Origin: Rhodopirellula sp. SM50
GTDB lineage: Bacteria > Planctomycetota > Planctomycetia > Pirellulales > Pirellulaceae
Direction: 5' to 3'
DNA length: 64,000 bases
NCBI RefSeq assembly: GCF_002289565.1
Contig: NZ_NTFY01000038.1
Coordinates: forward strand, 1-64,000
The notes under the pieces were generated by a model, which was not told where the DNA came from, ran no database searches, and saw only the letters and a program-made list of their open reading frames with translations. Position numbers and translations under genes: made by a program. Within the stretch, counting starts at the first letter, position 1. Every line of letters begins with the position of its first letter. Shown here one piece after another: positions 1 through 64,000 of the stretch.

Positions 1-117
1 AGACGATGGGGGCAGGACGATGGGGGCAAGACGATGGGGGCAAGACGATGGGGGCAAGACGATGGGGGCAAGACGATGGGGGCAGAACGATGGGGGCAGA
101 ACGATGGGGGCAGGAGT
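1..117. repeat. 14-bp tandem repeat array at the window edge
   Basis: About eight head-to-tail copies of a 14-bp unit (consensus ACGATGGGGGCAAG, with AAG/AGA variation at the junction) run from the window start. The array is cut by the edge, so its full size is unknown. There are no unique spacers. Related motifs recur in the opposite orientation near 12,040-12,075 (catcgttttgccccc). Confidence 0.9.
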
Positions 118-376
118 TTGCGCTCGGAGCGAAGAGGGTGCTTTGGCGTCGTTGTTGGTATCGGGGGCTGCAGGGCCGCGGAAACTCTCCCCTCGCTGCG
201 CTCGACCCTCCCGCACAGAGGTCGTGCAGTTTTTAAGTCGTTGAATTCAAAGGGGTTTCGTCACTCTCCCTCTGGGAGAGTCGGGCGTAGCGGGGAGAGG
301 GTTCTCTTTCCTGCTTGGGACGCGAATCTGGCAGCTGAAGTAAAACTCGCAATTCACGTCGCCGGTCAGAGTCGCG
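118..376. repeat. intergenic stretch with interspersed repeat fragments
   Basis: No convincing gene. Positions ~186-225 carry a ctcgctgcgctcgaccctccc segment that returns in reverse at ~8,881-8,925. Positions ~262-300 carry the CTCTCCCTCTGGGAGAG hairpin family also seen near 13,640 and 15,420. It lies downstream of the minus-strand antiporter gene. Confidence 0.6.
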
Positions 377-2062
377 TCACTTCTTTTTCCGCCGCTGGGT
401 GATCAGCGCGTGCATGACGTCGCTGCGACGCACCACTCCCAGCAATTCGTGAGGGCTGGCGCGTTGGACGACGGGAATGCAATCGTCCGTCTCGCCTTGG
501 AACAACTCGAACGCTCGCGCCGCCGGGTCGTCTTCGTGCAGACAAGAATCGATGTCGCTTACGAGATCTTCGGCACGCACCAGTTTCGCCGCGCTGTGAT
601 CAAACAGAACGTCGCTGAGCAGTGGATAGCGAATCACGCCGACGACGCGCATTCGGTCGTCGACGACCGGGTAGGTGTTGTCGTGGCTGTGTTCGATATG
701 CGCGACGACTTGATCGAAGTCGGCTGATTGATGGATGCCTTTGGTCTTCCGCAGCAGATCGCTGACCTTGACTTTGCCGATCACCGCCGCCGCGGGGGCG
801 GTGCCGTTGACCGCCGCACGGAAGCGGTCGACGAGTTCGCGCAGCTGTTCCAGCGGCGTGCGGCTGGTGTGGTGGATCGCTTGAGCCAGCGGGACTTCGC
901 CGGTTTGAATCAGCGAGTGTCGAATGAACAGCGGGCCGATGATTTCGAACAAGACGACCGATCCCAAGATGATGTCTTGGATCGGTTTGCCCAATTCCGG
1001 ATTACGGTTGACGGCAATGGTGGACAGTGCGATCGCGGCTCCGGCTTGCGCGAACAGGCACGAGCCGCCCCAGTTGCGCACTTCGGGCGGTTGCCGGGTG
1101 GCTTTGGCCGCGACATACACCCCCAGCCATTTGCCGACGATCCGAAAGGCGATGTAGACGATGCCCAGTTTGCCCGCGGCGATGAACGCTCCGGCATCGA
1201 GTTCGGTGCCGTGGGCGACGAAGAACAACACCGCCAGCAAGCCCGACAAGTGATCGAGCTCGTCGACGATCTTCTGTTTGTAGTCCGACGTGTTGGCAAC
1301 CGTCACGCCCATCATCAGAAAGGACAGCATGTACGGAATTTCGAACGATTCGTCGACGCCCAGCAGGAACGTGACGGCGGCGACCAACAGCACCAGCCAG
1401 CGTTTCATGTTCAGGAATCCGCAGCCATAGCTGACCACCAATCCGCCCACGATCCCCAGCCCCATCGATCCGGCGACGTTCAGCAACACCCCGAACATCT
1501 GGCGGCTGAAGGAGACTTGCAGGTTGCCCTGGGACCATTCGATGCCCAGGAATGCAAACTCGAACAGGATGATGCAGGCGAAATTGTTCATCGCGACCAA
1601 GAAGCCCGTGCTTTCGGTCACCGGGCCCTCGGAACGGAATTCTTTCAGGACCAGGATCGTGGTCGCCGGCGCGGTCGCAACGGCCAAGCATCCCAGCAAC
1701 AACGCCATGCTGCCGGTGCACCCGAACAGGGCCAAGCCGATCGTGACCAGCACCGCGGTCGCCGTGATTTCGGCGATCGAGAGCGCCATGCAATGCGCCG
1801 CGACACGCCGGACCTTGGAAAAAGTAAACTCGCAGCCGAGATTGAACAGCACCAGCGCCATCGCCAGTTTGAGCAGCGGTTCGAACAGCTCGACGTGCTC
1901 GGTCGGGACCCAGTCCAGGGCGCTCGGGCCGACCAGCAGCCCCACCAACAGAAACGCCGTGACTTTGGGCAGATGAACGAAATCGGCTAATACACCGGCG
2001 GCCAGGCAGACGGCGAGCAGCAATCCAATCGTGCTGGTGATGTGCAGATGAAATTCACCCAT
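377..2062 (-). CDS. CPA2-family monovalent cation/proton antiporter with C-terminal CBS pair
   Basis: Predicted inner-membrane cation:proton antiporter of the KefB/NhaS type (Na_H_Exchanger family), 561 aa. The first ~390 residues are almost wholly hydrophobic with about 11-12 membrane segments, starting at ITSTIGLLLAVCLAAGVLADF. The FNLGCEFTF and ATAPATTILVLKEF stretches fit the ion-translocating helices of CPA2 proteins. The last ~150 residues are soluble and read as two CBS domains (VSDLLRKTKGIHQSADF onward, then AEDLVSDIDSCLHEDDPA), which in other transporters sense adenosine nucleotides. There is no KTN/TrkA domain, so gating by NAD-type ligands as in KefB is unlikely. It stands alone, 330 bp downstream of a kinase gene on the same strand. 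Family is clear; the transported ion (Na+ or K+) cannot be read from sequence. Confidence 0.87.
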   Translation of the reverse strand: MGEFHLHITSTIGLLLAVCLAAGVLADFVHLPKVTAFLLVGLLVGPSALDWVPTEHVELFEPLLKLAMALVLFNLGCEFTFSKVRRVAAHCMALSIAEITATAVLVTIGLALFGCTGSMALLLGCLAVATAPATTILVLKEFRSEGPVTESTGFLVAMNNFACIILFEFAFLGIEWSQGNLQVSFSRQMFGVLLNVAGSMGLGIVGGLVVSYGCGFLNMKRWLVLLVAAVTFLLGVDESFEIPYMLSFLMMGVTVANTSDYKQKIVDELDHLSGLLAVLFFVAHGTELDAGAFIAAGKLGIVYIAFRIVGKWLGVYVAAKATRQPPEVRNWGGSCLFAQAGAAIALSTIAVNRNPELGKPIQDIILGSVVLFEIIGPLFIRHSLIQTGEVPLAQAIHHTSRTPLEQLRELVDRFRAAVNGTAPAAAVIGKVKVSDLLRKTKGIHQSADFDQVVAHIEHSHDNTYPVVDDRMRVVGVIRYPLLSDVLFDHSAAKLVRAEDLVSDIDSCLHEDDPAARAFELFQGETDDCIPVVQRASPHELLGVVRRSDVMHALITQRRKKK

Positions 2063-2287
2063 GAGGATCGCCAGAAAAGGTCGTCCGTGGACACAGTTGG
2101 AAAATCCACAAAGAGTGTCAAGTGTGGTGAGACGTGGTCTTGTCGGTCACCCTTTGTTTGCCGAGGCCCAAGTTTAGCCGAAGTGGACCGTCGTTGTCGC
2201 GGTCGATTGGAGGGGCGCCCGGCAATCGCATGGGACGGTTCGTAAGAGAGCCGATTCGTCCCGACGGGCAACGTCACGGCGTGTTGC

Positions 2288-2375
2288 ATGGTTAGCGAGC
2301 CGTCCGGTTGCTGCGTGAAAAACCGGAGGGCTTGCGCCCTACCGCTAACAAAAAGCACCCCGCTTAGCGTCCGGG
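2288..2375. repeat. interspersed palindrome, TAGCGGTAGGGCGCAAGCCCTCCGG family
   Basis: One member of a palindromic family also found at 13,083-13,287, 49,198-49,325 and 59,843-59,918. It holds ccggagggcttgcgccctac followed by cgctaac and caccccgcttagcgtc. The left arm (ggttagcgagccgtccggtt) is a shortened form of the arm at 49,290-49,322. It fills much of the gap between the antiporter and the kinase. Confidence 0.8.
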
Positions 2376-2391
2376 TAGATGAGATGGGGCG

Positions 2392-3804
2392 TCAACCATC
2401 CGGGCCATCGATCACGCGGGCGACGGCGAAGATCGTGTTGTCGTGCGGAATCGATTTGGCGTTCCACTGGAACCAGCGATAGTTGCCGCCGGAGTCCCGG
2501 TAGCGATTGCAGAACGCCACGATCGAATCGCCCTGGGCCAGCGTGCTGATCGCTTGGAGCGTTTGCTGGACGTCGTCGGGGTGGATGAATTCGATGAAGG
2601 GTTTGGAGATCAATTCGCCGTCGCTGTATCCCAACACCCGTGAGAAGTTCGAATTGACCCGTTTGAAGTAACCGTCCAAGCTGGCAATGCAGAACAGATC
2701 CATGCTGAGTTCGAAAAATCGGCACAGGTCGCGTTCGGCACGCTCCATCGACGATTCCACGTAGGCCGTAATTTGCGTCGCGATGGTCCCTGCGTCGGCC
2801 GGGCGGTCGCGTTCGTTTGGCGCCAAGCAGCGTTTGGCCAGCGCGATGATCGCCGGATCCGCGTCGCAGGCGTCCAGGCGTTGGTACGTTTTGTGGATGG
2901 AGCCTCGGGCGGCGCGACGATAAATCCGACGAAAGCTCGATCCTTCATAAGGCGGCTTGCCCGTCAGGATTTCGCACAGCAGCGCGCCCAAGCCGAAGAC
3001 GTCCGAACGCACGCTGATGTGATGACCCCGCGCCTGCTCCGGCGCCATGTAGCTCGGGGTGCCGATGATCTTGCTGTTGGACAAGATCATCGAGAGCTGC
3101 TCGTCGGAAATGTTTTCCACCGCAGCCGGGCTGATCGGGGTGAGCTCAATCGGGGACTTTCCCATGTGGCGACTCAATCCCCAATCCATCACGTGGACTT
3201 CGCCGTACGCGCCCACCATCACATTGGACGGCTTGATATCCAGGTGAATGGTCTGGTGCGCGTGTGCATAGGCGATCGTCTGGCAGACTCGGGCGAAAAC
3301 ATCCAGCAGACGCGAATGCTGGAGCTGGGTTTTGTTCTCCGTTTTCATCAACTCACTGAGCGTCCTGCCCTCGACCAGTTTCATCGCAAAGAAGGGCTGT
3401 CCGTCATCGCTGAACCCCATGTCGTAGACCGAGACGATCCCCGGATGCTGCAGCCGCGCGGTCGTGCGAGCCTCTTGGAAAAAACGCTGACGCGCTTCGT
3501 CTCGACCCTGGTAGTTCTGCAGCAAGACTTTGATCGCGACCTCCCGATCAAAGAGGCTGTCGTAGGCATGATAGACCAACCCCATGCCGCCTTTGCCGAT
3601 TTGTTTGTCGATCGCATACCGTTGCATCATGGCAACCGGTTGCTGCTCGCCATGGTCGTGATCGAAATCTCCCCCCGGCTCACTTCCCGCACGGTCTTTC
3701 GAGATCGATGCGGTGCGCGCCGACGAGCGGTTGGGGATCATGGATTCCGGATCCTCGTGATTCGGTTGCAGGTCAAAATCGCGGCAAATTTGGATCAAGG
3801 TCAT
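2392..3804 (-). CDS. Ser/Thr protein kinase with C-terminal PAS domain
   Basis: Cytosolic eukaryote-like (Hanks-type) kinase, 470 aa. The kinase domain starts near residue 63 with the glycine loop GKGGMGLVY and the ATP-binding lysine in VAIKVLL (~K92). The catalytic loop is HLDIKPSN (~187-194), keeping the Asp and Asn but with Leu for the Arg of HRD. The metal motif is DWG rather than DFG, as is common in planctomycete kinases. A TPSYMAPEQARG segment marks the activation loop end. After ~residue 365 comes a PAS domain (LFCIASLDGYFKRVNSNFSRVLGY and HPDDV), so the kinase probably responds to a small ligand or redox cue. No membrane segment follows the kinase domain, unlike PknB. The ATG at 3,804 has an AAGGAGG site 11 nt upstream; a start at 3,864 lacks one. 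It lies downstream of two histidine-kinase/REC genes on the same strand. Confidence 0.88.
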   Translation of the reverse strand: MTLIQICRDFDLQPNHEDPESMIPNRSSARTASISKDRAGSEPGGDFDHDHGEQQPVAMMQRYAIDKQIGKGGMGLVYHAYDSLFDREVAIKVLLQNYQGRDEARQRFFQEARTTARLQHPGIVSVYDMGFSDDGQPFFAMKLVEGRTLSELMKTENKTQLQHSRLLDVFARVCQTIAYAHAHQTIHLDIKPSNVMVGAYGEVHVMDWGLSRHMGKSPIELTPISPAAVENISDEQLSMILSNSKIIGTPSYMAPEQARGHHISVRSDVFGLGALLCEILTGKPPYEGSSFRRIYRRAARGSIHKTYQRLDACDADPAIIALAKRCLAPNERDRPADAGTIATQITAYVESSMERAERDLCRFFELSMDLFCIASLDGYFKRVNSNFSRVLGYSDGELISKPFIEFIHPDDVQQTLQAISTLAQGDSIVAFCNRYRDSGGNYRWFQWNAKSIPHDNTIFAVARVIDGPDG

Positions 3805-3814
3805 CGATTGCAAA

Positions 3815-3822
3815 CCCTCCTT
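3815..3822 (-). promoter_or_regulatory. ribosome binding site that fixes the kinase start
   Basis: Reading the minus strand, AAGGAGGG precedes the ATG at 3,804 by about 10 nt. This is one of the few near-consensus Shine-Dalgarno sites in the window and decides against the longer reading frame from 3,864. Confidence 0.75.
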
Positions 3823-3961
3823 GCGAGAGCTCGCGCAGCCTTGAGTGATCTGTTTGCCCCACACCCGCTGTGGCCGTATCGTTCAGCCTTTCCAGCAGGA
3901 GATCCCCGGAGAACCTTGCTCGGTTCGCCGGCGATCAACGATTTCAACGCTGCACAAAGCT

Positions 3962-4021
3962 CCCCGTAGTGCGGGGGGCTCCCCGATGGTGTGGGAGGCT
4001 CCCGGTAGTGCGGGCGGCTGA
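3962..4021. repeat. three ~20-bp imperfect tandem repeats
   Basis: Units cccgtagtgcggggggctc, cccgatggtgtgggaggctc and ccggtagtgcgggcggctg lie head to tail in the gap between the hybrid kinase gene and the Ser/Thr kinase gene. They look like a non-coding interspersed repeat; no open frame is conserved across the units. Confidence 0.65.
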
Positions 4022-4091
4022 CGCGCCCGCGGTGGAGTCGAAACGTTGTGCATCTGCTCGTGTGTCCGCTGACAACAATTATACCCCTTAT

Positions 4092-4124
4092 TCCTGGGGG
4101 AGGGTAGCGAAAAGTCCCCCAGGA
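4092..4124. other. inverted repeat (hairpin) downstream of the hybrid kinase
   Basis: A perfect 10-bp inverted repeat, tcctggggga (4,092-4,101) and tcccccagga (4,115-4,124), with a 13-nt loop. It lies 31 nt past the stop of the minus-strand kinase gene. It could end or stabilise that transcript, but no U-tract follows, so an intrinsic terminator is not supported. Confidence 0.55.
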
Positions 4125-4154
4125 TCTCGAGAGGCGTTGTTTTTGCCCGTCCGG

Positions 4155-7100
4155 TCAGCTGGGATGGGACTGGAGAAGCTGGTTCAGCTCGGCCAGCATG
4201 GCGCCGACATCGACGTTCAGCTGGGCCAGATCGGCGACGGTTGCCGCCAAGTCGTTGTCGCGGGCCTTCGATTCGATCCGCAGCGCCGTCTCGCGAACCG
4301 CCTCGGCGAAAAACAGGCTGGCGGACCCTTTTAAGGTGTGTGCGCTGCGGGCGACCACGACCGGATCGCCGTTGGGGATGGAGTCGTTGAGGACTTGCAG
4401 CAAGCCCGTGCATTCGGCGATGAACACTTCGGCCAGCCGTGCAACACCGCGTGATCCGCCAGGGATTCGGCTGGCTGCCGCTTGCAGATCGATCGTCCGA
4501 AACTCGCCAGGGCCGTCATCGATGGAGCCAGTGGCATCGGGGCCGGGATCCGAAGCAGACGCGGCGTTGGCGTCGCCGCCTCGGACTGCGTGGGGCGCTG
4601 TGGGCAGGGCTTGAGACGGGGCTTGAGACGGGGCTTGAGACGGGGCTTGAGACGGGGCGATCGCCGCCGGTTCGTTCGGGGCGTCAGCTGCAGCCAGGCC
4701 AGCGTCTGGTTTTCCAACGCCTGATCTTGCGGGGCCTGATTGGCCGAAGGCGTCGAGCACGGACGTCGCGGGAGCGAACTGGGCCATCATTTCTTGCAGC
4801 CGCCGCTGATGGATCGGTTTGGTCAGGTAGCCGTCCATGCCCGACTGGGCGCACGCCTCGGCATCCTCCTTCATCGCCGCGGCGGTCAACGCGATGATCG
4901 GGATGTGCCGACCGGTGACGCGCTCATGCGCGCGAATCGCCTTGGTCGCGTCGATGCCGTCCATCACGGGCATGTGCATGTCCATCAAGATCATGTCAAA
5001 CGGTTCGGACTCGTACCGCGCGACCGCTTCGCGTCCGTCGCTGACGACGACGGGGTGATGGCCCGACGCGCGGAGCATGCCGACGGCGACGTGTTGGTTG
5101 GCCAAGCCGTCTTCGGCGACCAGGACACGCATCGGCAAGCATTCGGGCAGATTCGCACGTGGATCGATCTTGGCGGCCGATTTTCGCTGCATGACTTGCA
5201 GGATCGTGTCGAGCAATTCCGATTGCACGGCGGGTTTGGTCAGGTAGCGGGCGATGCCGATGTCCTGGCAGCGCTGCAATGCATCGCCGCTGGAGGACGA
5301 CGACAACATGATCAGTTTCAGTTGTTCGCTTGAGAACTGGCTGCGGAGTTGTGTGGCGAGTTCGAACCCGTCCATTTCCGGCATCATGCAATCCAGGATC
5401 GCCAGCTGAAACGGCCGGCCGCGTTGGGCCGCATCGGTGACCGCTTGCAGCGCGCTGGGACCACCGGCGGCCAGCGTCGGAGTCAACTGCCAGTTGGTCA
5501 GAATCTCTTTCAAAATTCGCAAGTTGGTCGCGTTGTCGTCGACGACCAGCACGGACAACTCGGCAAGGCTTTCCAGGTCGCCTTCTCGGTCAACGGTTTG
5601 GTCTTCCGCCAGCGGAAAGAACGCCGTGAAGTAGAACGTGGTGCCCTGGCCGGGGCGGCTTTCCAGTTGCAGTTCTCCATGCATCAACTGGACCAGTTCT
5701 TTCGAGATGGCCAGCCCCAGTCCCGTGCCGCCGAACCGACGCGTGGTCGATTCATCGGCTTGCGTGAACGGGTCCAGGATCGAGGCGTGTTTTTCTGTGG
5801 GGATCCCGATTCCGGTGTCCTTGACGCTGAACCGCAGCGGCAGGTGATTGGGAGGTGCATCCGGGCACGGATCTCCCGCACAGACTTCGACCAGCACCTC
5901 GCCTTCGTCGGTGAATTTGATGGCGTTGCCGATCAAGTTGATCATCACCTGACGCAACCGTCCGGGGTCTCCCATCCAGCGATCGGGAAGATCCGGTGCG
6001 ACGCGGCAGGCCAGTTCGACGGTCTTTTTGGCGGCACGGATGGCCAGCGATTGGCTGGTGCGCTGGATCAGATCGCGCAACGAGAACGGGATCGATTCCA
6101 GTTGCAATTTCCGCGATTCGATTTTCGAAAAATCAAGGATCTCGTTGAGCAACAACAGCAGCGATTCGGCCGAATCTCGCACCAGATTGATGTAATCGAG
6201 TTGCTCGTTGTTGAGTTTCGTTTGGGCCAGCAGTTCGGACATCCCGATGATGGCGTTCATCGGCGTCCGAATCTCGTGGCTCATGTTGGCCAGGAAATCG
6301 CTCTTGGCCCGGTTGGCCGCGTCGGCTTCGTCGCGGGCTTTGCGAAGCGCTTCTTCGTACTTGATCAGTTCGGTGATGTCACGTGAGATGCCGAAGGTGC
6401 CGATCACGCGCTCGTCGTCTTCCATCAACGGCATTTTGGTGGACATGCACCAGGTGTCGTCCCGGTCGCGCCAGGTTTCGCGTTCGACCAGATCGACGAC
6501 GGGTTCACGCGATTGCATGATCCGCAATTCATCTTCACGGGCCGCGGCGGCGTGTGTTTCGGTAAAGATGTCGGCGTCGGTTTTTCCGATCACTTCGGCG
6601 CTGGCCAGGCCGAACTTTTTCGCCATCGCTTCGCTGATCCGAACAAACCGGCTGTCCGGATCTTTGAAATAGATGCTGTCGGGAATGTTTTCCAGCAGCG
6701 CGGTGAGCAGATAGCGTTCGTATTTCAGTTCGCTTTCGGCGAGATGTCGATCGGTGACATCCCAGAAGATCAGTTGGATACCGATGACGCGTTGATGGGC
6801 GTCCAAGACGGGGCTTTTGATCCGTTCGATCCACCGGCGTTGGCCGAATTTATCGATCGACTCTTCGACGCTGTGCAGCGACTCGCCGGTGCGGATGACC
6901 TGCCGGTCGTCCTTCATGTAGGCCTGGGCGATGTCGGGCGGGAAGAGTTCGTCATCGCGTTTGCCCAGCACTTCGTCCAGCGTGCAGCCACGGGATTTGA
7001 GGTACGTCTCGTTGGCAAACAGCCGCCGACCGTCGATGTCCTTGATCAACAGACTCAGCGGTAACGTGTTGACCAGTGACTGATACGCGGCCAGTGATTG

Positions 7101-7199
7101 ATGCGGCGCGAGGGAATCAAGCACGTCGCTGCCCGAATCATCCCAGGACGAATCATCTGGGGTCGGTTGGTCCGTTTCGATGCCATGCGGATCTGCCAT
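4155..7199 (-). CDS. hybrid sensor histidine kinase (PAS-PAS-HisKA-HATPase-REC-REC-HPt)
   Basis: Multi-step phosphorelay kinase, 1014 aa, with no obvious membrane segment, so probably a cytosolic sensor. Order: PAS (~35-150), PAS with PAC (~165-285), dimerisation/phosphoacceptor box [18 protein letters not shown] with H308, HATPase (~410-540; DTGIGIP and [10 protein letters not shown]), receiver 1 (~560-680; VVDDNATN, phospho-Asp in [13 protein letters not shown]), receiver 2 (~705-830; [24 protein letters not shown]), a low-complexity linker with four SQAP repeats, and a C-terminal HPt domain ([14 protein letters not shown]). A complete His-Asp-His chain is therefore in one protein, and the HPt can pass phosphate to a separate regulator. 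The gene follows the REC-ATPase gene by only 10 nt, so the two are probably co-transcribed and that protein is a candidate partner. Input signals are unknown. Confidence 0.93.
4609..4656 (-). repeat. 12-bp in-frame tandem repeat inside the hybrid kinase
   Basis: Four exact copies of gcttgagacggg (plus strand) encode (SQAP)x4 in the linker between receiver 2 and the HPt domain. Perfect identity at the DNA level suggests recent slippage; copy-number changes would alter linker length without a frameshift. Confidence 0.85.
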
Positions 7200-7209
7200 C
7201 GGACTGGTT

Positions 7210-8106
7210 CTAACAACACTTCTTGATCATCGTGACCTCGTTTCCGATTTCGTTGAAACTCAACTCGTCGGCAAAGCTCTTCATCAGCACCAACCCCTTG
7301 CCGGATTCGGCCGCAAATAGATTCGCATCGACTTTGTCAGGCACTTTCGTGGTGTCAAATCCGTTTCCTTCGTCGCGGATCACGATCTTGATTTCGTCTT
7401 TGCTGGCCGTCGCCTCGACGTAGACCTGACGATCCTTGTAGGGGGCTTCCTGTTTCCGCCGCTCGATCAAATCCGACGTCGCGTCGTCGTAGATGATCGC
7501 GTGATGAGCCGGGGTCACCGAAGGGCCGAGTTGCAAGTTGCCTCGATACATGGCGTTGATCAACGCGTGTTCGATCGCCACGCCCAATCGATTCATTTCC
7601 GCGCCGCTGATCAATTCCATCCCCGAGACGACTTGCATCAGCAACCCGACCAGCGGTGAAATCAAGTCGCTGTCGTTGGGCAGTTGGAACTCAAAAACGT
7701 TCTTGGTCAGCTTGGAGATCAGCTTGGCAAAACTGGCGTCGGTTCGGATCACGCCCAGCACGTCGACGATCGTGTCGTTGAGCAGCGATTGCAAGTGATT
7801 TTTCGGCACGTAGCCGGCGGCCCCTTTTTGAAGCGCTTCGGCGGCCAAGTCTTCCGATCCACGGGCGGTGACCAGGATGGCCGGAATGTGCGCGTAGTCC
7901 GATCGCATCATCTCCACCAACTCCAGACCGTTGACCTCCGGCATTTCCAGGTCGGTCACGACGATGTCCAACGGTTCGCTGGCCAGGATCTCGATCGCTA
8001 AACGTCCATTGGCCGCATGTCGTACATCGTGACTCCCTTCCTCCAACAGCATCCGCATCTCAACCGCCTGAGTCGGACTGTCTTCGACCAATAATACCTT
8101 CGCCAT
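7210..8106 (-). CDS. response regulator with C-terminal RsbW-like ATPase domain
   Basis: 298 aa. Residues 1-120 form a receiver domain: VLLVEDSPTQ, phospho-acceptor D52 in VVTDLEMPEVNG, the T/S switch in ILVTARGS, and K in YVPKNH. Residues ~160-298 read as an HATPase_c_2 (anti-sigma factor or SpoIIAB/RsbW-like serine kinase) fold: AIEHALINAMYRGN with the N-box glutamate and asparagine, IRDEGNGFDTTKVP and GKGLVLMKSF. Such REC-ATPase proteins are known or proposed to act in partner-switching pathways, where phosphorylation controls an anti-anti-sigma factor. It sits directly before the hybrid kinase gene (10-nt gap), which supports a kinase-regulator pair. No STAS-domain partner is in the window. 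Confidence 0.85.
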   Translation of the reverse strand: MAKVLLVEDSPTQAVEMRMLLEEGSHDVRHAANGRLAIEILASEPLDIVVTDLEMPEVNGLELVEMMRSDYAHIPAILVTARGSEDLAAEALQKGAAGYVPKNHLQSLLNDTIVDVLGVIRTDASFAKLISKLTKNVFEFQLPNDSDLISPLVGLLMQVVSGMELISGAEMNRLGVAIEHALINAMYRGNLQLGPSVTPAHHAIIYDDATSDLIERRKQEAPYKDRQVYVEATASKDEIKIVIRDEGNGFDTTKVPDKVDANLFAAESGKGLVLMKSFADELSFNEIGNEVTMIKKCC

Positions 8107-8983
8107 GATGCCGTAATTCCGAATGGTGTGAGCGTGAACAGTGGTTCTGCGACCGAACCACCCCCCATCCTACACGTTTTTTGCGTTCAACGATCCGACA
8201 GAACTGACAATCTGGCGGCAGTTTGGGAACTTCCATCTTGCGGCGAGTTTTCCGGTCCTCCCGGTCGACCGGGCTGGCCAGTTTGGCCGGGCAACTGTCT
8301 TGCACAAAATGTAAAAGATCCAGTTTAATCTGCCTGGATCGCCTGGTCGGGACCTCCTGCCAACTTCCGATAGGCTAGGGAGACACGGGCTTGTTGGTCG
8401 ACTACACTAAGTGTGCGTTTTGACTGGCCAGCCCACCCCCCGTGTCGCTCCGCCGTCAAGACGTCCCGCCACGACCCACCGTAAGCCCACCTGCAGCCCT
8501 GCCTGCGCCAATCGACGTGCAATGTCGACCAAACCCCTGATTTGATGGGGTCCGGCATACGAATTGCCCCGCAATTCGACGTGACCGCATCGCACGCGCT
8601 TAAAAGGATCTGCCAACCTGTATCCGACGCGATGGTCGGTCCGGTCGGCGTCCGAAGGCCGCGGCGGGTGCGTACTGCATCCCTCCCTCCCACCTACCTA
8701 GCCCACCGACGACGCCATGTCCAACTGCATCGATCCCCGGCCGATCTCGGCCGAACCAGCGTTTCGATCCGAAAATGATCTCAACGTCGCCACGACCAGG
8801 CGGAGAGGCCTCGCCGGTTTCGACGAGACTCGCCTGGCGGGAGGAGCGAACCAAGCGAGGGACATCCACGCGTTAAGCTGTCACCCTTCCGTGTGCGGGA
8901 GGGTCGAGCGAAGCGAGGGGAGGGCGAGCAGCGAGTTTGCACCCGACCGACAGGTTCATCGTAGCGGCGAAAGATTGCGGCCC
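8107..8983. other. 877-bp gap without a supported gene
   Basis: Divergent gap between the REC-ATPase gene (minus) and the adaptor gene (plus). Short open frames here lack coding character and ribosome sites. A possible plus-strand promoter is ttgcac (8,300) with tttaat about 18 nt later, but this is weak. At ~8,879-8,925 there is a copy of the repeat seen at ~186-225 (ggagggtcgagcgaagcgag). The reading frame of the adaptor is open through this repeat, but I regard it as untranslated. Confidence 0.5.
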
Positions 8984-10552
8984 ATGATGCAGCGGCCCAT
9001 GATGCAGCGGCCCATGACCCGGCACGGGGTCGTCCACTTTTTGCCCCTATTGGCCGCCCTGATCGCGGTTCCGATCCTCGGGTTCTCACTCTCGGCCCTG
9101 TTCTTCGGCAGCGGCGGCCAGGTCGACGAGAACGTGCTGCTGCACACCGTCGGACGAGATCGCTTGCAGGTTACCGTGATCGAACGGGGGAATTTGCAAA
9201 GTCAAACCAATCGGGAAATCCACTGCATGGTTGAAGACGTCCAGCGTGACGGAATCAACGGCACCCCGATCCTGTGGATCATCCCCAACGGCAGCAGTGT
9301 CAAAGAAGGCGATCTGTTGGTCGAACTGGAATCCGCCCCGATGCGTGAAGCCCTCGACGAGCAAATGTTGGAAACCGAAGACGCCCGCTCGACGCAGATC
9401 CAGGCCGAAGCCAATTACAACAACCAGATCGTTCAGAACGAAACCAACAAGGCGGAAGCCGAATTGCAAGTCCAGCTGGCCAAACTGGAACTGGAAATGT
9501 ACACCGACGACGAAAGCGGGACGCTGAAGTTGGCGGTCGAGGAAATCAAGCGTTCCATCGACGAGGTCAACAACCAGATCCTCGAAGCCCAGGCGACACT
9601 GGAACTGCGACGCGACGACCGCCGCGGGATCGACTCGCTGTACAAGCTCGGTTACGCCAACCGCAATGAGCTGCGGAAAAGCGAACTCGCGTTTCTGCAA
9701 GCCGAAGGCAAGTATGCCGCCCAGTTGAACAAGCTCGAAACTTCCTTGGCGACGCTCCGCAAAAAGGAAAACTATGAACGCGAAATGGAATTGTTGCGTT
9801 TGCGAGGAAAGTTGCAGACCGCCGAACGTGGACTGGAGCAGACGTTGCGAAACAACGAAGCCAGGCTGGCCCAGGTGCAAGCGATCCTGCGGGCCCGGAC
9901 GGAATCGCTGAAGAAGGAAGAAGAGCGGCTGACACGCTACACCGAACAACTCGCCGCCTGCAAGATTTTTGCACCCGAAGCCGGGATGGTCGCGTATGCC
10001 TCGGATCGAAACGACGAAATCCGCGAAGGCATGCCGGTCCGCTTTCGACAACACCTGATGTCGCTGCCGGCTCTCGACAAGATGCAGGTCCAGACCGCGG
10101 TTCACGAATCGGATCTCGAACAGATTCGCATCGGGATGAAGGCCCGTATCACCGTCGATGCCTTTCCCGAGAACGAATACATCGGAACGGTTCAATCGAT
10201 CGCCGTGTTGCCGGAGCAAAATGGTTGGCGCGGCAGCGAGACGAAAGTCTACGCGACGACCGTCACGATCGATCAGACCGTCGATCAACTCAAACCCGGC
10301 ATGACCGCGGTCACGGAGATCATGATCGATTCGATCGACGACGCACTGACCGTGCCGATCCAAACGGTGGTCGAACGAGACAAGCAAACGTGGGTGCTGG
10401 TTCGGGAGAACCATCAACTCGCCACCCGAGCGGTCCAGACGGGACGTCAAACGGATTCGGTCGTGCAAATCCTCGACGGTCTGACCGACGGTGATCAGGT
10501 GGCCCTGAATCCACGCGAATTCATCGACGATCTTCTCAGCGGCGATTCCTGA
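8984..10552 (+). CDS. HlyD/MacA-type periplasmic adaptor of an efflux pump
   Basis: Membrane-fusion (adaptor) protein of about 522 aa that would link an inner-membrane transporter to a TolC-like channel. An N-terminal anchor (FLPLLAALIAVPILGFSLSALFF) is followed by a half-lipoyl segment, then ~200 residues of strongly charged heptad-like sequence (two long coiled-coil runs rich in E, K, Q, L), the second lipoyl half (IFAPEAGMVAYAS) and beta-barrel and membrane-proximal domains (ALTVPIQTVVERDKQTWVLV). The start is ambiguous: ATGs at 8,984, 8,987, 8,999, 9,002 and 9,014 are all in frame because a 15-bp unit (cggcccatgatgcag) is duplicated there. The upstream open frame from 8,717 is repeat-derived and rejected. 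The stop overlaps the next gene by 1 nt (TGATG), implying translational coupling to the permease. Confidence 0.85.
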   Translation: MMQRPMMQRPMTRHGVVHFLPLLAALIAVPILGFSLSALFFGSGGQVDENVLLHTVGRDRLQVTVIERGNLQSQTNREIHCMVEDVQRDGINGTPILWIIPNGSSVKEGDLLVELESAPMREALDEQMLETEDARSTQIQAEANYNNQIVQNETNKAEAELQVQLAKLELEMYTDDESGTLKLAVEEIKRSIDEVNNQILEAQATLELRRDDRRGIDSLYKLGYANRNELRKSELAFLQAEGKYAAQLNKLETSLATLRKKENYEREMELLRLRGKLQTAERGLEQTLRNNEARLAQVQAILRARTESLKKEEERLTRYTEQLAACKIFAPEAGMVAYASDRNDEIREGMPVRFRQHLMSLPALDKMQVQTAVHESDLEQIRIGMKARITVDAFPENEYIGTVQSIAVLPEQNGWRGSETKVYATTVTIDQTVDQLKPGMTAVTEIMIDSIDDALTVPIQTVVERDKQTWVLVRENHQLATRAVQTGRQTDSVVQILDGLTDGDQVALNPREFIDDLLSGDS

Positions 10553-11874
10553 TGTGGTGGGCGACTCTCAAACTGGCGATCCGCAACTTGCTGCTGCATA
10601 AAATGCGCAGCTCGTTGACGTTGTTGGGGACCATCCTGGGTGTCGCCTCGGTGATCGCGATGTTGTCGATCGGCGAAGGCAGCAAACAGGACGCGCTCGA
10701 TCGCATCCGCGGTTTGGGCGCCAACAACGTCATCATCCGCACGGTCCAGCCCTCGTCGGGACCTGACGCCGGTGGCGGCAGCGGAACCCAGCCGGCGATG
10801 GTCACCACCAGCCGCTACAAGGTGAACGCGTACGGTTTGACGTACGCCGATCTCCGTGCGCTGAGCCAATTGCCGACCGGGGAAAGCGTCGTGCCGGTGA
10901 TGATGAAGCGACAGGAGGTTTCTCACCATCGCAATCGGATCGCCCAGGCTCGGGTTCTGGCGACCACGCCGCAATTGCGCGACGTCCGCAGTATTTCAGT
11001 CGCCCGCGGCCGCTTTCTGCAATCACACGACTTGGAAACGATGTCCAACGTCGCCGTCCTGGCCGACGGGGCCGCACGCAAGTTGTTCGGGTTCAGCGAT
11101 CCGCTCGGCCAACCGATTTTGATCGGTGGCACCGCGTTCCGAGTGGTCGGCGTCTTGGCAGAACGTGACAGTGGGGTCGCCCGAGCCGGCCAGGCCGAAG
11201 GCGGCGATGCCAACCAGGATATCTTCATTCCGCTCGATACAGGCCGTGGCCGATTCGGGTTCTTGTCCCGCGCCGGGTCGCAAGGAAGTCGTGAATACGA
11301 CCGCGTCGAACTGACCGAAATCACCCTCGCGGTGGCCAGCGGTGACGCCGGCAAAGAGGCGTCCGATCGTGTCGTTCCGACCGCCAACATGGTGCGGGGG
11401 TTGCTGGAAAAGAGCCACGCGTCGAAATCCGATTACCAGGTGCTGGTGCCGTTGGAGTTGATGGCCCAGGCGGAACACGAAAAGCGGATCTGGAACATGG
11501 TGCTCGGTGCGATCGCAGGCATCTCGCTGCTGGTCGGCGGGATCGGGATCATGAACATCATGCTGGCGACGGTGACCGAGCGGACGCGGGAAATCGGGAT
11601 CCGCCGCGCGATCGGAGCCAAGAAGCGAGACATCATTCGTCAGTTCTTGTTGGAGACGACGGTGTTGTCCGCGATGGGCGGAGTGCTCGGGATTGTCTTG
11701 GGGATCGCGATCCCGATCATCGTGACCGTGTTTGCGGGGATGAAAACCGCCACCAGCTTCTCCTCGATCGGCTTGGCCTTCGGCATCTCCGTCGGCATCG
11801 GGATCGTGTTCGGAGTCTACCCGGCCTACAAAGCCGCCTCGATGAACCCCATCGAAGCCCTGCGAAAGACGTAG
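10552..11874 (+). CDS. MacB/FtsX-type ABC transporter permease
   Basis: 440 aa inner-membrane protein of the MacB family. One N-terminal membrane helix follows RNLLLHKMRSSLTLLGTILGVASVIAML, then a ~240-residue periplasmic MacB_PCD domain, then three C-terminal helices (VLGAIAGISLLVGGIGIMNIMLATV; VLSAMGGVLGIVLGIAIPII; IGLAFGISVGIGIVFGVYPAYKAA). The ERTREIGIRRAIGAKKRDI loop is the family's signature cytosolic coupling loop and the protein ends in NPIEALR, as MacB and LolCE do. Unlike E. coli MacB there is no fused ATPase domain, and no ABC ATPase gene lies within the window. It starts inside the adaptor stop codon, so the two are one operon. Such systems export peptides, lipids or macrolides; the substrate here is unknown. 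Confidence 0.88.
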   Translation: MWWATLKLAIRNLLLHKMRSSLTLLGTILGVASVIAMLSIGEGSKQDALDRIRGLGANNVIIRTVQPSSGPDAGGGSGTQPAMVTTSRYKVNAYGLTYADLRALSQLPTGESVVPVMMKRQEVSHHRNRIAQARVLATTPQLRDVRSISVARGRFLQSHDLETMSNVAVLADGAARKLFGFSDPLGQPILIGGTAFRVVGVLAERDSGVARAGQAEGGDANQDIFIPLDTGRGRFGFLSRAGSQGSREYDRVELTEITLAVASGDAGKEASDRVVPTANMVRGLLEKSHASKSDYQVLVPLELMAQAEHEKRIWNMVLGAIAGISLLVGGIGIMNIMLATVTERTREIGIRRAIGAKKRDIIRQFLLETTVLSAMGGVLGIVLGIAIPIIVTVFAGMKTATSFSSIGLAFGISVGIGIVFGVYPAYKAASMNPIEALRKT

Positions 11875-11878
11875 ACGC

Positions 11879-12075
11879 GTCGGTCACGCTGTGCCTGGCA
11901 ACAGCCGAAAAAGGGGCGTAGGTCACGCTGTGCGTGACAATCCGCCGAAAAAGAGTTGGCAGAACGATACGGGGCAGAATCATGACAGCCTAAAATCATT
12001 CTGCCCCGAATCATTCTGCCCCGAATCATTCTGCCACCCATCTCTTCATCGTTTTGCCCCCATCGTCTTGCCCCA
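11879..12075. repeat. two tandem-repeat blocks after the permease gene
   Basis: First, two ~50-bp copies of a unit beginning ggtcacgctgtg (11,882 and 11,920) and ending in gccgaaaaag. Second, three 15-bp copies of tcattctgccccgaa (11,996-12,040), followed by cgttttgccccc and cgtcttgcccc, which are the reverse complement of the 14-bp family at the window start. No open frame fits these patterns. Confidence 0.8.
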
Positions 12076-12095
12076 CCGCCATCACGTCTCGCCAA

Positions 12096-12725
12096 TCATC
12101 TCTTTTTTAATCGCGTGCGTTGCGTGTAGACGTAACCGTAGTCGCTCATCGCCTTCTCCGTTTCGGGGGATATCGGGCAATCTCTTTCGGTGTCGTACTC
12201 CCATCCAATCATTCCCGCCACGAAAAGGTCGCATCTCTGCTGATTGACTCGGTCGACCAACAATGGGACCAATGCTCGAAAATGTTGCTCATGAACATTG
12301 ATGGGCGCCGTCGCAGGTTTGTCGGGCTTTTCCGGCCTCCATACAGCGCAGGCAAAAGCTCTGTGGTCATCTTTCTGGAATTTCTGATGAATAGGATCAC
12401 CGAACATCTCTACGGCCGTCGGAAATGGCGACCATCTGATGGCTAGGCTAACGGGAGCGAGAGTCCGCAATATGCCGGGGGAGAACTTATGAATCGCATC
12501 AAAACGGTCTACGTGAACGGCCTGTTCTTCGATATCACATTGCGACCTCATCGCTGAGATTAATTCTGTCAATGGCGGGATTTCCAGGACGCCGCGATCA
12601 ATCGCACACAACCAATAAGCAAACGTCTTCTCGTAGTCATAGGTCCAGCGACATCGAAACGCCTCAAAGTCCCATTTTGCGGAATCCAGCATCTCTGCCC
12701 TACCAATAAATAAGGTTCCGATCAA
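12096..12725 (-). CDS. hypothetical protein (orphan, accessory region)
   Basis: 209 aa, no recognised domain, signal peptide or membrane helix. It begins MIGTLFIGRAEMLDSAKWDF and contains several Trp and aromatic residues (FRCRWTYDYEKTFAYW, SLAIRWSPFP). Codons end in A or T far more often than in neighbouring genes (for example tta, ttt, att, ggt), which suggests acquisition from elsewhere. It is on the opposite strand to the flanking efflux genes and next to repeat blocks on both sides. No partner gene was found. The long uninterrupted frame and natural amino-acid composition support a real gene, but no function can be given. Confidence 0.6.
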   Translation of the reverse strand: MIGTLFIGRAEMLDSAKWDFEAFRCRWTYDYEKTFAYWLCAIDRGVLEIPPLTELISAMRSQCDIEEQAVHVDRFDAIHKFSPGILRTLAPVSLAIRWSPFPTAVEMFGDPIHQKFQKDDHRAFACAVWRPEKPDKPATAPINVHEQHFRALVPLLVDRVNQQRCDLFVAGMIGWEYDTERDCPISPETEKAMSDYGYVYTQRTRLKKR

Positions 12726-12883
12726 TGCTCCAATCAGGATCTTACACGGGGTAGACTGAACGTTTCAGCCTGCCATCACAATCGGATGCGTGATGAGTCG
12801 CCAAGTCGTGGTTGTTGAAGGGGAAGATCGCTCGCGGCGATTGCATGATCCAATCCTTGGGAGTCGAGTGTCTGTTGATGTGT
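12726..12883. other. short gap before the long repeat
   Basis: 158 bp upstream of the orphan minus-strand gene; it should hold that gene's promoter, but no clear -10/-35 pair was recognised. Confidence 0.3.
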
Positions 12884-13046
12884 GAAGTGCACCCACGAGA
12901 TCAAAACGTGGGCTTGTACTGGGACGCTGATGAAGGGCGTGCAAGAGACTTCAGAAGCGGACGGTGAGGAGGGAGCGACGCTCGTAGCGAACTTGGGGCT
13001 TCGCGGATGCCCGGAGGGCAGACACTGTGTCTGCCGGCGGCGTGAG

Positions 13047-13315
13047 CCCAATGCCACGTCCTTTGACGCCAAGCGGGGTGTTTTTGTTAGCGGTAGGGCG
13101 CGAGCCCTCCGGTCTTTCACGGTGTTTTTGAAGCGCGACCGGACGGCTCGCGGGCTGTCGATTTTGTGAGCCGCGACGCGTAAGCGGCCGGGCACTGCGA
13201 CTCTGCCCGGGGCCTTACGGCCAGCGGCTCACCATTGACTCAGCAGATCCCGACTAAAACGACAGCCCGCTCGCGCCGTTCCGCTAACACCTTTAGGCCA
13301 AAGGACGTGGCATGG
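13047..13315. mobile_element. miniature inverted-repeat element inserted in the long repeat
   Basis: Non-coding 269-bp element (including a nested insertion) with 15-bp perfect terminal inverted repeats, atgccacgtcctttg (13,051-13,065) and caaaggacgtggcat (13,299-13,313). It is flanked by an 8-bp direct repeat ggcgtgag at 13,039-13,046 and 13,316-13,323. The uninterrupted repeat copy has the same 8 bases once (15,035-15,042), which is the empty site. It carries the TAGCGG...CCTCCGG palindrome inside. No transposase is encoded, so it would have been moved in trans. Confidence 0.82.
13152..13268. mobile_element. second miniature element nested in the first
   Basis: 117-bp insertion with terminal inverted repeats gggctgtcg and cgacagccc, and a further inner pair (gtgagccgc near 13,166 and gcggctcac near 13,224). 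It is flanked by a 6-7-bp direct repeat gctcgc(g) at 13,146 and 13,269. The family member at 49,249-49,322 reads through the same site with a single gctcgcg (49,302-49,308), showing the empty site. Non-coding. Confidence 0.75.
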
Positions 13316-13585
13316 GGCGTGAGCCGCCGGGTGAAAGTCTCCACTGCCGCGACAGCCCTGGAAGGGCGACACCGTCCATGCTGTGGCGACGCGCCGGCCC
13401 GCACTGTGTCGGCCTTTCTGGCCTGCGCCGGATCGGCATTTGAAGACCGGGCCCTGACGGACCCGGCAAGCACTCTGTCACCCCGCTGGGCTTTCGGAAT
13501 TCGCTGCGACCCCGTCCGGGATCGAGGGGAGGATGGGGGGCGTGGTCCGGAGGTGGCGCTGCGCTGACCTCCGGCTACTCGCTGT

Positions 13586-13692
13586 GGTCCCTTGGGGACG
13601 TCGATTTTTTGCTGTAGCTTTTGGCAACCGATTTAGTCTCTCTCCCTCTGGGAGAGACGGCGTTTGCGGAGCAAGCAAACGCCAGAGAGGGC
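13586..13692. repeat. interspersed repeat with CTCTCCCTCTGGGAGAG hairpin
   Basis: The segment ggggacgtcgattttttgct through tttagtctctctccctctgg recurs inverted at ~15,731-15,812. It is followed by cggcgtttgcggagcaagca, which recurs inverted at ~15,385-15,415. Positions 13,693-14,048 hold no gene that I can support, apart from the likely promoter region of the lipoprotein gene. Confidence 0.7.
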
Positions 13693-14048
13693 CGACGGCT
13701 TGCGAAAGTCTTGACGACTTCCGCTACGATCAACTCCGCCACTTAGACAATCGACGTCCCCCGGGATACCGTACACGACGCGGTGGGTGAAGGATTATGG
13801 CACTTGGGACGATGGGTATTTGAAAAGTGAACGAGAGAGTGCAAAGGAATCGGAGTCCAGACCGGACCGTGCTCCAGCCACCCAGCTTGAGTTCGCCTGG
13901 GCCTGAGAAACTGGCACCGTCTGGCAGGATCCGTTCTAATCAAGTCCTGGGACCAGCCCACCTGAGGGGCGACAATGTTTTCGCGCCCGATGGATCCCCG
14001 TTCCTCTGCATGCGCGGAGAGATCGCAATTCGTTCTGTCAGCCTTTCG

Positions 14049-14840
14049 ATGAGATTTTTCTGCACGCTACTGCTGGTCATTGGATTCGCATGCGGATGCA
14101 ATACGAAGAGAGTCGCCGTCACTTCCTCGGCGAATCCAGACTTTGATCGCGCGCTTGGTGCACTTGAAGCTTCCGCCGACTGGGATGCCGCGAATAGCCA
14201 AGCGGCATCACTTTGTGTTGGCGTGTTGCCTGCAATCGAGACCTTGCGTGGACATCTCGCAAACGATCGCGTTATCTCACGAGAACACTCTTTTACGTCT
14301 TCTGTTGGAACGATGGGAGACCATGCTTTCGGAGCCATCCGTGACGCAATCTATACTCACTTGCCCAACCGTTATCTCGCATACCATGCATTCTCAAGGA
14401 GCGACGTTGAAGATTGGCTCGATCGTCACCAAGGCAAAACACTTGTTGAGCTTCAAATCGAGGCGGCGTCCACTTCGTTGGAGCGTGCAAAACGCCAGTA
14501 CGAGTTGAATGGGAATACGGATGCAGATGCCGCGATTGCAGTCTACACGGAGCTGTTGCAGGCCAGATTACTGACCCGCGCGATTCAAGATATCCTTGGT
14601 TCGGATGATGCGTTTTCTGGACTTGCCGTTATCGTAACTCGCGTGAAGACCGTCAATTTCAAGATCTACGGCACGATCCCGTCACGTTCGGACTTGGACC
14701 GATTGCATCGTCGCCTAAAAGTAGAGCTCGATACCTATCTATCGCTACACTGGGACGTGCGACTTCAGGGTTCACTCGAGACGATCGTTGGCCTGGACCG
14801 TTACGTGTACCGCGAACACCAAGAAGCATCAGAACAATGA
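14049..14840 (+). CDS. orphan lipoprotein of unknown function
   Basis: 263 aa. The start at 14,049 gives a classic lipoprotein signal, MRFFCTLLLVIGFACGCN, with the lipobox cysteine at ~17. The frame is open from 13,827, but that part has no signal and runs through intergenic sequence. The mature part is mostly helical, with SLERAKRQYELNGNTDADAAIAVYTELL-like TPR-style or coiled segments, but no family is recognised. Codons are less GC-rich than those of neighbouring genes, as in the orphan at 12,096-12,725. The gene is bracketed by direct copies of the long dispersed repeat (12,884-13,601 and 14,881-15,324), so it may have arrived with, or could be deleted by, recombination between them. Confidence 0.65.
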   Translation: MRFFCTLLLVIGFACGCNTKRVAVTSSANPDFDRALGALEASADWDAANSQAASLCVGVLPAIETLRGHLANDRVISREHSFTSSVGTMGDHAFGAIRDAIYTHLPNRYLAYHAFSRSDVEDWLDRHQGKTLVELQIEAASTSLERAKRQYELNGNTDADAAIAVYTELLQARLLTRAIQDILGSDDAFSGLAVIVTRVKTVNFKIYGTIPSRSDLDRLHRRLKVELDTYLSLHWDVRLQGSLETIVGLDRYVYREHQEASEQ

Positions 14841-14880
14841 AATGCACGTGAGAGCGGGAGTCGTGCGCGATTGGGTTTTT

Positions 14881-15324
14881 GAAGCGCACCCATGAGATCA
14901 AAACGTGGTTTGTATTGGGACGCTGATGAAGGGCGTGCAAGAGACTTCAGAGGCGGACGGTGAGGAGGGAGCGACGCTCGTAGCGAACTCGGGGCTTCGG
15001 TGATGCCCGGAGGGCAGGCACAGTGTCTGCCGGCGGCGTGAGCCGCCGGGTGAAAGTCTCCACTGCCGCGACAGCCCTGGAAGGGCGACACAGTCCATGC
15101 TGTGGCTACGCGCCGGCCCGCACTGTGTCGGCCTATCTGGCCTGCGCCGGATCGGCATTTGAAGACCGGGCCCTGACGGGCCCGGCAAGCATTCTGTCAG
15201 CCCGCTGGGCTTTCGGAATTCGCTGCGACCCCGTCCGGGGTGGAGGGGAGGATGGGGGGCGTGGTCCGGAGGTGGCGCTGCGGTGACCCCCGGCCGCTCG
15301 CTGCGATCCCTCCGGGACGTCGAT
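14881..15324. repeat. long dispersed repeat, copy 2 (intact)
   Basis: Uninterrupted counterpart of copy 1, beginning gaagcgcacccatgagatca about 40 bp after the lipoprotein stop. It holds the empty target site (ggcgtgag, 15,035-15,042) of the element that splits copy 1. Confidence 0.88.
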
Positions 15325-15384
15325 TGTATAAGTGACGGATTTGATCGTAACGGTAGGCGCCAAGACTTTGCAGCGCGAGCCCTC

Positions 15385-15830
15385 TCTGGCGTTTGCTTGC
15401 TGCGCAAACGCCGTCTCTCCCAGAGGGAGTTCTTCGTGGATTTTAGTGGGTAATCACTCAGGACCCAGGTTTTTTGAGGCATTGCTGCGATGTCCGAATG
15501 GGTGTTGGACGACAACCGCTCGGTTCAAACGCCGCTCCGGCGGCGCGGGCCGGTGGAGGGCACGAAGCACCTTCGCCGCATCGCAGACCAGGTGATTCCT
15601 AGGCGGGTTGCTCCTCCGCAGAGCCCGTCTCCGCTACAGCTGGCTTCGCCATCCTACCGAACAGAACCATCGGACATCGCAGTCATCCCTCAAAAAACCT
15701 TCCCCGAGTATCCGAGAGCAGCCACTAAATTCGCGGAAGAACCCCCAGACGGAGAGAAACTAAATGGGATGCCAAAAGCTGCAGCAAAAGAATCGACGTC
15801 CCCAGGGATGACATCGCCCCGGGATACTGT
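15385..15830. repeat. repeat-rich gap before the TolC-like gene
   Basis: Holds tggcgtttgcttgctgcgca and the CTCTCCCAGAGGGAG hairpin (15,385-15,430). An imperfect ~45-bp inverted repeat follows (gaggcattgctgcgatgtccg near 15,477 against cggacatcgcagtcatccctc near 15,671), which may mark a decayed ~250-bp element. The inverted copy of the 13,586 repeat lies at ~15,731-15,812. No gene is supported between 14,841 and 15,984. Confidence 0.65.
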
Positions 15831-15984
15831 GGGCGCTCGGCGCGGCGCGTTTGTCTCAAGTGCAGCTTCCCAGGTTGATGCTCTATGACGAGCGATGTAG
15901 CCCGGCAAAATTGGTGGCCCGCAAAGTCGACGCAGTCGATACGACCGGGAGAGCCGGGGAATCCGTTAAATCGCCGACAATCCG

Positions 15985-18900
15985 GTGACGATGATGCTCC
16001 CAATGGCTCTCTCGTTTTCTCGCCGGGGTGTTTCGGTTTTGTCTCGCAATCCTCTTCTTTTGTGTTTCACGCTGCTGGTCGCTGTGTCGGCTTCGGTCAT
16101 CACAGGCTGCTCACGCAAGTATTACCGCACCCAGGCGGATCGCGACGTGGCGTTGATCTATGCCGAGAAGCGGGCCGAAGAGGCGTGCACGCTGCCGCCG
16201 CTGGCGGGCATCGACGTCGACCCCCGCTCCCGATTCTTTGATCCTTCGCCGGATGATTGCCCGGCTTTACCGGTGCCCGTGCCCCAACTATTCGGCTATG
16301 AACTTCCCGAACTTGTGACGGGTGATCCCCGTCAGACACCCCAGCGATCGGATCTAGAAACGCCTGAGGGAGTGGAGGAGTTGCCGGCACCGGATGTCGA
16401 GAGTTTGGAGTTGGGGCCGCTGGCGGGGGCCGGGAAACAGTCACGGTCGCAAACCGAGACGCGTTCCGCCGGTCACCCGGTCGCGTCGTCCTTCAGGCCT
16501 GTGGTCACGACAAGTCACGATTCGACCGCCCGCCGCGTCGCTCGACCCGACAACGGCGACGTTGCATCGGAATCGTCGACGGAGGTCGTTTCGTCGATCA
16601 GCGACATGGCTCTGGTGATGCCCCGGCCCGCAAACGCAGTCGAACCCGTCGTGCGTTTGGCACAACTGATCCGTGAGGACGCACAGAACGAAGACGCACA
16701 GAACGAAGACGCGGCGGATGAAGCCGACGGCATGGCCGACGATCGTCCCGACTGGGAATCCGACTGGGACCCGACCACGGACGACCGTTCTGGCACGGAG
16801 CAGTTGAGGATTGTCCCGATCCCGCAGCAGTTCTGGGAGCAGCTTCCCGAGACCTGCGTGCCGCGGATGCTGGAGTTCGAATCGGTTCGCAAGGAGTTTC
16901 GCCGGTCGTATCCCGACGTCACCTCCAACGGGCTGAAGGGGGTGCTCAGCGACGCGCCGCGATTGACGTTGCCGATGATCACCGAACTGGCGACGCTGAA
17001 CAATCGCGCGATCCAAACGCAAAAGGAGCGTTTGTATCGGGCGGCACTGGTGCTGTCGGCACAGCGTTACGAATACGTGCTTCGTCCGAGGCGACGTGGG
17101 AACGGTTCGGCCGTCAATTACACCCACGTTCGGCTGGACAGCACCACGCGGAACGGCTTGGTGATTCCGACCGAAACCGGGGTCCGGGCGACCACGGCGA
17201 TGGCCGGACAATTCCTGGCCAGTTTCGCCAACAGCGTGGTGTTTACGTTCAACGGACCGCAGGGGTTTGCCGCCAACATCGGGTCCGATCTGGTCTTTGA
17301 TTTTCAGCAGACGATTTTTCAACGCGACGTCGTTTTTGAAGGGCTGACACAAGCCGAGCGGAACGTCATCTATGTGGCGCGTGATCTGATCCGTGCCCAG
17401 CGTTCGCTGTTTGTCGATTTGGCGACCGACTACTACCAACTGTTGTTGACCTATCGCGCGATCGAGATCAGTTCCCAGGATTACTTCAGTAATCTACGGG
17501 CGTTCTTGCAGGGCAGGGCAGAGTACTTGCAAGCCGGTCGCATCCCGCGCGTGCAAGTGGACCAGTTTGAACAAAACGCGCTGGGCAGTCGCAGCTCGTT
17601 GGTCGGCGACTGCAACAGTTTGGAAAGTGCGCTCGACCGGTTGAAGTTGCGGATCGGTTTGCCGCCGGAGATGCCGCTGAATCTGAATCTGGAAGAACTC
17701 GAATCGCTGACGACCAGCGATGAACTGACGGTGACGCGACAGTTGGTGATGCGGACGCGGCAGACATTGCTCGACGCGGCGCAGACTCGCCTGGGTGATC
17801 GAGATGCCGCGGTCAACGGCGCGACGGTGCTGATCAATCGGCTGCGAGAAACCCTTCGCGTCCGCCGCAAGATCGAAGGGATCAGCGAGGAATCCGATGC
17901 CGAGCGTGAAACCGAGCAATTGGGACTGCGGCTGGCGTTGCTGGAAGCTCGGCTGCAAAGCGATCAGATGGAGTCGATTCGATCGCGAGAACTGAAGTCG
18001 GAATTGCCGCGGGAGCCGTTGATTCAATTTGCCCGCACGATCGATCTGGTCGAGTCGAAATTGTCGCAAGCTCAGCGGGCCACCTTGCTGCGACAGAATC
18101 TGGGGCTGGACAGCGACGTCGACGACGCGGTGGAAGTCGATCGGTTGGACGAGCGGTTTCAAAAACTGCGTCGCCGATGGGATGCGGCGATCGAAAGTCG
18201 GGAATTGAATCGCTTGCCCGAATTGGTTGAGGCGGCCAATGAGTTGCTGGAGTCCACGAACACCCTGACGGGGAAACTGGTCGGCGATCTGTTGCCCGCC
18301 GACGGCGTTGAACTGGAGAACGTGATCGTGCAGACGGTCGCCGATACCGTGGCGCTGGTCGATCGTGTGGAGACCAGTGATGTCGGCGGGCTGGATGAAG
18401 TGGAGGTCGAAGAGAACAGGGCGATGCTGTTGGCGCTTTATCAACGCTATGACCTGATGAATCGACGAGGCGAACTTGCCGACGATCGACGTCACATCAA
18501 ACTGGCCGCCGATGATCTGAGGGCGATTTTGGATGTTAGAGCGACCCAGACGTTGTCGGCGTTTCGGAGCGAAGAAGGCATCGTCGACTTTACGTCCGAC
18601 GGCGGAACCACGCGACTGGGGCTGTCGCTCGACACGCCACTGAACCGTCGTCTGGAACGCAACACTTACCGGGCCGCGCTGATCGATTACCAAGCCGGAC
18701 GCCGGGCGTTGATCGAATTGGAAGATCAAATCAAGCTCGCCGTTCGCGAAGACTTGCGACAGCTTCGTTTGCAACGCAACCAATATGAGATTTCGGTGGC
18801 TCGGGCGGCCCTCGCGTACGAACGCGTCGTCAGCACCCGTTTGCAGCTGCAGTTGGCCGTCGGGAACGTCGTCGCACGGGACTTTTTGGAAGCCCAGCAG

Positions 18901-19140
18901 GCGTACACGTCCGCGCTCAACTCGGTTGCACGCGATCACATTTCGTTCATTCGTCGACGCATCGAATTGTTCTTCGACACCGAGTCGATTCGTCTGGACG
19001 CCAACGGGTACTGGTCGGGCGGGCAAGACGAATCGTTGGAGCTGCCCCCGCTGCCGGACTTCTATGACGCCAACCCCAACCCCTATGGCCGGCTGCCGCC
19101 GCGGGTGCATTACAGTGAGGAAGTGCGTCGGAATCATTAG
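15985..19140 (+). CDS. TolC-family outer-membrane efflux protein, unusually long
   Basis: 1051 aa, about twice the usual 450-500 of TolC. The N-terminus has a hydrophobic stretch ending in a lipobox (VSASVITGCSRKY), so it is probably a lipoprotein. Residues ~60-290 are a low-complexity acidic region with a short EDAQN repeat. The first outer-membrane-efflux half spans ~320-580 (RAQRSLFVDLATDYYQLLLTYRAIE; AGRIPRVQVDQFEQNAL), then ~280 residues of charged helical sequence, then the second half (~860-1030; VREDLRQLRLQRNQYEISVARAAL; AVGNVVARDFLEAQQAY). The insert between the halves suggests a longer helical tunnel or coiled-coil domain. Candidate partner of the adaptor and permease at 8,984-11,874, from which it is separated by a 4.1-kb accessory block. 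ATGs at 15,985 and 15,991 are both possible starts. Confidence 0.83.
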   Translation: MTMMLPMALSFSRRGVSVLSRNPLLLCFTLLVAVSASVITGCSRKYYRTQADRDVALIYAEKRAEEACTLPPLAGIDVDPRSRFFDPSPDDCPALPVPVPQLFGYELPELVTGDPRQTPQRSDLETPEGVEELPAPDVESLELGPLAGAGKQSRSQTETRSAGHPVASSFRPVVTTSHDSTARRVARPDNGDVASESSTEVVSSISDMALVMPRPANAVEPVVRLAQLIREDAQNEDAQNEDAADEADGMADDRPDWESDWDPTTDDRSGTEQLRIVPIPQQFWEQLPETCVPRMLEFESVRKEFRRSYPDVTSNGLKGVLSDAPRLTLPMITELATLNNRAIQTQKERLYRAALVLSAQRYEYVLRPRRRGNGSAVNYTHVRLDSTTRNGLVIPTETGVRATTAMAGQFLASFANSVVFTFNGPQGFAANIGSDLVFDFQQTIFQRDVVFEGLTQAERNVIYVARDLIRAQRSLFVDLATDYYQLLLTYRAIEISSQDYFSNLRAFLQGRAEYLQAGRIPRVQVDQFEQNALGSRSSLVGDCNSLESALDRLKLRIGLPPEMPLNLNLEELESLTTSDELTVTRQLVMRTRQTLLDAAQTRLGDRDAAVNGATVLINRLRETLRVRRKIEGISEESDAERETEQLGLRLALLEARLQSDQMESIRSRELKSELPREPLIQFARTIDLVESKLSQAQRATLLRQNLGLDSDVDDAVEVDRLDERFQKLRRRWDAAIESRELNRLPELVEAANELLESTNTLTGKLVGDLLPADGVELENVIVQTVADTVALVDRVETSDVGGLDEVEVEENRAMLLALYQRYDLMNRRGELADDRRHIKLAADDLRAILDVRATQTLSAFRSEEGIVDFTSDGGTTRLGLSLDTPLNRRLERNTYRAALIDYQAGRRALIELEDQIKLAVREDLRQLRLQRNQYEISVARAALAYERVVSTRLQLQLAVGNVVARDFLEAQQAYTSALNSVARDHISFIRRRIELFFDTESIRLDANGYWSGGQDESLELPPLPDFYDANPNPYGRLPPRVHYSEEVRRNH

Positions 19141-19143
19141 AGT

Positions 19144-19375
19144 GTTGGTGTGCAGGCTTTCGCCCAATACCGCTAAGTTAAGCGTCGTTTCTTCAGATGA
19201 GCGCCCGTAGGCTCGCGCCAAACGGCTGATATTCGTTTGATATCAGCCGGTTCGCGCCAGCGTCCGGGCCCCCTCATTCATGTTCACGTAGCGGTATTGG
19301 GCTTTAGCCGCCCACCGTCGCTGCGACGCAGCGACCGGAAACCGCCTCAAGGCTAAACACCAACGGTTGGCGAAT
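19144..19375 (+). repeat. left copy of a ~230-bp inverted repeat flanking the CRTAC1 gene
   Basis: Begins ttggtgtgcaggctttcgcc and ends ggctaaacaccaacggttgg. It matches the reverse complement of 22,503-22,729 at roughly 90% or better by eye. It is itself partly palindromic: cgcccaataccgc against gcggtattgggc, and an inner cgtaggctcgcgccaaacgg palindrome. Present between the TolC-like stop and the next gene's start; it may also act as a transcribed hairpin. Confidence 0.88.
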
Positions 19376-19441
19376 CCCGTGTAACTTATGCTGGTGCCGT
19401 TTGTAGCTGACCACTTTTTCGCTCGACACCACTTCTGCTCC

Positions 19442-22400
19442 ATGTCAAAATTTGTTGGCACTGATTTCCGCGTCGTGGTCTCGGTGCTGCTTTCCGTGGC
19501 GGTCGGTTGTGGGGATCGCGGTTCATCGACACCGACGCGCGACCCGGAGCGAGATCGTTCGGCGGAAATCGATGCGGCATCGCCTGAACGTGTGGCAGAG
19601 TCTCGGCTGGCGAATCTTTCCAAGATCCGTCGGATGATCGCCTCCGGTGATGACGCCGGTGCGATGCAGACGGTTCAGACGCATTTGCTGCGTCATCCCG
19701 AGGATGCGAATGCCATGGTGCTGGCGTCGGGACTGTTCAACCGACAGGGACAGGTGGACGACGCGGTCACGATGCTGGATTCGGCCGCCGAGTTGTCGGC
19801 CGAGGGTGGTTGGAAGTGGCGGCAGCGGGCCGCATCGATGTTGGCCGATGCGGGGCGTTGGCAGGAGTCGATCGAGCGGTTGGAAGCGTTGCTCGCCGAG
19901 CAACCGGACTTGGAGAACGTCCGTCACGAGTTGGTGGCGATCTTGAATCGACGTGGGTTCCGATTTGATGCCAACGAGCACGTTCGCCTGTTGTGTCGCC
20001 AGGGCAAGGCCGACGCGGACGAACTGCGCGGGTTGATGTTTCCCGCCCGATCATTTGTCGGTTTGACCGAGAAGCCGAGCGTGGAGAATGTGGAACAAAA
20101 TCGATTGTTAGGTGAGCTCAATGTCGCACGTGCGATGTACGGCGAAGGCGATGTGAAAGCGGCGTCACAGTTGTTGGAAACGAGCCGATTGGTTGCCCGA
20201 CGGAATCCCGCTGCGATGGCGTTTTATGGCCAATTGTTGATCGAATCGCAGCGGTTTGACGCGTTTGAAGATTGGCTGGGGAGAGTGGAACCGGAGTCAC
20301 AGCGTTATCCGGGTTATTGGATGGCGTTGGGAGGTTGGGCGATGCGGCAGCGCGAGTTCGATCTCGCGGTCGGGCAGTTTGCCGAGGCGGTGTTGCGGGA
20401 ACCGGGAGATCTGGCGGCGACCGACCGGATCCGGCAGGCGTTGTCGGTCGGCGGACACGAGGCGGAAGCCGAGCGGTTTCGCGCCCGCGGTGTGCTGATC
20501 GATCGCTTGATGACGATCACCCGCCGAATGTTTTCCGGTGCCGGCATGGAGCCTGCTGCGGTCGACGAACTCTCACGAGTCTTGACCGAAGTGGGGCGTC
20601 CGTTGGAAGCATTGGCGTGGTATCGCATCGCGCTGGAGAACATGCGCTCGCCGGCCGGTGCGTTCGAACAGTTGGATCAAGCGCTGGCGATGTCCGACGA
20701 CGAGTTGTTCATTCGCAACAATCGGGAGAAGGTCTTGTGTGGCGTCGACTTGGAACGTTTTCCCAGCGATGTTCAGCTTGCCGAATTCAAGAACGCCGTT
20801 GGGCCGGCAGAGGACGAGCCGACGAAGCCATCCGGCTACCCCGCGATCCCACCGGTATTTGCCGACATCGCGTCGCAAGTTGGGTTGGAGTTCACGTACT
20901 ACAATGCCCCGCTGCAGCGACGCCGTGGTCTGCGGTTGCATGAACAACTGGGGGCGGGGGTGGTGTGCATCGATTACGACTTGGACGGAAACGTTGACGT
21001 CTATTTGGGACAGGCCTCCGCTGACCCGCCGGATGGTGGTGGCACGCGTCCGAATCTATTGGCACGCGGTTTGGGAGAGCGCTTTCTCGGCGTGACCGAG
21101 TTGGCTGGTTGTGATGACCGAGGTTTTACGTGTGGCGTCACGGCTGGGGATTGGAACCAAGACGGTTTTCCCGATCTGGTGGTCGGCAATCTGATGCGAA
21201 ACACGTTGTTGATCAACCGAGGCGACGGAACGTTCGCTTCGCAACCGGGCGATCACGTGTGGCAGCAACCGATGTACACGACCAGTTTGGCGATGGGGGA
21301 TGTCAACGGTGATCATCTGCCGGACCTTGTCGAAGTCAACTACGTCGATGATCCAAGGGTCTATGATCCGGTCGAGTACCATCCCGACGGAACTCCGGTT
21401 CGGCTACCCGCTCCGATGGACTATCGTCCCGGCCGCGATCGTCTGTTTCTCTCTGTCGGTGACGGGGCGGTGGCGGGACGTTGGATCGATGCCAGCGGGC
21501 AAGTTCCACCGGCGACGGGACTGGGCGTGTTGCTGACCGATTTGGATGGTGAGCTTGGAAACGAGATTTTCATTGCCAATGACCGTTTGGCGAATCACTT
21601 GTGGCAGCGCGGGGTGGCGGGCGACGGCGAGGAAACGGAGTGGCAAAACACGGCCGCGGTGCGCGGCGTTGCGTTCGGTGCCAATGGGAACCCACAGGGA
21701 TGCATGGGGATTGCCGTCGCCGATTTTGACCTCAACGGACGACCGGATTTGCATGTGACGAATTTCGAACGGGAATGGAACAACCAGTTCATGCAAGACG
21801 AGAGCGGGTACTTCGACGATTTGGTGGTCGCGTTTGGTTTGGATCAACCGACGTACAAGATGCTGGGGTTCGGCGTCCAAGCGATCGACTATGACAACAA
21901 CACCAGAGACGACTTAGTGATCGGCAACGGACACGTCGAAGATTACTCGGCGGAGGGGCGTGCGTTTGAGATGCCAACCTTGGTGTTCACGATGGAGCAA
22001 TCGGGATTCGTTGCCAAGGACGTCGCGGGCGATCCCGAGTATTGGAATGCGGGGCACCTTGCGCGGGCGCTTGCCCGTTGCGATTGGAACAACGATGGGC
22101 GCATCGATTTTGTCGTGACGGATCTGATTGAGCCGGTGGCATTGCTGGAAAACCGGACGCAGACGCCGCACCATTGGATGCAGCTTCAGTTGGTCGGGAC
22201 CACGGCCGAACGCGATGCCATCGGCGCAACGGTCAAGCTGTCGATCGGAGATCAGACGTGGACGAAAGTGGTTCAATCGGGCGATGGCTACATGTGCCGA
22301 AATCAACCGATCGTCAGTTTTGGGCTCGGAGAACATGAGGCGGTGGAGCGGTTGGAGATTCGCTGGCCGGATGGTGAGGTCCAGCGGTTGGAGAGCCTTG

Positions 22401-22462
22401 CCGCGGACCGTCGTCTGGTCATCGTCCAGTCTCAAAACGACGCCTTTGAGCTGGGGCGATAA
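19442..22462 (+). CDS. CRTAC1-like lipoprotein: TPR region, FG-GAP/VCBS repeats, ASPIC/UnbV domain
   Basis: 1006 aa envelope protein. The start at 19,442 gives a lipoprotein signal (FRVVVSVLLSVAVGCGD); the ATG at 19,388 adds residues that spoil it. Residues ~40-460 are helical TPR-like units (ANAMVLASGLFNRQGQVDDAV; WMALGGWAMRQREFDLAVGQF). From ~490 come calcium-binding FG-GAP/VCBS motifs: DYDLDGNVDVYLG, DWNQDGFPDLVVGN, DVNGDHLPDLVEV, DFDLNGRPDLHVTN, DYDNNTRDDLVIGN and DWNNDGRIDFVVTD, consistent with a beta-propeller. The C-terminus is a typical ASPIC/UnbV domain (DAIGATVKLSIGDQTWTKVV; LEIRWPDGEVQRLE). This family is expanded in planctomycetes; its role is not established, though surface binding or adhesion is usually proposed. 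The gene is bracketed by large inverted repeats. Confidence 0.88.
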   Translation: MSKFVGTDFRVVVSVLLSVAVGCGDRGSSTPTRDPERDRSAEIDAASPERVAESRLANLSKIRRMIASGDDAGAMQTVQTHLLRHPEDANAMVLASGLFNRQGQVDDAVTMLDSAAELSAEGGWKWRQRAASMLADAGRWQESIERLEALLAEQPDLENVRHELVAILNRRGFRFDANEHVRLLCRQGKADADELRGLMFPARSFVGLTEKPSVENVEQNRLLGELNVARAMYGEGDVKAASQLLETSRLVARRNPAAMAFYGQLLIESQRFDAFEDWLGRVEPESQRYPGYWMALGGWAMRQREFDLAVGQFAEAVLREPGDLAATDRIRQALSVGGHEAEAERFRARGVLIDRLMTITRRMFSGAGMEPAAVDELSRVLTEVGRPLEALAWYRIALENMRSPAGAFEQLDQALAMSDDELFIRNNREKVLCGVDLERFPSDVQLAEFKNAVGPAEDEPTKPSGYPAIPPVFADIASQVGLEFTYYNAPLQRRRGLRLHEQLGAGVVCIDYDLDGNVDVYLGQASADPPDGGGTRPNLLARGLGERFLGVTELAGCDDRGFTCGVTAGDWNQDGFPDLVVGNLMRNTLLINRGDGTFASQPGDHVWQQPMYTTSLAMGDVNGDHLPDLVEVNYVDDPRVYDPVEYHPDGTPVRLPAPMDYRPGRDRLFLSVGDGAVAGRWIDASGQVPPATGLGVLLTDLDGELGNEIFIANDRLANHLWQRGVAGDGEETEWQNTAAVRGVAFGANGNPQGCMGIAVADFDLNGRPDLHVTNFEREWNNQFMQDESGYFDDLVVAFGLDQPTYKMLGFGVQAIDYDNNTRDDLVIGNGHVEDYSAEGRAFEMPTLVFTMEQSGFVAKDVAGDPEYWNAGHLARALARCDWNNDGRIDFVVTDLIEPVALLENRTQTPHHWMQLQLVGTTAERDAIGATVKLSIGDQTWTKVVQSGDGYMCRNQPIVSFGLGEHEAVERLEIRWPDGEVQRLESLAADRRLVIVQSQNDAFELGR

Positions 22463-22502
22463 GGCTCAGGGGGCGGCACGGGCGTCAGTGCAAAGGGGGG
22501 CA

Positions 22503-22729
22503 GCAACCGTTGGTGTTAGCCTTGAGGCGATTCCCTGTCGCTGCGACGCAGCGACAGTGGGCGGCTAAAGCCCAATACCTAAGTTAAGCGTGAATGAGGG
22601 GGCCCGGACGCTGGCGCGAACCGGCTGATCTCAAACGAATATCAGCCGTTTGGCGCGAGCCTACGGGCCCTCATCTGAAGAAACGACGCTTAACTTCGCG
22701 GTATTGGGCGAAAGCCTGCACACCCACTG
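22503..22729 (-). repeat. right copy of the ~230-bp inverted repeat flanking the CRTAC1 gene
   Basis: Reverse-complement copy of 19,144-19,375, starting 40 bp past the CRTAC1 stop. The inner palindrome (cagccgtttggcgcgagcct) also occurs at 44,451 and 59,639. The copies differ most in the middle: 22,580-22,595 reads aagttaagcg where the left copy has catgttcacg. The remaining ~195 bp to 22,925 shows no gene and presumably holds the DUF1559 promoter. Confidence 0.88.
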
Positions 22730-22925
22730 ATGCTCGTGCCGTCAGGTTTTCCGGTTCGGTGTACCTCTGTTGGGTGTGGCTCAGTTGTCACTTTTTCGTC
22801 GTGATTGTTGGACACACGGATTTTAGCTTGGTATCTTGAATCCACGCTGCGGTCCGGTAACGGCTGAGTCTGATCCAAAGTGTTGTTCTTTGTACCTCTT
22901 CTATACTTCTTTAAGAGACGATTTC

Positions 22926-24212
22926 ATGAATCAACGTTTGATTCGACGACAGGGTTTCACGCTTGTGGAATTGCTGGTTGTCATTGCCATCATTGGCATT
23001 CTGGTGGGGTTACTCCTGCCCGCGGTGCAAGCCGCGCGTGAAGCAGCTCGTCGAATGAGCTGCAGCAACAATTTCAAGCAGCTTGGAATTGCGATTCACA
23101 ACTACCATGCCGCTTACAAGCAGTTGCCGGTTCAAGGTGCGGGGACGGACGGCGTGGGTGGACTGCCTGTCAACCAAGGGTCGAACGCGCCGACAACGAA
23201 CTGGTGGACTGGTTATGGGCACGCCAACGCTTGGCGGTTGAGTGCCTTGGTCGGGTTGACACCGTTCATGGAGCAGCAAGCGATTTGGGATGAAATCAGC
23301 CAGCCCAGCCGCATCAATGCCACCGATCCGACGACTCCGTTTGCGAATCCGTGGCCAGCGATGGGACCGGCGCCGCACTTGAATCGGTATCGACCGTGGG
23401 TCACCGAAATCCCGACGCTTCGCTGTCCCAGCGATCCGGGGGTCGGGCTGCCGGCTTTGGGACGCACCAATTATGGCGCGTGCATGGGTGATTCGATCCA
23501 CTGGGCTGTTCGCGGACCGATTGACTTCGACCGCGGTCAGAACCGTGCGGACTTCTGGGTGCCGAAGCAAACCAACGGCTACGCGCGAAACTCGCTGGCG
23601 TGTGACCGTGGTGCGTTTGTACCGCACAAGGATTCGAAATTCCGTGACATCTTGGATGGTCTTTCCAATACCATCATGATGGGTGAGATCATCACTGACT
23701 TGCAGGACCGCGATAAGCGCGGCCGGCAAACGCGGAACGCCAACCTGGCGGGTAACGGCAACTCGGTCATTCTGCAGAACCCCAAGTGGTGTGAAGACCA
23801 AGGTCAAATCGACCCTGATCGTCCCAAGTTCTGGGATCCGGCCGCGCCCGTTGACGGTGGTGCCGGCAACGGCCGGGGTTATCGTTGGGCGGACTTCCGC
23901 ATCATGTTCTCGGGGATGTCGACGATCTTGCCGCCCAACTCGGAAATTTGCGGGATCAACAATACCGGCAACACGCTGATCGGCTCGGCATCGAGCCGTC
24001 ACCAAGGCGGTGCTCACGTCTTGATGGGTGATGGGGCGGTCATCTTTATGACCGACTCGGTCGAAGCTGGGAATTCCAGAAACCCGATGGTCTATCTCAA
24101 TGGCACACCGGCCAACAACAATGTGCCGGGCTCGCAGAGTCCGTACGGGCTTTGGGGTGCACTGGGAACCAGGGCGAGTAGTGAAACGATCCAAGAGCAG
24201 CTCAACCAGTAG
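22926..24212 (+). CDS. DUF1559 pilin-like protein (copy A)
   Basis: 428 aa. It begins [20 protein letters not shown], a type IV pilin/pseudopilin leader with prepilin-peptidase cleavage expected before F, then the invariant [23 protein letters not shown] helix. The body is the planctomycete DUF1559 (SBP_bac_10) domain, and the C-terminus carries the H-X9-DG motif (HQGGAHVLMGDG), followed by a short tail ending [14 protein letters not shown]. Proteins of this family are numerous in planctomycetes and are thought to be secreted or surface-assembled through a pilus or type II-like system; what they build is not settled. The start at 22,926 has an AAGAGA site upstream; the frame from 22,836 lacks a signal. 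It is followed by a strong terminator and, on the other strand, a small lipoprotein gene. Copy B at 26,045 is its paralogue. Confidence 0.92.
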   Translation: MNQRLIRRQGFTLVELLVVIAIIGILVGLLLPAVQAAREAARRMSCSNNFKQLGIAIHNYHAAYKQLPVQGAGTDGVGGLPVNQGSNAPTTNWWTGYGHANAWRLSALVGLTPFMEQQAIWDEISQPSRINATDPTTPFANPWPAMGPAPHLNRYRPWVTEIPTLRCPSDPGVGLPALGRTNYGACMGDSIHWAVRGPIDFDRGQNRADFWVPKQTNGYARNSLACDRGAFVPHKDSKFRDILDGLSNTIMMGEIITDLQDRDKRGRQTRNANLAGNGNSVILQNPKWCEDQGQIDPDRPKFWDPAAPVDGGAGNGRGYRWADFRIMFSGMSTILPPNSEICGINNTGNTLIGSASSRHQGGAHVLMGDGAVIFMTDSVEAGNSRNPMVYLNGTPANNNVPGSQSPYGLWGALGTRASSETIQEQLNQ

Positions 24213-24241
24213 CTCGATGGACGCTCACTAGCGACCAAAAG

Positions 24242-24278
24242 AAAAACTCGGCTTCGCAGAGCGAAGTCGAGTTTTTTT
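24242..24278 (+). terminator. intrinsic terminator of DUF1559 copy A
   Basis: Stem aaaaactcg-cttcgc against gcgaag-cgagttttt with an aga loop and a run of seven T (24,272-24,278), 30 nt past the stop. The A-run on the other side could make it work for the minus-strand lipoprotein gene too. Confidence 0.88.
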
Positions 24279-24308
24279 GTGTCGTGATCGTCGCTAGCGC
24301 TTTGTCAA

Positions 24309-24405
24309 CTATTAGATTGAGGGTGCCGCGGAAAAGGGGTCAGGAACCAGAAATGCGAAGCACCCGTTGGGCCATTTGGTTATTGGTACCTGACCCCTTT
24401 TCCGC
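24309..24405. repeat. palindromic repeat, GCGGAAAAGGGGTCAGGAACC family
   Basis: Arms gcggaaaaggggtcaggaacc (24,328-24,348) and ggtacctgaccccttttccgc (24,385-24,405) differ at one position. The loop atgcgaagcacccgttgggcc is shared with the copy at 36,301-36,379. The leader attagattgagg also precedes the half copy at 30,628. Non-coding. Confidence 0.85.
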
Positions 24406-24448
24406 TCCCGGACCTCATGCAACTGGCGAGCAACGACTCGGCAACGTC

Positions 24449-24628
24449 CTACTCCGTTTCTTTGAAATCCTCATTCATCGCTGCTTCTTCGGCAGCGATC
24501 GCAGCTTCATAGGCCTCGATCTCGGATTGCTCGGCGTTTTCGGTCACAGTACCGCCTTCGCTACCGCCACAACCGACCAAGCACATTGCCACGGCGAACG
24601 TGAACACCAAACCCATTGCTTTGAACAT
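24449..24628 (-). CDS. small lipoprotein, 59 aa, associated with DUF1559
   Basis: The protein starts MFKAMGLVFTFAVAMCLVGC, a clear lipoprotein signal with the lipobox LVGC at 17-20. A short Gly/Ser linker and a glutamate/alanine-rich acidic helix follow (SEIEAYEAAIAAEEAAMNED). It would be anchored in the outer or cytoplasmic membrane with a ~35-residue acidic tail. It resembles the 60-aa lipoprotein at 25,784-25,966 in length, signal, Gly-Ser linker and an E-I-x-A-Y motif, so the two are likely paralogues. It is convergent with DUF1559 copy A and divergent from the LysR gene (98 bp apart). Codon use and the intact lipobox support a real gene despite its size. Function unknown; a chaperone or anchor role for the neighbouring pilin-like protein is only a guess. 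Confidence 0.72.
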   Translation of the reverse strand: MFKAMGLVFTFAVAMCLVGCGGSEGGTVTENAEQSEIEAYEAAIAAEEAAMNEDFKETE

Positions 24629-24676
24629 AATCCAACCCTGTTAATTGTTCTGTTTCTGCGTCGAACACAAGCCATT

Positions 24677-24699
24677 AGTATACAAAGTCGGCGGCCGAC
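24677..24699 (-). promoter_or_regulatory. candidate promoter and operator between small lipoprotein and LysR gene
   Basis: On the minus strand a TATACT -10 box (24,677-24,682) lies 49 nt upstream of the small lipoprotein ATG. Immediately upstream is a perfect 13-bp palindrome gtcggcggccgac (24,687-24,699). A palindrome in the spacer of a promoter that diverges from a lysR gene is the usual place for a LysR-type operator. No clear -35 is visible. Confidence 0.5.
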
Positions 24700-24726
24700 A
24701 TTCGAGGCCTTGGCGGGGGTCGCGGG

Positions 24727-25671
24727 ATGAATCCTAAACGCCGTTATTTCAAACAAGTTCGCATCGCACAGTTTCGGGCGATGGTTGAACTTTCACGGGG
24801 CAAAGGGTTCGCCGCGGCGGCCGAATCATTGGATCTGGCGACGCCTTCGGTGTGGCAGCAAGTGCGTGCCTTGGAACAAGAGCTCGGGGTGCCGTTGATC
24901 GAAGTCCAACGCCAAAGAGTCACGTTGACCGAGCATGGTCGATTGCTGGTCGAATTGGCCGAACCGGTGGTGCACGGTTTTGACGGACTGTTGGAAGAAT
25001 TCAATTTACAGTCCCAGTCGATTCCGCGGCGGCTGTCGGTGGCCTCGCCGGCCAACATCCTGGTTAATGAACTGCCCGAGCCGATCTGCCAGTATTACGA
25101 GCAACATGGCGATGTTGAGTTGAGTCTGGTGGACGTGGTCTCCAACGAGGCTCGAGAGCTGCTCGAACGTGGCGAAGTTGATTTGGCCGTCGCGGGGCAG
25201 TTGGAGACGTCGTTTCCATCGACGTTGTGCGCCGATCCGATCACCTCGTTTCCCTTCGTCTTGGTCGCTCCGGAAGGCCATCCGATTTTCGATTACAAAC
25301 GGATCACCCCAAAAACCTTGGTGCGATTTCCGTTGGTGATGTCCAGTGTCGGCACCAACACGCGGACGCGGGTGGATCAGGTTTTCGCCGATGCGGGTTT
25401 GCTCGATCAACGTCGGATCGTTTGCGAAACGAGCACAAAGAATCTGGCGATGCAGTTTGTCCAATTGGGATTCGGCTTGGCGGTCGCGCCGATCAGCCCC
25501 CGCTGGGGCGTGCAGTCCATTCCGCACGGCGGCAGGCGTCTGAAGCTTCGTTCGCGTGATCTTTCCAAACTGTTCGGCACCGAACAGATTGTCATCCTGC
25601 GGCGGCGACATCGTCGCGAACCGGAGCATCAGAAAGCGTTCCGCGAGATCGTGATCCGCTGCGTGCATTAG
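24727..25671 (+). CDS. LysR-family transcriptional regulator
   Basis: 314 aa, standard LTTR length. Residues ~10-70 form the winged helix-turn-helix (FRAMVELSRGKGFAAAAESLDLATPSVWQQVRALEQELGVPLIE), with the conserved linker helix after it. The rest is a LysR-substrate two-lobe effector domain (VSNEARELLERGEVDLAVAG; VQLGFGLAVAPISPR), closest in feel to CysB/Cbl-type regulators. LTTRs normally control a divergent neighbour, here the small lipoprotein gene, and often themselves. The position between two DUF1559/small-lipoprotein pairs suggests it may govern one or both. The effector is unknown. Confidence 0.9.
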   Translation: MNPKRRYFKQVRIAQFRAMVELSRGKGFAAAAESLDLATPSVWQQVRALEQELGVPLIEVQRQRVTLTEHGRLLVELAEPVVHGFDGLLEEFNLQSQSIPRRLSVASPANILVNELPEPICQYYEQHGDVELSLVDVVSNEARELLERGEVDLAVAGQLETSFPSTLCADPITSFPFVLVAPEGHPIFDYKRITPKTLVRFPLVMSSVGTNTRTRVDQVFADAGLLDQRRIVCETSTKNLAMQFVQLGFGLAVAPISPRWGVQSIPHGGRRLKLRSRDLSKLFGTEQIVILRRRHRREPEHQKAFREIVIRCVH

Positions 25672-25783
25672 GCGCTGCCTAATCGGTGTTAGGAATATTG
25701 TGCCGCTCGGATGTTGTTGGGGCCGGTCGGGCCCTTGACAATGAAGGTGTCACCCCTTCTTACCGAGCTTGGCGGAAGCACCG

Positions 25784-25966
25784 ATGCGAATGATTCGAGT
25801 TAGTTTTTTCTGTTGGTTTATCGGCACCCTTTTCCTGTGCCCTGTCGGCTGTGGCAGCTCCACGGAGCCCAGCATGGAGCCTCGCACCGAGGCCGAGATT
25901 CAAGCGTACAAAGACGAAGTCTACGGGGCCGAGGAAGCGGATTCTGCCGCGGCGGAGGAAGAGTGA
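25784..25966 (+). CDS. small lipoprotein, 60 aa, upstream of DUF1559 copy B
   Basis: Begins MRMIRVSFFCWFIGTLFLCP with lipobox PVGC a few residues on, followed by SSTEPS and an acidic Glu/Ala-rich tail (EAEIQAYKDEVYGAEEA). ATGs at 25,784 and 25,790 are both possible; a TTG at 25,769 is less likely because it weakens the signal. The end lies 78 nt before the DUF1559 copy B start on the same strand, so they are probably co-transcribed. It is a likely paralogue of the 59-aa lipoprotein at 24,449-24,628 (shared lipobox architecture and E-I-x-A-Y motif). Confidence 0.72.
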   Translation: MRMIRVSFFCWFIGTLFLCPVGCGSSTEPSMEPRTEAEIQAYKDEVYGAEEADSAAAEEE

Positions 25967-26044
25967 AGGTGATGTCTATTGTTCGGTGGCGATGGGGTTC
26001 GTCGCCGAAGCCTTTTTTCCATTCTTTTGTCGAGGAAGGTTCTC

Positions 26045-27283
26045 ATGCACGGTCGACGCTCAACGCATCAACGAGACGGATTTACGCTCGTCGAATTATT
26101 GGTGGTGATTGCGATCATTGGTATTCTGGTCGGTTTGCTCTTGCCGGCGGTTCAAGCGGCTCGCGAGGCCGCGCGGCGGATGAGTTGCAGCAACAATTTC
26201 AAACAGATCGGGATCGCGCTGCACAACTATCACTCGGCCTACAAGCAGTTACCAATCAACGGAACCGGGCCGACGAATGAATCCAACAACGCCTGCTGTG
26301 CGGAAGCCGTCACCGGCACGACGGGGTTGCCGCCGGTCGCGTTCACGCGGAATCTGCTGAGTTTCTTGGTGGGCATCACACCCTTCATGGAACAGCAAGC
26401 GGTTTGGGATCAGATTTCCAATCAACACCGGGATTCCAACGGGCTGTATTGGCCGGCGTTCGGCCCGGCACCGTACGCCATTGACTATCGGCCTTGGAAT
26501 GTGGACATCCCCAGCTTTCGTTGTCCGAGCGATCCCGGGCGGGGCCTGCCGGCGCTGGGCCGCACCAATTACGGGTGCAGCTATGGTGACAGCATGTGGC
26601 GGACGCAGTACGGCCAGAACTTTTTTCAAGGCAACACCGGTCGCTGGCGTTATGGCGACCACACCGGACGCATGCGTCAGGTACAGGGTTCGTGCCGCGG
26701 CATGTTTGTCCCCAGCAAAGGCACCAAGTTTCGTGACGTCTTGGACGGCCTATCCAACACGGTGATGGGCGGCGAAATGGCGACCGATTTGGGCGACCGC
26801 AACATCTCGACCACCGGTTCACGCGCCAATGGCCGCGACAACCTGTTGAACAATCCGAAGTACTGTGAGGACAACAATCAGATCGATCCGGACCGTCCCA
26901 GGTTTTGGGCGACGAGCGGCGTCAACTACACCGGCAATTCGACGATGCGTGGATTCCGGTGGGCCGACCAGCGGCCCTTGTATTCGACGATCGCGACGAT
27001 TTTGCCGCCCAACAGTGAGGTCTGTTTGATCGCCAACCACGGCGGACACGGAGCGATTCCGCCGAGTAGCCGGCACCAGGGCGGGGCACACATTCTGATG
27101 GGCGACGGCGCCGTGGTGTTCATCACCGATTCGATCGAAGCGGGAAACTCGCGGGCTGCCGTTCCCTATTTTCGAAACAATAACAACCAACATGCCGTCG
27201 GATTCCAGAGTCCGTATGGTTTGTGGGGCGCACTGGGGACGCGGGCGTCCAGCGAAACGATCGAGGAACAGTTGAATCAGTGA
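26045..27283 (+). CDS. DUF1559 pilin-like protein (copy B)
   Basis: 412 aa. Starts [20 protein letters not shown] with the pilin cleavage motif, preceded by an AGGAAGG ribosome site 6 nt upstream, so the longer frame from 25,979 is rejected. From FTLVELL to AYKQLP it is nearly identical to copy A. The middle has the same blocks ([38 protein letters not shown]) and the end has the H-X9-DG motif ([12 protein letters not shown]) and [20 protein letters not shown]. Copies A and B are therefore a paralogous pair about 3 kb apart. It would be processed by prepilin peptidase and secreted. Preceded by a small lipoprotein gene. No minor pilin or assembly ATPase gene is nearby. Confidence 0.92.
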
Positions 27284-27310
27284 CGTCCCCTTCGATCGAT
27301 CCGCCATCAT

Positions 27311-27409
27311 CTCCCTGTCTCCCTGTCTCCCTGTCTCCTTGTCTCCTTGTCTCCTTGTCTCCTTGTCTCCTTGTCTCCCCATCTCCTTGTCTCCCCATCT
27401 CCCCATCTC
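27311..27409. repeat. 8-bp microsatellite (CTCCTTGT / CTCCCTGT)
   Basis: About twelve units of an octamer (ctccctgt, then ctccttgt, then ctccccat) start 28 nt after the DUF1559 copy B stop. The opposite strand yields a spurious open frame of repeated GDKETRRQ. It lies in the 192-bp gap before the propeller gene and so could affect that gene's leader. Confidence 0.9.
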
Positions 27410-27475
27410 GCTCCAACATCAAACTGCTACAATCATCAGCGTCCGAAACTTACTGATAGACCTTAGGAACTGACG

Positions 27476-28822
27476 ATGATGATGCGCTGGGCGAGATCGA
27501 AGCGATGGGCCGGTGGTTGGTGTTGCTTGCTGTCGTGGGTGATCCTCTCTCAGGCGGCCTGCTGTCAGCCGGCACTCGGCGAGGATTGGCCGCAATGGCG
27601 GGGCGAGGGGCGTGATGCGACGATCGACGATCCGTCGCTGGTGCGGCAGCTGCCCGGCGGCCAAGTGCCGCTGCGTTGGTCGGTTCCGGTTGGGCCTGGA
27701 TACAGTGGTCCGACGATCAGCGACGGGGCGGTCTTTTTGACCGATCGGCAGGGAGAAGCTCCGCAGGTTCGTGAGCGGGTGCTGTGTTTTGATGCTGCCA
27801 CCGGCAAACTGATTTGGCAGCACAGCGATCCGGTCGGCTACAAAATCGGTTACGAAGCGTCAGGGCCTCGTGCCGCAGTGACGGTGCACGGATCGCAAGC
27901 GATTGCCGTCGGTGGCATGGGGCGACTGAATTGTCTCGATGCCAAAACCGGCGACGTCATTTGGAGCCGTGATCTGGATCAGGACTATCAAATTCGAATG
28001 CCGAATTGGGGCATCACGGCGGCGCCGTTGGTGTTCGAGGACTTGGTCATTCAAGTGACCGGCGGACGCGACGGCGCGTGTGTGGTCGCGTTTGATCTGG
28101 CCAGCGGAAAAGAACGCTGGAAAGCCTTAGATGAGAAAGCCGGCTACAGCGCGCCGATCATGATCCGCCAAGGCGACCAGGATGTCGTCGTCTGTTGGAC
28201 CGGCGAGAGTGTCAGCGGGCTTGATCCGCGCAGCGGTGAAACGTTTTGGTCGATTGAAATGAAACCACGCAACATGCCGATCGGTGTGCCCACGCCGGTG
28301 GTCAGCGGTGATCGTCTGTTCGTGTCGTCGTTCTACGACGGATCCATGCTGATCAAGCTGGATCTCAGTGCCCCGAAGGCGACGAAGCTCTGGCATCGCA
28401 TCGGCCAAGATGAAAAAAACACCGACGCCCTGCACGCGATGATTTCTGGCCCGATCATCAAGGGCGACGCGATCTATGGAGCCGATAGTTATGGCGAGTT
28501 TCGCTGTTTGGATCTGAAGACCGGCGATCGGATTTGGGAAGATCGGTCGGTGGTTCCGATCAATCGCTGGGCGACGGTGCACACGATTCGCAATGGTGAC
28601 GATGAAATCATGCTGAATGACCAAGGCGAATTGCTGTTTGCCACTCTGTCGCGTGACGGGATCGAGATCCGATCACGTTCCCAATTGATCGCACCGACGC
28701 TGAAACAACTGAGGCGCCGTGGCGGTGTGGTTTGGTCGCATCCGGCGATCGCCAATGGCATGATCTATGCCCGCAATGACAAGGAACTGGTTTGTGCGTC
28801 GCTGCGGGCAGAGCGGGAGTGA
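27476..28822 (+). CDS. secreted PQQ-type beta-propeller protein
   Basis: 448 aa with an N-terminal signal (RWAGGWCCLLSWVILSQAACC then cleavage near ALGED). The body shows repeated PQQ-like propeller blades, each with the AxTGKxxW-type turn: CFDAATGKLIWQHS, CLDAKTGDVIWSRD, AFDLASGKERWKAL, GLDPRSGETFWSIE, CLDLKTGDRIWED. The opening GEDWPQWRGEGRDAT is the usual entry of planctomycete PQQ-binding-like propellers. It lacks the dehydrogenase active-site residues and the size of true quinoprotein dehydrogenases, so a BamB-like scaffolding or a binding role is as likely as catalysis. The ATG at 27,476 has TAGGAA 8 nt upstream. It is a single-gene unit. Confidence 0.88.
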   Translation: MMMRWARSKRWAGGWCCLLSWVILSQAACCQPALGEDWPQWRGEGRDATIDDPSLVRQLPGGQVPLRWSVPVGPGYSGPTISDGAVFLTDRQGEAPQVRERVLCFDAATGKLIWQHSDPVGYKIGYEASGPRAAVTVHGSQAIAVGGMGRLNCLDAKTGDVIWSRDLDQDYQIRMPNWGITAAPLVFEDLVIQVTGGRDGACVVAFDLASGKERWKALDEKAGYSAPIMIRQGDQDVVVCWTGESVSGLDPRSGETFWSIEMKPRNMPIGVPTPVVSGDRLFVSSFYDGSMLIKLDLSAPKATKLWHRIGQDEKNTDALHAMISGPIIKGDAIYGADSYGEFRCLDLKTGDRIWEDRSVVPINRWATVHTIRNGDDEIMLNDQGELLFATLSRDGIEIRSRSQLIAPTLKQLRRRGGVVWSHPAIANGMIYARNDKELVCASLRAERE

Positions 28823-28839
28823 GCGTTCGTTCCGTTTGC

Positions 28840-29110
28840 AGCTTGGTCCCTCTCTGGCGTTTGTGTTTCTAGCGAAACGCCACACCGCAGAGCGGTGCCA
28901 CAACATAGCCCGGGGTCGCGGAGCGCACCCCGGGTTGTGTCGAAATGGGAACTGGAACCCCAGTGGGGTTCAACAAATGACGCGTCGCGATCCGGGGGGC
29001 AAACTGGGTGAATCCGGCGAAGCACCTTGTTCAACCCCGCTGGGGTTGGCGGCCTTATGGTGGCCGGAACTTGGGGTGCGCTAACGCGACCCCAAGCTTT
29101 GATGTGGCAC
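28840..29110. repeat. repeat-filled gap (28,823-29,163)
   Basis: Contains ccctctctggcgtttgtgtt (28,850), the palindrome agcccggggtcgcggagcgcaccccgggtt in two halves (~28,905-28,940), gaaccccagtggggttcaac, tgttcaaccccgctggggtt, and cttggggtgcgctaacgcgac. These are several unrelated short palindromes butted together. No gene seen. Confidence 0.65.
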
Positions 29111-29163
29111 GCCGCTGGCGTGAAACCGCTGTTGTGGAGGAACGAGAGACGCCCCACCGCTTT

Positions 29164-30435
29164 TCAGTTGCCGTCACCGGGACGGGGCACTCTCCACCGC
29201 GGTCCGTCGGGCGCTTGGAATTCTCGGAACAGTTCGTCCATATTGAATCGTCGCATCGCCGGTGGGAGCGGAGGGGCGCCGGGTGCAGGAACGCCGGGGA
29301 CAAGGTCCAACGGGAACCGTTGTCCGTCTCGGAGTTCAAAGGCCTGTTGCGGCGGGAATGTGCCGCCCTCAGGGATGTTTTGGGCGATCCGCTGGTCGGG
29401 GTGTTCGGTCAGCGTGACGGGCAGCGTCATCGTTTGATCGCCGCGAAGGACGATGATTTGCAGTGTCTCGCCGGCGCGAGCGTCGGCGACTGCGGCAACG
29501 ACCTCAGCGGCGTCGCGGATTGCCATCGTGTCGATCTGTTGGATCAAGTCGCCTGCTTCGATACCGGCTTGTTCGGCGGCAGAGCCCGGACTGACTTGCT
29601 GCACCAGCGGACCGCTGCCTTGGAATTGGATGCCGATCAGACCGCGTTTCAGATCGTGTGGTGTGGGGGCGTTTGCCGCTTCGATCAGCCTGAGGAGATG
29701 TGTCGAGCGTGCGCAAACCAGACCGCCGTTTCGGCTGGGCACGAGCACACCGACGACGATGCCGGTCGCGTCGAGGACGGGGGCACCAATCCTTTGTCGA
29801 CTCGCTCCAAAATCCAAAGTCGGCGTCGTCCCCACGCCCGACCCGGTGGCCATGGGGCGTGTTGAAACCATGCCCGAATCGGTTACCAAGTCTCGGTCGG
29901 CGATCCAAGCGGCGAGGACCGGCATGCCCGGTTCGGTTTCGGCGGCGCTGACGATCAATCCAGACTCGGGTGCCAGTTCGGTTTTGATCGCAGCCAGTCC
30001 GGTGACGTAGTCCAACGCCACCACTGTGCCCTCGGATTGATCACCGCCGGCGTTCTGGACGGTCACGGAGTTCACCGGGCCGCCGACGAAGGCCACGACC
30101 ATCGAGTCACCGACGGCGAAGGCCGCACTGGTGGTTTTGCCGGGTCGGGCGTTGACCAATCCTCTGGCTTGACCATCGCGAAACCGATTCAGCGGCTGGC
30201 CGTCGGGGCGCAGGATCTCAATCCGACGACCCCTCGGCGGCGCGGCTTCGGCCGCTTCATCGTCGGCATTGGGATCGGGAATGGCGTCGGCCGAGTCGAC
30301 GATCACGGTCATCAACGAAGGCTCGCTCGTGCGGACGGCGTCGCGAAAATCGACGAGCGATTGTCCAGCGGACCGCGATGCCAGGGGAAACGCCAAGACC
30401 AACGCAATGACGACAGACATCAGTGTTCGATTCAC
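29164..30435 (-). CDS. secreted HtrA-like PDZ protein with inactive protease domain
   Basis: 423 aa. A GTG at 30,435 gives MNRTLMSVVIALVLAFPLAS, a good Sec signal, and has a GGAG site 10 nt upstream; the frame upstream to 30,624 has no signal. Residues ~30-280 align in layout with S1C (DegP/HtrA) proteases, but the triad is lost: the His position reads MVVAFVGG, the Asp block reads YVTGLAAIK instead of xTDLAVLK, and the Ser block reads RQRIGAPVLD instead of GNSGGPL. A PDZ domain follows (RGLIGIQFQGSGPLVQQVSPG; AGIEAGDLIQQID), then a Pro-rich tail. The family is known to include non-catalytic chaperone-like members, so a periplasmic binding role is plausible. It is 235 nt downstream of the TPR lipoprotein gene on the same strand. 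Confidence 0.78.
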   Translation of the reverse strand: MNRTLMSVVIALVLAFPLASRSAGQSLVDFRDAVRTSEPSLMTVIVDSADAIPDPNADDEAAEAAPPRGRRIEILRPDGQPLNRFRDGQARGLVNARPGKTTSAAFAVGDSMVVAFVGGPVNSVTVQNAGGDQSEGTVVALDYVTGLAAIKTELAPESGLIVSAAETEPGMPVLAAWIADRDLVTDSGMVSTRPMATGSGVGTTPTLDFGASRQRIGAPVLDATGIVVGVLVPSRNGGLVCARSTHLLRLIEAANAPTPHDLKRGLIGIQFQGSGPLVQQVSPGSAAEQAGIEAGDLIQQIDTMAIRDAAEVVAAVADARAGETLQIIVLRGDQTMTLPVTLTEHPDQRIAQNIPEGGTFPPQQAFELRDGQRFPLDLVPGVPAPGAPPLPPAMRRFNMDELFREFQAPDGPRWRVPRPGDGN

Positions 30436-30445
30436 GGGAAGAGTT

Positions 30446-30449
30446 CTCC
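30446..30449 (-). promoter_or_regulatory. ribosome binding site for the GTG start of the PDZ protein
   Basis: GGAG on the minus strand, 10 nt before the GTG at 30,435. It supports this start over the ATG at 30,420, which would remove the positively charged n-region (NRTL) of the signal peptide. Confidence 0.6.
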
Positions 30450-30619
30450 GATTTGATTCCAGGGACCGGTGAAGGGCGATCGAGAGGATCGCCGGATTGC
30501 AATTCGCCACCCACCAATTCTCTCGGGATCGACCGCCTCGATCAAGTCGAGCGTGGTCCCGAATCGGACGCTTCCACGGTGGCAAACGACGATCCGGCCG
30601 CGGACTGACCCGGTGCTCC

Positions 30620-30659
30620 GTCAACTCTTAGATTGAGAGCACCGCGGAAAAAGGTCAGG
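30620..30659. repeat. half copy of the GCGGAAAAGGGGTCAGG palindrome
   Basis: tcttagattgagagcaccgcggaaaaaggtcagg is cut in two here as tcttagattgagagcacc and gcggaaaaaggtcagg. It matches the left half of 24,309-24,348. The right arm is missing; the sequence runs directly into the end of the TPR lipoprotein gene. Confidence 0.7.
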
Positions 30660-30670
30660 CGGTCAGCGTG

Positions 30671-31927
30671 CTACTGGGGCATCGCGAAGTTCGGCGGCAG
30701 CGCGAACTTTTCAGACGAACCTTGGCCCTCGGCCGTCGGCGTGGTGGCCGCCGCGGGGGCGGAGGCGGACGTCTGATTGACGTTGTTGTTGGGGGCGGGC
30801 GTTTTGTACGACGCGTTCCCGAAACTGACGTTGGTATTGGCGGTGGAAGCGGGTTGGACGGCATTTTGGAAACCGGGGATTTCGGTTCCGGGTGTGAAGC
30901 CTTGAGCCGCCTGTTGGACCGCGGTGTCCGCGGGCGTGTTTGCGGCCGGTTGAGCGGCGGTGGCCATCGCGACTCCGGGGGTGACCCCGGGAACGTTTCC
31001 GATCTGGGTCAGCAGTTCGCGAGATCGTTCGACGGCGCGTTTGGTGGCCGCGTCGGATGAGGCTTGGGGCTCGTAAGCGAGCGCCTGGTTGAGGTGCCGT
31101 GTCGATTCGGCTTTCTGGCCATGCTTGTAATGCAGGTAGGCCATGTTGAAGTGGGCCACGGCGGGTCGATTGTTTTGGACGAGGACTTCCAGGGCACCCG
31201 CGGGATCGCCGGCTTGGAATTTCACACTCGCCAGGTTGTTGGCGTATCGCGAGGAGCCGGGCGAGAGCCGCAGGGCTTGTTCGATGGTGGCTGCCGCCGC
31301 GCTATAGTTGCCGAGTTTGCTGAGCGTTAATCCCAGATCGTTGTACAGCCCGGCGTCGTTAGCGTTCTGTTCGATCGCCTTGCCGAAGTATTCGGCGGCT
31401 TTTTGGTGGTTTTCTTGGCGGAAATGCAGTCGCGCGATGTTGGCCAGTGCGGCCGCGTCGTTGGGTTGTTTTTCGAGCGCCTTGGCATAGCTTTCCATGG
31501 CTTTCTCGTAGTTGCCGGTCGATTCCCACAGTCGTCCGTTGGCGACAAAGACTTCCGGAGTCACTTCGGCTTTGTGCGTCAGGCTGGTCGGGTCGGTGGC
31601 GTCGCCTTCGGTGACATCGCGATTGGACTTGTCGCTGCGTCCGAACCAACTTGCGACCGTTGTGCGCGATTTTGAGGCGGCCCCTTTGGCGCCGCTGGCA
31701 AGTGAGGTGCCGACGTTCTTCGGGCCGCTAAGCCAGCTCGAACCACTCTCTTGGACGCTGGGGCTGGCCGGAGTGCTCGAAAACGGATTCAAGGATGCGA
31801 CTCGGGTGCCGAGGGAATTGGAGCACCCGGTTGTCGCAGCGACACAGCCGATCACCAGTGAAGCGACGAGCGCCGAGGAAGGTTGATGACGTCGTCGATT
31901 TCGAAACATTTTGGTTGGTTCAGTCAC
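30671..31927 (-). CDS. TPR-repeat lipoprotein
   Basis: 418 aa. The signal SSALVASLVIGCVAATTGCS carries a lipobox (TTGC), starting from ATG at 31,927 or 31,909. After a Ser/Ala-rich linker (~40-110), about four TPR units follow (~125-290): NGRLWESTGNYEKAMESYAKAL, NIARLHFRQENHQKAAEYFGKA, DLGLTLSKLGNYSAAAATIEQA, NMAYLHYKHGQKAESTRHLNQA. The C-terminal ~130 residues are low-complexity Ala/Pro/Thr/Asn. TPR lipoproteins commonly act as assembly factors for secretion or outer-membrane machines (PilF/BamD style); the partner is unknown. It is upstream of the PDZ protein gene on the same strand and could share a transcript with it. Confidence 0.85.
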   Translation of the reverse strand: MTEPTKMFRNRRRHQPSSALVASLVIGCVAATTGCSNSLGTRVASLNPFSSTPASPSVQESGSSWLSGPKNVGTSLASGAKGAASKSRTTVASWFGRSDKSNRDVTEGDATDPTSLTHKAEVTPEVFVANGRLWESTGNYEKAMESYAKALEKQPNDAAALANIARLHFRQENHQKAAEYFGKAIEQNANDAGLYNDLGLTLSKLGNYSAAAATIEQALRLSPGSSRYANNLASVKFQAGDPAGALEVLVQNNRPAVAHFNMAYLHYKHGQKAESTRHLNQALAYEPQASSDAATKRAVERSRELLTQIGNVPGVTPGVAMATAAQPAANTPADTAVQQAAQGFTPGTEIPGFQNAVQPASTANTNVSFGNASYKTPAPNNNVNQTSASAPAAATTPTAEGQGSSEKFALPPNFAMPQ

Positions 31928-32072
31928 GTCTGAGTTTCTCCCGTGACACTGGAGTCAACGAGTAGGGCGAGGCGGCGGCGGTGTCAACGCGAGTCCGATG
32001 GCACCGATTGTAGGGATCGACCGATTGTCAAACTGACTTCAATTCGGTCCGCCGTGTAAGCCGGATTCGACG

Positions 32073-32105
32073 AAAAAAGGCGGTTTCCCGCGAGGGGAAA
32101 CCGCC
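32073..32105 (-). terminator. intrinsic terminator for the minus-strand secreted-protein gene
   Basis: Perfect 11-bp stem, ggcggtttccc (32,079-32,089) with gggaaaccgcc (32,095-32,105). Reading the minus strand, six T follow (complement of 32,073-32,078). It lies 78 nt past the stop at 32,183. Confidence 0.88.
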
Positions 32106-32182
32106 AATGGGTGTCGATTTGGCGTCAACTCGGTTGGCAGGGGCTGCCCCACAGCGAGTCTCGTGCGACTGCCAGGTGCTGC

Positions 32183-32761
32183 CTACTGCTGCGTGACGGC
32201 AGAGGTGCCCGCGGCGCTGCTGGAGGGCAGTTTCGGCGGGGCGAGTTCTTCCAACCAGGCGCGGTTGACTTTCGTCGCCCAGGCACCCGACGCGGTCGGG
32301 GGGACGCGGTCGGTGACGGCGACCGTCGGCAGCGGGCCCGCGCCCTCAAACTGCGACAGGATTTCACGCACCGACGCCACCCGTGCTTCGGTTTCTTCGG
32401 TCGTCGCCGCACGCACGACATAGACTTGGCGACGTGAGGCGGGCGCTTGGCGGGCGATCCAGGCCACGGTCTCTTGCCCCGACGTCTTCAAGGCACCGTC
32501 TCCATCGCGGAATTGATGCGGCCCGATCGTATTGTGCAAGATCCAACCGTTCTGCTTCATCGCTTCGAACGGGGTGATCACGGCCATGGCATCCATTTCG
32601 TTGAAGGGATCGGGCCACGCATTGTTGCGTTCGTACCCGACACCGACTTTGTGCCAAAAACTGTTCCAGTGATCGTTCCATTTCGCGCTGACCGATGTCG
32701 TGGTGACCGACACCAGGGCAGCAACGATCAGCAAACGTCCATAAAAGCTAGTGCATCGCAT
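32183..32761 (-). CDS. secreted hypothetical protein
   Basis: 192 aa with a Sec signal (MRCTSFYGRLLIVAALVSVT, cleavage near SVSA-K). The mature part begins KWNDHWNSFWHKVGVGYERN, rich in Trp and His, and holds a VAWIARQAPASRRQVYVVRAA segment resembling the OmpA-like or YSIRK-free BON-type periplasmic fold only loosely; no family can be assigned with confidence. The C-terminus is Ser/Ala/Thr-rich. A GGAAGGAA ribosome site lies ~9 nt upstream of the ATG, and a strong terminator follows, so this is a well-defined single-gene unit. Confidence 0.75.
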   Translation of the reverse strand: MRCTSFYGRLLIVAALVSVTTTSVSAKWNDHWNSFWHKVGVGYERNNAWPDPFNEMDAMAVITPFEAMKQNGWILHNTIGPHQFRDGDGALKTSGQETVAWIARQAPASRRQVYVVRAATTEETEARVASVREILSQFEGAGPLPTVAVTDRVPPTASGAWATKVNRAWLEELAPPKLPSSSAAGTSAVTQQ

Positions 32762-32934
32762 GATAAGGCAGTTCCTTCCGCCGGTTGGGGAGATTGCAAA
32801 TGACGGTTGGCGGTGCGTTTCCGACCGCGGGGGTTTTCAATCAAGGCTCGCAATCGTTCGGGACACCGGTTCCATGACAGCCTGTTGGATGCAAGCCCGC
32901 ATGCGTCAGCAAGGGGCCACGCGGCGCCCCTCGC

Positions 32935-33345
32935 TTACGCGTTCGGGCTGGCGTGATCGTGTTGATTTGGCAACATTGATTCAGTCAACAGGCCATTGAT
33001 TTTCCGGAACGACAAACCGTTCGCTCGCAGCAATCTCATCGGCATACCCAGGCACCACTCTTTGCCTGTCGATTCGGCGACGGCATAACCGGTACAGCTC
33101 GCTTGAACGTCGGCCGGGGTGGTGAACGGATCTCGACGCAAAACAGCCGTGACGTCAAAATGAAACGGCGACCCTGCATGGCAGGGCCGCCGTCGTGTCG
33201 GTTGAATCAGGGACGGCCGAGCAGCCCAGCAGGGCCAACCCTGTGGGGCGATTGACCGTGCGGTCCCGCCAGCGGGTTCGTTGTCTTCGGTCTTCTTTTT
33301 CTTCCCTTTGCCTTTTCCTTTGGCGTCGTCGCCACGGCTCGTCAT
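32935..33345 (-). CDS. doubtful open frame, Lys-rich N-terminus
   Basis: 136 aa from ATG at 33,345. The first ~25 residues (MTSRGDDAKGKGKGKKKKTE) look like a basic tail, and the same frame is open further upstream to 33,390 without a start (NGNPQYLGLPERLIK), so this could be the end of a degraded gene. The rest has no recognisable features and crosses a short repeat (ccctgcatggcagg). No ribosome site seen. It sits downstream of the EamA transporter on the same strand. I list it as possible only; the 32,762-33,399 region otherwise shows nothing coding. Confidence 0.22.
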   Translation of the reverse strand: MTSRGDDAKGKGKGKKKKTEDNEPAGGTARSIAPQGWPCWAARPSLIQPTRRRPCHAGSPFHFDVTAVLRRDPFTTPADVQASCTGYAVAESTGKEWCLGMPMRLLRANGLSFRKINGLLTESMLPNQHDHASPNA

Positions 33346-33399
33346 TTTGATCAGACGTTCGGGCAGACCAAGGTACTGCGGATTGCCATTTTTTTGTGG

Positions 33400-34431
33400 C
33401 TAATCGGTGATCACGATTGGGGCCCGCGTGCGGCGGGCCAGGATGATCAGGCCGACAAAGGTCAGGGCGATGCCGACGGCAAGTCGGGTCGTGATCGGTT
33501 CATCGAACAGGATTACGCCGGCCACGCCCGCCATGGCAACCTGAGACGCATTGATCAGGTTCACCGCAACGACCGGCAGCAGGCGAAGCGCCATGGTGAT
33601 GGCGACAAAGGCGGAGAAGTTCAAGCATCCCGCGGTGACCATCAGCGTCCATTGTGACGGGCTGGTCGACAGGATTGCCGCGGGGCCCAGGGTTGCAAAA
33701 CAGAACCCCCACAGCGCCACGCTGCCGGTGACGCCGCTGATCAACATCAGATTTCGGGCCGGGATTCCGGTCTGCAGCGTCTGCCGCATCGTGACGCCGA
33801 AGAACGCGTAGGCCAATCCAGAAACCGCCGCCCAGAGCGATCCGACGACCAGATCGATCGGCTCGGGCAGGGCTGGCTCGGGCAGAGCAGGCTCGCCCGC
33901 GGCGATCGTCCCGGCGTTCGCGCCGAGGGAGTCGTTGACGGGGCGATCGGGCAGGCACAGCACCACGATGGCGACGATCAAGGTGATCATGGCGATCACT
34001 TTGCGTCGGCCGACCGGTTCTTTCAACAAGACCGCTCCGAGGATCGCCCCGCCGACGATCAGCACGCCGAGCGTGATGGGGACCGATGCGGCCAACCCGA
34101 TCCGCTCGAGCGCCTTTTGGAACGCGGCGTTGCCAAAGAACTGCGCCAGGAAGGAGGCCAGGACGAATTGGGGCAACCGGCGAAAGGTCGATCGGGAAGG
34201 GTTCGCAGGTGCCGAGCGGTTGGGCGCCGGACTGTTGGGTGTTGGGCGAATCGACAGCCATCCGACGAGCGGGCCCAGGAGGACCACGGTCGGTGCGGCT
34301 TTGACGGCGGAGACGAGATAGGCATCGACGTCGACACAATTCCGCAGCGCGATATTGGTCAGGGTGTAGAGGACGGCGGAGGCGACGCCACAGACGGGGC
34401 CCTGCCATGAAATCCGGCGGGGGGAAGGCAA
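33400..34431 (-). CDS. EamA/DMT-superfamily transporter
   Basis: 343 aa inner-membrane protein with about ten hydrophobic helices in two homologous halves, the layout of drug/metabolite transporters. First half: VASAVLYTLTNIALR, FVLASFLAQFFGNAAF, ASVPITLGVLIVGGAILGAVLL, with the EPVG motif that ends EamA halves. Second half: VVGSLWAAVSGLAYAFFGV, LMISGVTGSVALWGFCF, AINMALR-like helix and VAGVILFDEPITTRLAVGIA. Between the halves is a cytosolic loop with a short LPEPA repeat from duplicated DNA (~33,868-33,895). Substrate unknown (amino acids or metabolites are usual). Twenty-three nt downstream of the PP2C gene, so likely co-transcribed with it. Confidence 0.85.
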   Translation of the reverse strand: MPSPRRISWQGPVCGVASAVLYTLTNIALRNCVDVDAYLVSAVKAAPTVVLLGPLVGWLSIRPTPNSPAPNRSAPANPSRSTFRRLPQFVLASFLAQFFGNAAFQKALERIGLAASVPITLGVLIVGGAILGAVLLKEPVGRRKVIAMITLIVAIVVLCLPDRPVNDSLGANAGTIAAGEPALPEPALPEPIDLVVGSLWAAVSGLAYAFFGVTMRQTLQTGIPARNLMLISGVTGSVALWGFCFATLGPAAILSTSPSQWTLMVTAGCLNFSAFVAITMALRLLPVVAVNLINASQVAMAGVAGVILFDEPITTRLAVGIALTFVGLIILARRTRAPIVITD

Positions 34432-34454
34432 AACGGAAGGCAGTTGACTGGTCC

Positions 34455-35396
34455 TTAGCTGTCCTGGTCATTCTCGGCGACGGGCATCGTCTTTCTCCGG
34501 GCGGCGTCGCCTGTGATCACCGAGCCGTTGGCGGCCAACCGTTTTTTGGGTGTCGGATGGGAAACCACCACGGTGATGTTATCTTCGCCGCCACGGTCGT
34601 TGGCAAGCTCCACCAATTGTTTGCACAGCAGCGAGGCGTTGGGCTGCTTGGTGAGCATCGCCGAGATTTGATCGCCGTCGACGTAGCGATACAAGCCGTC
34701 GCTGCACAGGACGATGGAATCGTTTTCGCATAAATCGACACGATGCACTTCGGCCAACAAACTTCGTTGGGCGTGGCCACCGACGACGTTCCACAGGATG
34801 TTACTCCAGCGACTGGTCGCTTCGTCTTCGGGCTTCATCCCGCCGGCCTCGACCATTTGTCGCGCCAGCGTGTGGTCGGTGGTGATTTGCCGAGCGACAC
34901 CGTCACGAACCAGGTAACAGCGACTGTCGCCGGCGTGCACGACGTACATCGCGGGCCAGTGGATGTAGGCCATTGTCAGCGTGGTCCCCATTCCGGCCGC
35001 CGCGTGATTTTCGCGAGATTCGGCGAGGACGCGGCTGTGCGCGTCACGCAGCAGATTCCTCAAGCCGTTGACGAACTCTTCTTCCGACCCGGTGTCGGAC
35101 TGGAAGAACCAGTGGACGCTGTTGAGCAGTCGACCGATCAAGTGTTGCAGCACGATGCTGCTGGCTTTTTCACCGGCCGCGTGCCCGCCCATCCCATCGG
35201 CGACCAGCAGCACCTGGCCTTGGATGCCGCCGAAAAAACGACCGACATCGATCTCCGCCAGGCTCGACGCGGAGACGAGCATCGATTTGCTCAACTCTGC
35301 GATCAAGAACTGGTCCTGATTGACGGTGCGTTTCTTTCCGACATCGGTCAATCCGAATGTCTCGGATTGAGTGAATTCGAATTCCGAATCGAGCAT
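34455..35396 (-). CDS. PP2C-family Ser/Thr protein phosphatase
   Basis: 313 aa, cytosolic, no membrane segment. All PP2C signature motifs are present: TDVGKKRTVNQDQF (motif 1), LLVADGMGGHAAGE (metal-binding DGMGGH), GMGTTLTMAYI, VVHAGDSRCYLVRDG, TTDHTLARQMVEAG, SIVLCSDGLYRYV and DRGGEDNITVVVSHP with the metal-binding Asp. It should remove phosphate from Ser/Thr targets and is a natural antagonist of Hanks-type kinases, such as the one at 2,392-3,804, although they are 31 kb apart. The family-typical length is ~240; the extra C-terminal ~35 residues are polar and unstructured. Confidence 0.92.
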   Translation of the reverse strand: MLDSEFEFTQSETFGLTDVGKKRTVNQDQFLIAELSKSMLVSASSLAEIDVGRFFGGIQGQVLLVADGMGGHAAGEKASSIVLQHLIGRLLNSVHWFFQSDTGSEEEFVNGLRNLLRDAHSRVLAESRENHAAAGMGTTLTMAYIHWPAMYVVHAGDSRCYLVRDGVARQITTDHTLARQMVEAGGMKPEDEATSRWSNILWNVVGGHAQRSLLAEVHRVDLCENDSIVLCSDGLYRYVDGDQISAMLTKQPNASLLCKQLVELANDRGGEDNITVVVSHPTPKKRLAANGSVITGDAARRKTMPVAENDQDS

Positions 35397-35514
35397 CTCC
35401 AGGACCTTCGCCGAGGACGAACGTTGACAACAACCAGGATTGTAGCGAGGTTGACTCGATTGGAAGCGATTCGGCGGGCAAGAATTATGTTTCTGTGTCC
35501 GGTGCGACCCTCGA

Positions 35515-36261
35515 TCAGGCCTGTTCGCTCAACTCGGCTTCGACGAATGCTTTCGCAAACTCAGCGTAGGCAGCCTCGAATTGTTTCGCCATCGAATCGG
35601 GGAACACATGGAACTGGTCGTCGCGGAGCGCCGCAAAAATGGCCTCGGCGACCAGGGCGGGTGATTCGGCGACGTCGGCCAGACCGACGGCCTCGGCCAT
35701 CTCGGTCTTGATCGGACCCGGGTGAACGCTGACCACGGCGGTCTGTTGCAGGGCCAGCTTTTCACGCAATGCCTGGGTCAGCGAATAACTGGCCGCTTTG
35801 GAGGCGGAATAGGTGGCAAAGTCGACGAAGGATTTGATCGACACGACCGAGTTGAGTTGCACCAACGCCCCGCCTCCGTTGGATTTCAGCACCGGTGCGA
35901 ACGCTTGAGCGATATGCAGCAGTCCGAGCACGTTGGTCTTGTGTTCGGCTTCATAGTCGCTGAAGGCTTGCGGCGAGAGCAGATCATTGGTCCGGGCAAT
36001 CCCTGCATTGTTGATCACGATGGTGACGTCGGTCGCAACACTCGCGGCGTCCGCAATCGTTTGCGGCAGTTGCAGGTCGATGACGATCGGGACGACCTTG
36101 TCGCCGTGTTTGTCCACCAGGCCGGCGACCGAGTCGACGTCTCGCACGGCCGCATAGACTTTCTCGGCTCCCTGCTCGATCGCGGTTTCCAAGATCACTT
36201 TTCCGATGCCGCGATTGGCGCCGGTGATCAAGACGGTTTGATTTCGAACGTCGATTGACAT
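35515..36261 (-). CDS. short-chain dehydrogenase/reductase
   Basis: 248 aa classical SDR. The cofactor site is TGANRGIG (~14-21). The NNAG motif is in VINNAGIART. The catalytic Ser lies in NSVVS, and the YSASKAA motif gives Tyr and Lys. HPGPIKTEM follows as the cofactor/substrate loop. The Arg in VRD after beta-2 suggests NADP(H). A GGAG site precedes the ATG. It closely resembles the SDR family 6-type proteins annotated as oxidoreductases of unknown substrate. It is a single-gene unit upstream of the PP2C gene, and a palindromic repeat lies just upstream of its start. Confidence 0.9.
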   Translation of the reverse strand: MSIDVRNQTVLITGANRGIGKVILETAIEQGAEKVYAAVRDVDSVAGLVDKHGDKVVPIVIDLQLPQTIADAASVATDVTIVINNAGIARTNDLLSPQAFSDYEAEHKTNVLGLLHIAQAFAPVLKSNGGGALVQLNSVVSIKSFVDFATYSASKAASYSLTQALREKLALQQTAVVSVHPGPIKTEMAEAVGLADVAESPALVAEAIFAALRDDQFHVFPDSMAKQFEAAYAEFAKAFVEAELSEQA

Positions 36262-36300
36262 GGGGATCTCCGAGAAAGCGGTGATTGGTTTAGGCTCTGA

Positions 36301-36379
36301 GCGAAAAGGGGGTCAGGAGTCAATAGTGCGAAGCACCCGTAGGGCCGTTCCGGCTATTGACTCCTGACCCCGTTTTCGC
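36301..36379. repeat. palindromic repeat, GCGAAAAGGGGGTCAGGAGTC variant
   Basis: 26-bp arms at 36,301-36,326 and 36,354-36,379 differ by one base; the loop tgcgaagcacccgtagggcc is shared with the copy at 24,309-24,405. It would form a very stable hairpin if transcribed. It lies 40 bp upstream of the SDR start. Confidence 0.88.
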
Positions 36380-36791
36380 GGTTTACTGGCGGTGAACGTC
36401 GTTTTAGGGACAGAGGTTAGAAGTCGTCTGCCATCGGCTGCCATGATCTCGCAACGGATCGTTCTGATTGCCAATGCGATGTCCGGCCGTCGTCAACACA
36501 GGGGACTACTTGATCGTTGCGCGGATCTTTCATCGGCCGGGAAAAAAATGGTCACTTGTCGCGGACGTCGTTGAGTGCATGAACGCGTACCGTGCTTGCC
36601 AGAGTGCGTGCCAGAGTTGGTTGTTGGCGTAATGATCCGCTTTATCGACCGGCAAGGTTTTTCACGACGGCGTCGTGGTTTACGACTCACCCTGCGGCGA
36701 GCAAATCGGTATCTTGTCGCGACGGAGTCGGGTTGCGACGCAATCCAGTTGCCTGGTTTTTAAGATTGTATGGGTTTGATTTGGACGAGAG
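36380..36791. other. gap upstream of the SET gene, no gene seen
   Basis: About 410 bp between the divergent SDR and SET genes. Short frames here lack coding character. A direct repeat of ccagagtgcg/ccagagttgg type occurs near 36,598. The SET ribosome site is GGACGAGAG directly before its ATG. Confidence 0.4.
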
Positions 36792-37301
36792 ATGGAACTG
36801 TCAAAGAAGCGACGGAAGAAACTTCAATCGGCTGTCGATCAGGATTACGGGTATCGGCAATACGAAGACCGTGACGTGTACGTGTATGATCACGGCGGAA
36901 AACTCGGGTGTGGTGTGTTCGCATCACGTCAGTTTCTTCCCGGCGAGCTGGTCATGGAGATCAAGGGGCAATTGATTCCGGCGGATGAATACGACGGATC
37001 AACCTATGCCATGCACTTGGAGGATGATTGGTATTTGGAACCGACCATCCCCGGGGCGTTTATCAATCACTCCTGTAGCCCCAATTGTGACATGGTGCAG
37101 GTCACCGACACGACCAACGGGCTGATCGCTCGATGCAACATCGAGCCGGGAACCGAGATCTGTTTCGATTACCAGTGGGAAGCCCAAGATTGGATTCCCC
37201 GCTGCCAATGTGGATCTCGGGATTGTCGTGGCTGGGTCGTCGGCAAGGACGAGGTGAAGAAGATGAAGAAGTTGACCGCGCGGAAGAAAAAGGCCAAGTA
37301 G
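36792..37301 (+). CDS. SET-domain protein-lysine methyltransferase
   Basis: 169 aa. SET domain: GKLGCGVFASRQFLPGELVMEI (N-terminal SET strand), then NHSCSPNC (residues 92-99) that forms the AdoMet/pseudoknot core, then GTEICFDYQ holding the catalytic Tyr (normally in a YDY context). A post-SET zinc motif C-x-C-x4-C follows (RCQCGSRDCRGW), as in eukaryotic SET enzymes. The tail is strongly basic (KKMKKLTARKKKAK). It should methylate lysines on protein using S-adenosylmethionine. In bacteria such proteins are sporadic (chlamydiae methylate histone-like proteins); the substrate here is unknown. Monocistronic and convergent with priA. The tail overlaps a 15-bp tandem repeat. Confidence 0.9.
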   Translation: MELSKKRRKKLQSAVDQDYGYRQYEDRDVYVYDHGGKLGCGVFASRQFLPGELVMEIKGQLIPADEYDGSTYAMHLEDDWYLEPTIPGAFINHSCSPNCDMVQVTDTTNGLIARCNIEPGTEICFDYQWEAQDWIPRCQCGSRDCRGWVVGKDEVKKMKKLTARKKKAK

Positions 37302-37331
37302 AAGAAGGCCGAGTAGAAGAAGGCCGAGCGG
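37287..37331 (+). repeat. 15-bp tandem repeat that carries the SET gene stop codon
   Basis: Three units, aaaaaggccaagtag, aagaaggccgagtag and aagaaggccgagcgg. The SET gene stops at the TAG of unit 1 (37,299-37,301). Unit 2 has another in-frame TAG, and the frame then continues as KKAERSIG to a third stop. The peptide tail KKAK therefore repeats as KKAE after each stop. Confidence 0.8.
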
Positions 37332-37339
37332 TCGATCGG

Positions 37340-39892
37340 CTAGAGCATGTCCATCGGGTCGATGTCGATCACGTATTGCACCTCATCTTTCTCGGGGATC
37401 TTGAACGTCTTGGTCGCCATCCGAATCGTCGCGCCCAGTTGCAGCGGGTCGAGCGATTGCAACAGCAGGTGAAAGCGATACTTGCCGCGGAGTTTGGCGA
37501 TCGGTGGGGGGGCCGGCCCGAGCAAGCGGACTTCAGCGCCGAGCCGTTCGCGGGCCGATTCCAATCGCAGCATCAAGGAGTTGGCGGTGGCTTCGGTGAC
37601 GTCTTCGACCGCGCCGCGGATGATGATCCGGGCGACGCTTCCCAGCGGCGGGTAATTGAATTTCCGCCGGTTCGCGATCTCGGCTTGGGCAAATTGCAGG
37701 TAATCGTGACGCGAGGCCGCTTGAATGGCCATGTGCTCGGGTGAAAACGTTTGCACGATCACGCGTCCGCCACGGTTGCCGCGTCCGGTTCGACCGGCGA
37801 CCTGGGTCACCAATTGAAAGGTGCGTTCGCCGGCGCGGAAATCGGGAAAGTGCAACGCGGCGTCGGCGTTGATCACGCCGACCAACAGGACGTTGGGAAA
37901 GTCCAAGCCCTTGGCGATCATCTGGGTGCCGAGCAACAGGTCCAGTTCGCCGCTGCGAAAGGCGGAGAGGACTTTTTGGTGGCTGCCCGGACGGCGCATC
38001 GTGTCGCTGTCCATCCGTGCGACGCGTGCCTCGGGGAACCGAGCCTTGACTTCGACTTCCAGTTTTTGCGTGCCCAGTCCGCCGTATCGGATCCCGTCAA
38101 AGCGACACTCCGGGCACCAGGGCGGAGTGGCGATGGTGTAATCGCAGTAGTGGCAGACGGCTTTGCCTCCATCACGGTGATGGGTCAGTGGCATTTCGCA
38201 ATCGGGGCAGGCGACGACGTGTCCGCAAGACGGGCACTGAATCGTCGTTGCAAAGCCGCGGCGATTGAGCAGCAGAATGACCTGCCCTTTTTCTCGCAGG
38301 GTTTCGGTGACGGCCAGATGCAATTGTCGGCTGATCGCGCCGCCCCGGGAGCGTTCGTCTTTGATTCGCAGGTCAACCAGTTGGACGTCGGGCATGGGGC
38401 GATTGCCCACGCGAGAGGGCATGGAGATCAGTTCGGCGTGACCGGACTGGGTCGCGTACCACGATTCCAACGAGGGTGTTGCACTGCCGAGCAACAGCGG
38501 GATTTGTAAGGATTGGGCGCGGGCATAGGCCACTTTGCGAGCGTGGTAACGCGGTTGGCTGTCCTGTTTGAACGACCCGTCGTGTTCTTCGTCCAAGATA
38601 ATCAGTCCCAGGCGCGGCAGCGGCGCAAAGACGGCGCTGCGGGGGCCGACGACGACTTGGACTTCGCCACGACGAATGCGTTGCCACTGGAAATGGCGTT
38701 CGGCCGGCGTCATTTGACTGTGCAGCACGGCGACCGAAGCGAAACGTCGTTCGAAGCGTCCCCTCGTTTGTGGCGTCAGGCTGATTTCCGGCACCAGCAC
38801 GATCGCCGCGCGGCCGAAGTTGACCACGTGTTCGATCGCGCGGATGTAGACTTCCGTTTTTCCGCTGCCGGTCACGCCGTGCAACAGCAGGGTCTTGGCG
38901 GCGGCCGAATCGAGGGCCGCGGTGATCCGCCCGAGCGCGTTGGATTGGTCGTCGGTCAGTTCATGCGATTCGGTTTTTTCTCCGTCGCTCGTCTGCCAGC
39001 GGGTCGGCATCGACGTCGCCATCTCGCGGCGGGTGTCTTCGTCGAGCAGCCCTTTTTTGCGCAGCGCGTTGATCGGCCCGGCGGTGCATTCGGCGTGGAC
39101 CATCAATTGCGAGGACGTCATCGGTTTCCCCGCCGCGATCAACAGCCGCAACGCGCGTTGCTGTTTGGCCGGCAAGGCGTCGACGACCGATTCGTCGGCA
39201 CTGGCGGGGGAGGGCGACAGGTATGTCCGCTCGCGCGTGCCCGCGCTGGCGCGAACACTGGAGGGGATCAATGCGTCGAAGACCTGCCCGGCCGGCGACT
39301 GGTAGTAGTGGCTCATCCAAGTCACCAAACGCACCAGCGGCCGATCGCACAGCGGCGCCTCGTCGAGCACTTCGGCGACGTCGCTGAGTGTCTTGCCGGT
39401 CTGGTTGCCCATCTTGGTTTCGATGCACCAACCGACCGTCGGCCGTTTTCGGCGGCCCAGCGGCACGTGGACCCGCATCCCGGGGTGCAATCGGTCCCGC
39501 AGTTCCGGCGGGATCCGGTAGTCGTAGGGGCCGTAGGGGGCATCCCGGAAGACGACGCTGGCCACCGCCACGTCCTCGTCGACGGTCAATTCCCAGGGCG
39601 GAGGATCGGTTTCAAACAGTTGGCCCTGCGTCACGTGCTGCGCACCGGGTTTCCCACCGGGTTTGCCGTCGGGTTGGGGCAGGTCGTCGATCGCGTCGTC
39701 GCGGGTGTCAAAGAACCCCGGCGCGGACAAACTGCCGGAAACGTCCCCGGCGGCGTCGGTTTGAGCGGCGTCGGTACTGGAGGAGCGCGTGTCGGTCCGG
39801 TGCGTGTCGGAAGGTCGCTGGGGTGGAACGGCGGACGGCATGGGGATCGGGCCGGCGGAGATGTCGGGATGTGAAGCTTCGCCTGTCAGCAT
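37340..39892 (-). CDS. priA: primosomal protein N' (replication restart helicase PriA)
   Basis: 850 aa superfamily-2 DNA helicase that reloads the replisome at stalled forks. An unusual ~105-residue hydrophilic N-terminal extension (Pro/Asp/Thr-rich) precedes the normal PriA start (VASVVFRDAPYGPYDYRIP). The 3'BD domain leads to the helicase core: Walker A GVTGSGKTEVY, DEEHDGSFKQ as Walker B, GSATPSLESW as motif III. The zinc cluster is CPSCGHVVACPDCEMPL...CHYCDYTI...CPEC (eight Cys). Motif V/VI are GTQMIAKGLDFPNV and QVAGRTGRG. The C-terminal domain ends near the stop. A later Met (residue 18) is a possible start, but the whole extension may not be needed. Convergent with the SET gene, with only 38 bp between them. 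Confidence 0.95.
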   Translation of the reverse strand: MLTGEASHPDISAGPIPMPSAVPPQRPSDTHRTDTRSSSTDAAQTDAAGDVSGSLSAPGFFDTRDDAIDDLPQPDGKPGGKPGAQHVTQGQLFETDPPPWELTVDEDVAVASVVFRDAPYGPYDYRIPPELRDRLHPGMRVHVPLGRRKRPTVGWCIETKMGNQTGKTLSDVAEVLDEAPLCDRPLVRLVTWMSHYYQSPAGQVFDALIPSSVRASAGTRERTYLSPSPASADESVVDALPAKQQRALRLLIAAGKPMTSSQLMVHAECTAGPINALRKKGLLDEDTRREMATSMPTRWQTSDGEKTESHELTDDQSNALGRITAALDSAAAKTLLLHGVTGSGKTEVYIRAIEHVVNFGRAAIVLVPEISLTPQTRGRFERRFASVAVLHSQMTPAERHFQWQRIRRGEVQVVVGPRSAVFAPLPRLGLIILDEEHDGSFKQDSQPRYHARKVAYARAQSLQIPLLLGSATPSLESWYATQSGHAELISMPSRVGNRPMPDVQLVDLRIKDERSRGGAISRQLHLAVTETLREKGQVILLLNRRGFATTIQCPSCGHVVACPDCEMPLTHHRDGGKAVCHYCDYTIATPPWCPECRFDGIRYGGLGTQKLEVEVKARFPEARVARMDSDTMRRPGSHQKVLSAFRSGELDLLLGTQMIAKGLDFPNVLLVGVINADAALHFPDFRAGERTFQLVTQVAGRTGRGNRGGRVIVQTFSPEHMAIQAASRHDYLQFAQAEIANRRKFNYPPLGSVARIIIRGAVEDVTEATANSLMLRLESARERLGAEVRLLGPAPPPIAKLRGKYRFHLLLQSLDPLQLGATIRMATKTFKIPEKDEVQYVIDIDPMDML

Positions 39893-40173
39893 AGAGCATT
39901 CCTGAAGATTTTGGATCGTCGGGTCTTTTCAGGAATCGTTTCCTGCGGGCTGACACGGGTGGTCAAGCGGGAATCCGAACGCGACAATTTTTGAAGCGGT
40001 TTCCCCGCGTCGTCCGATCCGTCCCTGACAGCATTGGTGTCTAGACATCTTGCGTCACCCTCCCTGGCAGGGAGGATTTCCGGCGTTGTGTCGCGAGTCC
40101 TGCCCTAGCAAACCTGGCACCAGCGATCGTAAATCAAACCCTTCCGTCGGCGATGACTCACAGGATCCCGGAG
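39893..40173. other. divergent priA-nadD gap
   Basis: 281 bp. Includes a short palindrome ccctccctggcagggagg (~40,058-40,075). It should hold both promoters, but none was recognised with confidence. Confidence 0.4.
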
Positions 40174-40782
40174 ATGCGAATTGGAATTTTCGGCGGCTCG
40201 TTCGATCCGGTTCACGTGGGCCATTTGTGGATCGCCGAGTCGGCGACCGAAGCCTTGGACTTGGATCGGTTGTTGTGGATTCCGACGGCGACCCAGCCGT
40301 TGAAGCCGGGCGGGCCGGTCGCCACCAACGAGCAGCGGGTGGAGATGTTGCGGCTCGCCATCGCGGGGCGTCCGGGGCACGATGTGGACCAGCGGGAACT
40401 GCACCGTGCGGGGGTCAGCTACACCGTCGACACGATCGCGGAATTGGAACGCGAGCATGTCGGTGCGGAGTTGTTTTTGATCATCGGCAGCGATTCACTC
40501 GCTTCGATGCGTCGCTGGCATCAGCCGGAGGAGTTGTTATCGCGTGTGACGTTGGCCGTGGTGCGTCGCGGTGGAGAAGGGGAGATCGATTTTTCCGTGC
40601 TCGACGGGCTGGTCAGTGACGACCGGATCGAGCGGTTTCGTCGCTGTGTGATCGAGATGCCGCTGATCGAAATCTCGAGCAGCGAGATTCGCGACAGGGC
40701 AGGGCAGGGGAGTAGCATTCGCCATCGTGTTCCCCGACCGGTTGAGGTTTATATGGAGGCGAACGGGGTTTATCGGAAGTAG
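40174..40782 (+). CDS. nadD: nicotinate-nucleotide adenylyltransferase
   Basis: 202 aa; joins nicotinate mononucleotide and ATP to give deamido-NAD, a core step of NAD synthesis. It opens MRIGIFGGSFDPVHVGHLWI, the nucleotidyltransferase signature (GGxFDPxHxGH) with the catalytic His pair. LWIPTATQPLKPG and LFLIIGSDSL are NadD family motifs, and the ISSSEIR block near the end supplies the second ATP-contact motif (SxTxxR type). The start at 40,174 matches where the family begins; the ATG at 40,153 (MTHRIPE) is in frame and cannot be excluded. Single gene, no partner such as rsfS next to it. Confidence 0.93.
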   Translation: MRIGIFGGSFDPVHVGHLWIAESATEALDLDRLLWIPTATQPLKPGGPVATNEQRVEMLRLAIAGRPGHDVDQRELHRAGVSYTVDTIAELEREHVGAELFLIIGSDSLASMRRWHQPEELLSRVTLAVVRRGGEGEIDFSVLDGLVSDDRIERFRRCVIEMPLIEISSSEIRDRAGQGSSIRHRVPRPVEVYMEANGVYRK

Positions 40783-40793
40783 GTCGCAGCGAT

Positions 40794-40836
40794 GCTGGTG
40801 TGCAGGCTTGAGCCCAAGACCGCTAAGTGAAGCAAC
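40794..40836. repeat. fragment of the 19,144/22,503 repeat family
   Basis: ctggtgtgcaggcttgagcc then caagaccgctaagtgaagc: same order as the left end of the ~230-bp repeats (ttggtgtgcaggctttcgcc, caataccgctaagttaagc). Truncated; the rest of the element is missing. Confidence 0.65.
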
Positions 40837-40906
40837 GCACGATCAATAATCTCGTCCACTACGCCTGTCATTGACCGAGCGTCGCTAAGTTCGACGGAGG
40901 GGACGT

Positions 40907-41434
40907 CTAATTGATTGACGCCAGGGCGTCGGCCAGACGCAGGGTTTCGGTGACCAGCAACTCGACGCGCGACTGGATGTCATCGTCGGCCAGTCTGTCG
41001 CCTTCGAAGGATTCACCGGTCGCGTAGACGAACCGGGGCACGATGTGGCAGCGGAAATCCAGCATCAAGCTGTTGGCCAGGCCCATCGCGCTCATGTAGC
41101 TGCCGGCGCCACCGGCGGCCAGCATCATCGCGACGACTTTGCCGGTCCATTTTTTACCCGTCAGCTCGACGGCATTCTTGATCGCCGCATTGACATCGAA
41201 GTTGTACACCGGGGAGGCGATGAAGATCGCGTCGGCCGTTTCGATCAGGTGTCCCAGATCCACGACTTTGGGATGACCGTAGGCGGCCGCACCGTCGCAG
41301 AACGGCAGCGGCGTTGCGGAGAGGTCAAACCAGGCGACGTCTCGATGAGCGGCTTCAAGTCGCTCTCGGCAGGCGTTGGCGAGAATACGGCTGCGACTGC
41401 CAGGGTTCAAACTGGCGCTCAAGACCAAGATCAT
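40907..41434 (-). CDS. NAD(P)H-dependent FMN reductase
   Basis: 175 aa flavodoxin-like fold. Phosphate-binding loop is LSASLNPGSRSRIL at the N-terminus. FIASPVYNFDVNAAIKNAVEL is the classical flavin-binding block (SPxYN) of the NADPH-dependent FMN reductase family (SsuE, ArsH, ChrR type), and MLAAGGAGSYMSAMGL is the third contact loop. It should reduce FMN or a quinone/other acceptor with NAD(P)H. No sulfonate or arsenate genes are near, so the pathway is unknown. Ends 124 nt from nadD, convergent with it. Confidence 0.88.
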   Translation of the reverse strand: MILVLSASLNPGSRSRILANACRERLEAAHRDVAWFDLSATPLPFCDGAAAYGHPKVVDLGHLIETADAIFIASPVYNFDVNAAIKNAVELTGKKWTGKVVAMMLAAGGAGSYMSAMGLANSLMLDFRCHIVPRFVYATGESFEGDRLADDDIQSRVELLVTETLRLADALASIN

Positions 41435-41494
41435 GATGGCGAAGTCCTGGGGGGCGAGGCGGATGACTTCGCGAATCGTAGTTCAGAGAGGCCG

Positions 41495-42199
41495 CTAGCA
41501 GCAACCCGACAAGTCGTCGCTGTCCATGCCCAGGCGGTGTTTGAGCGTGTTGAACTTGTCGAAATAGGCTTCGCTGCTGCTGTGGACATGTTCTGCTTCG
41601 GTGATGAACTTGATGTTTTCATCCGGATAGACGTCCGCCGAAATCAGCGTTTGTTCAAATTGTTCCAGTGGTCGCCCGTAGATGATCATTAATTTGTGTT
41701 CGTCCAGCTGGACCTCTTGTCGTCGTCCCGGGTTGATCACTGCGATCCCGGTGCAGCCGTCGTTGAGCAGCAGGTCTTCGTGATCGAGCAGAATGCTTTT
41801 CAGGACGGGCACATCGATGTGCTCGCGATAGAGATCTTGCTGATGCGGGGCGAAGTGGTGGCTGGTTTCCAGCACCACATCGACGACGGGGCCGAGCCGG
41901 TCGATCAGATCCAGGAACAGGTCCATGATTCGATGCCGCGTCGCGGCCGCCATGATGACCGGTGTACGGATTTGACTGTTGTCGTCGACGTATTCGTCAA
42001 ATCGGAATCCCTGGCGTGGCACGACCTGCAGATCGTACGAGGGGCGGATCGCATCGGTCAGGTCAAAGGCACCGTAGGTGTCGATGCCCATATGCGTTTG
42101 CAGTTCCTCCTCCGTCAACGCTTCAAAGCTGCCCGGTGTGAAGATCGACCCTGTGTCTTCGACGGTGTTGTTACGGAGGATGCGTTTCAAAAAGCCCAT
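41495..42199 (-). CDS. conserved-looking hypothetical protein, C-terminal SGCC
   Basis: 234 aa from ATG at 42,199 (MGFLKRILRNNTVEDTGSIF). The open frame upstream to 42,577 is Pro/Arg-rich and reads like antisense noise. No signal or membrane helix. It has an alternating hydrophobic pattern of an alpha/beta protein (GPVVDVVLETSHHFAPH; LLLNDGCTGIAVINPGRRQEVQLDEHKLMIIYG), with an aspartate-rich, Cys-terminated end (DSDDLSGCC). I do not recognise the family. It lies 60 nt upstream of the FMN reductase gene on the same strand, so a shared transcript is possible. Confidence 0.7.
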   Translation of the reverse strand: MGFLKRILRNNTVEDTGSIFTPGSFEALTEEELQTHMGIDTYGAFDLTDAIRPSYDLQVVPRQGFRFDEYVDDNSQIRTPVIMAAATRHRIMDLFLDLIDRLGPVVDVVLETSHHFAPHQQDLYREHIDVPVLKSILLDHEDLLLNDGCTGIAVINPGRRQEVQLDEHKLMIIYGRPLEQFEQTLISADVYPDENIKFITEAEHVHSSSEAYFDKFNTLKHRLGMDSDDLSGCC

Positions 42200-42291
42200 G
42201 TCAGGCGGTCCGGTTCTTGGCGCGGGGGGATTGTTCACGGGAATGTTGAAGATCGGGCGGAGGCAAGCTGCCGCTCGGTCTACAGCCAACG

Positions 42292-42498
42292 CTAGGTCAT
42301 GTGATGGACCGGGCGCATCGTTTCGCCAATCCGGAAATCCCGCCCCATGAAATCGTTGAGGCATGTTCGGATCAGGCGGATCAACCGGGGCGACCCCTGC
42401 AATCGAACTCCTTCGCAAGGGCGGATGGCGTTGTCCGGAGGCATCATTTCGAGGCGATCGATGTGGACCCGGGGCAATTGATGTTGCGTCTGTGCCAT
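42292..42498 (-). CDS. possible small protein, 68 aa
   Basis: Reads MAQTQHQLPRVHIDRLEMMP and continues to RPVHHMT. Codon third positions are GC-rich in the way expected of this genome, and it lies directly upstream of, and on the same strand as, the 234-aa hypothetical gene. Against it: no clear ribosome site, and an overlapping plus-strand frame (42,301-42,564) is equally open. No family recognised. Sequence from 42,200 to 42,291 shows nothing else. Confidence 0.35.
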   Translation of the reverse strand: MAQTQHQLPRVHIDRLEMMPPDNAIRPCEGVRLQGSPRLIRLIRTCLNDFMGRDFRIGETMRPVHHMT

Positions 42499-42570
42499 AG
42501 GGAGCGATCGCCGGATATAGTGCAGGGCAGCGATGACTCGTCGCGATCCGTTCTTTTTCAGTGAAATCCG

Positions 42571-44256
42571 ATGACACGTGTCTTGAATTCGCCCTGGTTG
42601 GTCTGTCTGTTCGGTTGTCTGTGCGTCACGTGTTTGTGCGTCACCTCGGGGTGCGGCGACTTGATTCCGCCGCGGCCGCCGATCGGGCCACAACAGGCGC
42701 CGACCGCCGAGCCGGAGGATTCCAGCGCGTCGGATGTCGATGCGGTCGCCAGCGAGGACCAACCTCTGCAAGAGTCATTCGAAGGGGACTGGGATGCGTG
42801 GTACGTCTACCGATTCGGCAGCCAAGTCGTCGGCGTGAGCGAAATCAAAGCGGCCGCGCGAATCGACGGCGTGCAGTTCGCCGCTGCGACCGAAGTGGAA
42901 TACAGTCGCAACGAGCGTTTGGTCTTTCGAACCGGCAAGGCGTCCTTTGTTCGTCGAATCACGCTGACAAGTGTCGAGTCGGTCGATGGTGCGTTGGAAA
43001 GTTTTCAAAGCGAAGTTCACGCCGGCCCGATCTCCTCGACCGCACGCGGGACACGCGGTCCACAGAAGCTGGCAATTGAATTGTCGAGCGAGACGGGACG
43101 GGAAACACGTCAACTCGATTGGTCGGCCGAGACGCGAGGGTTGTTCGCCCTGGAACAGACGCTGCGGCGACGTGGGATCGAAACGGGGCAGACCCGCCGC
43201 TTGCCAGTCCTGATGCCTTCACTGCAATCGGTCGGGGTGATCGAATTGCATTGCACCGGCGACGCGTCGGTTCCGATGTTCGACGGCACCTATCGAACGC
43301 TTCGCGAAGTGGATGTGTCGACGTTTCAGGACGGTCAGCCGGTCGATTCGCTGGTCGTCTGGATCGACGAGCAGGGCGTGATCCAGAAAACATTGCATCT
43401 CGGATTGCGGCTGGAATCGTTTCGGACCGATCGGGCGTCGGCCGATGAGCTCTTCGGTCGGCCTGACGACAGGCGAGTCAATTTCAGTGTGACCGGCTCG
43501 CTACGGGCGGATGCCGATCCCACGGAGGTTGCGTTTGTGATCAGCGACCCCTCGCGATCGACCTCCGCGGACGGAGCCGGTGAAACCCGCCCGTCCGATG
43601 CTGACCCGGCTGACGTGTTGCCGCTGCCGGCGGTTGCCGGGCAATCGGTCAAACGCAGCGGCGATGTGGTGCAGGTGATGGTTTCGACGCAGGCGAAAAC
43701 GCCGACGGGGTTTGACGCGGACCGTTCGGTCGCCGAACCGATCGATACCGCCGCGACGAAGTGGATCGACGTCGGGGATCCGTCGGTGACCCGCATGGCC
43801 GGTTCGATCGGCGAGTTGCCGATCCGGGACTTGGCGGAGCAATTGGCGCGTCTGGCGCAGAATGATTTGTCGTTGATCCCTCAAGGAGAGCTGCGGCCGG
43901 CGTCGGCGATCATTCGCAGCGGGCAGGGCGGTGAGATGGATCACGCCGTGTTGATTGCGGCCTTGTTACGTGCCCGGCAAATCCCCGCACGGGTCGTGTT
44001 CGGACTCTCGCGTTCCGAACCGACGGAACGTTCCGCCGAGAATCGCGTCACGATGCATCTGGCCGCCTGGGTGGTGGCGTCGATCCAAGGGCGATGGGTT
44101 TCGATCGATCCGATGACGTCCCAGATCAACCGCGCCGATCAATTGTGTCTCAGCCGACCGGCCGGGGACGCCGATTTAAATGACGTGCTAGCGCAGGTCT
44201 TTCGGCGGCTGGGTGAGATCAACGTCGAAATCCGCGGTGCCAGTTACGGGGACTGA
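42571..44256 (+). CDS. transglutaminase-like lipoprotein lacking the catalytic Cys
   Basis: 561 aa. Lipoprotein signal WLVCLFGCLCVTCLCVTSGC with lipobox TSGC. After a Pro/Asp-rich linker there is a ~300-residue beta-rich domain, as in planctomycete DUF3108-like or transglutaminase-associated proteins. The C-terminal ~140 residues match the bacterial transglutaminase core: DHAVLIAALLRARQIPARVV (normally GDCxEHA), then MHLAAWVVASIQGRWVSIDP (normally HAWxEV..GRWxxxDP). The nucleophile Cys position holds Glu (GGEMDHA) and the His of HAW holds Ala, while the IDP Asp remains. So it is probably not an active protease or cross-linker but a binding module. Stand-alone gene. Confidence 0.8.
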   Translation: MTRVLNSPWLVCLFGCLCVTCLCVTSGCGDLIPPRPPIGPQQAPTAEPEDSSASDVDAVASEDQPLQESFEGDWDAWYVYRFGSQVVGVSEIKAAARIDGVQFAAATEVEYSRNERLVFRTGKASFVRRITLTSVESVDGALESFQSEVHAGPISSTARGTRGPQKLAIELSSETGRETRQLDWSAETRGLFALEQTLRRRGIETGQTRRLPVLMPSLQSVGVIELHCTGDASVPMFDGTYRTLREVDVSTFQDGQPVDSLVVWIDEQGVIQKTLHLGLRLESFRTDRASADELFGRPDDRRVNFSVTGSLRADADPTEVAFVISDPSRSTSADGAGETRPSDADPADVLPLPAVAGQSVKRSGDVVQVMVSTQAKTPTGFDADRSVAEPIDTAATKWIDVGDPSVTRMAGSIGELPIRDLAEQLARLAQNDLSLIPQGELRPASAIIRSGQGGEMDHAVLIAALLRARQIPARVVFGLSRSEPTERSAENRVTMHLAAWVVASIQGRWVSIDPMTSQINRADQLCLSRPAGDADLNDVLAQVFRRLGEINVEIRGASYGD

Positions 44257-44275
44257 CGCTTCTCGTTCGATCCTT

Positions 44276-44640
44276 ATTTTTCTCCTCGTTCCAAGGCTCT
44301 GCCTTGGAACGCCAGTTTGGTGTGGCTCCGCCACACGCTGCTCGCCGTCTGGAGGCGGAGCCTGGGCTGCGCAAAATTTCTCCGTTGAAACGTGCATTCC
44401 TTCGCAGAATTTTGGCGGTTTCCATTCCCTTGGGGCTTCGTGGGATCAGCCGTTTGGCGCCAGCCTACGGGCCCTCCGTTGTTGACGAGGCCCGAACGCT
44501 TGCGCGAATCGGCTGATGTCAATTGTGTTTTTGATGCCCAACCGCTCCATGCTCATCGATGGGCCATCGCAGAATCGATTCGGCAGAAATTTAGCGATGG
44601 CGCGAGACGGCAATTTTGCGCAGCCCAGGCGGAGCCTGGG
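44276..44640. repeat. composite repeat block between transglutaminase-like and NUDIX genes
   Basis: Holds the palindrome cgttccaaggctctgccttggaacg (split as cgttccaaggctc and tgccttggaacg), the cagccgtttggcgccagcct family member (~44,450-44,516), and an inverted pair ggctgcgcaaaatt (~44,365-44,378) against aattttgcgcagcc (~44,612-44,625). The outer pair with ~235 bp between suggests an eroded element. No gene. Confidence 0.65.
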
Positions 44641-44663
44641 AACAAGTCGGCACGGGGGAGACG

Positions 44664-45137
44664 CTACGGCGAAGTCTTCTCGTTCGATCCTTTTTGGTCT
44701 TGCGCTTGAAAATGCGCTGCGACGGCTTCCAGCAGCGGATCGATCGTTTGGTTTTGGATGCGGTGCGGCGGGTTCCAGGGGAACCATTGGAATCCCGGGT
44801 GTTCGGTCAGGGTCGGTGTAAAGACCGCATCAACCCAGCCGAGCAGGTAGACGACGGTCTTGTGAAAGACTTGGTCGCCGTGGCGTTTGTATTGAACCGG
44901 ATAGCTCAATTCGAAACGGAAGTCGGGATCGATCTGGACGGAGTCAGTGGAGATCCCCGTTTCTTCTTCGGTTTCGCGGATCGCCGTTTGCAGATCGGAT
45001 TCACCGGGATCGCAATGTCCCTTGGGCAAGTCCCAGCGGTCGTGATGACGCATCAGCAGGAATTGTCTCGGCTGAGATCGCGTGACCAGCAACATGCCGG
45101 CGGCCCGTTTGGTCGGAGAGTCGATGGGGTCTGTCAT
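44664..45137 (-). CDS. NUDIX hydrolase
   Basis: 157 aa from ATG at 45,137; the frame reaches 45,242, but the extra part has no conserved features and would overlap the divergent promoter. The Nudix box is complete: GHCDPGESDLQTAIRETEEETG (G-x5-E-x7-RE-x2-EE-x-G pattern). It begins RAAGMLLVTRSQPRQFLLMR and ends with a WFPWNPP segment, resembling the bis(5'-nucleosyl)-tetraphosphatase/MutT-like subgroup that hydrolyses nucleoside diphosphates linked to another group. Likely housecleaning role; exact substrate unclear. Divergent from the adenosyltransferase gene. Confidence 0.88.
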   Translation of the reverse strand: MTDPIDSPTKRAAGMLLVTRSQPRQFLLMRHHDRWDLPKGHCDPGESDLQTAIRETEEETGISTDSVQIDPDFRFELSYPVQYKRHGDQVFHKTVVYLLGWVDAVFTPTLTEHPGFQWFPWNPPHRIQNQTIDPLLEAVAAHFQAQDQKGSNEKTSP

Positions 45138-45240
45138 GGATTTCGATTTGCGGTTTCTTTGGCGCAGCGGACTTGTCGCCGGGGCGAATCGCCTTAAAAA
45201 GAACGGCGACAGGATGAGAACGAACTTGAGCGGGTGGGAC

Positions 45241-45801
45241 ATGAAAATCTATACGCGAACCGGTGACGCCGGGAGCACGGGTCTGTTCGGGGGGCCTCGG
45301 GTCTCCAAAGACGACGCGCGGATCGAGGCCTACGGAACGGTGGACGAACTCAATGCGGCGTTGGGCTGTGTGCGTTCGCTCGGCGAGGGCGGGGTGAGTG
45401 AAGGCGTCGATGAGCAGCTGGAGCTGATTCAGCGGGAGCTGTTTTCGATCGGTGCCGAGCTGGCGACTCCGAATCCCGACGAGCACGACTTGCGGGTGAT
45501 CGGCACGACCCATGTCGCCCGCATCGAAGCGTGGATCGACGAGCACGAGAGCGGGCTGAGTCCCCTGAAGCAGTTTATTCTGCCGGGCGGGACCCAGGCC
45601 GCATCGATGTTGCATCTGGCCCGGGCGGTCTGTCGCCGCGCCGAACGCCGCGTGGTGACGCTGGGCGATCAGCAGGGGGTCAAGATTTCTGATGCGGTGA
45701 TCGTCTACCTGAATCGGCTCAGCGATTATCTGTTTGTGCTCTCACGCGAAGTGAATTCGCAGGCGGGGATCGCCGACGTGCCCTGGCAGCGGCCCGTTTG
45801 A
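45241..45801 (+). CDS. pduO: PduO-type ATP:cob(I)alamin adenosyltransferase
   Basis: 186 aa; transfers the 5'-deoxyadenosyl group from ATP to cob(I)alamin to form coenzyme B12. It begins MKIYTRTGDAGSTGLFGGPR, the ATP-binding N-terminal signature (YTRTGDxGxTxL), followed by DDARIEAYGTVDELNAALG and FILPGGTQAASMLHLARAVCRRAERRVV, the other family blocks with the conserved Arg residues. The trimeric helical-bundle fold is expected. The start is set by the signature; upstream frame sequence overlaps the NUDIX region. No other B12 gene is close. A B12-dependent enzyme such as methylmalonyl-CoA mutase must be elsewhere. Confidence 0.92.
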   Translation: MKIYTRTGDAGSTGLFGGPRVSKDDARIEAYGTVDELNAALGCVRSLGEGGVSEGVDEQLELIQRELFSIGAELATPNPDEHDLRVIGTTHVARIEAWIDEHESGLSPLKQFILPGGTQAASMLHLARAVCRRAERRVVTLGDQQGVKISDAVIVYLNRLSDYLFVLSREVNSQAGIADVPWQRPV

Positions 45802-45890
45802 CGATCCGCCGGTCTCCGGTGATGCCGGCTCTGGGGTGATACCCGCTGGATGGAGTTCGGCCGACGAGTGTACAATGCAACCGACAGTAG

Positions 45891-46316
<426 letters not shown>

Positions 46317-46474
46317 TCGCGGGTGCGGCCTGCCAGGCGATTCTGCTGCGGTGCATTTCGGGTTCGAGCTCCGTGGCCGGGGTCGCCGGCCCTGGGGAGG
46401 ACTGATTTCGCTCACCCCAATCTCGGCGAACCCTCCGACGCCGGCATTCTTGGACCCTAGGCGGCGTGTTCGTG

Positions 46475-49126
46475 ATGGCTGGTTCTTCGCTCTCGGATGT
46501 TGTTCTACGCGGCCGCGCGATCTTACGCGAGGGACGTGAGCGATGCCGCCGTCAGCATGACGCCGGGTCCCGCGGCACCCAGGTTTCCACGCTCGTCAGC
46601 GACCTCTATGACGACTTAGTGCTGGAAGTTTGGAATCAGGCCTGTGCCGATCATTTTGGTGGAGAAACGCCGGCGGGGGTCGCCTTGGTCGCCCACGGCG
46701 GTTTCGGCCGTCGTGACCTGGCGCCGTATTCGGATGCCGATCTGATGCTGATCGTCCGCGGGCGTTCGACCGCGGTGGCCGAAAAGCTGGCCCAGTCGCT
46801 GACACGCGATTTGGTAGACATCGGGCTGGACGTCGGGTTCTCGTTGCGGACGCCCCGCGAAGCCTGTTCGTTGTCCTGGTCCGACCCGGTCATCTTTACC
46901 TCGCTGACCGAATCGCGATTTCTTGCCGGCAGCTTGAAGGTGTTCAAGCGTTTCTTCCAATCGCTGCGACACGGAGCGGTTCGTCGTGGCGGGCGTCTGG
47001 TTCGCGATCTGATCGAAGCGAGACGCGAAGAACGCAACAAGTGGGGGGACACCAACTATCTGTTGACGCCGAATTTGAAGAAGTCGCGGGGCGGTTTGCG
47101 CGACATTCAAATGATTCGCTGGATCGGATTCGCCAGGTACGGCGAAGTGGATTTGGAACGGCTGTTGAAACTCGGGACGTTGACCGATGAAGACTACCGC
47201 ATGCTGCGGCGGGCGTATGACTTTCTGATCCGGTTGCGGAACGAATTGCATTTTCGTGAAGGCCGGGCGCAAGACGTGCTGGATCGGACGACGCAAGTGG
47301 TGATCGCCAACGCCTGGGGGTACAAGGGGCGTGAAGGGGTGCTGCCGGTCGAAGCGTTCATGCAGCAGTACTTTGATGTCACGCGGGATGTCCGCTATGC
47401 CGCCCGCTTCTTTGCCGATGACAACCGCAGCCGTCCGCTGATCGGTCAGATCATCGAGCGGATTCGGGCCAAGCGAATCGGGGCCGATGTCCTGATGGGA
47501 CCGACGCACATCTGGGTCGAGGCGTCTCAGTTGCGAGAGTTCGCCTTGAGTCTGCCGCGGATCTTGCGTTTCATGAGTTTGGCCAATCACAACAATCGGC
47601 GGATCGGGCACCACACCTGGCAAACGATTCGCAAGGCCATGCAGGAACGTCAGCCGGCAGCTCCGGACGCCGAATCGGTCGGCGCGTTCCTGTCGCTGCT
47701 CAGTCGCGGCGGGCGGTTGGCGCCATTGCTGCAGCGATTGCACGAGTTGCGAATCCTGGATCAGTTGATCCCGGAGTTCAAGCGAACGCGCGGGTTGTTG
47801 CAATTCAACGCTTATCACAAGTACACCGTCGACGCGCATTGCATTCGCGCCGTCGAAGCGGCGACCGATTTTGCCGATGACCCGACCGCGATGGGCCGCC
47901 GCTATCGACGATTGAAAGACAAAACGCTGTTGCACCTGGCGCTGCTGATTCACGACATCGGAAAAGGATACGAAGAAGACCATTCCATCGTCGGTGCGAG
48001 GATCGCCCGGAAGACCGGCGAGCGATTGGATTTGGACGCCAGCAGCATCGAGATCTTAGAATGGCTGGTCCTCAAGCACCTGGCGGTCAACACGGTCGCG
48101 TTCCGGCACGATTTAAACGATCCCGAAATCGTCATCTCCTTCGCCAAGGAAGTCGGATCGATCCGTCGGCTGGAACTGTTGATCATTCATGCGGTCGCCG
48201 ACCTGGCGGCCGTCGGTCCGGGGGTCTTGACCGATTGGAAGATGAAGCTGATCGAGGATCTTTATTTACGCACCCGGCGGTATTTCGAGACCGGTGATCT
48301 GGACGCGGATCAGGAGGAGATGACCGACGAGATTCGGCACCAGGTCCGCGAGTACTTGGGAGACGAGCGTTCCGCCGCGACCAGTTTAGCGTTGCTCAAG
48401 CAGATCCCGTTGTCGATGCTGCGTCGGGAAAAGCCGGAGGATCTGGCGACACAGCTGATTCACGTCGCAGCGGCCCTGGATGCGGGCGAACGGACACTTT
48501 GCTTTGCCCAGTACGATCCGATCGCCTCGGCGATGCGGTACGTCGTCATCTTTCACCAGGATGACACTCGCGTCGGCATCTTTGCCAGGGTCGCGGGCGC
48601 GTTCATGTCCTGCGGGATCGGGATCCTCCGCGCTGAAATCGTGACGTTGGAAAATATCGTCTGGGATGAGTTCTGGGTCGACGATCCCGAGTACCCCGAT
48701 CAGCCTCCGCCCAAACGGATCCAGACGGTGTCCTCGCGCGTCAAACAGTTGCTCGATTCGCCGGAAAAACCACTGCCGCCACGCAAGCGGAAGTGGTCGG
48801 TCGGCAAGAAAGATGATTCAAAGACGGTCAACGTGCTGCCGACCAAGGTCGACCTGGACAACGAGACTTTGGATCGGTTCACCATCTTGTCGCTGTTCGC
48901 CTACGACCAATCCGGTTTAGTCTATCGCGTCGCCTCGGCGCTTTCGGGCCTGAATCTGGTGTTGCACTTCGCCAAGATCGATACGCACTTGGATCAGGTC
49001 GCCGATGTGTTCTATTTGACCGAAGCCGATGGCCATCAAGTGAATACCAAGGAGCGTCAAGCCGAAGTGCGGGCGGCCGTGCTCGCGGTGATCTCACCGG
49101 ATGAAAACGATTCACCGAAACACTGA
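46475..49126 (+). CDS. glnD: [protein-PII] uridylyltransferase/uridylyl-removing enzyme
   Basis: 883 aa bifunctional nitrogen sensor. The nucleotidyltransferase motif is GGFGRRDLAPYSDADLM (~75-91) with the metal Asp pair; KSRGGLRDIQMI is the GlnD_PII_UTase block. The HD domain carries LLIHDIGKGYEEDHS for UMP removal. Two ACT domains end the protein (~690-760 and ~810-880; IFARVAGAFMSCGIGILRAEI and TILSLFAYDQSGLVYRVAS), which bind glutamine. A GTG at 46,466 is an alternative start; the ATG at 46,475 is chosen. Directly after glnB, consistent with an operon that both makes and modifies P-II. Confidence 0.95.
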   Translation: MAGSSLSDVVLRGRAILREGRERCRRQHDAGSRGTQVSTLVSDLYDDLVLEVWNQACADHFGGETPAGVALVAHGGFGRRDLAPYSDADLMLIVRGRSTAVAEKLAQSLTRDLVDIGLDVGFSLRTPREACSLSWSDPVIFTSLTESRFLAGSLKVFKRFFQSLRHGAVRRGGRLVRDLIEARREERNKWGDTNYLLTPNLKKSRGGLRDIQMIRWIGFARYGEVDLERLLKLGTLTDEDYRMLRRAYDFLIRLRNELHFREGRAQDVLDRTTQVVIANAWGYKGREGVLPVEAFMQQYFDVTRDVRYAARFFADDNRSRPLIGQIIERIRAKRIGADVLMGPTHIWVEASQLREFALSLPRILRFMSLANHNNRRIGHHTWQTIRKAMQERQPAAPDAESVGAFLSLLSRGGRLAPLLQRLHELRILDQLIPEFKRTRGLLQFNAYHKYTVDAHCIRAVEAATDFADDPTAMGRRYRRLKDKTLLHLALLIHDIGKGYEEDHSIVGARIARKTGERLDLDASSIEILEWLVLKHLAVNTVAFRHDLNDPEIVISFAKEVGSIRRLELLIIHAVADLAAVGPGVLTDWKMKLIEDLYLRTRRYFETGDLDADQEEMTDEIRHQVREYLGDERSAATSLALLKQIPLSMLRREKPEDLATQLIHVAAALDAGERTLCFAQYDPIASAMRYVVIFHQDDTRVGIFARVAGAFMSCGIGILRAEIVTLENIVWDEFWVDDPEYPDQPPPKRIQTVSSRVKQLLDSPEKPLPPRKRKWSVGKKDDSKTVNVLPTKVDLDNETLDRFTILSLFAYDQSGLVYRVASALSGLNLVLHFAKIDTHLDQVADVFYLTEADGHQVNTKERQAEVRAAVLAVISPDENDSPKH

Positions 49127-49195
49127 AACCGCAGTCGAATCCGCGGTTGACCGGGTGTGCAAGCGCAGTGAAGTATTGATGACCTGTGTTTCACG

Positions 49196-49325
49196 AGGTG
49201 TTAGCGGTAGGGCGCAAGCCCTCCGGTCTTTCACACAAGGTGTTAGCGGTAGGGCGCGAGCCCTCCGGTCTTTCACGGTGTTTTTGAAACGCGACCGGAC
49301 GGCTCGCGCCGTTCCGCTAACCATG
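49196..49325. repeat. one and a half copies of the TAGCGGTAGGGCGCGAGCCCTCCGG repeat
   Basis: A partial copy at 49,198-49,239 and a full one at 49,246-49,322 are in tandem. The full copy (gttagcggtagggcgcgagc ... ctcgcgccgttccgctaac) preserves the site that is interrupted at 13,146-13,275. The rest of the 49,127-49,598 gap shows no gene; it probably holds the promoter of the Cys-rich protein gene. Confidence 0.82.
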
Positions 49326-49598
49326 CTTCTTCGCGTTTTCCGGGTGGGGTCGTGACGGTCCGGCAACACCGACGCACCGTTGCTGCTTTAACGACTGCAG
49401 AAGGCGATCGAGTCGATGCGGTTAACGGACCCGGGGGGGAGACGTTTGGCAAAGTTTTCTCGCTGGCGATTTGCGTCCAGGCCGAAGCGCGGGAAAGCTT
49501 ACAGTGATAGAACCGCAGAGGCATGGATGCTGCGCCGGCGATAGCCGCGAGCGACATGTCGTTCGTCTCCCTCTCCACCAATCACATGGATGTTTCTC

Positions 49599-50336
49599 AT
49601 GCGTACTCGCACCCCCTTAGGACGGTTCGTCCTGACCGCCATGCTTGCCGGGTCCCTCTCATTGGCCGGACAAGCTCAAGCAAAAAGTGACTTCGACGCG
49701 CTGTTGGCCGAAGTCAACTTTGACAACGCTCCCGCGGCAGCCTTGCCCGCCGCGGCACAGCCCGCCCCGATCCAAGACGCGGCGACAACCTTGGTCGACG
49801 AAACCGTCCAAGCGATCGCCGAATCGAGCGACGCGGTGGCCGATGCGACGGAATTGACCACCACGCCCGCGGCCGAAGCGCTGACGATGCCGGCCGACTC
49901 GGAGCCGCTGCCGACACCGTCGATCGCAGAGCCGATTGCGGAGCCGATCGTGGACCCGAACGCACCTGCCGCTTCCGCCACGGCGGTCCAGGCCAACGCA
50001 TGCTGCCACCAATGCAGCCCCAGCTGTGGCAAGCACTGCCGATTGGCCGGGTTGAAACACCGCGACTTCATCCAACCCGGAGCTTGTCAGCCCTACATGA
50101 CGCCCCAATTGCCGACGTCGACGTTCTACCAATACTGGCGCTCCAACGCCTGTAACGTCAACGTGTGGAATGGTTTTCGAAACCAGTGTAAGCCGCACAT
50201 CGATCTGTCGATCCACGGCAAGTCGCACGGCTGCAACAGCGGTTGTGACAACGGTTGCAGCAGCGGAGGTTGTGCGGCGGCGCCGACCGATTGCGGCCCC
50301 GCGCCGGCCGAATGGTCCGGCGGCGTCACGCAGTGA
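49599..50336 (+). CDS. secreted Cys-rich hypothetical protein
   Basis: 245 aa. Sec signal RTRTPLGRFVLTAMLAGSLS with cleavage near AQA-KS. The first half of the mature protein is a low-complexity Ala/Thr/Pro/Glu stretch (with IAEPIAEPIVDPN), the second half is rich in Cys, His and Asn: ANACCHQCSPSCGKHC, GACQPYMTP, YWRSNACNVNVWNGFRNQCKPH and CNSGCDNGCSSGGC. Many paired Cys (about 17) suggest disulfides or metal binding in the planctomycete envelope. ATG at 49,599 is preferred to 49,590 because it begins the charged n-region. Followed by hairpins and a strong terminator. No family recognised. Confidence 0.72.
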   Translation: MRTRTPLGRFVLTAMLAGSLSLAGQAQAKSDFDALLAEVNFDNAPAAALPAAAQPAPIQDAATTLVDETVQAIAESSDAVADATELTTTPAAEALTMPADSEPLPTPSIAEPIAEPIVDPNAPAASATAVQANACCHQCSPSCGKHCRLAGLKHRDFIQPGACQPYMTPQLPTSTFYQYWRSNACNVNVWNGFRNQCKPHIDLSIHGKSHGCNSGCDNGCSSGGCAAAPTDCGPAPAEWSGGVTQ

Positions 50337-50467
50337 AGGCAGGCCGAATTTAGTTTGCTAGCAAATCGCCTGACCTGGACAAAGAAAAAAATCGGACGAC
50401 GCCGCGAAACCGCTACAGGAATCGCGGTGCGTTAGCCGATACTCCAGGTACCATGGATTGGGAGGGT

Positions 50468-50535
50468 GGAACGATCGGTGCCATCGTTCCAGCACTGATG
50501 GGCCATGGTGAGGCAGGGAGGGCTTCACCATGGCC
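50468..50535 (+). other. two hairpins in the 3' region of the Cys-rich protein gene
   Basis: Hairpin 1: tggaacgat (50,467-50,475) with atcgttcca (50,483-50,491). Hairpin 2: ggccatggtga (50,501-50,511) with tcaccatggcc (50,525-50,535). Together with the terminator at 50,599 they make three stable stem-loops in 170 nt, as in structured untranslated regions or a 3'-derived small RNA. No known RNA family recognised. Confidence 0.5.
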
Positions 50536-50598
50536 CTTCTCCTTTCCGCAAGAGTAATCTTGATCGGAGGAGCAATGCAGCCCAGTCACCCGACCCGC

Positions 50599-50636
50599 AA
50601 GCCCGACGTGTTCGCACGTCGGGCTTGTTTTTTTTT
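50599..50636 (+). terminator. strong intrinsic terminator
   Basis: Stem aagcccgacgtg with cacgtcgggctt around a ttcg tetraloop (50,599-50,626), followed by nine or more T (to 50,636). The tract overlaps the last two bases of the stop codon of the opposite-strand DUF1501 gene, so the two transcription units meet here. Confidence 0.9.
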
Positions 50637-51939
50637 AGGCGAACAGGTCCTGGATGATCGAACCGTCGCGGACGAGGGTGATCGGACGCCCGGTGGTGCT
50701 GTCGTATTCCAACGTGGGGTCGATTCCCAGGTTGTGATAGAAGCTGGCCGCGACGTCATCGGGCGAGATGCCTTCGTGCCGGGGCCCGGAGGCGGTGTCG
50801 TCGCTTTCCCCGATCACCTGGCCGCCCCGCACGCCGCCACCGGCCATCAGCATGAACATGCAGCGGGGATAGTGGTCGCGTCCGCCTTCGGCCGATCGCG
50901 TGTTGATCTTTGGGGTCCGACCGAATTCACCGGTCACGTAGACAGCGGTCGAGCCGAGCAACCCGCGTTGTTCCAGCCCGGTCAGCAACCCGCTCAGGCC
51001 GGCGTCCAGCTTGGGCAGGTTCTGGGTCTTGAGCTTGGTGAAGTTATCGGTGTGCGTGTCCCAGCCGCCCAGTTGGACGGTGACGAACCGCACGCCCGAT
51101 TCGACCAGTCGCAGAGCGAGCATGCAGCTTTGGCCGAAGGAGTCTTCGCCGAATTGGCGGGCAAAGCTTTCCGGTTCCTTGCTGATGTCAAATGCCGATC
51201 GGGCGCGTGAGGAGGTGATCATCGAGTACGCTTGATCGCCGAACTGATCGAGCCCATCGAGCAGTTGGTCGTTCTTTTCCAGATCGGCGAAGCGGCGGTC
51301 GAGTTTCTGCAGCAGCGATTGCCGGCGTTTCACTTCGTCGACGCCGATGCCTCCGGGAAGCGAGATGCCGCGGACGTTGAAGGGTCTTCCGAAGCTGGGC
51401 GAGGAATTGGTTTCCAGCGCCGAATAGCGGATGCCCAGGAAACCGGGACCCTGGCTGGCTTTGGGGACCGCGACGGCGCTGGGGATATCGGGATCGGCGG
51501 GTTGTTCCTTGGACATCACGGCGGCGAAGCTGGGGTATTCCAATGCGGGAATCGGTTTGCTGCCGGTGTTGACGTATTCGCGACCGAGTCGGTGTGCGGC
51601 CAAGGTGTGGCTGACGCCGCGAAGGATGGCGAACTTGTCCATGCACTGGGCCAGTTTCGGCAAGTGCTCGGAGATTTGAATGCCGGGAACGTTGGTCGAA
51701 ATCGGTTGGAAGGCACCGCGATGCGTGTCCGGTGCGTTGGGTTTCAAGTCAAAGGTGTCCATGTGCGATGGACCACCGGGCAACTCGATGAAGATCGCTC
51801 GATCGGCATGGCCGGGGGCGACTTGTCCGGCGGCGGCCAGTTGGTTGTAACCGGCCAGGGTCAGGCCGCCGACCGACAGGGTGCCGATCTTCAGAACATC
51901 GCGTCGTCGAACGCCATCACAGGTCTTATGGAGTTTCAT
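50635..51939 (-). CDS. DUF1501 secreted protein (sulfatase-like fold)
   Basis: 434 aa. The start at 51,939 (MKLHKTCDGVRRRDVLKIGT) gives a Tat-type signal (RRRDVLK) followed by a hydrophobic run; the frame upstream to 52,221 overlaps the preceding gene and is rejected. DUF1501 hallmarks: FIELPGGPSHMDTFDLKPNAP, ARQFGEDSFGQSCMLALRLVE, VQLGGWDTHTDNF, VTGEFGRTPKIN and GGRDHYPRCMFMLMAGGGV. The fold is related to alkaline phosphatases/sulfatases, with a possible metal site formed by these His and Asp residues. It is nearly always paired with DUF1549/DUF1553 proteins in planctomycetes, as here (gap 44 nt). Last gene of the five-gene sigma-factor operon. Function unproven. Confidence 0.9.
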   Translation of the reverse strand: MKLHKTCDGVRRRDVLKIGTLSVGGLTLAGYNQLAAAGQVAPGHADRAIFIELPGGPSHMDTFDLKPNAPDTHRGAFQPISTNVPGIQISEHLPKLAQCMDKFAILRGVSHTLAAHRLGREYVNTGSKPIPALEYPSFAAVMSKEQPADPDIPSAVAVPKASQGPGFLGIRYSALETNSSPSFGRPFNVRGISLPGGIGVDEVKRRQSLLQKLDRRFADLEKNDQLLDGLDQFGDQAYSMITSSRARSAFDISKEPESFARQFGEDSFGQSCMLALRLVESGVRFVTVQLGGWDTHTDNFTKLKTQNLPKLDAGLSGLLTGLEQRGLLGSTAVYVTGEFGRTPKINTRSAEGGRDHYPRCMFMLMAGGGVRGGQVIGESDDTASGPRHEGISPDDVAASFYHNLGIDPTLEYDSTTGRPITLVRDGSIIQDLFA

Positions 51940-51983
51940 GTTAGGGATCCGGAGAATGATTGGAAGGATTGGGTGGCGGGGGG

Positions 51984-54833
51984 TCAGTGGCTGATGATGA
52001 ATTCTTTGGTGTTCACGAGTGCCCACATCAAGCCCTCGATCCCATTGGTTTTGTTTTCCGACTCGTTGATGTAGTCGATTGCAACCTGTTGTTCCTCGTC
52101 GTCGGGATAACGACTGAGCGTTCGCAGGTAGGCCTGGCGGACGACCTTTTCGAGCGCTCGGTCCGACCCGATCACCCCGCTGGGCTCTTCGGTGGCAACC
52201 GGTGGCGTCAATTCGGTCCAACGATTCGGGGCGGCGACCAGTTCCTCAAACGAGGGCACGTGGTAATTCTTGCGAAGCTTTTTGGCGACGCTGTTGTATT
52301 GCTGGACCAGCCGCTTTTGGGTTTGTTCTCGACGCGCCTCGGGCAGCTTGTTGAATTGCCGAATGCGGTCGAGCATTTGCCGCCGCATCGACTCGGCGGC
52401 ACGCTGTGCCGCTGCGGCTCGGGGGTCAGCACCGGCGCCAACACGCGGCGCGGCGATTCCGAGTTCCTTGCAGGCTTCGGCGACCCAGCCGTCACGGGCG
52501 GCGATACGGCCATACATCTCCGCATCGTTTCGCAAGTAGATCGATTGCAACAGGCTCGGCGCGTCACTGCGGTCGCAGTCGCAATTGCTTTCTCGGATCG
52601 ATTGGCCGAACACTTCGAGTGCGAAATCGGAATTGTTTCGCCGTCTTGCTTTGCCATCAGCGATCGCCATCTGATCCAGTTCGCCGCGCAACTGATCCGC
52701 TTTTTGCGTCGATCCGGTTGCCAGGACCACCATGTCGTAAACGACTTCGGCGGGCAGGCGGCGGGGAAGATGATGGGAAAAGTTTTTGCGATCGGCGGCG
52801 TTGGTGGAATTTGTCGCGGAACTGCGCTGGTAGGTGTCACTGGTGACGATCTCGCGATGCAACCATTTCAGATCGAAATCGTGGGCGATGAATTCGCTCG
52901 CCAGGTGATCCAACAGGGCGGCATTACTGGGCGGATTGGCCAGGTTCATGTCGTCGGTCGGATCGACGATGCCGATGCCAAAGTAGTTGCCCCAGACGCG
53001 ATTGACGATCGCTTTGGCGAAGTACGGATTGGATTCATCGCGCAACCATTGCATCAGCGCCGGCCGCGGGTCTTCGTTGAGTTCGACTTTTTGTTCGACG
53101 CCGAGGATCTTTCCGGTCGGGACACGAACCGGCGGCACTTTGCGTCCTTTCTTCTTGGCGGCGGCCCGTTGTTTCTTTTGGGCGTCGGTCAGACCTCGGG
53201 CGGTGATGTACAGTTCGCCGAACGGGACGACTTCACCGGATCGGGCGGCCTGTTGGATTTTGCGACGCAGGTCGCCACCGTTTAGTTTTTCGCCCCCGGT
53301 CAGTTTTTCCATCAACTCTTCGCGAGCCTTTTTGGAATCGGGCGAGACCTGGTTGGCGTTGCCGGCTCGGACCACGCCGAACAGAGTCGAGAAGTCGTCG
53401 AAGTCTTGCTTGGACCACTGATCGAAGGGGTGTTTGTGGCATTGGGCGCACTCGATCCGAACGCCCAAGAAGGTGTAGGCGAATCCGATCGCTCGGTCTT
53501 CGGGTTTTTGAAAGTTCCGGCGTGCCCAAAACAACGGCATGCTTTCGCGCTCGGCGTATCGGTCGAAGTCGCCGCCGCAGATTTCGGTCATCTCGCGGCA
53601 GTACTCGAGATAGCTTTCGCCGTCTTCGAGCGATTCGGCGTTGACGATGCCTTCGATGATTTCATCATAGGGCATGTTGTCTTGAAGACGTTTTCGCAGC
53701 CAGTTGAACCACAGTTTGGTGCCGATGTTTTGGATCGGCAGGACATTGTTGAGTTGTTCGGCGTTGTTGCCCGTCCAGTCACTCATCCGAGTGGCCCACC
53801 AGGCGCCATAGGCCGGCGATTGCAACAGTTCCTCGACCAGTCGCTGGCGTTTATCGGCCGCGTCGCCGGCCAGGAAGGCTTCGACTCGTTCTCCCGAAGG
53901 CAGGACGCCGGTGATGTCCAACGCCGCGCGGCGGATGAACTCGGCGTCGGTGCAGAGGCCCGACGCAACGATCCCGAGTTTGTCCAGTTTTTGCTTGACG
54001 AGCACATCGATCGGTTGGGTCGGTTCGGCTTGGGCGATCGATTCGGCGGTGTCGGTCGTCGGCGCGGAGATCGGACGCAGCACCGGAACCGGCACGACGG
54101 CGTTGTCATAGTAGACGACGACGTGGGTGTCGCCGGCGTCACCGGATTGGATGTTACCGTGGACGTCGATCGCTGCGATCGAATCGTCGTTGCTGCTGAA
54201 GCGGCACAGTGCGGTGACGTCTTCGACGGTTCCGTCGGCCCAGTGGGCGATGGCGGTCAACTGCACGTTTTCTGCGGCGTCGCCGAAGCGAATTTCCGAC
54301 GGTTCGATTTGTAGGGTTTTGAGTTGTTGAAAGGATTCTTTGTCGAACCGTGCACCGTCGGCGATCCAGTTTCGCAGCACGCGGTATTGCCACTCACCTT
54401 TTTCGAAACGCTTGCCGCCTTCGTGCATGTCGGCGTCGGTCGGTTTGGCCAGGATCAGACTCTCTTCCACGTCATCGACATCAACTCGGCCGGTGTTTTC
54501 GGCCATCAGCGCTTCGTGGTCACCGGAAAAGTCATAGCCGAACAATGACAACTGAAAATCGCCGCGGCCTTGGAACGAGCCGTGACAGGCTCGGCCGTTG
54601 CATCCCAGTCGCCCCAGCAAGGGCATCACGTGTTTTTGGAAATCGGGGACTTCGTCGATCGCCTCGTCAGAGAAACGGGACTGGATCGAAGGTGCCGGGA
54701 TCGCGGCAGCCTCCGCAGTTTGGTCGGAACGAACGGGTGCAATCGGCTCCGCCGTCACGACGCGAAATCCGACCACGGGAATCGCGGCGGCTGCGAGGCA
54801 GCAGACAAACAGGCGTGTTGAAAGCTGTTTCAT
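51984..54833 (-). CDS. DUF1549/DUF1553 protein with N-terminal cytochrome-like (PSCyt) region
   Basis: 949 aa, secreted (signal LSTRLFVCCLAAAAIPVVGF). An N-terminal planctomycete cytochrome C-like region holds GCNGRACHGS, a C-x4-C-H motif that differs from the usual CxxCH. A bacterial Ig-like (Big_2) domain at ~175-260 (LTAIAHWADGTVEDVT; IAAIDVHGNIQSGD) follows. DUF1549 (~270-500) contains RMSDWTGNNAEQLN and a true CxxCH (ECAQCHKHPFDQW). DUF1553 (~600-890) contains AKAIVNRVWGNYFGIGIVDP and FEVFGQ-type blocks ending LPRRLPAEVVYDMV. Two potential heme-attachment sites suggest redox activity outside the cell; family members are proposed to act with DUF1501 partners in polysaccharide or sulfated-polymer use, which is unproven. 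Middle gene of the sigma-factor operon. Confidence 0.9.
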   Translation of the reverse strand: MKQLSTRLFVCCLAAAAIPVVGFRVVTAEPIAPVRSDQTAEAAAIPAPSIQSRFSDEAIDEVPDFQKHVMPLLGRLGCNGRACHGSFQGRGDFQLSLFGYDFSGDHEALMAENTGRVDVDDVEESLILAKPTDADMHEGGKRFEKGEWQYRVLRNWIADGARFDKESFQQLKTLQIEPSEIRFGDAAENVQLTAIAHWADGTVEDVTALCRFSSNDDSIAAIDVHGNIQSGDAGDTHVVVYYDNAVVPVPVLRPISAPTTDTAESIAQAEPTQPIDVLVKQKLDKLGIVASGLCTDAEFIRRAALDITGVLPSGERVEAFLAGDAADKRQRLVEELLQSPAYGAWWATRMSDWTGNNAEQLNNVLPIQNIGTKLWFNWLRKRLQDNMPYDEIIEGIVNAESLEDGESYLEYCREMTEICGGDFDRYAERESMPLFWARRNFQKPEDRAIGFAYTFLGVRIECAQCHKHPFDQWSKQDFDDFSTLFGVVRAGNANQVSPDSKKAREELMEKLTGGEKLNGGDLRRKIQQAARSGEVVPFGELYITARGLTDAQKKQRAAAKKKGRKVPPVRVPTGKILGVEQKVELNEDPRPALMQWLRDESNPYFAKAIVNRVWGNYFGIGIVDPTDDMNLANPPSNAALLDHLASEFIAHDFDLKWLHREIVTSDTYQRSSATNSTNAADRKNFSHHLPRRLPAEVVYDMVVLATGSTQKADQLRGELDQMAIADGKARRRNNSDFALEVFGQSIRESNCDCDRSDAPSLLQSIYLRNDAEMYGRIAARDGWVAEACKELGIAAPRVGAGADPRAAAAQRAAESMRRQMLDRIRQFNKLPEARREQTQKRLVQQYNSVAKKLRKNYHVPSFEELVAAPNRWTELTPPVATEEPSGVIGSDRALEKVVRQAYLRTLSRYPDDEEQQVAIDYINESENKTNGIEGLMWALVNTKEFIISH

Positions 54834-54878
54834 AAGATTCAGGTCAGTCGGTGGGAGAGGGGGGGGGGAGGTTGTGGG

Positions 54879-55496
54879 TTACTCTTTTCGACCGGACTTT
54901 CGCAAATAGATTTGGAAGGCCCGTTCAATGTTCTGGTCCCGTTGGGACTGTTTTTCACCGAGTCGTTGTTCGGCGACTTGGAGTTGTTGTTGAAGCTTGT
55001 CCAGCCGCGATCGCATTTGATCGACGTCGTGTTTGGCACGCGCGAATTCGGCCAGTTCCAACCGTTTGGTCGCGTCTCGCAACGCCGCTCGATCGGCCTT
55101 GTGGTCACGGACTTTTAGTTTGGCGACCAACAGGTTGATCGCAGATTGTGCCTGGACGACTTGGACTTCCAATTCAAAGGCGGCTTCACCGCGTTTTTGG
55201 GCCGCCTGCAATCGCCGCGACGACTTGGCCAGGTTCATGATGGCGGCGTCATATTGCCGGGGTTCTTTTTCGCGCAGTTGATCGAGCAAGACTTTGATTT
55301 CGGGCAGGTGATCATGGACCATCTGCAGCACGCCGCGTTCTTGTTCTTGATCCAGTTTGCGTGGCGGCGCCTTTTTCACGGCTTTCGATAGGGAAGGGTC
55401 ATCGGCGGCGACGACGTGCCCGCTGCCAGCGGAGAAGGCGATGCAAAGAACGCCGAGCAGACCCAGCGCGGACAGAAATGAAAGTGGTCTAACCAT
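54879..55496 (-). CDS. secreted coiled-coil protein of the sigma-factor operon
   Basis: 205 aa from ATG at 55,496, overlapping the end of the anti-sigma gene by 8 nt (ATG and TAG interleave), so translation is coupled. Signal VRPLSFLSALGLLGVLCIAF with cleavage near VVAA. The mature protein is charged and almost entirely helical, with long heptad patterns (MRSRLDKLQQQLQVAEQRLG; LLVAKLKVRDHKADRAAL), so probably a periplasmic coiled coil. Lacks any enzymatic motif. Encoded between the anti-sigma candidate and the DUF1549 protein; it might carry the signal from envelope to anti-sigma factor, which is inference from position. The frame upstream to 55,691 is antisense to the anti-sigma gene and rejected. 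Confidence 0.78.
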   Translation of the reverse strand: MVRPLSFLSALGLLGVLCIAFSAGSGHVVAADDPSLSKAVKKAPPRKLDQEQERGVLQMVHDHLPEIKVLLDQLREKEPRQYDAAIMNLAKSSRRLQAAQKRGEAAFELEVQVVQAQSAINLLVAKLKVRDHKADRAALRDATKRLELAEFARAKHDVDQMRSRLDKLQQQLQVAEQRLGEKQSQRDQNIERAFQIYLRKSGRKE

Positions 55497-56118
55497 CGTT
55501 GCGGTCGTCCTCACCGATGGCGGCTTCGAGGGCGACGACCATCCAAGAAAAGGTTTCGTCGTTGACCACTTCGCCGAACTCGGCCAGCAGGCTGTCCTCT
55601 TCGATTGGATCAGATGATTCCTCCACGCCGGCTGACCAACCGGCCGTGTCCCAGTCGACGGCCGGCTGGACCCAGGTTTTGGCCAGTTCAAACTCGAACG
55701 AAGTGGTGGGCGATGCCGGTTCCAGATTCAGCGCCGTCGCACTGCGGTTGATTTGATTTCCGCGGAGATGCATCGAAGCGAGTGAAATCACCAAAACGGT
55801 TGCCGCCAACGCCGCGATCGCGATGGTGATTCGTTGCAGTGTCGCGGTCCGGTGTGCAGTGGCGGGGGAGGGCAGTGGAAGCGATTGTGGGGCAGGGCCG
55901 GCGATGTCGCTCGTCGTGTCCCCGGCCGCATCGACTTGAGCGTGGGCGATGAGGCACAGGAGTTCGCTTTCACGGATCAAGGCTTGGGCGACGGCTGGGG
56001 AATCCAATTCGGATTCGAAGCGGGCGGCTTGTTGCGGCGTCATCTCACCCAACAGGTAATCTCCGCAGCGTTGACGCAGCAGGGGATCATGCGGGGAGGG
56101 TTTGGTGTCGGATGTCAT
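55489..56118 (-). CDS. membrane anti-sigma factor candidate
   Basis: 209 aa with one membrane helix (ITIAIAALAATVLVISLASM, ~97-116), cytosolic N-terminus and a ~90-residue acidic periplasmic C-terminus. The N-terminal part (LLRQRCGDYLLGEMTPQQAARFESELD) resembles the start of zinc-finger anti-sigma factors, but the HxxxCxxC motif is absent (only one Cys near position 18), so if it binds sigma it does so without the ZAS zinc. Position directly after an ECF sigma gene (50-nt gap) and topology make the call. The FecR domain often found in planctomycete regulators is not seen. Overlaps the next gene by 8 nt. Confidence 0.72.
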   Translation of the reverse strand: MTSDTKPSPHDPLLRQRCGDYLLGEMTPQQAARFESELDSPAVAQALIRESELLCLIAHAQVDAAGDTTSDIAGPAPQSLPLPSPATAHRTATLQRITIAIAALAATVLVISLASMHLRGNQINRSATALNLEPASPTTSFEFELAKTWVQPAVDWDTAGWSAGVEESSDPIEEDSLLAEFGEVVNDETFSWMVVALEAAIGEDDRNDG

Positions 56119-56168
56119 GGGGGATGCCCTTCAGGTCAGGGCCGCGAGGGTCAATGGAACGGTTGGGA

Positions 56169-56768
56169 TCACGGGGTGGCCTCGTCATCGAGTTCATTTC
56201 GCAATTGCTGCATCGCACGACGCATTCGCGTCAGAACGGTTCCCAGGGGTTGGTCGAGTCGATCCGCGATGGCTTGAAAGGTCATTCCTTCGGCGAGCCG
56301 CAAGCGGATCACTTGCTGGGTGTGTTCGGGCAGTTTTTCGATCGCTTGATGAACGTGTCGCAGTGTCTCTTGGGTCTCAAGATCGGAGGGGGGGGCGGTG
56401 TCGATGCGAAAGCTCGCATGGGCGTGCTTTTCCAGCACTCGGTCGGTCGTCGATTTGTTTCGCCACCACCGGGCGGCTTCGTTTGCGGCGACCCGGTACA
56501 ACCAGGCTCGTCGGGCCGCGTGTGGGATCTGGGAGTCGTTGCTGAGCATCGCGACCATCACGGTCTGCAAGCAGTCTTCGACGTCGGCCGGTTGGGGCAG
56601 CTTTCCCGCGAGAAAACGTCGCAACCCCGATTGGGCTTCGTTGAACACCTCACGCCAGGCGTGTTGACTGCCCCCCTCGGTCGCACCGTCAGCGGGCTGC
56701 GGGGCTCCCGATGCATCGGGCGAGGATTCGGGGGAGGCGTCTCCATCGTCGGCGGGAAGGTTGCTCAT
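56169..56768 (-). CDS. ECF-family RNA polymerase sigma factor
   Basis: 199 aa. A ~40-residue acidic Ser/Ala/Pro leader precedes region 2 (WREVFNEAQSGLRRFLAGKL; ADVEDCLQTVMVAML; RRAWLYRVAANEAARWWRNK), and region 4 lies near the end (LPEHTQQVIRLRLAEGMTFQAIADRLDQPLGTVLTRMRRAMQQLRNEL read in parts). No region 1.1 or 3. It should direct RNA polymerase to envelope-stress-like promoters, probably including its own operon. First gene of an operon of five on the minus strand, followed by the membrane anti-sigma candidate. Divergent from the ROK kinase gene with ~200 bp between, where its promoter must lie. Confidence 0.9.
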   Translation of the reverse strand: MSNLPADDGDASPESSPDASGAPQPADGATEGGSQHAWREVFNEAQSGLRRFLAGKLPQPADVEDCLQTVMVAMLSNDSQIPHAARRAWLYRVAANEAARWWRNKSTTDRVLEKHAHASFRIDTAPPSDLETQETLRHVHQAIEKLPEHTQQVIRLRLAEGMTFQAIADRLDQPLGTVLTRMRRAMQQLRNELDDEATP

Positions 56769-56969
56769 GTTCTGCGCTTGCCGCGACTTTCATTGCGCAC
56801 TGCTGTCGACTTATTTCACCGATTCGACAGGATTTTGAATTTTTCTCGGCGAATTCCTCACCAAATCGGTCGATGCCGGAAAGAAAATTCGCCCGCCCTA
56901 CTGACGCGATCCGGTGCGTGGTGGGAAGATGTAGCTTAGCCGAACGTAGTGAGACATGCTGGAGTGACC

Positions 56970-57950
56970 ATGGCAGAGAAATCAAACGACATCTGGATCG
57001 GATTTGACCTTGGCGGCACCAAAATGCTGGCGATCGCCTATGACGACGAGTGGAATGCGTTAGGCCGCCGCCGCCGCAAAACGCGAGGTCGTGACGGCAG
57101 CGATAGTGGCATCGCCCGGATCGGATCGACGATCGAGCGTTTGATCGATGAAAACGATTTGAAGAGCAAGCGGATTCGGGGGATCGGGATCGGATGTCCC
57201 GGGCCGATTGATCTGGACAAGGGCCGGATTCTGACGACACCCAATTTGGGCTGGGACGACGTCGACATTGAGCAGTTCTTGCACAAGAAATTCGATTGCC
57301 CCGTGGTCGTGCTCAACGACGTCGATGCCGGCTTGTATGGCGAGTATCAGTTCGGAGCCGCCTCCGGGTCACGTTGTGCCGTGGGGATTTTTCCCGGGAC
57401 CGGTGTCGGCGGTGCGTGCGTGTACGAAGGCACGATCTTGCAGGGGGCGGGGGTTAGCTGCATGGAGATCGGTCACACCCGCATCAGCAGCGGCACGCGC
57501 AGCAGCGGCTATGAATTGCCTGGGACGTTGGAAGCCGAAGCGAGTCGATTGTCGATCGCGGCCGAAGCGGCCAAAGCGGCGTTCCGCGGAGACGCGCCGT
57601 CATTGGCCAAAAACGTCGGCACCGATCTGTCCGATATCCGCAGCGGCGCGTTAGCCGACGCGATCGAGGCGGGTGACAAAGTCATTCGGCGGCTCGTCGA
57701 GGACGCGTCCGAATCGATCGGCATCTCCGTCGTCAACATCATTCATCTGCTCTGTCCCGACACCATCGTGCTCGGTGGGGGAATGGTCGAGGCGATGGAG
57801 GATCTGATCGTCGGAACGGTCACCAAGGCGGCGCGCAAAAACGTGATGAGCGTCTACAAAGACCGCTTCAAAGTCGTCGCCGCTAAACTCGGCGACGACG
57901 CCGGAGTGAAGGGCGCCGCCGCATGGGCTCGGCGGAAGATTGGGGAATAG
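56970..57950 (+). CDS. ROK-family sugar kinase, zinc motif absent
   Basis: 326 aa. ATP-binding GFDLGGTKMLAIAYD near residue 11, GIGIGCPGPIDLDKGRI, VVLNDVDAGLYGEY and FPGTGVGGACVYEG (phosphate 2 motif) are ROK hallmarks. The usual zinc-finger CxCGxxGCxE after EIGH is replaced by ISSGTRSSGYELPGTLE, so all zinc-binding Cys are lost. Glucokinase- or fructokinase-like activity is likely, but the missing motif makes the substrate uncertain; glucosamine/N-acetyl-sugar or inactive regulators are options. ATG at 56,970 has GGAG at the right distance (gctggagtgacc); the GTG at 56,949 is less likely. Convergent with xylA. Confidence 0.83.
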   Translation: MAEKSNDIWIGFDLGGTKMLAIAYDDEWNALGRRRRKTRGRDGSDSGIARIGSTIERLIDENDLKSKRIRGIGIGCPGPIDLDKGRILTTPNLGWDDVDIEQFLHKKFDCPVVVLNDVDAGLYGEYQFGAASGSRCAVGIFPGTGVGGACVYEGTILQGAGVSCMEIGHTRISSGTRSSGYELPGTLEAEASRLSIAAEAAKAAFRGDAPSLAKNVGTDLSDIRSGALADAIEAGDKVIRRLVEDASESIGISVVNIIHLLCPDTIVLGGGMVEAMEDLIVGTVTKAARKNVMSVYKDRFKVVAAKLGDDAGVKGAAAWARRKIGE

Positions 57951-58056
57951 GTTTCAAGTTTCAAGTTTCAAGTTTCAAGTTTTGAAACGCAGGTTCAATA
58001 CCCGAGTTCCAGCTAAGGTTGGAACCTGAAACTCTCAAACCTGAAACTCTCAAACC
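57951..58056. repeat. tandem repeats between ROK and xylA stops
   Basis: Four copies of gtttcaa (57,951-57,978) and two of cctgaaactctcaaa (58,025-58,054), the second being similar in reverse. Their inverse relationship lets the converging transcripts form hairpins around gtttcaagttttgaaac. No T-tract, so terminator status is unclear. Confidence 0.6.
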
Positions 58057-59375
58057 TAAACGCGATCGATGTAGCGGTTGATGACGCTTTCGAGCAATTC
58101 TTGGCGTCCGCTGACGTTCGGTTCGGCGTCGCCTTTTTCCAGCATGTAGGTTTCCAGGTCGGCGAAGGTGACTTCGCCGGCTTCGATTTTGGCTCCGATG
58201 CCGCTGTCGAAACTGCTGTAACGCTCGCTGATGAATCCTTCCAGTGCGTTGTCGGCGCGGATGGCCGCGGCGATCTTGAGCCCCTTGGCGTAGGCGTCCA
58301 TGGAGCCGACGTGGGCGTAGAACAGATCGATCGGTTCAAACGATTCGCGACGGACTTTGGCGTCAAAGTTCACGCCGCCGCTACCGAGTCCGCCGTGTTT
58401 GAGGATGTAGTACATCATCTGGGTCGTCAGGTAGTAATCGGTCGCGAACTGGTCGGTGTCCCAACCGAGCAGCAGGTCGCCGGTGTTCGCATCGATGCTG
58501 CCCAGTGCGCCCTGGGCGCCGGTGTAATCGATTTCGTGCATCATGGTGTGGCCGGCCAGCGTCGCGTGGTTGGTTTCCAGGTTCAGCTTGAAGTGGTCGG
58601 TCAGGTCATAGGCACGCAGGAAGTTCATGCAGGCGGCCGCATCGCTGTCGTATTGATGCTTGGTCGGCTCTTTCGGTTTCGGCTCGATCAGAAATTGTCC
58701 CGTGAAGCCGATCTCCTTGGCGTAGTCGACGGCCATGTGAAAGAACTTGGCCAGATGGTCCAGTTCACGCTTCATGTCGGTGTTGTAAAGGTTCTGGTAA
58801 CCTTCGCGGCCGCCCCAGAACACATAGTTTTCGCCGCCGAGTCGGTGCGTGACGTCCATCGCTTTCTTGACTTGTGCCGCGGCGTAGGCGAACACGTCGG
58901 CGTTGCAGGTCGTGGCCGCACCGTGCATGAAGCGGGGGTTGGAAAACATGTTCGCGGTGCCCCACAGCAGCTTCACGCCACTGCGTTTCTGTTCCTCGTC
59001 GAGCACATCGGCGACCGCGTCAAAGTTCGCATTGGTCTCCGACAGCGAAGCGCCTTCGGGGGCGACATCGCGGTCGTGAAACGCATAGTAGGGGGCCTGC
59101 AGCTTCTCGAACAACTCGAATGCGACACGCGCCCGGTTCTGAGCGTTTTCGACCGACTCGGTGCCATCGTCCCAGGGGCGAACCGCCGTGCCCGGGCCGA
59201 ACGGGTCGCTGCCGGTGCCGCGGAACGTGTGCCAGTAAACGATCGAGAACCGGAAGTGGTCCTTCATCGTCTTGCCTTCCACGACCTCTTCGGGGTTGTA
59301 CCAACGAAACGCGAGGGGGTTGTCGCTCTGGGGGCCTTCGTATTGGACGGTCGAGATGTCGGGGAACGCTGACAT
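58056..59375 (-). CDS. xylA: xylose isomerase
   Basis: 439 aa, essentially the length of E. coli XylA (440). It interconverts xylose and xylulose (and glucose and fructose). The active-site His lies in [13 protein letters not shown]. Metal ligands fall in [29 protein letters not shown] and [21 protein letters not shown] and [13 protein letters not shown] are family blocks. ATG at 59,375 ([14 protein letters not shown]) is preferred to 59,465 because the extension is unlike any XylA. No xylulokinase (xylB) gene is close, but the ROK kinase is convergent next door. No regulator seen. Confidence 0.95.
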
Positions 59376-59610
59376 GACGTTAGGGGGAGTAGGGTGTTGG
59401 GAAAGAATCGTCAGGGAACGATCGGGAATGAGAAACGCCCAGTTTTGAAACCTTGACGTTCCCAAACAAGCCGATAAGCCGGGAAGTTGAGACGCAGACT
59501 CATTCGGGTGGGAAAGGATCTCAATCCCGCCGGCATTTTAACACGCGGCGTCAGCCAGTGGCGTGTGATGGGGTGGTGAGATCGACACGGGCCGGTCGCT
59601 CACGGGCCAG

Positions 59611-59731
59611 TTGATTGAATCCGATCACACGTGAGATCAGCCGTTTCGCGCGAGCGTACGGGCCTGTCGCACGAAGAAGACGCACCAGGGCCCGTAGGCT
59701 CGCGCCAAACGGCTGATTCAATCAACAAGGC
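59611..59731. repeat. palindromic repeat with CAGCCGTTTCGCGCGAGCG core
   Basis: Arms: ttgattgaatc (59,611) plus atcagccgtttcgcgcgagc, against gctcgcgccaaacggctgat plus tcaatcaac. Same family as the core of the 19,144/22,503 repeats and 44,450. Lies in the xylA upstream region (59,376-59,945), where no gene is seen. Confidence 0.8.
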
Positions 59732-59803
59732 AGTCGAGTGAGTCAGTGACGCGTGTTGGTTGCGTGAGGCAACACGGGCCGCTCGCTGACGCGTCCCGCT
59801 GGG

Positions 59804-59935
59804 CAACGCTGTGAAGCATTTTTCCCATGTGTTTCCTGAGGTTTTAGCGGCAGGGCGCGAGCCCTCCGGTTGTTCATCTCTGCCACAACACCGGAGGGCT
59901 CGCGCCCTACCGCTAAAAAATGCTTCACAGCGTTG
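59804..59935. mobile_element. 132-bp miniature element with 9-bp target duplication
   Basis: Perfect 20-bp terminal inverted repeats, caacgctgtgaagcattttt (59,804-59,823) and aaaaatgcttcacagcgttg (59,916-59,935). Flanked by an exact 9-bp direct repeat cccgctggg (59,795-59,803 and 59,936-59,944). The inside holds the TAGCGG...CCTCCGG palindrome family (arms ttttagcggcagggcgcgag and ctcgcgccctaccgctaaaa). It ends 10 bp before the EF-hand gene's stop codon complement at 59,946, so its hairpin may also serve as that gene's transcript end. Non-coding, so non-autonomous. Confidence 0.85.
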
Positions 59936-59945
59936 CCCGCTGGGG

Positions 59946-61907
59946 TCAGCGATCTTTCGCTTCGCCGCCCGGCTTACCGAGGGCGTCCTTGTATTGCTTG
60001 ATCGCTTCGGTTCGGGTGGCCATGAACTTGCGTTTGTCGTCATCGCTCATCTTTTCCCACTCCTCCGATGACGGCTTGCGGAGCTTTTGGGCGTACTCGG
60101 CTTTCCGCTCGGGCGTCCAGAAATCGGCCGCGGGCTTTCTAAATTCCTTGCCGATCGAAAAGTCCTGTTTGGAGTATTGGGAGCCGGTGTAGGCGGTCGG
60201 TGGCGAATCCGGTCGCGGGCCCGACGCTGATGACGGGGGCGTGGAATCCGGATCGGACGCTTCGCCGTCCGGGGAGGCCGGAATGGAAGCGGCCAATTCC
60301 GGCCGATTGAGCAATGATTCTTCGTCCGGTCGGGCGATCAGCGACCAGCGGTGCAGCATGCCGAACCGATCGCTGCGGGAGCAGCGGATGGTCAGCTGCC
60401 AAACGCCGTGAATGGTCTTGCCGTTGAAGGCAGCGAGGCTGGGCTGGCGTTTGGTCAAGCCTTCCGGCTGGAAGGAGCCTTCGAAGGGTGGTCGGGCTTT
60501 GACGATCGGTGTCGATGCCTGGTCGTCGAAGACGGTGCGGTCGAAGTGATCGTCGCGTCCGCCGATTTCGGTGAACAATTCGATCCGTGTCCCGTCGGGC
60601 CCGGTCAGGTAGCCGTCCAAGTGGGACACGTTGGTGTGCGTCAGCGACAGTTGCAGGTTCAGGTCGGCGATCAGAAAGTTTTCGGTGATGTCGATTTCTG
60701 AAACGATGGTTTTCTTGGGGGGCAAAATTTCGGCGTCCGTATTTTCGAACACGCCGCCCATCATCGATTTCGACGCCATCACTTCCTGAGGTGCCAACAA
60801 ACCGTCTTGATTGGTGTCCAACGCGACAAACTCCGCGACCCGGGCGTCGGTCAATTCGGTCGCGAACTCGGTCAGGTCAACCTGTTTGTCGCGGTTGAGA
60901 TCCAATTCGTAGAACCAGCCGGGCAGGCCTTCGACTTGATCGCCGGTTTGATCCTGCAGGTTGCTGAAGTAGGCGAACAATTCGTCGCGCGACAATTCGC
61001 CGTTTTGATCGGCGTCGACGGCGCCGGCGGGGATCCCGAGTTCGACCGTCTCTTCCATCTCCAACCGACCGTTGCGATTGTCGTCAAAGCGTCCCAGCAC
61101 GGCAGCGGTCAGCCAAAAGCGGTCGCCGCCGGTTCTCCACCATTCAGAGCGTTCACGTCGCCGCCGGTCGTCTTCACTTTCTTTTTCGCTGGGGCGAACG
61201 CCGCTGCCGGTGCGCCGGCGTTGTTGGATCAGCTCGCTGGAATCGTTGCTCAGCATTCGCCGCCGCGCGTACCGTTGGGCAAGTTCGAGCCGGCTGAGTT
61301 GATCGTCGTTGTTCAGGTCCATGCTGAAGGGATCGCGGTGTGTCCAGCGGGCGCGGGAGGCTTCGTAACGGCTCAGGTAACCGTCGCGGTTGCGGTCGTA
61401 GCGTTCCAGAGTTTCGTCCGCTTCTTCAAGGTCCCGAAATTGATAGGGATACTTCACTTGCGGCAGACCGAATTCGGGGACCACCGGATCTTCGTCTCGC
61501 GGTCGAAAACTCTTGACCGCCCGATCGTCGCTGGCACGGACCCGTTCGCCCGCAACGCCATTTTTCAGCGCGTGGTAAATGCGAGCGGCTTCCTGCCAGT
61601 TTTCGATTCGATTGGGACGGTCCAGGGACATCCGCCGGGCTTCGGCGATGCGTTCCAGGTAAGGCCGGGACAGCGTCGTGATCTCGTCGGGTTCGATGTA
61701 TCCGTTTTCGTTTCGGTCGAGCAGGTCCAGGGATTCCCGCAGACCGGATTGGGCGAGCACCGCGGTGGTCCCGAAGCCCGCAGCGACCATCCACACGGTC
61801 AGAAACACGGCGCCGGCGAGCAGGCGCGAACCGGCTGGTGTCCGGTCGAGCCCGAACCAGGCGTGGAAAAGGCGGAGGCAGCTGAAACGGATCATCGTTC
61901 GACTCAT
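59946..61907 (-). CDS. secreted EF-hand protein with proprotein-convertase P domain
   Basis: 653 aa from ATG at 61,907 (MSRTMIRFSCLRLFHAW) or 61,895; hydrophobic signal LAGAVFLTVWMVAAGFGTTAVLAQ. It has at least seven calcium-binding EF-hand loops: DRNENGYIEPDE, DRNRDGYLSRYE, DLNNDDQLSRLE, DDNRNGRLEMEE, DADQNGELSRDE, DLNRDKQVDLTE and DTNQDGLLAPQE. Near residues 430-540 is a P/Homo B domain (IADLNLQLSLTHTNVSHLDG; AAFNGKTIHGVWQLTIRCSR), which in other proteins stabilises a subtilisin-type protease, here absent. The C-terminal ~65 residues are charged and helical. Probably a calcium-dependent surface or matrix protein. It lies 58 nt downstream of the secretin-N protein gene on the same strand. 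Confidence 0.85.
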   Translation of the reverse strand: MSRTMIRFSCLRLFHAWFGLDRTPAGSRLLAGAVFLTVWMVAAGFGTTAVLAQSGLRESLDLLDRNENGYIEPDEITTLSRPYLERIAEARRMSLDRPNRIENWQEAARIYHALKNGVAGERVRASDDRAVKSFRPRDEDPVVPEFGLPQVKYPYQFRDLEEADETLERYDRNRDGYLSRYEASRARWTHRDPFSMDLNNDDQLSRLELAQRYARRRMLSNDSSELIQQRRRTGSGVRPSEKESEDDRRRRERSEWWRTGGDRFWLTAAVLGRFDDNRNGRLEMEETVELGIPAGAVDADQNGELSRDELFAYFSNLQDQTGDQVEGLPGWFYELDLNRDKQVDLTEFATELTDARVAEFVALDTNQDGLLAPQEVMASKSMMGGVFENTDAEILPPKKTIVSEIDITENFLIADLNLQLSLTHTNVSHLDGYLTGPDGTRIELFTEIGGRDDHFDRTVFDDQASTPIVKARPPFEGSFQPEGLTKRQPSLAAFNGKTIHGVWQLTIRCSRSDRFGMLHRWSLIARPDEESLLNRPELAASIPASPDGEASDPDSTPPSSASGPRPDSPPTAYTGSQYSKQDFSIGKEFRKPAADFWTPERKAEYAQKLRKPSSEEWEKMSDDDKRKFMATRTEAIKQYKDALGKPGGEAKDR

Positions 61908-61965
61908 CAACGGAGGGCGTCGCAGGGTCACTGGTGCTGTGTTAGCGTTGGATGTTAACGCACCA

Positions 61966-64000
61966 CTAGTTTTTGCCGTTCGTCGGATACGGCGAGCGGG
62001 ACGAAGTCGTCCGTGGCGCCGTTCGCGAAGGCGTTGTTCGCGAGGTCGATCGGGATCTGCCGTCGGACTGGCCCAAGAAAATCTCTTGAAGCACGGTTTC
62101 CAGTACTTCGCTGTTGCTCGGCGTGATGACCTGGATCATTTGTTCCCCGCGGACATCGATCGTTTTGACCAACGCTTCGACTTCTTTGAACAGCGGGTCG
62201 GGTGCGGTCACGATCAGCGAATTGCTGGGCTCGTGAACGGCCAGTGTCATTTTGGGTTCCAAGTCGCGTGCCTGTTGTGCCGCGGGTTTGGAGGCCGGTT
62301 TTTTGGCGTCGGACTTTTTGTCCTTGGCGGATTCCTGTGGTTCATTGCGAGCCGCGTCGGCTCTGGATGCGCCGCCGCCGGGGGCACCGGGAGCCGCGGT
62401 GGCCGCTGCGACCCGTCCGGCGAACGCCTGCCGGATTGCCGCTTCGACCTCGACTGCTTTGGAGTTTTCCAGCTCGATGATGTGTGACGTGCCATAGGTT
62501 TCGATCGAAGTGATGCTGCTGTCTTTTTCGATGATTTGCAGGTAGTTCTCGATCAGCTCAACATCGTCGACGGTGCCTTGAACGATCAATCGATTCAGTC
62601 GTGAATCCGCGACCACCGTTGCGGTTCCCGCGATCAACGTGATCGTGCCTTCGCGGTTGGTCACCAGGCTGCCGAGAAAGGAACTGCTGGGGGAGGCGAT
62701 CGATGCGTTGACCAGGGTGTCACTGCTGCTGGCGACGGCTTGGCCGCCATCGAGCAATTCGGCCAGCATCCGAATGGCGTCTTCGGGGCGGGTGAATTTC
62801 AGATAGAACACGACCGGTTCGGCGGGCAGGGATGTTCCCGGCCCGGCGAGGGTTTCCAGGTGATCTTGGAACTGGTTCAAGACGTCGATATCGTCGCATT
62901 GGATCAACAGACCGCGCGTCGTCAATTGGCATTCGATCGCCGCCTTGGTGACGTCGGGTGAAGGGGTCTGCAGCAATCGACCGCGATCGGAGACCGACAC
63001 GAACTGGGCGGGCGTTTTGCTTTCCAGTGCATCCAAAAAGTCGTCGCGTTGGTCCGGCGACCGGTCGTCGGCATCGAAGGCCACTCGTTCGCGCGGCGCG
63101 CTGTTCATCGATTCGTCTGATTCAAAGAAGACGATCGGATTGGGCAGTCTCCAAAATCGGGCCGCCAGCATCAGGGATTGCTTGGCATGATTGCCGGTCA
63201 GGGAGAGCAAGCGGATGCTTTCGTTGGACGCCATCGCGTCTTGCTTTTGATCGATGCCTTCGACGATCTGTTTGATCTCGGCGATCTGTCCGGGTCGGCC
63301 GCGAACAAACAGCCGTCGGTTTTCCGGGTCGGCGTCGATTTTCGGTGGCTGCACGGGCTGTTCGTCTCGATCGCGGTCTCTACGATCGTTGGTTTCGAAT
63401 TCCAAAGTCAGGTCCAGCATCTGTTCGATCAGGGCGATCGCCACGTAGGGGTCGACGGTCTTGAGCTGGATGACCTCAAACTGGGCTTCATCGGCGGCCA
63501 TCTGCTGGACCGTCATTGCGATCTCTTCTTGAATCGACGGCGGTGCGAGGGCGACGATCGTTCCGGCGGTGTTGTCCTTGGAGATGCGGACATCCTTTCC
63601 GGCCAGTAGGGTTTGCAACACATCATACGCCAGATCGACATTTCCGCCGGCGACGACATGCGTCTGAAACTTGGCGTCGGTCTTCGCATCGGTGAGCGAA
63701 GGCGTTGGAACGTCAATCGATTCGACCAGCTTTTCGATCAGTTTGACTTTGTCTTCGATGCCGGTCACGAAGATGTTCTGGCCTTCCAAGTCCGCCGACA
63801 GACTGACGTCGATCCCGATCATTTCGCCGGTGGCCAGCCCCAGGTGGGGTCGAGCAACCAACAAGACGTCTTCCGCTTCGACGTATTGCAGCGGAAAGCT
63901 TTTGACGATCGTGCCGTTGTCCAGCTTGGAGGGTTCAAAGGAGTCCAGGATGGCTTTGACGTTCTTTAGTTTGGCGACCGTGTCGGTGACCATCAACTGA
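61966..64000 (-). CDS. secretin-N (NolW-like) domain protein, 5' end outside window
   Basis: At least 678 residues in an open frame that runs off the window edge. Repeated secretin_N modules: VKSFPLQYVEAEDVLLVARPHL, VIQLKTVDPYVAIALIEQML, GTSHIIELENSKAVEVEAAIRQA and VQGTVDDVELIENYLQIIEKD. It ends with a Ser/Thr/Arg-rich tail and lacks the C-terminal secretin pore domain (no GspD-type VPxLGxxPxxGxLF motif). In planctomycetes similar proteins are annotated as GspD-like; they probably act as periplasmic ring or binding proteins. The start is unseen; the first in-frame ATG at 63,993 is inside a domain (LMVTDTVAKLKNVKAIL). Confidence 0.8.
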   Translation of the reverse strand, partial: QLMVTDTVAKLKNVKAILDSFEPSKLDNGTIVKSFPLQYVEAEDVLLVARPHLGLATGEMIGIDVSLSADLEGQNIFVTGIEDKVKLIEKLVESIDVPTPSLTDAKTDAKFQTHVVAGGNVDLAYDVLQTLLAGKDVRISKDNTAGTIVALAPPSIQEEIAMTVQQMAADEAQFEVIQLKTVDPYVAIALIEQMLDLTLEFETNDRRDRDRDEQPVQPPKIDADPENRRLFVRGRPGQIAEIKQIVEGIDQKQDAMASNESIRLLSLTGNHAKQSLMLAARFWRLPNPIVFFESDESMNSAPRERVAFDADDRSPDQRDDFLDALESKTPAQFVSVSDRGRLLQTPSPDVTKAAIECQLTTRGLLIQCDDIDVLNQFQDHLETLAGPGTSLPAEPVVFYLKFTRPEDAIRMLAELLDGGQAVASSSDTLVNASIASPSSSFLGSLVTNREGTITLIAGTATVVADSRLNRLIVQGTVDDVELIENYLQIIEKDSSITSIETYGTSHIIELENSKAVEVEAAIRQAFAGRVAAATAAPGAPGGGASRADAARNEPQESAKDKKSDAKKPASKPAAQQARDLEPKMTLAVHEPSNSLIVTAPDPLFKEVEALVKTIDVRGEQMIQVITPSNSEVLETVLQEIFLGQSDGRSRSTSRTTPSRTAPRTTSSRSPYPTNGKN

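Follow-up and report, generated by a model that had tools for sequence, protein, structure and literature searches.

Organization of the repeat locus

The window, meaning the whole stretch of 64,000 nucleotides that was analysed, is part of contig C79 of the draft genome of a marine planctomycete (9.8 Mb in 146 contigs). It contains two copies of a long repeat, one of which is split by a short element (element A) that is itself interrupted by a shorter one (element B, Table 1). The gene at 15,985 has an outer-membrane-efflux match, with a best-segment identity of 92% to Planctomycetes bacterium TBK1r and 89% to Stieleria sedimenti, the closest named relatives, which makes the organism a planctomycete of the Stieleria/Rhodopirellula type. 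An earlier interpretation made from the letters of the window (the sequence-only reading) had proposed that the first copy of the long repeat is split and that the second shows the unfilled site. Alignment of the two copies over the spans given in Table 1 bore this out: with element A left out, 414 of 441 bases are identical, and the extra bases of the first copy all lie at one point. Folded as single-stranded DNA, the hairpin of the long repeat has the loop GTGA. A palindromic repeat of the CTCTCCC...GGGAGAG type is present in two inverted copies at 13640–13692 and 15378–15430, one behind each copy of the long repeat.

Element A can be read in two ways, as 269 bp flanked by the 8-bp direct repeat GGCGTGAG or as 271 bp flanked by the 6-bp repeat CGTGAG, which consists of the GTGA loop and one base on each side. 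Its ends, CCCAATGCCAC...GTGGCATTGGG, are inverted repeats in which 18 of 19 bases match. The 269-bp reading proposed earlier therefore stands as one of the two, while its 15-bp inverted ends are to be replaced by 18 matches in 19 bases, and its duplication may be 6 rather than 8 bp. Element B lies inside A, in the right arm of a TAGCGG palindrome pair, between direct repeats of GCTCGC. Its nesting in A and its interruption of the palindrome were described correctly in the sequence-only reading, but the duplication is 6 bp and not 7 bp, the seventh G of 'gctcgcg' being a coincidence in this arm only. An intact version of the palindrome, expected near 49,249, was located at 49,242–49,321. No ORF of at least 150 aa lies inside A or B in the window ORF list. 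The statement that the window lacks a transposase held among the ORFs examined, 36 of the 100 listed window ORFs of at least 150 aa, none of which showed a transposase family.

Table 1. Coordinates of the repeats, elements and duplications in the window, and loci with junctions of the multicopy insertion
Feature	Position or locus	Strand	Remark
Long repeat, split by element A	12884..13601	+	about 440 bp without insert
Left target duplication of A	13039..13046	+	GGCGTGAG; CGTGAG if 6 bp
Element A	13047..13315	+	269 bp; 13,047–13,317 with symmetrical ends
TAGCGG palindrome pair in A	13086..13287	+	right arm split by element B
Left target duplication of B	13146..13151	+	GCTCGC
Element B	13152..13268	+	117 bp; ends GGGCTGTCG/CGACAGCCC
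Right target duplication of B	13269..13274	+	GCTCGC
Right target duplication of A	13316..13323	+	GGCGTGAG
Long repeat, second unsplit copy	14881..15324	+	empty site CCGGCGGC-GTGA-GCCGCCGG
Intact TAGCGG palindrome pair, empty B target	49242..49321	+	outside any recognised A shell
Multicopy insertion, left junctions	L062, L064, L069, L070, L072, L074, L075, L078, L101–L111, L117
Multicopy insertion, right junctions	L112–L116, L123, L172, L176

Element A is a multicopy family that carries the TAGCGG pair

The end of A has two matches in the window, against 0.01 expected from shuffled sequences, and 59 matches (at most 3 mismatches) in the 9.8-Mb genome of the organism itself (hereafter the own genome), against 3 for a reversed control. 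Of the own-genome A copies, 20 lie in fetched loci complete with their two ends and flanks, and the TAGCGG pair is present in all 20. These loci were chosen in part by a search in which the palindrome was included, and 30 of the 59 A-end places became loci, so that 20 of 20 is not a genome-wide census; the similarity search of the own genome scored 40 of 572 candidates, with at least 78 matches. A regularly includes the TAGCGG palindrome, a feature missed by the sequence-only reading, and the fetched own-genome loci yielded no A shell free of payload. B is present in seven of the 20 copies; of the 13 that lack it, 11 are 149–151 bp long.

An exact 6-bp duplication flanks 5 of the 20 copies (6 when one mismatch is allowed) and is missing from the other 15. 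The 8-bp reading is possible in four of these five, in which the preceding GG is common to the end of the element. In the fifth (L051), there is no 8-bp reading, and the match continues in the opposite direction, into the end of an adjacent A. The A target in the window spans the hairpin loop GTGA; the sites of the other copies are mixed, with no clear rule among the 20.

Element B recurs at one base of the TAGCGG arm

A search of the own genome for the end of B gave 41 matches, against none for the control; a shorter pattern of the same end gave 71 against none, and GCNNGC followed by the B end gave 94 against 2. The search for further copies suggested with the sequence-only reading thus revealed that A (59 against 3) and B (41 against 0) are both multicopy families. 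B exists in at least three kinds, which share their ends and differ in the inner palindrome. Matches to B occur in 11 of 60 genomes, the own genome included. Near-full-length matches are found in the own genome, in G001, a complete genome of the same genus (a single contig of 10,975,817 bases), and in G003 and G004, and several of the other genomes have short palindrome pieces only. G001 contains 201 B-type ends.

Exact 6-bp duplications flank 34 of 62 recognised B copies, and 48 of the 62 have at most one mismatch, in a set that is partly target-selected. In the two-sided set selected by ends, the corresponding numbers are 22 and 28 of 36. The 62 copies are what is left of 72 end-defined rows once the 10 in which no payload was recognised are removed, and they count the B composite L074 twice (at 3,483 and 3,617). 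In the search for payload-free shells, eight short-spaced pairs of B-like ends were judged to be chance or internal to B. At three places (L080:3859-4096, L073:5860-6101 and L135:5682-5924), two B elements are arranged head to tail and separated by a single short hexamer, which looks as if the second B had used the duplication of the first.

Analysis of the B ends found by the end pattern alone indicated that 50 of 70 border on the same base of a TAGCGG palindrome arm, 27 on the TAGCGG side and 23 on the CCGGT side, while 20 lie elsewhere. The loci were fetched partly by similarity to A, which makes the count by end pattern alone the fairest one. It comprises the 71 pattern matches minus one with too little outer flank, and it retains among the non-arm ends L121 and L129:11,522, which look like chance matches. 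Among the two-sided end-selected copies, 26 of 36 lie at this arm base, where arm membership requires at least 12 of 18 consensus positions; as background, such arms account for 10 of the 59 GCGAGC hexamers in the window (Fisher p about 9e-8). In the wider set, which is partly target-selected, 41 of 62 copies lie in an arm. Both orientations relative to the arm occur, 19 and 19 among 38 resolved copies and 14 and 8 of 22 in the end-selected set, and three payload kinds are found at the same arm base. The position of B is a recurrent, non-arbitrary target, used in either arm and in either orientation, which the sequence-only reading had missed.

Folded alone as single-stranded DNA, the TAGCGG arm gives a small hairpin whose loop of 4 nt is GCGA or TCGC. 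The 6-bp duplication of B consists of this loop and the two stem bases that follow it on the TAGCGG strand. The whole pair of 80 bases folds into one long stem with the B target in mid-stem, so that a loop reading is limited to the small arm hairpins. The partner arm is retained in 32 of the 41 arm-inserted copies; of the other nine, three have a further B-like sequence after them and six lack a partner in the adjoining 130 bases. These copies fit the use of a solitary arm or its partner's later loss. In the fetched own-genome loci, the TAGCGG arm has 173 matches outside B-type shells, the hairpin of the first B kind 28 and that of the third 25; the palindromes are therefore not cargo only.

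Filled and empty sites in related genomes

Comparison with G001 revealed that A is absent at the orthologous locus, where the long repeat and the target hairpin are uninterrupted: window 12,689–13,048 (97%) and 13,316–13,651 (92%) align to abutting G001 bases. The long-repeat copy at 14,881 is also present in G001, inside a stretch that is 98% identical. At the corresponding spot in TBK1r, the long repeat is diverged (77–79%) and lacks A, and a B-like element of the third kind was recognised there by eye. Near the locus, 314 bp of the window (15430–15743) are absent at the G001 ortholog and are flanked by CCCAGAGGGAG/CCCAGACGGAG; overlapping DNA (window 15,414–15,757) has many matches of 88–98% elsewhere in G001.

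For element B, an A-type element is common to the own genome (C105:185,950, L034) and G001 (C1:1,552,000-1,555,500, L217), with the left end and the palindrome pair preserved and the right end missing in both. In G001, its right arm contains a 117-bp B with flanks GCTCGA and GCTCGC, whereas in the own genome the arm is intact. Comparison of L056 with L219 likewise showed B in G001 only, with its right end and the rest of the arm lost. In the orthologous loci L015 (own genome) and L213 (G001), A and B are present in both. Insertion of B into A-borne palindromes therefore took place both before and after the split of the two species, given that L015/L213 are filled in both genomes and L034/L217 in G001 only.

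Order of insertion and alternative explanations

The orthologous empty sites identify A and B as insertions, barring exact excision, and the view that the extra bases were inserted rather than lost from the other copies is supported by the absence of A at the G001 locus and by the B found in G001 only at L034/L217. That the empty copies arose by exact deletion of once-filled sites, through precise excision between the duplications, is extremely improbable. Deletion between short repeats does occur here: the G001 ortholog lacks window 12241–12688, a segment with the direct repeat GCATCTCTGC at its borders, and the absence is probably a deletion in G001. However, empty states are found in G001 for A, in the own genome for B, in the second long-repeat copy and in the 13 of 20 A copies without B, and each empty site would need an exact deletion that also removed one duplication. 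The order long repeat, then A, then B proposed in the sequence-only reading is upheld as far as nesting and insertion are concerned, but its last step, the entry of B after A had landed at this place, does not follow, given the A copies with B (7 of 20). B may instead have entered A elsewhere, with A and B then moving into the long repeat as one composite, a history to which we give a substantial chance, though somewhat below even. Copies of A with B are also present in G001, L213 being orthologous to L015 of the own genome, and in the copy at C113 the arm and orientation of B are those seen in the window. Against a single composite, the arm and orientation of B inside A vary between copies, indicating that B entered A more than once, and a tree of the A shells leaves the placement of the window copy unsettled.

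Two further explanations concern the palindromes themselves. The same layout of palindrome and B in many copies would be expected if B came to lie at the palindrome through joint copying of palindrome-plus-B units, without any choice of site. We regard this as improbable, since B occurs in both arms and in both orientations (19 and 19 of 38), three payload kinds share one base, and a shared palindrome has B in G001 and lacks it here. It is very improbable that, conversely, short palindromes (REP dimers) were inserted into the shells, the latter being targets and not transposon ends. REP dimers within palindromes are described from other bacteria (PMC3733652), but here no payload-free A shell was found, the eight short-spaced B-like end pairs were judged to be chance or internal to B, and the duplications lie at the outer edges of the shells and not of the palindromes.

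Transposase search and further tiers of insertion

In the fetched sequence, which covers part of the draft own genome, B-like ends with matching 6-bp flanks form 11 long pairs. Three of these 11 intervals were read for an autonomous parent of B and rejected, their ORFs being ordinary by eye (ribosomal-protein-like, peptidase-like and transporter-like). No longer element with B ends was found in twenty G001 stretches around unpaired or widely spaced B ends; in L216, L219, L221 and L224 of G001, one B end only was recognised. The enzyme class is assigned by analogy, because no transposase with matching ends was found in the three long end-pair intervals and the twenty G001 stretches.

The own genome has eight Y1-transposase matches. 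One of them, the Y1 gene at C99:7,211, has inverted pairs of the long repeat's hairpin family on both sides, and the hairpin of the long repeat thus flanks a RAYT gene (1 of 8 Y1), as REP/REPIN sequences do. In L081:1050-2400 (G000:C99), the Y1 (RAYT-like) gene of this contig lies between two clusters of inverted GCCGGTGGCGTGAGCCACCGG hairpins of the long-repeat hairpin family. TAGCGG arms were found within about 1.5 kb of none of the eight Y1 matches in the own genome, and a RAYT origin of the TAGCGG pair is accordingly unsupported.

B-type hairpins are themselves the site of a multicopy insertion. All 20 left junctions lie at one base, GGCCGCT|CGTATAACG, and the eight right junctions agree with one another, with no duplication beyond 1–2 bases. 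The contigs end about 80–100 bases inside this insertion, at assembly breaks. A search for its body in other genomes gave no recognisable element: the G003 end stops at a contig end, and G002 and G005 have short partial matches. IS110 was rejected as a candidate, as PF02371 has two own-genome matches (C92 and C83), neither of which is among the 20 junction contigs.

Proposed mechanism

Both elements have several of the features by which MITEs are recognised. Terminal inverted repeats are present in A (18 of 19 bases; 59 genome matches against 3 for the control) and in B, each is bounded by a target-site duplication (CGTGAG to GGCGTGAG for A here), and both are short and without a transposase gene (A 269–271 bp, B 117 bp). 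As is established for such elements, inverted ends together with a duplication of fixed length suggest a DDE-type transposase acting in trans. By analogy with such systems, A and B, with inverted ends, a short duplicated target and no gene, would presumably be moved in trans by DDE-type transposases. We consider it likely that A and B are non-autonomous MITE-type transposons, with B recurrent at TAGCGG arms through a palindrome-reading enzyme, and that they supply new landing pads. The enzyme may read the sequence or the shape of repeated extragenic palindromes. Each insertion would land in expendable DNA and supply a new landing pad, leading to nesting: A regularly brings the TAGCGG pair and B one of at least three other palindromes, and the B-type palindromes are in turn the fixed site of the further multicopy insertion. 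If the hairpin is indeed what is read, an enzyme that leaves fixed duplications would make a narrow, shape-related choice of target.

A wider scheme, in which loop-reading machinery moves elements that bring hairpins with them in a self-extending hierarchy, from a RAYT-type repeat to A, to B and to the site-specific insertion, is speculative and on balance unlikely; if true, it would explain the growth of planctomycete intergenic repeats by nesting. The locus provides a base-exact record of how a cluster of intergenic repeats is built in large planctomycete genomes, and the differences between two sister genomes in which sites are filled or empty make it possible to test the order of events.

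Comparison with known systems

Among REP-targeted non-autonomous elements, of which A is a candidate member, B occupies one recurrent position in a REP-like palindrome (50 of 70 ends; 26 of 36 two-sided copies), similar to IS1397, ISKpn1, IS621, ISPsy8, ISPa11, ISPpu9/10 and ISRm22, which have a fixed insertion point inside a repeated extragenic palindrome. In PMC1525189, ISPsy8 is described as entering the REP hairpin at its symmetry axis with a 3-base repeat. These insertion sequences carry transposase genes, whereas A and B have none, bring their own palindromes and are nested, and the duplication of B is 6 bp. Similar to A and B, the bacterial MITEs RUP, NEMIS, ERIC, Nezha and others (PMC3733652) are 70–300 bp long and non-coding, with inverted ends and a target duplication. 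B is largely confined to one base of one palindrome family. No MITE that targets a REP palindrome and carries another is described in the open-licence literature, as far as covered by excerpts including those of PMC1525189, PMC3733652 and PMC2817692.

REP/REPIN sequences with their RAYT genes resemble the present case in their paired inverted intergenic hairpins, and the hairpin family of the long repeat flanks one of eight Y1 genes. Unlike REP/REPIN, A and B have terminal inverted repeats and duplications, and TAGCGG arms lie near none of the eight Y1 matches (1.5 kb). PMC3733652 names R. baltica as rich in tyrosine transposases and repeats, and it reports that A. variabilis, T. roseum and H. 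neapolitanus have REP dimers inside palindromes, where a palindromic repeat is likewise nested inside another palindrome. In contrast to these REP dimers, the inner unit in the case of A and B possesses ends and a duplication of its own, and the outer palindrome serves as its target, as shown by the orthologous empty sites.
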